DNA from: Actinomycetes bacterium
GTDB taxonomy: Bacteria > Actinomycetota > Humimicrobiia > Humimicrobiales > Humimicrobiaceae
Length of the DNA: 11,793 nucleotides
Reading direction: 5' to 3'
NCBI GenBank assembly: GCA_030609215.1
Contig: JAUWCR010000012.1
Coordinates: forward strand, 1-11,793
Below, piece after piece: positions 1-11,793 of the stretch (its first letter is position 1; each line of letters starts with the position of its first letter). The position numbers and the translations under genes were made by a program. Under the pieces are notes generated by a model that had not been told where the DNA came from, did no database searches, and saw only the letters and a list, made by a program, of their open reading frames with translations.

Positions 1-1
1 T

Positions 2-84
2 ATGTTGGAAAACAATGGTAGATTTTTATCAGGTTGTATTATATACTCTTCAGGTAAAGACTATAATATTGTTTTAAGGTTTTG
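2..84 (+). CDS. Possible 3' end of an upstream gene
   Basis: An open frame enters from the left edge and ends at TGA 82-84, giving about 27 residues that end in NIVLRF. I do not recognise it. It may be the C-terminus of a gene that lies mostly outside the window, or chance reading of AT-rich DNA. An ATG at position 2 could equally make it a tiny ORF, but nothing before it is visible. Confidence 0.2.
62..67 (+). promoter_or_regulatory. Possible -10 element upstream of parA-like gene
   Basis: A perfect TATAAT lies 42 bases before the ParA start codon. No good -35 hexamer is found 16-18 bases upstream, so this is only a weak promoter candidate in very AT-rich DNA. Confidence 0.25.
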
Positions 85-109
85 AAAATTCAACAGTAAT
101 TATTGTGAA

Positions 110-955
110 ATGAAAAAAGTTGTTTTTTTTAATACAAAGGGCGGAACTGGCAAGACAACAATTTGTTACAATTACGGTTGGTACCTGGCTGAAAAAAAAG
201 ATAAAAAAGTTCTTTTTTTAGACTTTGATCCCCAGATTAATTTGGTCCAGGCCTTTAACAAGGGCACATCTAATGATAAGGGAAATAACCTTGACACCCT
301 TATAATAAATTATATTAAGGGCAATGATATTAATTTTAATGATTATATAATAAAGATAAGCAATAACATTGATTTACTGCCATCTTCGAATAATGTTTCA
401 CTTATCGAAGAATATTTAACAGATTATCTGTTGGGTAAGACTTTTAAAGAGCAAAAAATTTATAAGGCAACACATAGAAATGCAATAATAAATGAACTGT
501 TAGAAGAAAATATTAATGAAGATGATTATGATTATATAGTTATAGACTCGCAGCCTAATTTTTCTCTTCTTTCAACAACTTCAATAATTTATGCCAAAAA
601 TATAATTGTTGTTGTAAAACCTGAATTATTTTCTTTCCTGGATATTGAATATCTTAATAAAATAATTGAAAATCTTGAAAAAAGGTTTTATATTAAGATA
701 AATATCGCCGGCGTTATAGTGAATGCTTTTGAAAAAAGAAAAAAGATGTCGGAATTTATAGTAAAAAATCTTGAGGCGAGGTATAAAGATAAATTGCCAA
801 TACTAAAACAAAAGATTAGATACCTGGTACCTTACCAGAAGTCAATATTGCTGAAAAGGGAACCTGTTTTTTTGTCATATCCGGATGAAGAGGCAACCAG
901 TGATATCATAAAATTGTTTTCTAATGTTGATGAATATTTAAATAACTTATATTAA
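110..955 (+). CDS. ParA/MinD-family ATPase, orphan, upstream of bactofilin
   Basis: The 281-residue protein has the deviant Walker A motif of the ParA/MinD/Soj family (KGGTGKTT, residues 10-17, with the signature lysine K10), a Walker A' segment DFDPQ (38-42) and a Walker B segment YIVIDSQP (142-149). Such ATPases dimerise on ATP and bind DNA or membrane to position plasmids, chromosomes or protein complexes. No parB, no centromere-like repeats and no minC or minE lie nearby, so a plain plasmid-partition role is not supported. The next gene, 29 bases downstream on the same strand, is a bactofilin. ParA-bactofilin links are known in Myxococcus, where bactofilins scaffold the ParABS machinery, so a role in placing a cytoskeletal or envelope complex is inferred. 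No Shine-Dalgarno is visible before ATG 110, but no other in-frame start lies just upstream. The family call is firm; the role is open. Confidence 0.9.
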   Translation: MKKVVFFNTKGGTGKTTICYNYGWYLAEKKDKKVLFLDFDPQINLVQAFNKGTSNDKGNNLDTLIINYIKGNDINFNDYIIKISNNIDLLPSSNNVSLIEEYLTDYLLGKTFKEQKIYKATHRNAIINELLEENINEDDYDYIVIDSQPNFSLLSTTSIIYAKNIIVVVKPELFSFLDIEYLNKIIENLEKRFYIKINIAGVIVNAFEKRKKMSEFIVKNLEARYKDKLPILKQKIRYLVPYQKSILLKREPVFLSYPDEEATSDIIKLFSNVDEYLNNLY

Positions 956-984
956 TAATAAACAAGAATATAGGGGGAATAAAA

Positions 985-1515
985 ATGGTTTTTTCAAGTA
1001 ATGAGGATTTGGACAGGACAAAAGAAGCTGAGGGGAATGAGGAGAGGACACTGCTAACAATAACAGGGAGCAATGCAAAAGTAGAAGGAAAATTTGATGT
1101 GTCAAAATCTATAGAAATAGATTGCGAAGTCAGAGGAGAATTAAAAGTTGATGGTAAGATAGTAATCCAGAAAAATGGATATGTTGGTGCTGATGTTAAG
1201 ACTGTTGATGCTCAGATAATTGGAAAATATGAAGGAAGCATGAAAGCTACTGGAAATGTTGAAATTATGGAAACAGGCGTAGTAAACGGGAACGTAAAGA
1301 CAGATTCGCTTATTATAAATAAGGGTGGAATATTTAGTGGAAATGTTGCAAGGATTACTAAGGACGAAGATGAAGAAAAAACAACGGGAAAGAAAAAGAA
1401 GTCCAAATCCAAAGATGAAGAAATAATAAGCATTGAAGAGGGTAAAAAAAGAAAAGAGGAAGAAATTGGGATAGAGAACATAGGCATGGATGATGCAGGT
1501 GGATTGAAGTTATAG
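985..1515 (+). CDS. Bactofilin (polymer-forming cytoskeletal protein)
   Basis: This 176-residue protein has the bactofilin layout: a short charged N-terminal tail, a central right-handed beta-helix domain (about residues 24-123) built from repeating short beta strands with many G-x-(V/I) turns (for example VRGELKVDGK, TGVVNGNVKT and GGIFSGN), and a disordered C-terminal tail (124-176) rich in Lys and Glu with a KKKKSKSK patch. Bactofilins self-assemble without nucleotide into filaments that act as cytoplasmic, often membrane-linked scaffolds for cell shape, stalks, or chromosome-segregation proteins. The start is well supported: an AGGGGGA ribosome binding site precedes ATG 985 by about 8 bases. 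The 29-base gap suggests an operon with the ParA-type ATPase. The Lys-rich tail could bind the ATPase or the membrane, but that is a guess. Confidence 0.92.
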   Translation: MVFSSNEDLDRTKEAEGNEERTLLTITGSNAKVEGKFDVSKSIEIDCEVRGELKVDGKIVIQKNGYVGADVKTVDAQIIGKYEGSMKATGNVEIMETGVVNGNVKTDSLIINKGGIFSGNVARITKDEDEEKTTGKKKKSKSKDEEIISIEEGKKRKEEEIGIENIGMDDAGGLKL

Positions 1516-1569
1516 ATTTACATTTTTTAGTTTTCTTATATTCAGTAATACGGGAAAAAAGTAATTTTA

Positions 1570-2340
1570 ATGATTGGTAAAGATGAAGTTGTTATTACAA
1601 GACTATTTTGTCGTGAGTTAGATTTAGACAAGAGCGTTTATAGAAGAAAAATCCGAAATAGAGAAAAATATAATTGGAGAGTTGTATACAAATATAGCGA
1701 TATTTTAATTAGCAGCGACAGTTACGTCAAAGATAAAATTGAAAAACCGCTAAAGGAATTCTATAAATTATTGGAACTCTGTATTAAAAGAGATCCCTCT
1801 TTTTTAAAAAGTTTATCTCCCGTAAAGAGTAAATCTTATTTTCCTGAAATCATAAAAGAGATGTGCGATAAATCAAATATTTTTAATGTTGGGCCAATGG
1901 CAACTGTTGCAGGAGCAGTTTGTGAATATCTGGCTGCTAATTTGAGCAGATGCTGTAGTCAACTGACAATAGAAAATGGTGGGGATGTATATTTAAAAAG
2001 CAAAAGAGATATAAATGCAGGTGCATATTTAAAAAATAAATATTTTAAGGATAAAATTAATTTAAAAATCAGAAAGGAAAACACACCTTGCGGATTATGT
2101 TCTTCGTCTGGTAAGTTTGGTCACTCGTTAAGCATGGGCAGGAGCGATCTTGTTGTAGTACTATCCGGGTCTGCTATAAGTGCAGATGGAGCAGCTACCG
2201 CAATTGCCAACAGGATTAGTAATTCTGATGATATACCACGAACTATAGATCATTATAAAAAATTAAATGATGTAAAAGGGATTTTAATTGTAAAAGATAG
2301 CAAAGTTGGAATCTGGGGAAACTTAGAGCTGGTACCATAA
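1570..2340 (+). CDS. UPF0280 family protein (ApbE-like fold)
   Basis: The 256-residue protein carries the blocks I associate with the UPF0280/COG2122 family: VGPMATVAGAV (107-117), ENGGDV (135-140), a Cys-containing block CGLCSSSGKFGHSLSMGRSD (174-193) and SADGAATAIANRI (204-216). The family is related to the ApbE flavin transferases (the ENGGD block is shared), but its reaction is unknown to me and I do not assign one. Length is normal for the family. No signal peptide or membrane segment is seen, so it is probably cytoplasmic. It starts 54 bases after the bactofilin with a weak GGGAAAA ribosome binding site, so it may be the last gene of the parA-bactofilin operon or simply adjacent. Several cysteines (C174 and C177 as CxxC, C128 and C129) could bind metal or flavin. 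Confidence 0.85.
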   Translation: MIGKDEVVITRLFCRELDLDKSVYRRKIRNREKYNWRVVYKYSDILISSDSYVKDKIEKPLKEFYKLLELCIKRDPSFLKSLSPVKSKSYFPEIIKEMCDKSNIFNVGPMATVAGAVCEYLAANLSRCCSQLTIENGGDVYLKSKRDINAGAYLKNKYFKDKINLKIRKENTPCGLCSSSGKFGHSLSMGRSDLVVVLSGSAISADGAATAIANRISNSDDIPRTIDHYKKLNDVKGILIVKDSKVGIWGNLELVP

Positions 2341-2548
2341 CTTATTTTATAAAGTAATCGAATAACTTGCGCCTGTTTCTTACATTTTTAGAATTTTGTT
2401 ACTTGCCGGTATTTTGTTCAGAAGTAGCAGTATTTTTTTCAAGACCTTTTTCACTTGATATGTACACTTGTTTGGAAGATAAAGTATGCAATACTTTTAA
2501 ATTATGTATTGAAAATATACTTATTAATTCCATAATTATTATAACTAC
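2341..2548. other. Intergenic, no credible gene
   Basis: This gap after the UPF0280 gene contains only a 61-codon TTG-started frame (2367-2552) with no ribosome binding site and no recognisable domain, and short minus-strand frames. I see no hairpin with a T run that would clearly end the upstream operon. Confidence 0.5.
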
Positions 2549-2569
2549 TTAACATGCTAACCATGTTAA
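2549..2569. promoter_or_regulatory. Perfect 8-bp inverted repeat, operator-like
   Basis: TTAACATG and CATGTTAA flank a 5-base centre (ctaac) as a perfect palindrome. The site ends 12 bases upstream of the -35 box of the promoter at 2582-2610. No T run follows, so it is not a terminator. Its size and position suit a dimeric repressor or activator binding site; the regulator is unknown. Confidence 0.45.
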
Positions 2570-2581
2570 TAAATATTTATA

Positions 2582-2610
2582 TTGACATTTATAATATATT
2601 TATTTATACT
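2582..2610 (+). promoter_or_regulatory. Strong sigma-A type promoter
   Basis: TTGACA (2582-2587) and TATACT (2605-2610) are separated by exactly 17 bases: a perfect -35 and a five-of-six -10. Transcription would start near 2617, where there is no ORF for more than 700 bases. It probably drives the structured RNA that follows and, by read-through, possibly the WxL operon. Confidence 0.65.
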
Positions 2611-2968
2611 TTAAAAAAATATAAAAAAGTAATAAGAGATATTCTTCAATAATATAATTAATATAATTAAAATGGCTAAAAAGCAATAATGGAAGATTTA
2701 AAATGATATAAGTTATAGAAAAGATTGATGTATGCCCTGACAGGCTTCGTTGTTGGGAAATGGTAGAGACAGGTAAATCTACATATATACAATAGGGAGC
2801 CAGAGATTTAGAAGGTTTCCAGGGAAGATATTAAAAGAGTTATTTTAGTTAAAATGAGAAAGATGTAATATAAATTCAGAAAAGTTATGTGAATAGTTAT
2901 GGAAAGAAAGCTAAATATACCACAGGAAGATAAAATAAAGAATTTAGGGTATATGGTAAATTATTTGC

Positions 2969-2992
2969 CAAGCAAGCAAGCAAGCAAGCAAG
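2969..2992 (+). repeat. Tetranucleotide repeat, six CAAG units
   Basis: Six perfect tandem copies of CAAG lie in a noncoding stretch just before a hairpin at 2991-3013. Repeats of this kind can change copy number by slippage. Here they do not sit in a reading frame, so any effect would act through RNA or spacing. Confidence 0.9.
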
Positions 2993-3070
2993 CTCTTTAG
3001 AAAATAAAGCGCTATGCAATAGTTGTTCTTTAAAAAAAATAGTTAATAAGTTTGACTTTATAGTAATTGC

Positions 3071-3130
3071 AAGGAGATAAAGCGATTCATGGTCCTTATG
3101 ACCAATTGATTCGTTTTATCTCCTTTTTTA
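3071..3130 (+). terminator. Strong rho-independent terminator with long stem
   Basis: The left arm beginning AAGGAGATAAA (3071) pairs with the right arm ending TTTTATCTCCTT (3125), continuing through GCGA-TTCA and TGGTC against GACCA to a small loop around CTTAT, with only minor mismatches. The 3' side runs into TTTTTTATTT. The stem is more than 20 pairs, longer than a typical terminator. It would end the candidate noncoding RNA that starts near 2617. Confidence 0.8.
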
Positions 3131-3196
3131 TTTATATAGAAATTTACTATAAAAAAAATGGGAGTTTGGAGGCGAGAGAATATGTGAAAGGAAAAA

Positions 3197-3307
3197 GGAG
3201 ATCAGATCTGAATGTTGTAATATCTAGTCTCCTACAGTTTAAAAATACCCTGTTTGGAAAATTATCAATCGGGTTTGATAATTGGGGTGGTTGGATAAAC
3301 CCAAATT
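3197..3307 (+). promoter_or_regulatory. Structured 5' leader of the WxL gene
   Basis: Between the terminator and the WxL gene lie several helices. One is a hairpin with arms 3197-3207 (GGAGATCAGAT) and 3220-3232. Another is a perfect 9-bp hairpin AATTATCAA (3260-3268) with TTGATAATT (3275-3283). Part of the second overlaps GGGTTT (3271-3276), which can instead pair with AAACCC (3297-3302), so the two folds exclude each other. TGTTTGG (3251-3257) can pair with CCAAAT (3301-3306) around them. This looks like a switch or attenuator, but it matches no riboswitch consensus I know. Confidence 0.35.
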
Positions 3308-3322
3308 TGTTAAAGCTTACTT

Positions 3323-3338
3323 TAACCTGAGGAGGTTA
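3323..3338 (+). promoter_or_regulatory. Hairpin holding the Shine-Dalgarno of the WxL gene
   Basis: TAACCT (3323-3328) and AGGTTA (3333-3338) form a perfect 6-bp stem with loop GAGG. The ribosome binding site AGGAGG (3330-3335) lies half in the loop and half in the stem, 8 bases before ATG 3344. It could tune translation or sense temperature; it could also be chance complementarity to a strong Shine-Dalgarno. Confidence 0.4.
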
Positions 3339-3343
3339 TAAAA

Positions 3344-4204
3344 ATGAGATTAAAAAAGAAGCTTATGATGATGCTGGTAGCAGCAGTGACAGTATTTTTA
3401 GTAATGCTTCCTACGTCAGGAGTGTTTGCGGATGAAACCAACTTTTCAGAGATTCTGACTGCCGGAAGCTTAAGTGTCACTTCCCCTGCTTCTGCTGCTT
3501 TTGGTGGTAAAGGTGTACTCAGTACTGAGCAAACCGACACAGCCGTTATTGGTGATGCCACACATACTAACACTACAGGAATACAAGTAGTAGATGAACG
3601 AGGTTCTGCTGCTGGTTGGAGTTGTACCATGACGGTAACACATCTTAACACCAAAGCTACTACTAAAAAGCTGGCGGGGACCAATGAGACGGTTGATTTT
3701 ACAGGAACCTACGATGGACTTGATGGAGTACTGGATCCTTGCGGGACTTTCAAGGTTGAGGTTACTGCTGGTGGAGCTGTCGGAGAGGCAGTCTTTAAAT
3801 GGTGGGACCCGGCCGGTACTCTTACAGAGACTATAACCACTGCTTCTACGGTTCTTCTTAGCAATGGAATAACTGTTACCTTTGGAGCTGCTACCTACGA
3901 AGTAGGGGACAGTTGGTCGGCTGGTGTTGATGTCTTCCCTTATAATTATGATACTACTAAGGGATTGACTATTACTCCCAGTGACATTCACAGTGCCAGT
4001 GGTAGCTTGACTGGAGTAACTAAAGGTGAAGCAGCTCATTTAATGACCGGCTCTGCTGCTACTTCTGAAGCTGCTACGGTGATGACTGCTACAGTTAATA
4101 ATGGTTTGGGTGACTACTATATAGATGTGGATTTAAGCCAGACTATTCACCCGAACTCACTTGCTGGAACCTACACATCCGTAGCTACTATAACTGTTAG
4201 CTAG
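3344..4204 (+). CDS. Exported WxL-like surface protein with inserted domain
   Basis: The 286-residue protein starts with a signal peptide (MRLKKK, then a hydrophobic core to about residue 29, likely cut at VFA-DE). The mature protein resembles WxL-type cell-surface domains. Its first half has the LSVTSP start and the IQVVDERGSAAGW block (80-92), where the W is followed by SC rather than a WxL. Its last part ends with LSQTIHPNSLAGTYTSVATITVS-type strands typical of the family. Between them (about 121-197) is a segment with FKVEVT, GITVTFG and YEVGDSW, which resembles a separate beta domain seen in surface and phage-tail-like proteins. It has only two cysteines, C94 and C133, one in each part. 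WxL proteins bind the cell wall non-covalently. The start is supported by AGGAGG, 8 bases upstream. A partner gene follows. G+C looks higher than in neighbours. Confidence 0.65.
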   Translation: MRLKKKLMMMLVAAVTVFLVMLPTSGVFADETNFSEILTAGSLSVTSPASAAFGGKGVLSTEQTDTAVIGDATHTNTTGIQVVDERGSAAGWSCTMTVTHLNTKATTKKLAGTNETVDFTGTYDGLDGVLDPCGTFKVEVTAGGAVGEAVFKWWDPAGTLTETITTASTVLLSNGITVTFGAATYEVGDSWSAGVDVFPYNYDTTKGLTITPSDIHSASGSLTGVTKGEAAHLMTGSAATSEAATVMTATVNNGLGDYYIDVDLSQTIHPNSLAGTYTSVATITVS

Positions 4205-4213
4205 ATAATTGGA

Positions 4214-4245
4214 GTGTGGATTATCCATCGCAGGGTGGTCCACAC
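4214..4245 (+). promoter_or_regulatory. Intercistronic hairpin between the two surface genes
   Basis: GTGTGGA (4214-4220) pairs perfectly with TCCACAC (4239-4245), with an inner CCA-TGG stem. No T run follows, so full termination is unlikely. It may protect the 3' end of the upstream message and favour higher expression of the secreted protein over its membrane partner. Confidence 0.4.
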
Positions 4246-4287
4246 CCACTGTTTATAAAGAGCTAAACACTTTAAGAAGGTCAAAAA

Positions 4288-5496
4288 TTGAAAAAATTAT
4301 TGTTTGTTTGTTTTATTCTACTTTTAAGCTTTGGTATTTTCCCTGGCCTGGTGCAGGCTATTGAGTATGAGGGCTTGAGTGTTCGACCTCACCAGGAAGA
4401 TGATGAAGCCAGAGATTGGTTTATCTATACTTTATGGCCAGGGGAATCAATAGAGGATAGAGTAGATATATCTAATTCTTCTGATGAGCTAATCGAGGTT
4501 AAAATCTATCCGGTTGACGCTGATATACTTGAAGATGGGGCTTTTGCTCCTAAGGCAGAAGATGCAGAAAGAGTAGGTGTTGGAGCCTGGATTACACTGG
4601 CAGCCCCAGAGCTCACCTTACCTCCTCATGATGAAACCTATGCTCTTGATTTCACTTTAATTATTCCGGAAAACGCTGAGGCCGGGAAATATACGGGAGC
4701 GATTGTTGCTCAAAATAAAGGATACAAAGAATTAGAAACCGAAGAAGGAACAACCATGCTTGTAGTTACCCGGGTTGGAGCCCGGGTTTATCTAACTGTA
4801 CGCGGAACTAAAGTGGAGTTTCTGGAGATAGGGGATATAGAGCTTGGAGAAGAGCTGGGAATGCAAGCTACGATCTGGAATTATGAGGAAGAAGAAATCA
4901 GCACTAAAGTTGAGTTCGACCTTTTTGATAACGAGGGAACTCTACTTGAAAGCTGGGTAAGCTCGGAAGAAATACTGGAACCAGAGAACTCAAGGTCGGT
5001 CCAATTCAGTAAAGATACAACTGAGATTGGCATGGGAGACTATCTGGTTGTTGGAAAGGCTTACCGAAATGGAGAGGAATTCAAAAAGTCTGAAAGCCAG
5101 TTTAGGGTAGGAGTAGTTGAGTTTGCAGTGAGCAATCTAGTAATAACTCCAGACACAGTTCTTCCTGGTGAAGAGGTAACAATATCTATCGATGTTGAGA
5201 ATATCGGCAACATTGAAAGCATATATACTGCCACACTGAAAATCAATGATACATTAGAGGAGACAAAAGATGTCACACTTGTTGCAGGTGAGACTAAGAC
5301 AGTTGCCTTTGCAGTATCCAGGGTTGAGGAAGGGACATATAATGTGGCAGTCGATGATTTGGCAGGCACATTTAGTGTAAAAATACCTGTACCTTGGACA
5401 ACGATTCTTATCGGAATTCTAATTGGAATTGTTATTCTGGTAATAGTAATTGCCATAATAGTAGTGCTTCGGATGAGACAAAGGTTGCCAAAATAG
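4288..5496 (+). CDS. Membrane-anchored DUF916-like/CARDB surface protein
   Basis: The 402-residue protein has a signal peptide (cut probably at VQA-IEYEG, residue 24), then a beta domain at about 27-170 resembling the DUF916 family that accompanies WxL proteins (opening EGLSVRPHQ and containing IIPENAEAGKYTGAIV). A second Ig-like beta domain follows (about 172-275), then a CARDB-like adhesion domain (about 279-365, with ITPDTVLPGEEVTISIDVEN). It ends with one membrane helix (about 371-395) and a short basic tail, RMRQRLPK. It would therefore be anchored in the membrane with its domains outside. It is probably the partner that holds or presents the WxL-like protein encoded 83 bases upstream, as in known WxL clusters. 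The start is TTG 4288, preceded by AAGAAGG at 7 bases. The domain assignment is by pattern, not by search. Confidence 0.7.
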   Translation: MKKLLFVCFILLLSFGIFPGLVQAIEYEGLSVRPHQEDDEARDWFIYTLWPGESIEDRVDISNSSDELIEVKIYPVDADILEDGAFAPKAEDAERVGVGAWITLAAPELTLPPHDETYALDFTLIIPENAEAGKYTGAIVAQNKGYKELETEEGTTMLVVTRVGARVYLTVRGTKVEFLEIGDIELGEELGMQATIWNYEEEEISTKVEFDLFDNEGTLLESWVSSEEILEPENSRSVQFSKDTTEIGMGDYLVVGKAYRNGEEFKKSESQFRVGVVEFAVSNLVITPDTVLPGEEVTISIDVENIGNIESIYTATLKINDTLEETKDVTLVAGETKTVAFAVSRVEEGTYNVAVDDLAGTFSVKIPVPWTTILIGILIGIVILVIVIAIIVVLRMRQRLPK

Positions 5497-5562
5497 TTAT
5501 CTAATTAAAGAAATAACCCATTAAGCATATGTGTAGATATTAAAAGCAGAGAAGAGATTAGT

Positions 5563-5582
5563 ACTCTGATAATAATCAGAGT
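5563..5582. other. Perfect 8-bp hairpin in intergenic region
   Basis: ACTCTGAT and ATCAGAGT flank the loop AATA. No T run follows on either strand, so it is not a standard terminator. It may be an operator for the downstream antitoxin-like operon or a weak mRNA end for the surface operon. Confidence 0.35.
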
Positions 5583-5626
5583 TGAAGGGAAGTTAAACGA
5601 GTTAGTGATTATAAAAGAACTCACTT

Positions 5627-5770
5627 ATGTTCCTTGCAGAAGTATTAAAAAAACAACCAAAAAATAAAATAGAGGGCGAAAAGAAATGGACAGAATTTGT
5701 ATTAAAAGAAGATTTTAATAGGATAAAGAGAAACCATTCTTTAGGAGAAAAGATAAATGAAGATTATTAA
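5627..5770 (+). CDS. Possible small protein, 47 residues, unrecognised
   Basis: An ATG-started frame (MFLAEVLKKQ...) runs to TAA 5768-5770 and overlaps the next gene's start by 14 bases in another frame, a pattern seen with translational coupling. The peptide is very rich in Lys and Glu. I recognise no family and see no clear ribosome binding site. It could be the first gene of the operon, a remnant of a longer one, or chance. Confidence 0.25.
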   Translation: MFLAEVLKKQPKNKIEGEKKWTEFVLKEDFNRIKRNHSLGEKINEDY

Positions 5771-5972
5771 AAAGATAAATTCTAACAAATTAAGAGTTAA
5801 TCTTACTAAATATTTGACTAAAAATTTAGGAGATACGATTTATATTACTAAATATAGAAGGCTGGTAGCGGAGCTTAAAATTTATACAGATAAAATGAGG
5901 AAGGAAGCTGAGCTTGATATAGCTAAAGGAATGGTTAAAGTTGCAAATAAAAATAACGGGCAAAATCAATAA
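5757..5972 (+). CDS. Phd/YefM-like antitoxin, no toxin partner
   Basis: This 71-residue protein matches the N-terminal DNA-binding part of the Phd/YefM antitoxin family: MKIIKKINSNKLRVNLTKYL, then GDTIYITKYRRLVAELK (25-41), following the family pattern of a helix, a G-(D/E)-x-I-x-I-T strand, R-x-x-x-V-A-x-L, and a loose charged C-terminal tail that normally wraps the toxin. Such antitoxins neutralise a toxin (Doc, YoeB, VapC or others) and repress their own promoter. No toxin gene follows: the next gene is a GGDEF-HD-GYP protein that overlaps this gene by 32 bases. The start is good: AGGAG (5743-5747) lies 9 bases before ATG 5757. It may be an orphan whose toxin was lost, or a repressor now controlling the c-di-GMP gene. 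Confidence 0.6.
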   Translation: MKIIKKINSNKLRVNLTKYLTKNLGDTIYITKYRRLVAELKIYTDKMRKEAELDIAKGMVKVANKNNGQNQ

Positions 5973-7200
5973 AAATAAAAGAATAATTTTAACTTCTGTG
6001 TTACTTATACTGGTCTCTATTATAATATGGTCAAGTGAGATTATAGGCATTTCTTACCATCTTTCAGGTGTTTCTACCACTCTTATGTATTGGGCAGAAG
6101 CTACTTTTTTGACTCTGGTATTAGTCTTAGTTGGTATTATAATTAGTTTTATTGACAATAAGTTTAAAAAAGCTGCAGATGAATTGAAATATATTTCCTA
6201 CCATAACATTCTAACTGGCTTATGCAACAGAGCTTACCTTGAAGAAGAACTAAAAAGAATAGACACATGTAGACAACTTCCAATAAGTATTATTTTAGGA
6301 GATGTAAATAACTTAAAGCTAGTAAATGATACTTTTGGTCACAAGGAGGGAGACAGGCTACTTATAAAGATAGCTGAGATGCTGAAAGCCTTTTGCAGAA
6401 AAGAAGATGTTATTGCCCGGTGGGGAGGAGATGAATTTTTAATCCTTCTTCCTCAAACTACTGGTAATGAAGCAGAAGAAATTAAAGATAGGCTAAGAAA
6501 TGCTTTTAAAGGAACCAGTGAACTGAAAGTACCTGCTTCCATATCTTTAGGAGTTTCAACAAAGGAAAAAGTCAGTCAAGATATTCAAACTACAATAAGA
6601 AGAGCAGAAGACAATATGTATAGGCGTAAGTTGCTTGAAGAAGAGAGTACTTCCAGCTCTATAATAAAATCACTTGAAATAGTACTGCTTGAAAAAAGCC
6701 ATGAAACCAAAGAACACGCTGAGCGTATGAAAAAATTAGCTTTAAAATTGGGGTGTTTTTTAGGACTACCAGAAAATGAGCTTGATAAATTATTACTGCT
6801 TTCCTCTCTTCATGATATAGGTAAGGTTGGAGTAAGTGATGAAATTCTATTAAAAAAAGGAGAGCTAACAAAAAGAGAATGGGAAAATGTAAAAAAGCAT
6901 TCTGAAGTGGGTTATAAGATTGCTAAATCAGCTGCTGCAATTGCACATATAGCGGACGGTATTCTATTTCATCATGAGCGGTGGGATGGCACTGGTTATC
7001 CTTGTAGATTAAAAGGTGAAGATATTCCAACAATCTCCCGTATTTTATCGATAGTTGATGCATATGATGTCATGACCAATGGAAGGGTATACAAAAAAAA
7101 GTTATCAAAAAAAGAAGCCATCAAAGAACTTAATAGATGTGCTGGAACTCAGTTTGATCCAGAATTGACTGAAAAATTTATCAATATAATTAAAGTTTAA
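5941..7200 (+). CDS. Membrane GGDEF-HD-GYP protein (c-di-GMP synthesis and breakdown)
   Basis: The 419-residue protein has two membrane helices (about 14-37 and 47-71) with little between them, so there is no obvious external sensor. A GGDEF domain (about 88-235) follows, beginning ILTGLCNR, with an intact GGDEF (162-166) and an intact inhibitory site RKED (153-156) five residues before it. Then comes an HD-GYP domain (about 240-415) with H259, HDIGK (291-295), HHERWDGTGYP (344-354) and DAYD (373-376). All key residues of both activities are visible, so it could both make c-di-GMP from two GTP and hydrolyse it. The start is TTG 5941, inside the 3' end of the antitoxin-like gene with AAAGGA about 11 bases upstream, suggesting translational coupling. 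No earlier start is better, and a later one would lose the first helix. Environmental control is not evident from sequence. Confidence 0.9.
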   Translation: MQIKITGKINKNKRIILTSVLLILVSIIIWSSEIIGISYHLSGVSTTLMYWAEATFLTLVLVLVGIIISFIDNKFKKAADELKYISYHNILTGLCNRAYLEEELKRIDTCRQLPISIILGDVNNLKLVNDTFGHKEGDRLLIKIAEMLKAFCRKEDVIARWGGDEFLILLPQTTGNEAEEIKDRLRNAFKGTSELKVPASISLGVSTKEKVSQDIQTTIRRAEDNMYRRKLLEEESTSSSIIKSLEIVLLEKSHETKEHAERMKKLALKLGCFLGLPENELDKLLLLSSLHDIGKVGVSDEILLKKGELTKREWENVKKHSEVGYKIAKSAAAIAHIADGILFHHERWDGTGYPCRLKGEDIPTISRILSIVDAYDVMTNGRVYKKKLSKKEAIKELNRCAGTQFDPELTEKFINIIKV

Positions 7201-7203
7201 AAA

Positions 7204-7442
7204 GCTTCCATATCAGCAAACCAACAATTACAGATATAGAAATTTGACTGATGAAGGGGTAAAGTATTTGTATGGATAAGGAAAATGTTTTAGACAAGGA
7301 AGGGGCTTATAATATAAGTGGATTTGGAAGCATTCTTGTAGAAAAAATAAATGGTTGCTTTTTTAATGTAGCAGGGCTTCCTGTTTATAAATTTATAAAT
7401 TTACTTGAAAAATTTAATTATAAAGTTTTAAGGCAAAATTAA
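7204..7442 (+). pseudogene. maf: 3' remnant of maf (nucleotide pyrophosphatase)
   Basis: Only the C-terminal part of a Maf/YhdE-type nucleoside triphosphate pyrophosphatase is left. One frame reads NLTDEGVKYL (7241-7270). After one surplus base near 7271 the match continues in the ATG 7272 frame with LDKEGAY, SGFGSILVEKINGCFFNVAGLP and a final helix, ending at TAA 7440-7442. Joined across the extra base, the spacing between the LTDE and DKxGAY blocks equals that of intact Maf proteins as I know them. The N-terminal two thirds, with the catalytic residues, is absent; the region abuts the stop of the GGDEF-HD-GYP gene 4 bases away. The maf-mreB order is common in bacteria, so this marks an old maf-mreB locus whose front was replaced. 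It is almost certainly non-functional. Confidence 0.75.
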
Positions 7443-7452
7443 GAAATAGCAG

Positions 7453-8433
7453 ATGTTCGATTTTTTTCTAAATGTAATAGGTAGAGATATGGGTATCGAT
7501 CTTGGAACCGCAAATACGGTTGTATATGTCAAAAGTAAGGGAATTATCCTTGAAGAACCATCTATTGTGGCAATCGACAAAGAAAGAAAAAGAATTCTGG
7601 CAGTAGGAAAAGAAGCTAAGAGGATGCTGGGTAGAACTCCTGGAAATATAGTAGCAATCAGGCCTTTAAAAGATGGAGTGATTGCAGATTTTGAAACAAC
7701 AGAAAGAATGCTCAAATATTTTATTCAGAGAATCCATAAAAATGTAGCATTTGCCAGATCAAGAATTGTAATCTGCATACCTTCAGGAATTACTCCTGTG
7801 GAAAGAAAAGCTGTGGTTGAGACAACAGAGCAGGCTGGTGCAAGGGCTGCTTATATAATTGAAGAACCTCTTGCTGCTGCAATTGGTGCAAATCTCCCTA
7901 TAGACGAACCCACTGGCAGCATGGTTGTTGATATTGGAGGAGGCACTTCAGAAGTAGCGGTTATATCACTGGGCGGAATAGTGGTGAGGAAGTCACTTAG
8001 AATAGGCGGTGATGAAATGGACGAAGCTATTATTTATTATCTAAAAAAAGGGCATAATTTGCTTTTAGGGGAAAGAACTGCTGAGAAAGTAAAAATGGAG
8101 ATTGGTTCTACTTTCCCTTTGGAAAATGAAGAGAAAATGAAAATAAATGGAAGGGATCTTATTACGGGGCTACCTAAGACCATTATTATAACCAGCCAGC
8201 AGATAAGGAAAGCCCTTGAAAAAACGATCAATGATATTGTTAATTCCATCGTAGAGGTCCTTGACGGAACTCCCCCGGAATTAGCTTCAGATATTATGAA
8301 GCGAGGCATAGTCCTTGTAGGAGGGGGTTCGTTGCTTAAAGGATTTGCGGAGAGGATCAGCAGGGAAACTCATTGTCCTGTTTATCTGGCTGAAGACCCG
8401 CTTGCTGCAGTAGCTATTGGAGCAGGAAAATGA
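7453..8433 (+). CDS. mreB: MreB-family actin-like protein, C-terminus cut by TGA
   Basis: The 326-residue protein is a clear MreB: phosphate-1 motif DLGTANT (16-22), [10 protein letters not shown] (137-146), [19 protein letters not shown] (phosphate-2, about 152-170), GERTAEKVK (206-214) and the adenosine motif VGGGSLLKG (289-297). MreB polymerises with ATP under the membrane and guides cell-wall synthesis during elongation. The N-terminus [10 protein letters not shown] could form the usual short membrane-binding helix. The frame stops at TGA 8431-8433 after VAIGAGK, but the same frame continues VEDFSALKRYL to TAA 8479-8481, like the normal MreB tail, so the last 16 residues look lost by a point change. 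The start ATG 7453 lacks a strong ribosome binding site. mreC and mreD, usually next, are absent. It is probably a second, isolated mreB copy that may still work, since only the tail is lost. Confidence 0.9.
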
Positions 8434-8481
8434 GTTGAAGATTTTAGTGCATTAAAAAGATATCTCAGATTCTCAAAATAA
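8434..8481 (+). other. Former C-terminal tail of mreB beyond in-frame TGA
   Basis: Fifteen sense codons (VEDFSALKRYLRFSK) follow the TGA in the same frame, ending at TAA. They fit the family's final helix (G-x-G-K-x-L-E-x-x-x-x-L-K-R), with the TGA occupying exactly one residue position. This supports a recent nonsense mutation rather than a natural end. Confidence 0.65.
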
Positions 8482-8849
8482 CTGGAATGAGATAAGGATT
8501 CTAAATGAGTAAAGTATGTTTGTATTAATGTGCCTGAGTATAATTAATAAAAGGAAAGGAAATGAGCCCCGTTAGCTGGCTTTAACTTGGTTAATTTGGT
8601 GCCTGGTTTTTAGTTTCATATTAAAAACATTCAAAAAAATTTTCTACTGTCTTATTTTAATTAATAATCTCTGGAGCTATTTGGAGTAAATCACTAACCC
8701 TATAAAGCGTTAGACATAGTATTCCTGAAATACATATCACTTTTTAACTTTTTATACTGAAATCAGGGCAAATATGATATAATTCAAAAATTATATAATA
8801 AAAGTCTTAGTTAAATATAATAAATGTTAATTTGTTAGAAAGATGATAC
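8482..8849. other. Intergenic region, little structure
   Basis: In this 368-base gap I see no ORF of interest on either strand. A G+C-richer patch (8564-8610) with weak AGCC/GGCT and TTAAC/GTTAA pairings comes before TTTTT, but the pairing is too poor to call a terminator. The right end carries a promoter candidate (8775-8783). Confidence 0.5.
8775..8783 (+). promoter_or_regulatory. Extended -10 promoter element
   Basis: TGATATAAT matches the extended -10 form TGnTATAAT. The hexamer 17 bases upstream (TACTGA) is a poor -35, which extended -10 promoters tolerate. Transcription would start near 8790, about 60 bases before the sigma-54-like gene. Confidence 0.45.
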
Positions 8850-9554
8850 TTGAAAGATATTAATCACAAACTACTGGTTAAAAAGATAATTCTATCAAGA
8901 TTTTTGGAAATGTCTTTGAAAAAATATGAAGACTATATTGAAAGTTTGAAAACAAATTCTGAGTTTACAAAACTTACTAATTGGAAATGTACAAAATCTA
9001 ATCAGGATATAATTAAAATTGTTAACTTCCCTGAAACCACGGGGAATAGCAGAAACTGCAAATGGCCAAAAAATGTTCTAGCAGAAGTTACAGTAAACAA
9101 AGATTGCTATTTAATAAATTATAGAAATGAATGGTTTTCAAAAAAGATTGATATAGACCAAATTAAACTAGATAGGTTTTTAGAAAATAAAAAGTTGATT
9201 AGCGAAAAAAAAACATCTGTAAGAAATTTACTGGCTAAGATTCGTCTTATTAATATTAGAAATAGCATCACCTATAAGGTACTGAGGGGCGTTATTCATT
9301 TTCAGAAAGATTTTTTTATAAAAAATAGTGATTTATTTTCTCTCAAAGTGCTTTCATTTTCAGATGTAAGTAAATGGACAAATGATAATTTTGAAAATGG
9401 CGTATGCATTGATAATAGCAGGATGTCAAGAGTAATCAATGGTAAATCTATTGTCACTAAGGATGGTCATGAAATAGAGCTAATAAAGCTATTCCCTTCA
9501 TCAAGAAATATAAAAAAAAATATATTAAAAAGACCTTTTACTCAGAATGTATAA
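8850..9554 (+). CDS. Sigma-54 (RpoN)-like protein, shortened, N-terminal frame
   Basis: This 234-residue frame resembles sigma-54 but is reduced. Residues 8-42 look like region I (a helix pair containing KKYEDYIESL). Residues 73-120 look like the end of the core-binding region. Residues 121-215 resemble the DNA-binding part: RNSITYKVLRGVIHFQKDFF (137-156), then a degenerate helix-turn-helix DVSKWTN...DNSRMSRVINGKS, then GHEIELIKLF where RpoN has a G-x-x-E-L-K-x-F-F block. Normal sigma-54 is about 450 residues, so much of the core-binding domain is missing. The RpoN box is not in this frame: it follows in the -1 frame after a nine-A run. The start TTG 8850 is the first usable codon after an in-frame stop, with a weak AGAAAG site. 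The promoter type it would read, or whether it binds RNA polymerase at all, cannot be told. Confidence 0.6.
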   Translation: MKDINHKLLVKKIILSRFLEMSLKKYEDYIESLKTNSEFTKLTNWKCTKSNQDIIKIVNFPETTGNSRNCKWPKNVLAEVTVNKDCYLINYRNEWFSKKIDIDQIKLDRFLENKKLISEKKTSVRNLLAKIRLINIRNSITYKVLRGVIHFQKDFFIKNSDLFSLKVLSFSDVSKWTNDNFENGVCIDNSRMSRVINGKSIVTKDGHEIELIKLFPSSRNIKKNILKRPFTQNV

Positions 9555-9568
9555 GTATAACTAAAGGT
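9512..9568 (+). promoter_or_regulatory. Possible -1 frameshift site (A9 run plus downstream stem)
   Basis: Nine A (9512-9520) contain the slippery heptamers A-AAA-AAA and A-AAA-AAT in the zero frame of the upstream gene. ACCTTT (9533-9538) and AAAGGT (9563-9568) can form a 6-bp stem starting about 12 bases downstream, with the zero-frame stop (9552-9554) in its loop. A -1 slip, or one extra A in the transcript, joins the sigma-54-like frame to the RpoN box/GIY-YIG frame. A simple one-base deletion or a sequencing error in the run gives the same picture. Confidence 0.45.
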
Positions 9569-9697
9569 ATAATAAAAGCAGCTTATACTGATAGAGAGAT
9601 TGCGAAAAAAATAACGACTGCAAGTGGAATTGATATTTCAAGAAGGACTATTGGAAATTGTCGAAAAGAGCTTGGAATTGAAAGCTCTTATAGAAGA
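9521..9697 (+). other. RpoN-box-like segment in the -1 frame
   Basis: This frame, open from the A run into the GIY-YIG part, encodes YTDREIAKKI, GIDISRRTIGNCRKELGI and a following basic stretch. It matches the end of sigma-54, where a D-x-x-I-A-x-x-(L/I) helix precedes the RpoN box (ARRTVAKYRE); here the box reads SRRTIGNCRK (9638-9667). Its position right after the DNA-binding part of the upstream frame shows that the two frames once formed, or still form, one protein. Confidence 0.7.
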
Positions 9698-10072
9698 ATG
9701 AATATAATTTATCCACCCCTAAATTTTGATTGTTCGCGTTTTTTCCCTTTTAAAAATCAATCAGTTAGAAAAAATGCACCAAAAAAACCAGGAGTGTATG
9801 AGTTTAGTACAAGAAGTGGGGAGATTGAATATTTAAATGGGATATCAAAGATTTTTTATATAGGTAGTTCAAAAAATATTAGAAAGAGAATATTGGAACA
9901 TCTGGGAGCTAGTGGAAGAAATGGAGGTATAAAGAATTTCTGTAAAGACCATGGCTGTTTATTTAGATATAAGTTATGTTCAGAAAATTGGAATAAAGCA
10001 GAAAAGGAATTATACTATAAATTTCTTTCGTTATTTGGAGAACCACCAAAGTGCAATTATATGAAGCCATAG
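9698..10072 (+). CDS. GIY-YIG nuclease domain (C-terminal part of sigma-54-like fusion)
   Basis: The 124 residues from ATG 9698 hold a full GIY-YIG endonuclease module: PGVYEF (31-36, the GIY part), FYIGSSKNIRKRILEH (YIG part with the conserved Arg), and AEKELYYKF...GEPPKCN with the conserved Glu and closing P-x-x-C-N. All catalytic positions (both Tyr, Arg, Glu) appear present. GIY-YIG enzymes cut DNA strands using a metal ion; members include homing and restriction enzymes and UvrC. The frame is open upstream to the A run at 9512-9520 and carries the RpoN box, so the natural protein is more likely a 407-residue fusion read through a -1 shift. ATG 9698 has only a mediocre AGAAGA before it, yet independent expression is possible. 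It could belong to mobile DNA, given the transposase and replication-initiator remnants just downstream. Confidence 0.8.
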   Translation: MNIIYPPLNFDCSRFFPFKNQSVRKNAPKKPGVYEFSTRSGEIEYLNGISKIFYIGSSKNIRKRILEHLGASGRNGGIKNFCKDHGCLFRYKLCSENWNKAEKELYYKFLSLFGEPPKCNYMKP

Positions 10073-10122
10073 TGAGAATTTTGCATCAATTTGGAATAAG
10101 ATAGGCGGAAAATAATAAACTT

Positions 10123-10431
10123 TTATTTGGTATTTTTTCCATCTTTTGATTTATAGATAATCTTAGATTCCTCAACTATATAGTTCATTCTCTCCTGGGA
10201 AAAGGATGCCCTAATAATATACCTTGCAAGATTTTCCATAGACTGGACACTTCTGGGATAAATTCTTTCTCCACAATATACATTGAATCCAGAATGGTAC
10301 CAGGAAGATATAAGTTCTATTGTCCTTGCTGTAATAAGACCTTTTTTCTTTAACATTGAAAGTACCTCATGTCTAAATAGAAGCTCAAGCTCTTCTGCAT
10401 TTATTTTGACTGGAGAGGCGGTTCACGCAGC
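10123..10431 (-). pseudogene. IS91-type (Y2) transposase fragment
   Basis: On the minus strand about 100 codons match the middle of IS91/IS801-type rolling-circle transposases: PVKINAEELELLFRHEVLSM, then GLITARTIELISSWYHSGFNVYCG, then ENLARYIIRASFS and IIYKSKDGKNTK. The longest ATG-started frame is 10123-10356, but similarity starts further upstream, near 10431. The N-terminal zinc-binding part and the C-terminal half with the rest of the catalytic core are missing; the frame ends at TAA just after the conserved SKDGKN block. It is a dead remnant inserted between the GIY-YIG gene and an unrelated fragment. Its edges may mark old recombination points. Confidence 0.75.
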
Positions 10432-10533
10432 GCAGGGTGTATCAATCCAGAGAATATAGCACCAGTATTAGTAGATATTGACGATAGTCCAATCAATGTA
10501 AATCTTACATTCAGAAAGAAAATCAAAGTTATT
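10412..10533 (+). pseudogene. Orphan C-terminal fragment of an unknown protein
   Basis: A + strand frame reads DWRGGSRSAG, then CINPENIAPVLVDIDDSPIN and a basic end KKIKVI, stopping at TAA 10531-10533, just before a perfect terminator. There is no start codon or ribosome binding site. The left edge overlaps the end of the IS91-type remnant. The placement before a terminator suggests the true 3' end of a lost gene. I do not recognise the family. Confidence 0.35.
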
Positions 10534-10542
10534 TAAGCTTAG

Positions 10543-10566
10543 AAAGCCCGGTATACCGGGCTTTTG
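10543..10566 (+). terminator. Perfect GC-rich terminator hairpin
   Basis: AAAGCCCGGTA and TACCGGGCTTT form an unbroken 11-bp palindrome (centre GGTATACC) flanked by A and T runs. It is short on T for a strong terminator but symmetric, so it can work in both directions: for the orphan fragment on the + strand and perhaps for the minus-strand side. Confidence 0.75.
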
Positions 10567-10600
10567 CCGTTAGAAAAAGAATAAAACGGAAGGTCAGTTA

Positions 10601-10666
10601 ATGGGTAAAGACGATTTAAGAGAGAGTCAACAAAGAATTGGATTGACACTAATAGAAATCTACTAA
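10601..10666 (+). CDS. Possible 21-residue leader ORF or remnant
   Basis: ATG 10601 has a good ribosome binding site (GGAAGG, 7 bases upstream) and opens a frame MGKDDLRESQQRIGLTLIEIY that ends 11 bases before the RepA-like gene. It may be the head of a lost gene or a short leader peptide for the replication initiator. I recognise no family. Confidence 0.3.
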   Translation: MGKDDLRESQQRIGLTLIEIY

Positions 10667-10674
10667 TCTATAAT
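10643..10674 (+). promoter_or_regulatory. Weak promoter candidate before repA-like gene
   Basis: A perfect TTGACA (10643-10648) and a perfect TATAAT (10669-10674) are both present, but 20 bases apart, too long for a standard promoter. TCTATA (10667-10672) gives 18 bases. Transcription would begin at or inside the predicted start ATG 10678, which also lacks a ribosome binding site, so either the start is later or the message is leaderless. Confidence 0.25.
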
Positions 10675-10677
10675 TAT

Positions 10678-11199
10678 ATGAATAATAGAAGAAATATAAG
10701 TAATAATTCTCGAAATACTTCCGGCAATAAAAAGAGCTCAGATAGTGGTGAATATAATTCTACACCTGCTAATAGATTTTATACGGCTAAGGAAGAAATA
10801 AAGCTTAGGTTTTACCAGGTACCAAAATCTTTATTTAATAATCCCACCTACAAGAACCTTTCTCTGGGAGCAAAATTAATGTATTCAATTCTAAGAGACA
10901 GACTGGATGTATCTATAAAAAATAAATGGGAAGATGAAAATGGGTATATATATTTAATTTTTACTGTTGATGAGATAGAAGAAATTTTAGAAGTTACTAG
11001 AAAAACAGCGATAAAGCATAAGAAAGAACTGAAAAATTTTGGACTGATAATTGATAAAAGAGTAGGACAAGGGAATCCTAATAGAATTTATGTTTTAAAA
11101 CCTTTACTAACAGAGTCTCTGAAGTGTAAAAATTCCACTTCAAGAAGTGTAAAAAAGGAACTTCAAGAAGTGTATAATGTACACCCTATTGATACTTAA
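10678..11199 (+). CDS. RepA_N-type replication initiator, C-terminally truncated
   Basis: The 173-residue protein has a disordered Asn/Ser-rich head (1-35) and then the RepA_N domain (about 43-122): FYQVPKSLFNNPTYKNLSLGAKLMYSIL, DENGYIYLIFTVDEI, TRKTAIKHKKELKNFGLI and GNPNRIYV. This is the winged-helix DNA-binding domain of plasmid and integrative-element replication initiators of low-G+C Gram-positive bacteria, which bind origin repeats and open the DNA. Family members usually have a further C-terminal region; here the typical linker (S-R-S-V-K, then LQEVYNVHPIDT) runs straight into TAA at the probable end of an IS3-type element (about 11200), so the protein was cut by insertion. No origin repeats are seen. 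No ribosome binding site precedes ATG 10678, so the start is uncertain. It is likely a plasmid or ICE relic, now inactive. Confidence 0.75.
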   Translation: MNNRRNISNNSRNTSGNKKSSDSGEYNSTPANRFYTAKEEIKLRFYQVPKSLFNNPTYKNLSLGAKLMYSILRDRLDVSIKNKWEDENGYIYLIFTVDEIEEILEVTRKTAIKHKKELKNFGLIIDKRVGQGNPNRIYVLKPLLTESLKCKNSTSRSVKKELQEVYNVHPIDT

Positions 11200-11220
11200 G
11201 GTTACCCCCATTGTCAAGAC
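11200..11220. mobile_element. Probable right end of IS3-type element
   Basis: Just after the truncated RepA_N frame comes ggttacccccattgtcaag. Read on the minus strand it gives a CTTGACAATGGGGG end of the kind I associate with IS3-family terminal repeats. It lies about 20 bases beyond the transposase 3' end. The opposite end is outside the window, so the terminal repeat cannot be confirmed. Confidence 0.4.
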
Positions 11221-11241
11221 AAAATATCGACTAAGCTATAG

Positions 11242-11793
11242 CTACACTTTTATATTAGAAACAGTACGATCTTTACCAAAATATATCTCTGCTGGAGGAG
11301 AATATCCTAAACTAGAATGTAGCCTTTCATTATTATAAAAAGTAAAATAATTATCTATAGATGCTTTTGCATCTATGCAATTGTCATAATCCTTCAGATA
11401 TACCCCTTCATATTTTAAACTCCTCCATAATCTTTCAGTAAATATATTATCAAATACTCTACCCCTTCCATCCATACTTACTTTTACATTAGCTGACTTA
11501 ACTTTCTCTACATACTCTTCTGCTGTAAACTAACTTCCCTGGTCTGAATTATTGATCTCTGGCTTTGCTATTTTAAATGCCCTGTCTAAAGACTCTAAAC
11601 AAAATTCTACTGATAAGCTATTAGACAAAACCCAGCTTATAATACATCTTGAATACCAATCCATTATCGCAACTAAATACATAAATCCTTTTCTCATCCT
11701 AATATAGGTAATATCTGTTCCCCATACTTGGTTTGGATACGATATTTTTATCCCCTCCAGTAGATATGGATATTTTTTATTCTTGCAATTGCT
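11242..11793 (-). pseudogene. IS3-family transposase OrfB, partial, with amber stop
   Basis: The minus strand encodes the integrase (rve/DDE) domain of an IS3-family OrfB. Reading from the window edge: YPYLLEGIKISYPNQVWGTD (first catalytic Asp), YLVAIMDWYSR, NNSDQGS (second Asp), then MDGRGRVFDNIFTERLW (catalytic Glu) and YNNERLHSSLGYSPPAEIYF, ending at TAG 11242-11244. One codon is broken: the expected GSQFT reads GS-stop-FT, an amber TAG at plus positions 11530-11532 (CAG to TAG). The 5' part of OrfB and all of OrfA lie beyond the right edge. With the stop the transposase is probably inactive. The element appears to have inserted into the RepA_N gene, which ends where it begins. Confidence 0.9.

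Follow-up and report, generated by a model that had tools for sequence, protein, structure and literature searches.

The gene at 8850 to 10072 of the window (the whole stretch of 11,793 nt that was analysed, contig 89 of a 1.34-Mb draft genome) almost certainly has a joined architecture, in which the DNA-binding part of a reduced sigma-54 is followed, across a -1 frame change at a run of nine A's, by a GIY-YIG nuclease domain. A translated joined product with a conserved split is likely. The best explanation, with a probability of roughly one half, is a sequence-specific nuclease with a sigma-54-derived reader, whose cutting form would be made only after slippage at the A9 run, and which would be patchily spread and most likely a selfish homing-type gene.

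Domain composition of the split gene

The features of the gene are as follows. The structural labels in the first line come from the predicted model of a relative, P0001.

8850..9554, + strand: zero-frame ORF of 234 codons with a TTG start, containing the N-terminal helices, a sigma-54 core remnant, a long helix and the helix-turn-helix (HTH, the -12 reader)
9204..9503, + strand: first part of Sigma54_DBD, the HTH half (Pfam, 24.1 bits, over the cut-off)
9512..9520, + strand: A9 run, the site of the required -1 frame change (nine A's in the window and in the loci L009 and L010)
9521..10072, + strand: continuation in the -1 frame with RpoN box and GIY-YIG nuclease domain (Pfam; frame comparison over three loci)
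9575..9697, + strand: second part of Sigma54_DBD, including the RpoN box (Pfam, 23.9 bits)
9638-9667, + strand: RpoN box SRRTIGNCRK (translation of the -1 frame)
9698..10072, + strand: ORF from the first ATG, GTG or TTG in the -1 frame, which starts 3' of the RpoN box
9842..10021, + strand: Pfam GIY-YIG match, residues 110-169 of the -1 frame translation (27.2 bits)

The two pieces represent consecutive parts, in order, of the single Pfam profile Sigma54_DBD: the zero frame covers profile columns 6-91 and the -1 frame columns 119-158 (3.2e-5 and 24.2 bits in both cases; cut-off 22.8). The GIY-YIG domain follows 3' of the RpoN box in the -1 frame (4.9e-6, 27.2 bits; cut-off 22.6). From NCBIfam, TIGR02395 was matched over 227-366 (32.5 bits) and then over 396-433 (21.5 bits) of its 434 columns. 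An earlier note on this DNA had given the same coordinates, frames, A9 run, position of SRRTIGNCRK and joined length of 407 residues, and all of these were reproduced. Its view of the zero frame as a reduced sigma-54 is borne out by the Sigma54_DBD and TIGR02395 matches, as is that of the -1 frame as an RpoN box followed by a GIY-YIG domain; the reading was to be given up if no Sigma54_DBD match appeared, and both pieces match above the cut-off.

A second A9 run is found at 9205-9213 in the zero frame of the window, and the reading frame is intact across it. Where the window has this run, L009 is without any run of at least eight A's. The slip site is the A9 run at 9512-9520 and not that at 9205-9213; given the second run, slippage at every A9 would come at some cost in product.

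Homologues in one uninterrupted frame

With the joined sequence as the query, 34 proteins were found. Both P0001 and P0002 are uninterrupted and cover the whole joined sequence (69% and 67% identity), and P0024-P0034 (29-41% identity) also read through the position of the break, some or much of the N-terminus being missing in P0025, P0028 and P0029. In a distant subfamily, P0027 and P0030-P0034 stop at nearly one point in the nuclease domain, close to the catalytic Glu or ahead of it, and from their sequences this shared early end is possibly a second conserved break.

By tblastn, 5 of 72,556 records matched: full-length on a Diaphorobacter and a Sulfuricystis plasmid, partially on an Arcobacter plasmid, and in two further records annotated as rpoN. 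The three plasmid proteins carry both domains in one frame according to Pfam, with one domain below the cut-off in two of them (GIY-YIG in P0048, Sigma54_DBD in P0050); GIY-YIG is also below the cut-off in P0001, P0024, P0026 and P0027. With a profile as the query, 264 proteins were recovered at E<=1e-10, and the query cover is 85-100% among the 120 matches listed. Most of these 120 rows carry no organism; those named among the matches listed include Burkholderia, Rhodoferax, Thiobacillus, Sulfuriferula and Methylomicrobium, and the proteins are labelled in the databases as, among others, 'RNA polymerase factor sigma-54' or 'GIY-YIG nuclease family protein'. Candidatus Humimicrobiaceae is an NCBI name among the homologues. 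Relatives are known from Actinomycetota, Betaproteobacteria and, with weaker matches, Campylobacterota.

The earlier note had called for homologues in a single frame, and these are now represented by P0001, P0002, the plasmid proteins and the proteins of the profile search. The two parts are thus not always separate genes, which was the other ground on which its reading might have fallen. Chance read-through does not account for the joined protein, given that there are one-frame homologues and that three loci have preserved both frames.

Conservation of the break at A9

Among the 23 close homologues (P0001-P0023), 21 end within about 18 residues behind the run. When the C-terminal half was used as the query, 14 proteins were found: P0028, the C-terminal ORF of the window itself and 12 further C-terminal ORFs that are likewise separate. 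The longest-contig values 3202, 3596 and 8197 occur on both lists, which suggests that the N- and C-terminal ORFs share contigs. At the DNA level, nine A's stand at the same position in all three loci, which are the window and those of two further genomes of the class with the gene (G029 and G034).

In the window, L009 and L010 alike, the -1 frame stays free of stops for the 549 nt that follow the run, and its length does not differ among the three. Random substitution to equal divergence would give 5.9-8.7 stops over this stretch, and the zero-stop outcome occurred in the simulations with frequencies of 0, 0.0002 and 0.0034 (5,000 trials each). The dN/dS ratio is 0.14-0.36 before the run (L010 is partial there, 93 codons) and 0.35-0.37 after it. 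For the 59 codons directly after the run, up to the window's first start codon, it is 0.66-1.09, indicating weak constraint; this raised ratio is due to low dS as much as to raised dN. Judged from these sequences, the host clade (Humimicrobiaceae) has kept the break, with both frames under constraint. The run and the downstream frame are both conserved, as would be required of an A-run slippage gene.

The interrupted frame, with repeats and seemingly broken transposase genes nearby, might be read as a decayed copy of the gene in the window. This is highly improbable, since the identical interruption occurs in relatives at 65-80% identity, without stops or indels and with an overall dN/dS well below 1 in both frames.

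Another explanation is that two separate proteins are made from one transcript, with the C-terminal ORF started on its own and without slippage. Earlier starts indeed lie 5' of the RpoN box, soon after the zero-frame stop, in L009 (ATG at 10717) and L010 (GTG at 3898); moreover, the halves are stored as separate ORFs in databases, and the codons that follow the window's start are under stronger constraint than those ahead of it. On the other hand, the window's first standard start in the -1 frame (9698) lies behind the conserved RpoN box, which a protein started at that codon would lack; the sigma-54 DNA-binding domain would be divided between two proteins; and the aligned distant relatives are one chain. 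We consider separate initiation quite improbable.

Run lengths other than nine are implied in 4 of the 23 close homologues, as inferred from protein residues in single assemblies that may contain errors. None of the four are sisters in the tree and two of them are uninterrupted. Such variation fits a gene in which differing run lengths are tolerated, as they would be under transcriptional slippage. It would also fit phase variation, in which the length of the A run changes in the DNA and switches a one-frame gene on and off. Phase variation is distinctly unlikely: the interrupted state is found in 21 of the 23, yet the downstream frame is stop-free in three loci.

No conserved stem-loop was found 3' of the A9 run in the three loci (z of -0.81, -2.15 and +0.39; no common fold). 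Transcriptional slippage is the favoured mechanism, and ribosomal -1 shifting would be the alternative. In Thermus thermophilus dnaX, nine A's are slipped on and half of the product is short, according to a section of PMC1088944; an A11 run gives the long form of TssM, as stated in part of PMC4256274. The gene resembles these A-run genes (Thermus dnaX, C. rodentium tssM and IS genes) in its A9 run and conserved downstream frame. It differs in that the split falls between the two halves of one DNA-binding domain and in that slippage here is predicted from sequence.

Catalytic residues and predicted fold

The Tyr and Gly of the GIY and YIG motifs and the catalytic Arg are present in all 54 alignment rows that reach the domain, and among the rows with a residue at the position the catalytic Glu is present in 49 of 49 and the Asn in 48 of 48. 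With the motifs and catalytic residues present, and the fold present in the model, the domain belongs to the GIY-YIG superfamily. The predicted structure of P0001 is confident and contains the sigma-54 DNA-binding part together with the GIY-YIG fold. Sigma-54 ends with the RpoN box, the reader of the -24 promoter element. Both this box and the HTH are kept here, including the DNA-reading residues, and they make up a sigma-54 DNA-binding domain, the Pfam score of P0050 being below the cut-off. Because these residues are kept, sequence-specific binding of -24/-12-like DNA is plausible. The residues and the modelled fold together suggest that the protein is likely a sequence-specific nuclease.

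The sequence match to PDB chain 5ui5_I (342 residues) begins at residue 148. Taking the limits of the RNA-polymerase-binding core domain of sigma-54 as we assume them to be, most of this domain is apparently without a counterpart in the model. Neither a complete core-binding domain nor the RpoN equivalog score was found with TIGR02395 (32.5 and 21.5 bits against 277.35, with cover from column 227 of 434). For Region I, no Sigma54_AID is among the Pfam families listed and the profile comparison was not significant; many rows of the structural alignments begin at residue 9-15 of the chain.

The structural reading of the earlier note (a reduced sigma-54, an RpoN box, GIY-YIG with its catalytic positions and a joined product) is thus upheld. 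The roles that it offered, cutting or marking DNA at sigma-54-like sites as a mobile-element endonuclease, a defence factor or a regulator, are hypothetical, and defence has no support, as PADLOC gave partial matches only (E of 0.0075 and 0.0088).

Sigma-54 in the host class

The gene is found in 3 of the 40 genomes of the class, many of which are incomplete. Sigma54_DBD occurs above the cut-off in those three genomes only, and in none of the 17 high-quality genomes at E<=0.001; the draft genomes G013 and G030 have short matches below the cut-off. In the phylum, 17 of 396 genomes matched: three genomes of the family carry the gene, 13 others match within model columns 99-300 only and were taken as RpoN, and G386 matches columns 298-357 only. 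The sigma-54 system is described as absent from Actinobacteria in a passage of PMC3162934. Since the 40 class genomes contain no other Sigma54_DBD above the cut-off, the nuclease protein is probably no working sigma factor. From the genome sequences, service to a host sigma-54 regulon, or a role on host sigma-54 promoters in the class, is unlikely.

Sigma-54-like sites and repeat arrays

The earlier note had suggested looking for -24-type sites near homologues, and the outcome was mixed among the six loci compared.

10091..10107, + strand: weak -24/-12-like GG-N10-GC just 3' of the stop (a lead only)

On the strand of the gene, GG-N10-GC with its GG at 20-23 nt from the stop in the 3' direction was found in three of the six loci (the window and the plasmids pDCB1 and pSTJ2, the latter two being orthologous), and was absent at that distance in L009, L010 and L048. 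The shuffle P for the site is 0.017 in the window and about 0.2 in each of pDCB1 and pSTJ2, where the chance of GG-N10-GC at that distance is about 20% in these GC-rich stretches. Between the nuclease gene and the EAL gene of pDCB1 and pSTJ2 there is a near-consensus -24/-12 sequence, scoring 20 of 23 weight points against the sigma-54 consensus (best-site P of 0.04 and 0.015). It may simply be the promoter of the EAL gene. A short (AAGC) array is located in the same intergenic region. Over 12 flanking regions, the best-site P ranges from 0.015 to 1.0, uncorrected, and is lowest in the two orthologous intergenic regions.

In a more specific version, a sigma factor would have become the targeting part of a selfish nuclease. 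Its homing would be directed to the neighbourhood of -24/-12 elements, where insertion immediately 5' of promoters might be safe, and the A9 slip would choose between a binding-only form and the cutter. We regard this version as possible but unlikely.

Arrays of (AAGC) lie behind the nuclease gene on two betaproteobacterial plasmids (L046, 16203-16222; L047, 6022-6045); the complement is a TTGC run, which we take to be the -12 core of sigma-54 promoters. A repeated leader-like element, in which an (AAGC)n array is combined with a strong terminator-like hairpin, occurs in the window (2888-3192), in L009 (11572-12018 and 14416-14840) and in L089-L091, L093 and L094. Eight arrays of at least five units were counted in 6 of the 40 class genomes, including all three with the nuclease gene (chance 0.002). 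Four copies of the element precede gas-vesicle-like genes, which presumably encode GvpA, and one precedes a PAS-HD gene. The element has no Rfam match in the window (E<=0.1) or in L009 (gathering score), and is a candidate cis-regulatory RNA.

Signalling neighbours

Genes for cyclic-di-GMP or chemosensory proteins were located near the nuclease gene at these positions.

Window 5941-7200; L009 7396-9156 and 12081-13109; L046 14967-18837; L047 4793-8660; L048: cyclic-di-GMP or chemosensory genes

On pDCB1 and pSTJ2, the nuclease gene and an adjoining globin-PAS-GGDEF-EAL gene form a 3.9-kb block of 82% identity between unrelated flanks. EAL and MCP genes adjoin the nuclease gene on pACLO, and GGDEF-HD or PAS-HD genes are near it in the window and L009. 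These neighbours would agree with a host-side regulatory nuclease or repressor tied to cyclic-di-GMP or chemosensory genes; its short form might be a DNA binder that does not cut. However, there are six contexts only, two of them orthologous, and signalling genes are abundant in the family; in the window, an mreB gene (7453-8433) stands between the nuclease gene and the signalling gene, and no signalling gene is evident in the ORF list of L010. A host-side regulator is therefore unlikely. A second mreB-like stretch (G000:C180) exists elsewhere in the window's draft genome, with 77% DNA identity to 7453-8433.

Flanks and mobility

The window, L009 and L010 have no collinear flank in common; the one exception is a stretch of 27 nt directly 3' of the stop codon, which the window shares with L009. 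Repeats and signalling genes dispersed through the flanks have matches elsewhere.

10073..10099, + strand: short 3' stretch common to the window and L009 (locus comparison)

Within and next to it, the 21 nt at 10072-10092 are identical in L009 and occur in no third place in the 40 class genomes (at most two mismatches). No terminal inverted repeats or target duplication were recognised around the gene in the window, L009, L046 and L047, and the long direct repeats of L046 (13787-13855 and 18965-19033) fall outside the conserved block. No empty site was found either: the flanks of L009 and the window match multi-copy repeats, mreB and signalling genes, and gave no allele pair. The case for mobility therefore rests on the distribution of the gene. 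In G034, pieces of the gene are at both ends of one contig, which resembles a frequent effect of repeats and is suggestive only.

Several mobile-looking sequences were observed around the gene. In the window, 10123-10430 and 11242-11793 (minus strand) look to us like transposase remnants 3' of the gene, and 10123-10404 with the stretch after it recurs in many genomes of the family. Also 3' of the gene, 10678-11199 encodes a RepA_N-type replication protein (Pfam). In L009, a MITE-like inverted repeat lies upstream of the gene (9667-9918), and pieces of it are found at 67-100% identity in several family genomes.

Many GIY-YIG homing enzymes occur in phages. Three scans of viral contigs gave no relative; one phage search gave two records that match the sigma-54 part only (query 82-282) and the other gave none. 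PHROGs had no match at E<=0.1 for the two halves, and weak matches for P0001 and P0024. Rfam matched nothing in the window at E<=0.1, and the gene was not found to be intron- or phage-encoded.

Discussion

In the explanation that we prefer, RNA polymerase (or the ribosome) would slip at the A9 run, so that one gene would yield some full nuclease alongside a short protein that lacks both the RpoN box and the nuclease domain. The full protein would bind a -24/-12-like site and cut beside it. Its most likely role would be that of a free-standing selfish gene of the homing type, which we prefer at about even odds because the gene is sporadic, stands in differing surroundings and has relatives in Actinomycetota, Betaproteobacteria and, with weaker matches, Campylobacterota.

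Compared with sigma-54 (RpoN; PF04552 and TIGR02395), the protein lacks most of the core-binding domain and has a nuclease added; true RpoN is set apart by the TIGR02395 cut-off of 277 bits, against 32.5 here, and the host class is without another Sigma54_DBD above the cut-off in 40 genomes. Compared with other GIY-YIG nucleases (the UvrC N-terminal domain, T4 EndoII and the I-TevI type), the reader is N-terminal and sigma-54-derived, and the list of 24 Pfam families for 59 members includes no NUMOD. The main text of the GIY-YIG superfamily survey PMC1564403 contains neither 'sigma' nor 'RpoN'. The earlier note knew of no described system of this kind. Our search likewise found no earlier description of sigma-54-derived targeting in a GIY-YIG nuclease; in one paper that contains both terms, its passages use them in separate places.

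The known role of sigma-54 is that of a dedicated transcription factor. If the explanation is true, this family would be a case in which a promoter reader, with most of its polymerase-binding core dropped and a nuclease gained, was put to use in cutting DNA. Several members of the family are filed as 'RNA polymerase factor sigma-54' or 'GIY-YIG nuclease', and may inflate counts of sigma-54. Slippage in an uncultured lineage could be tested cleanly on the conserved A9 split, and the -24/-12 motif gives a ready hypothesis for the cut site.
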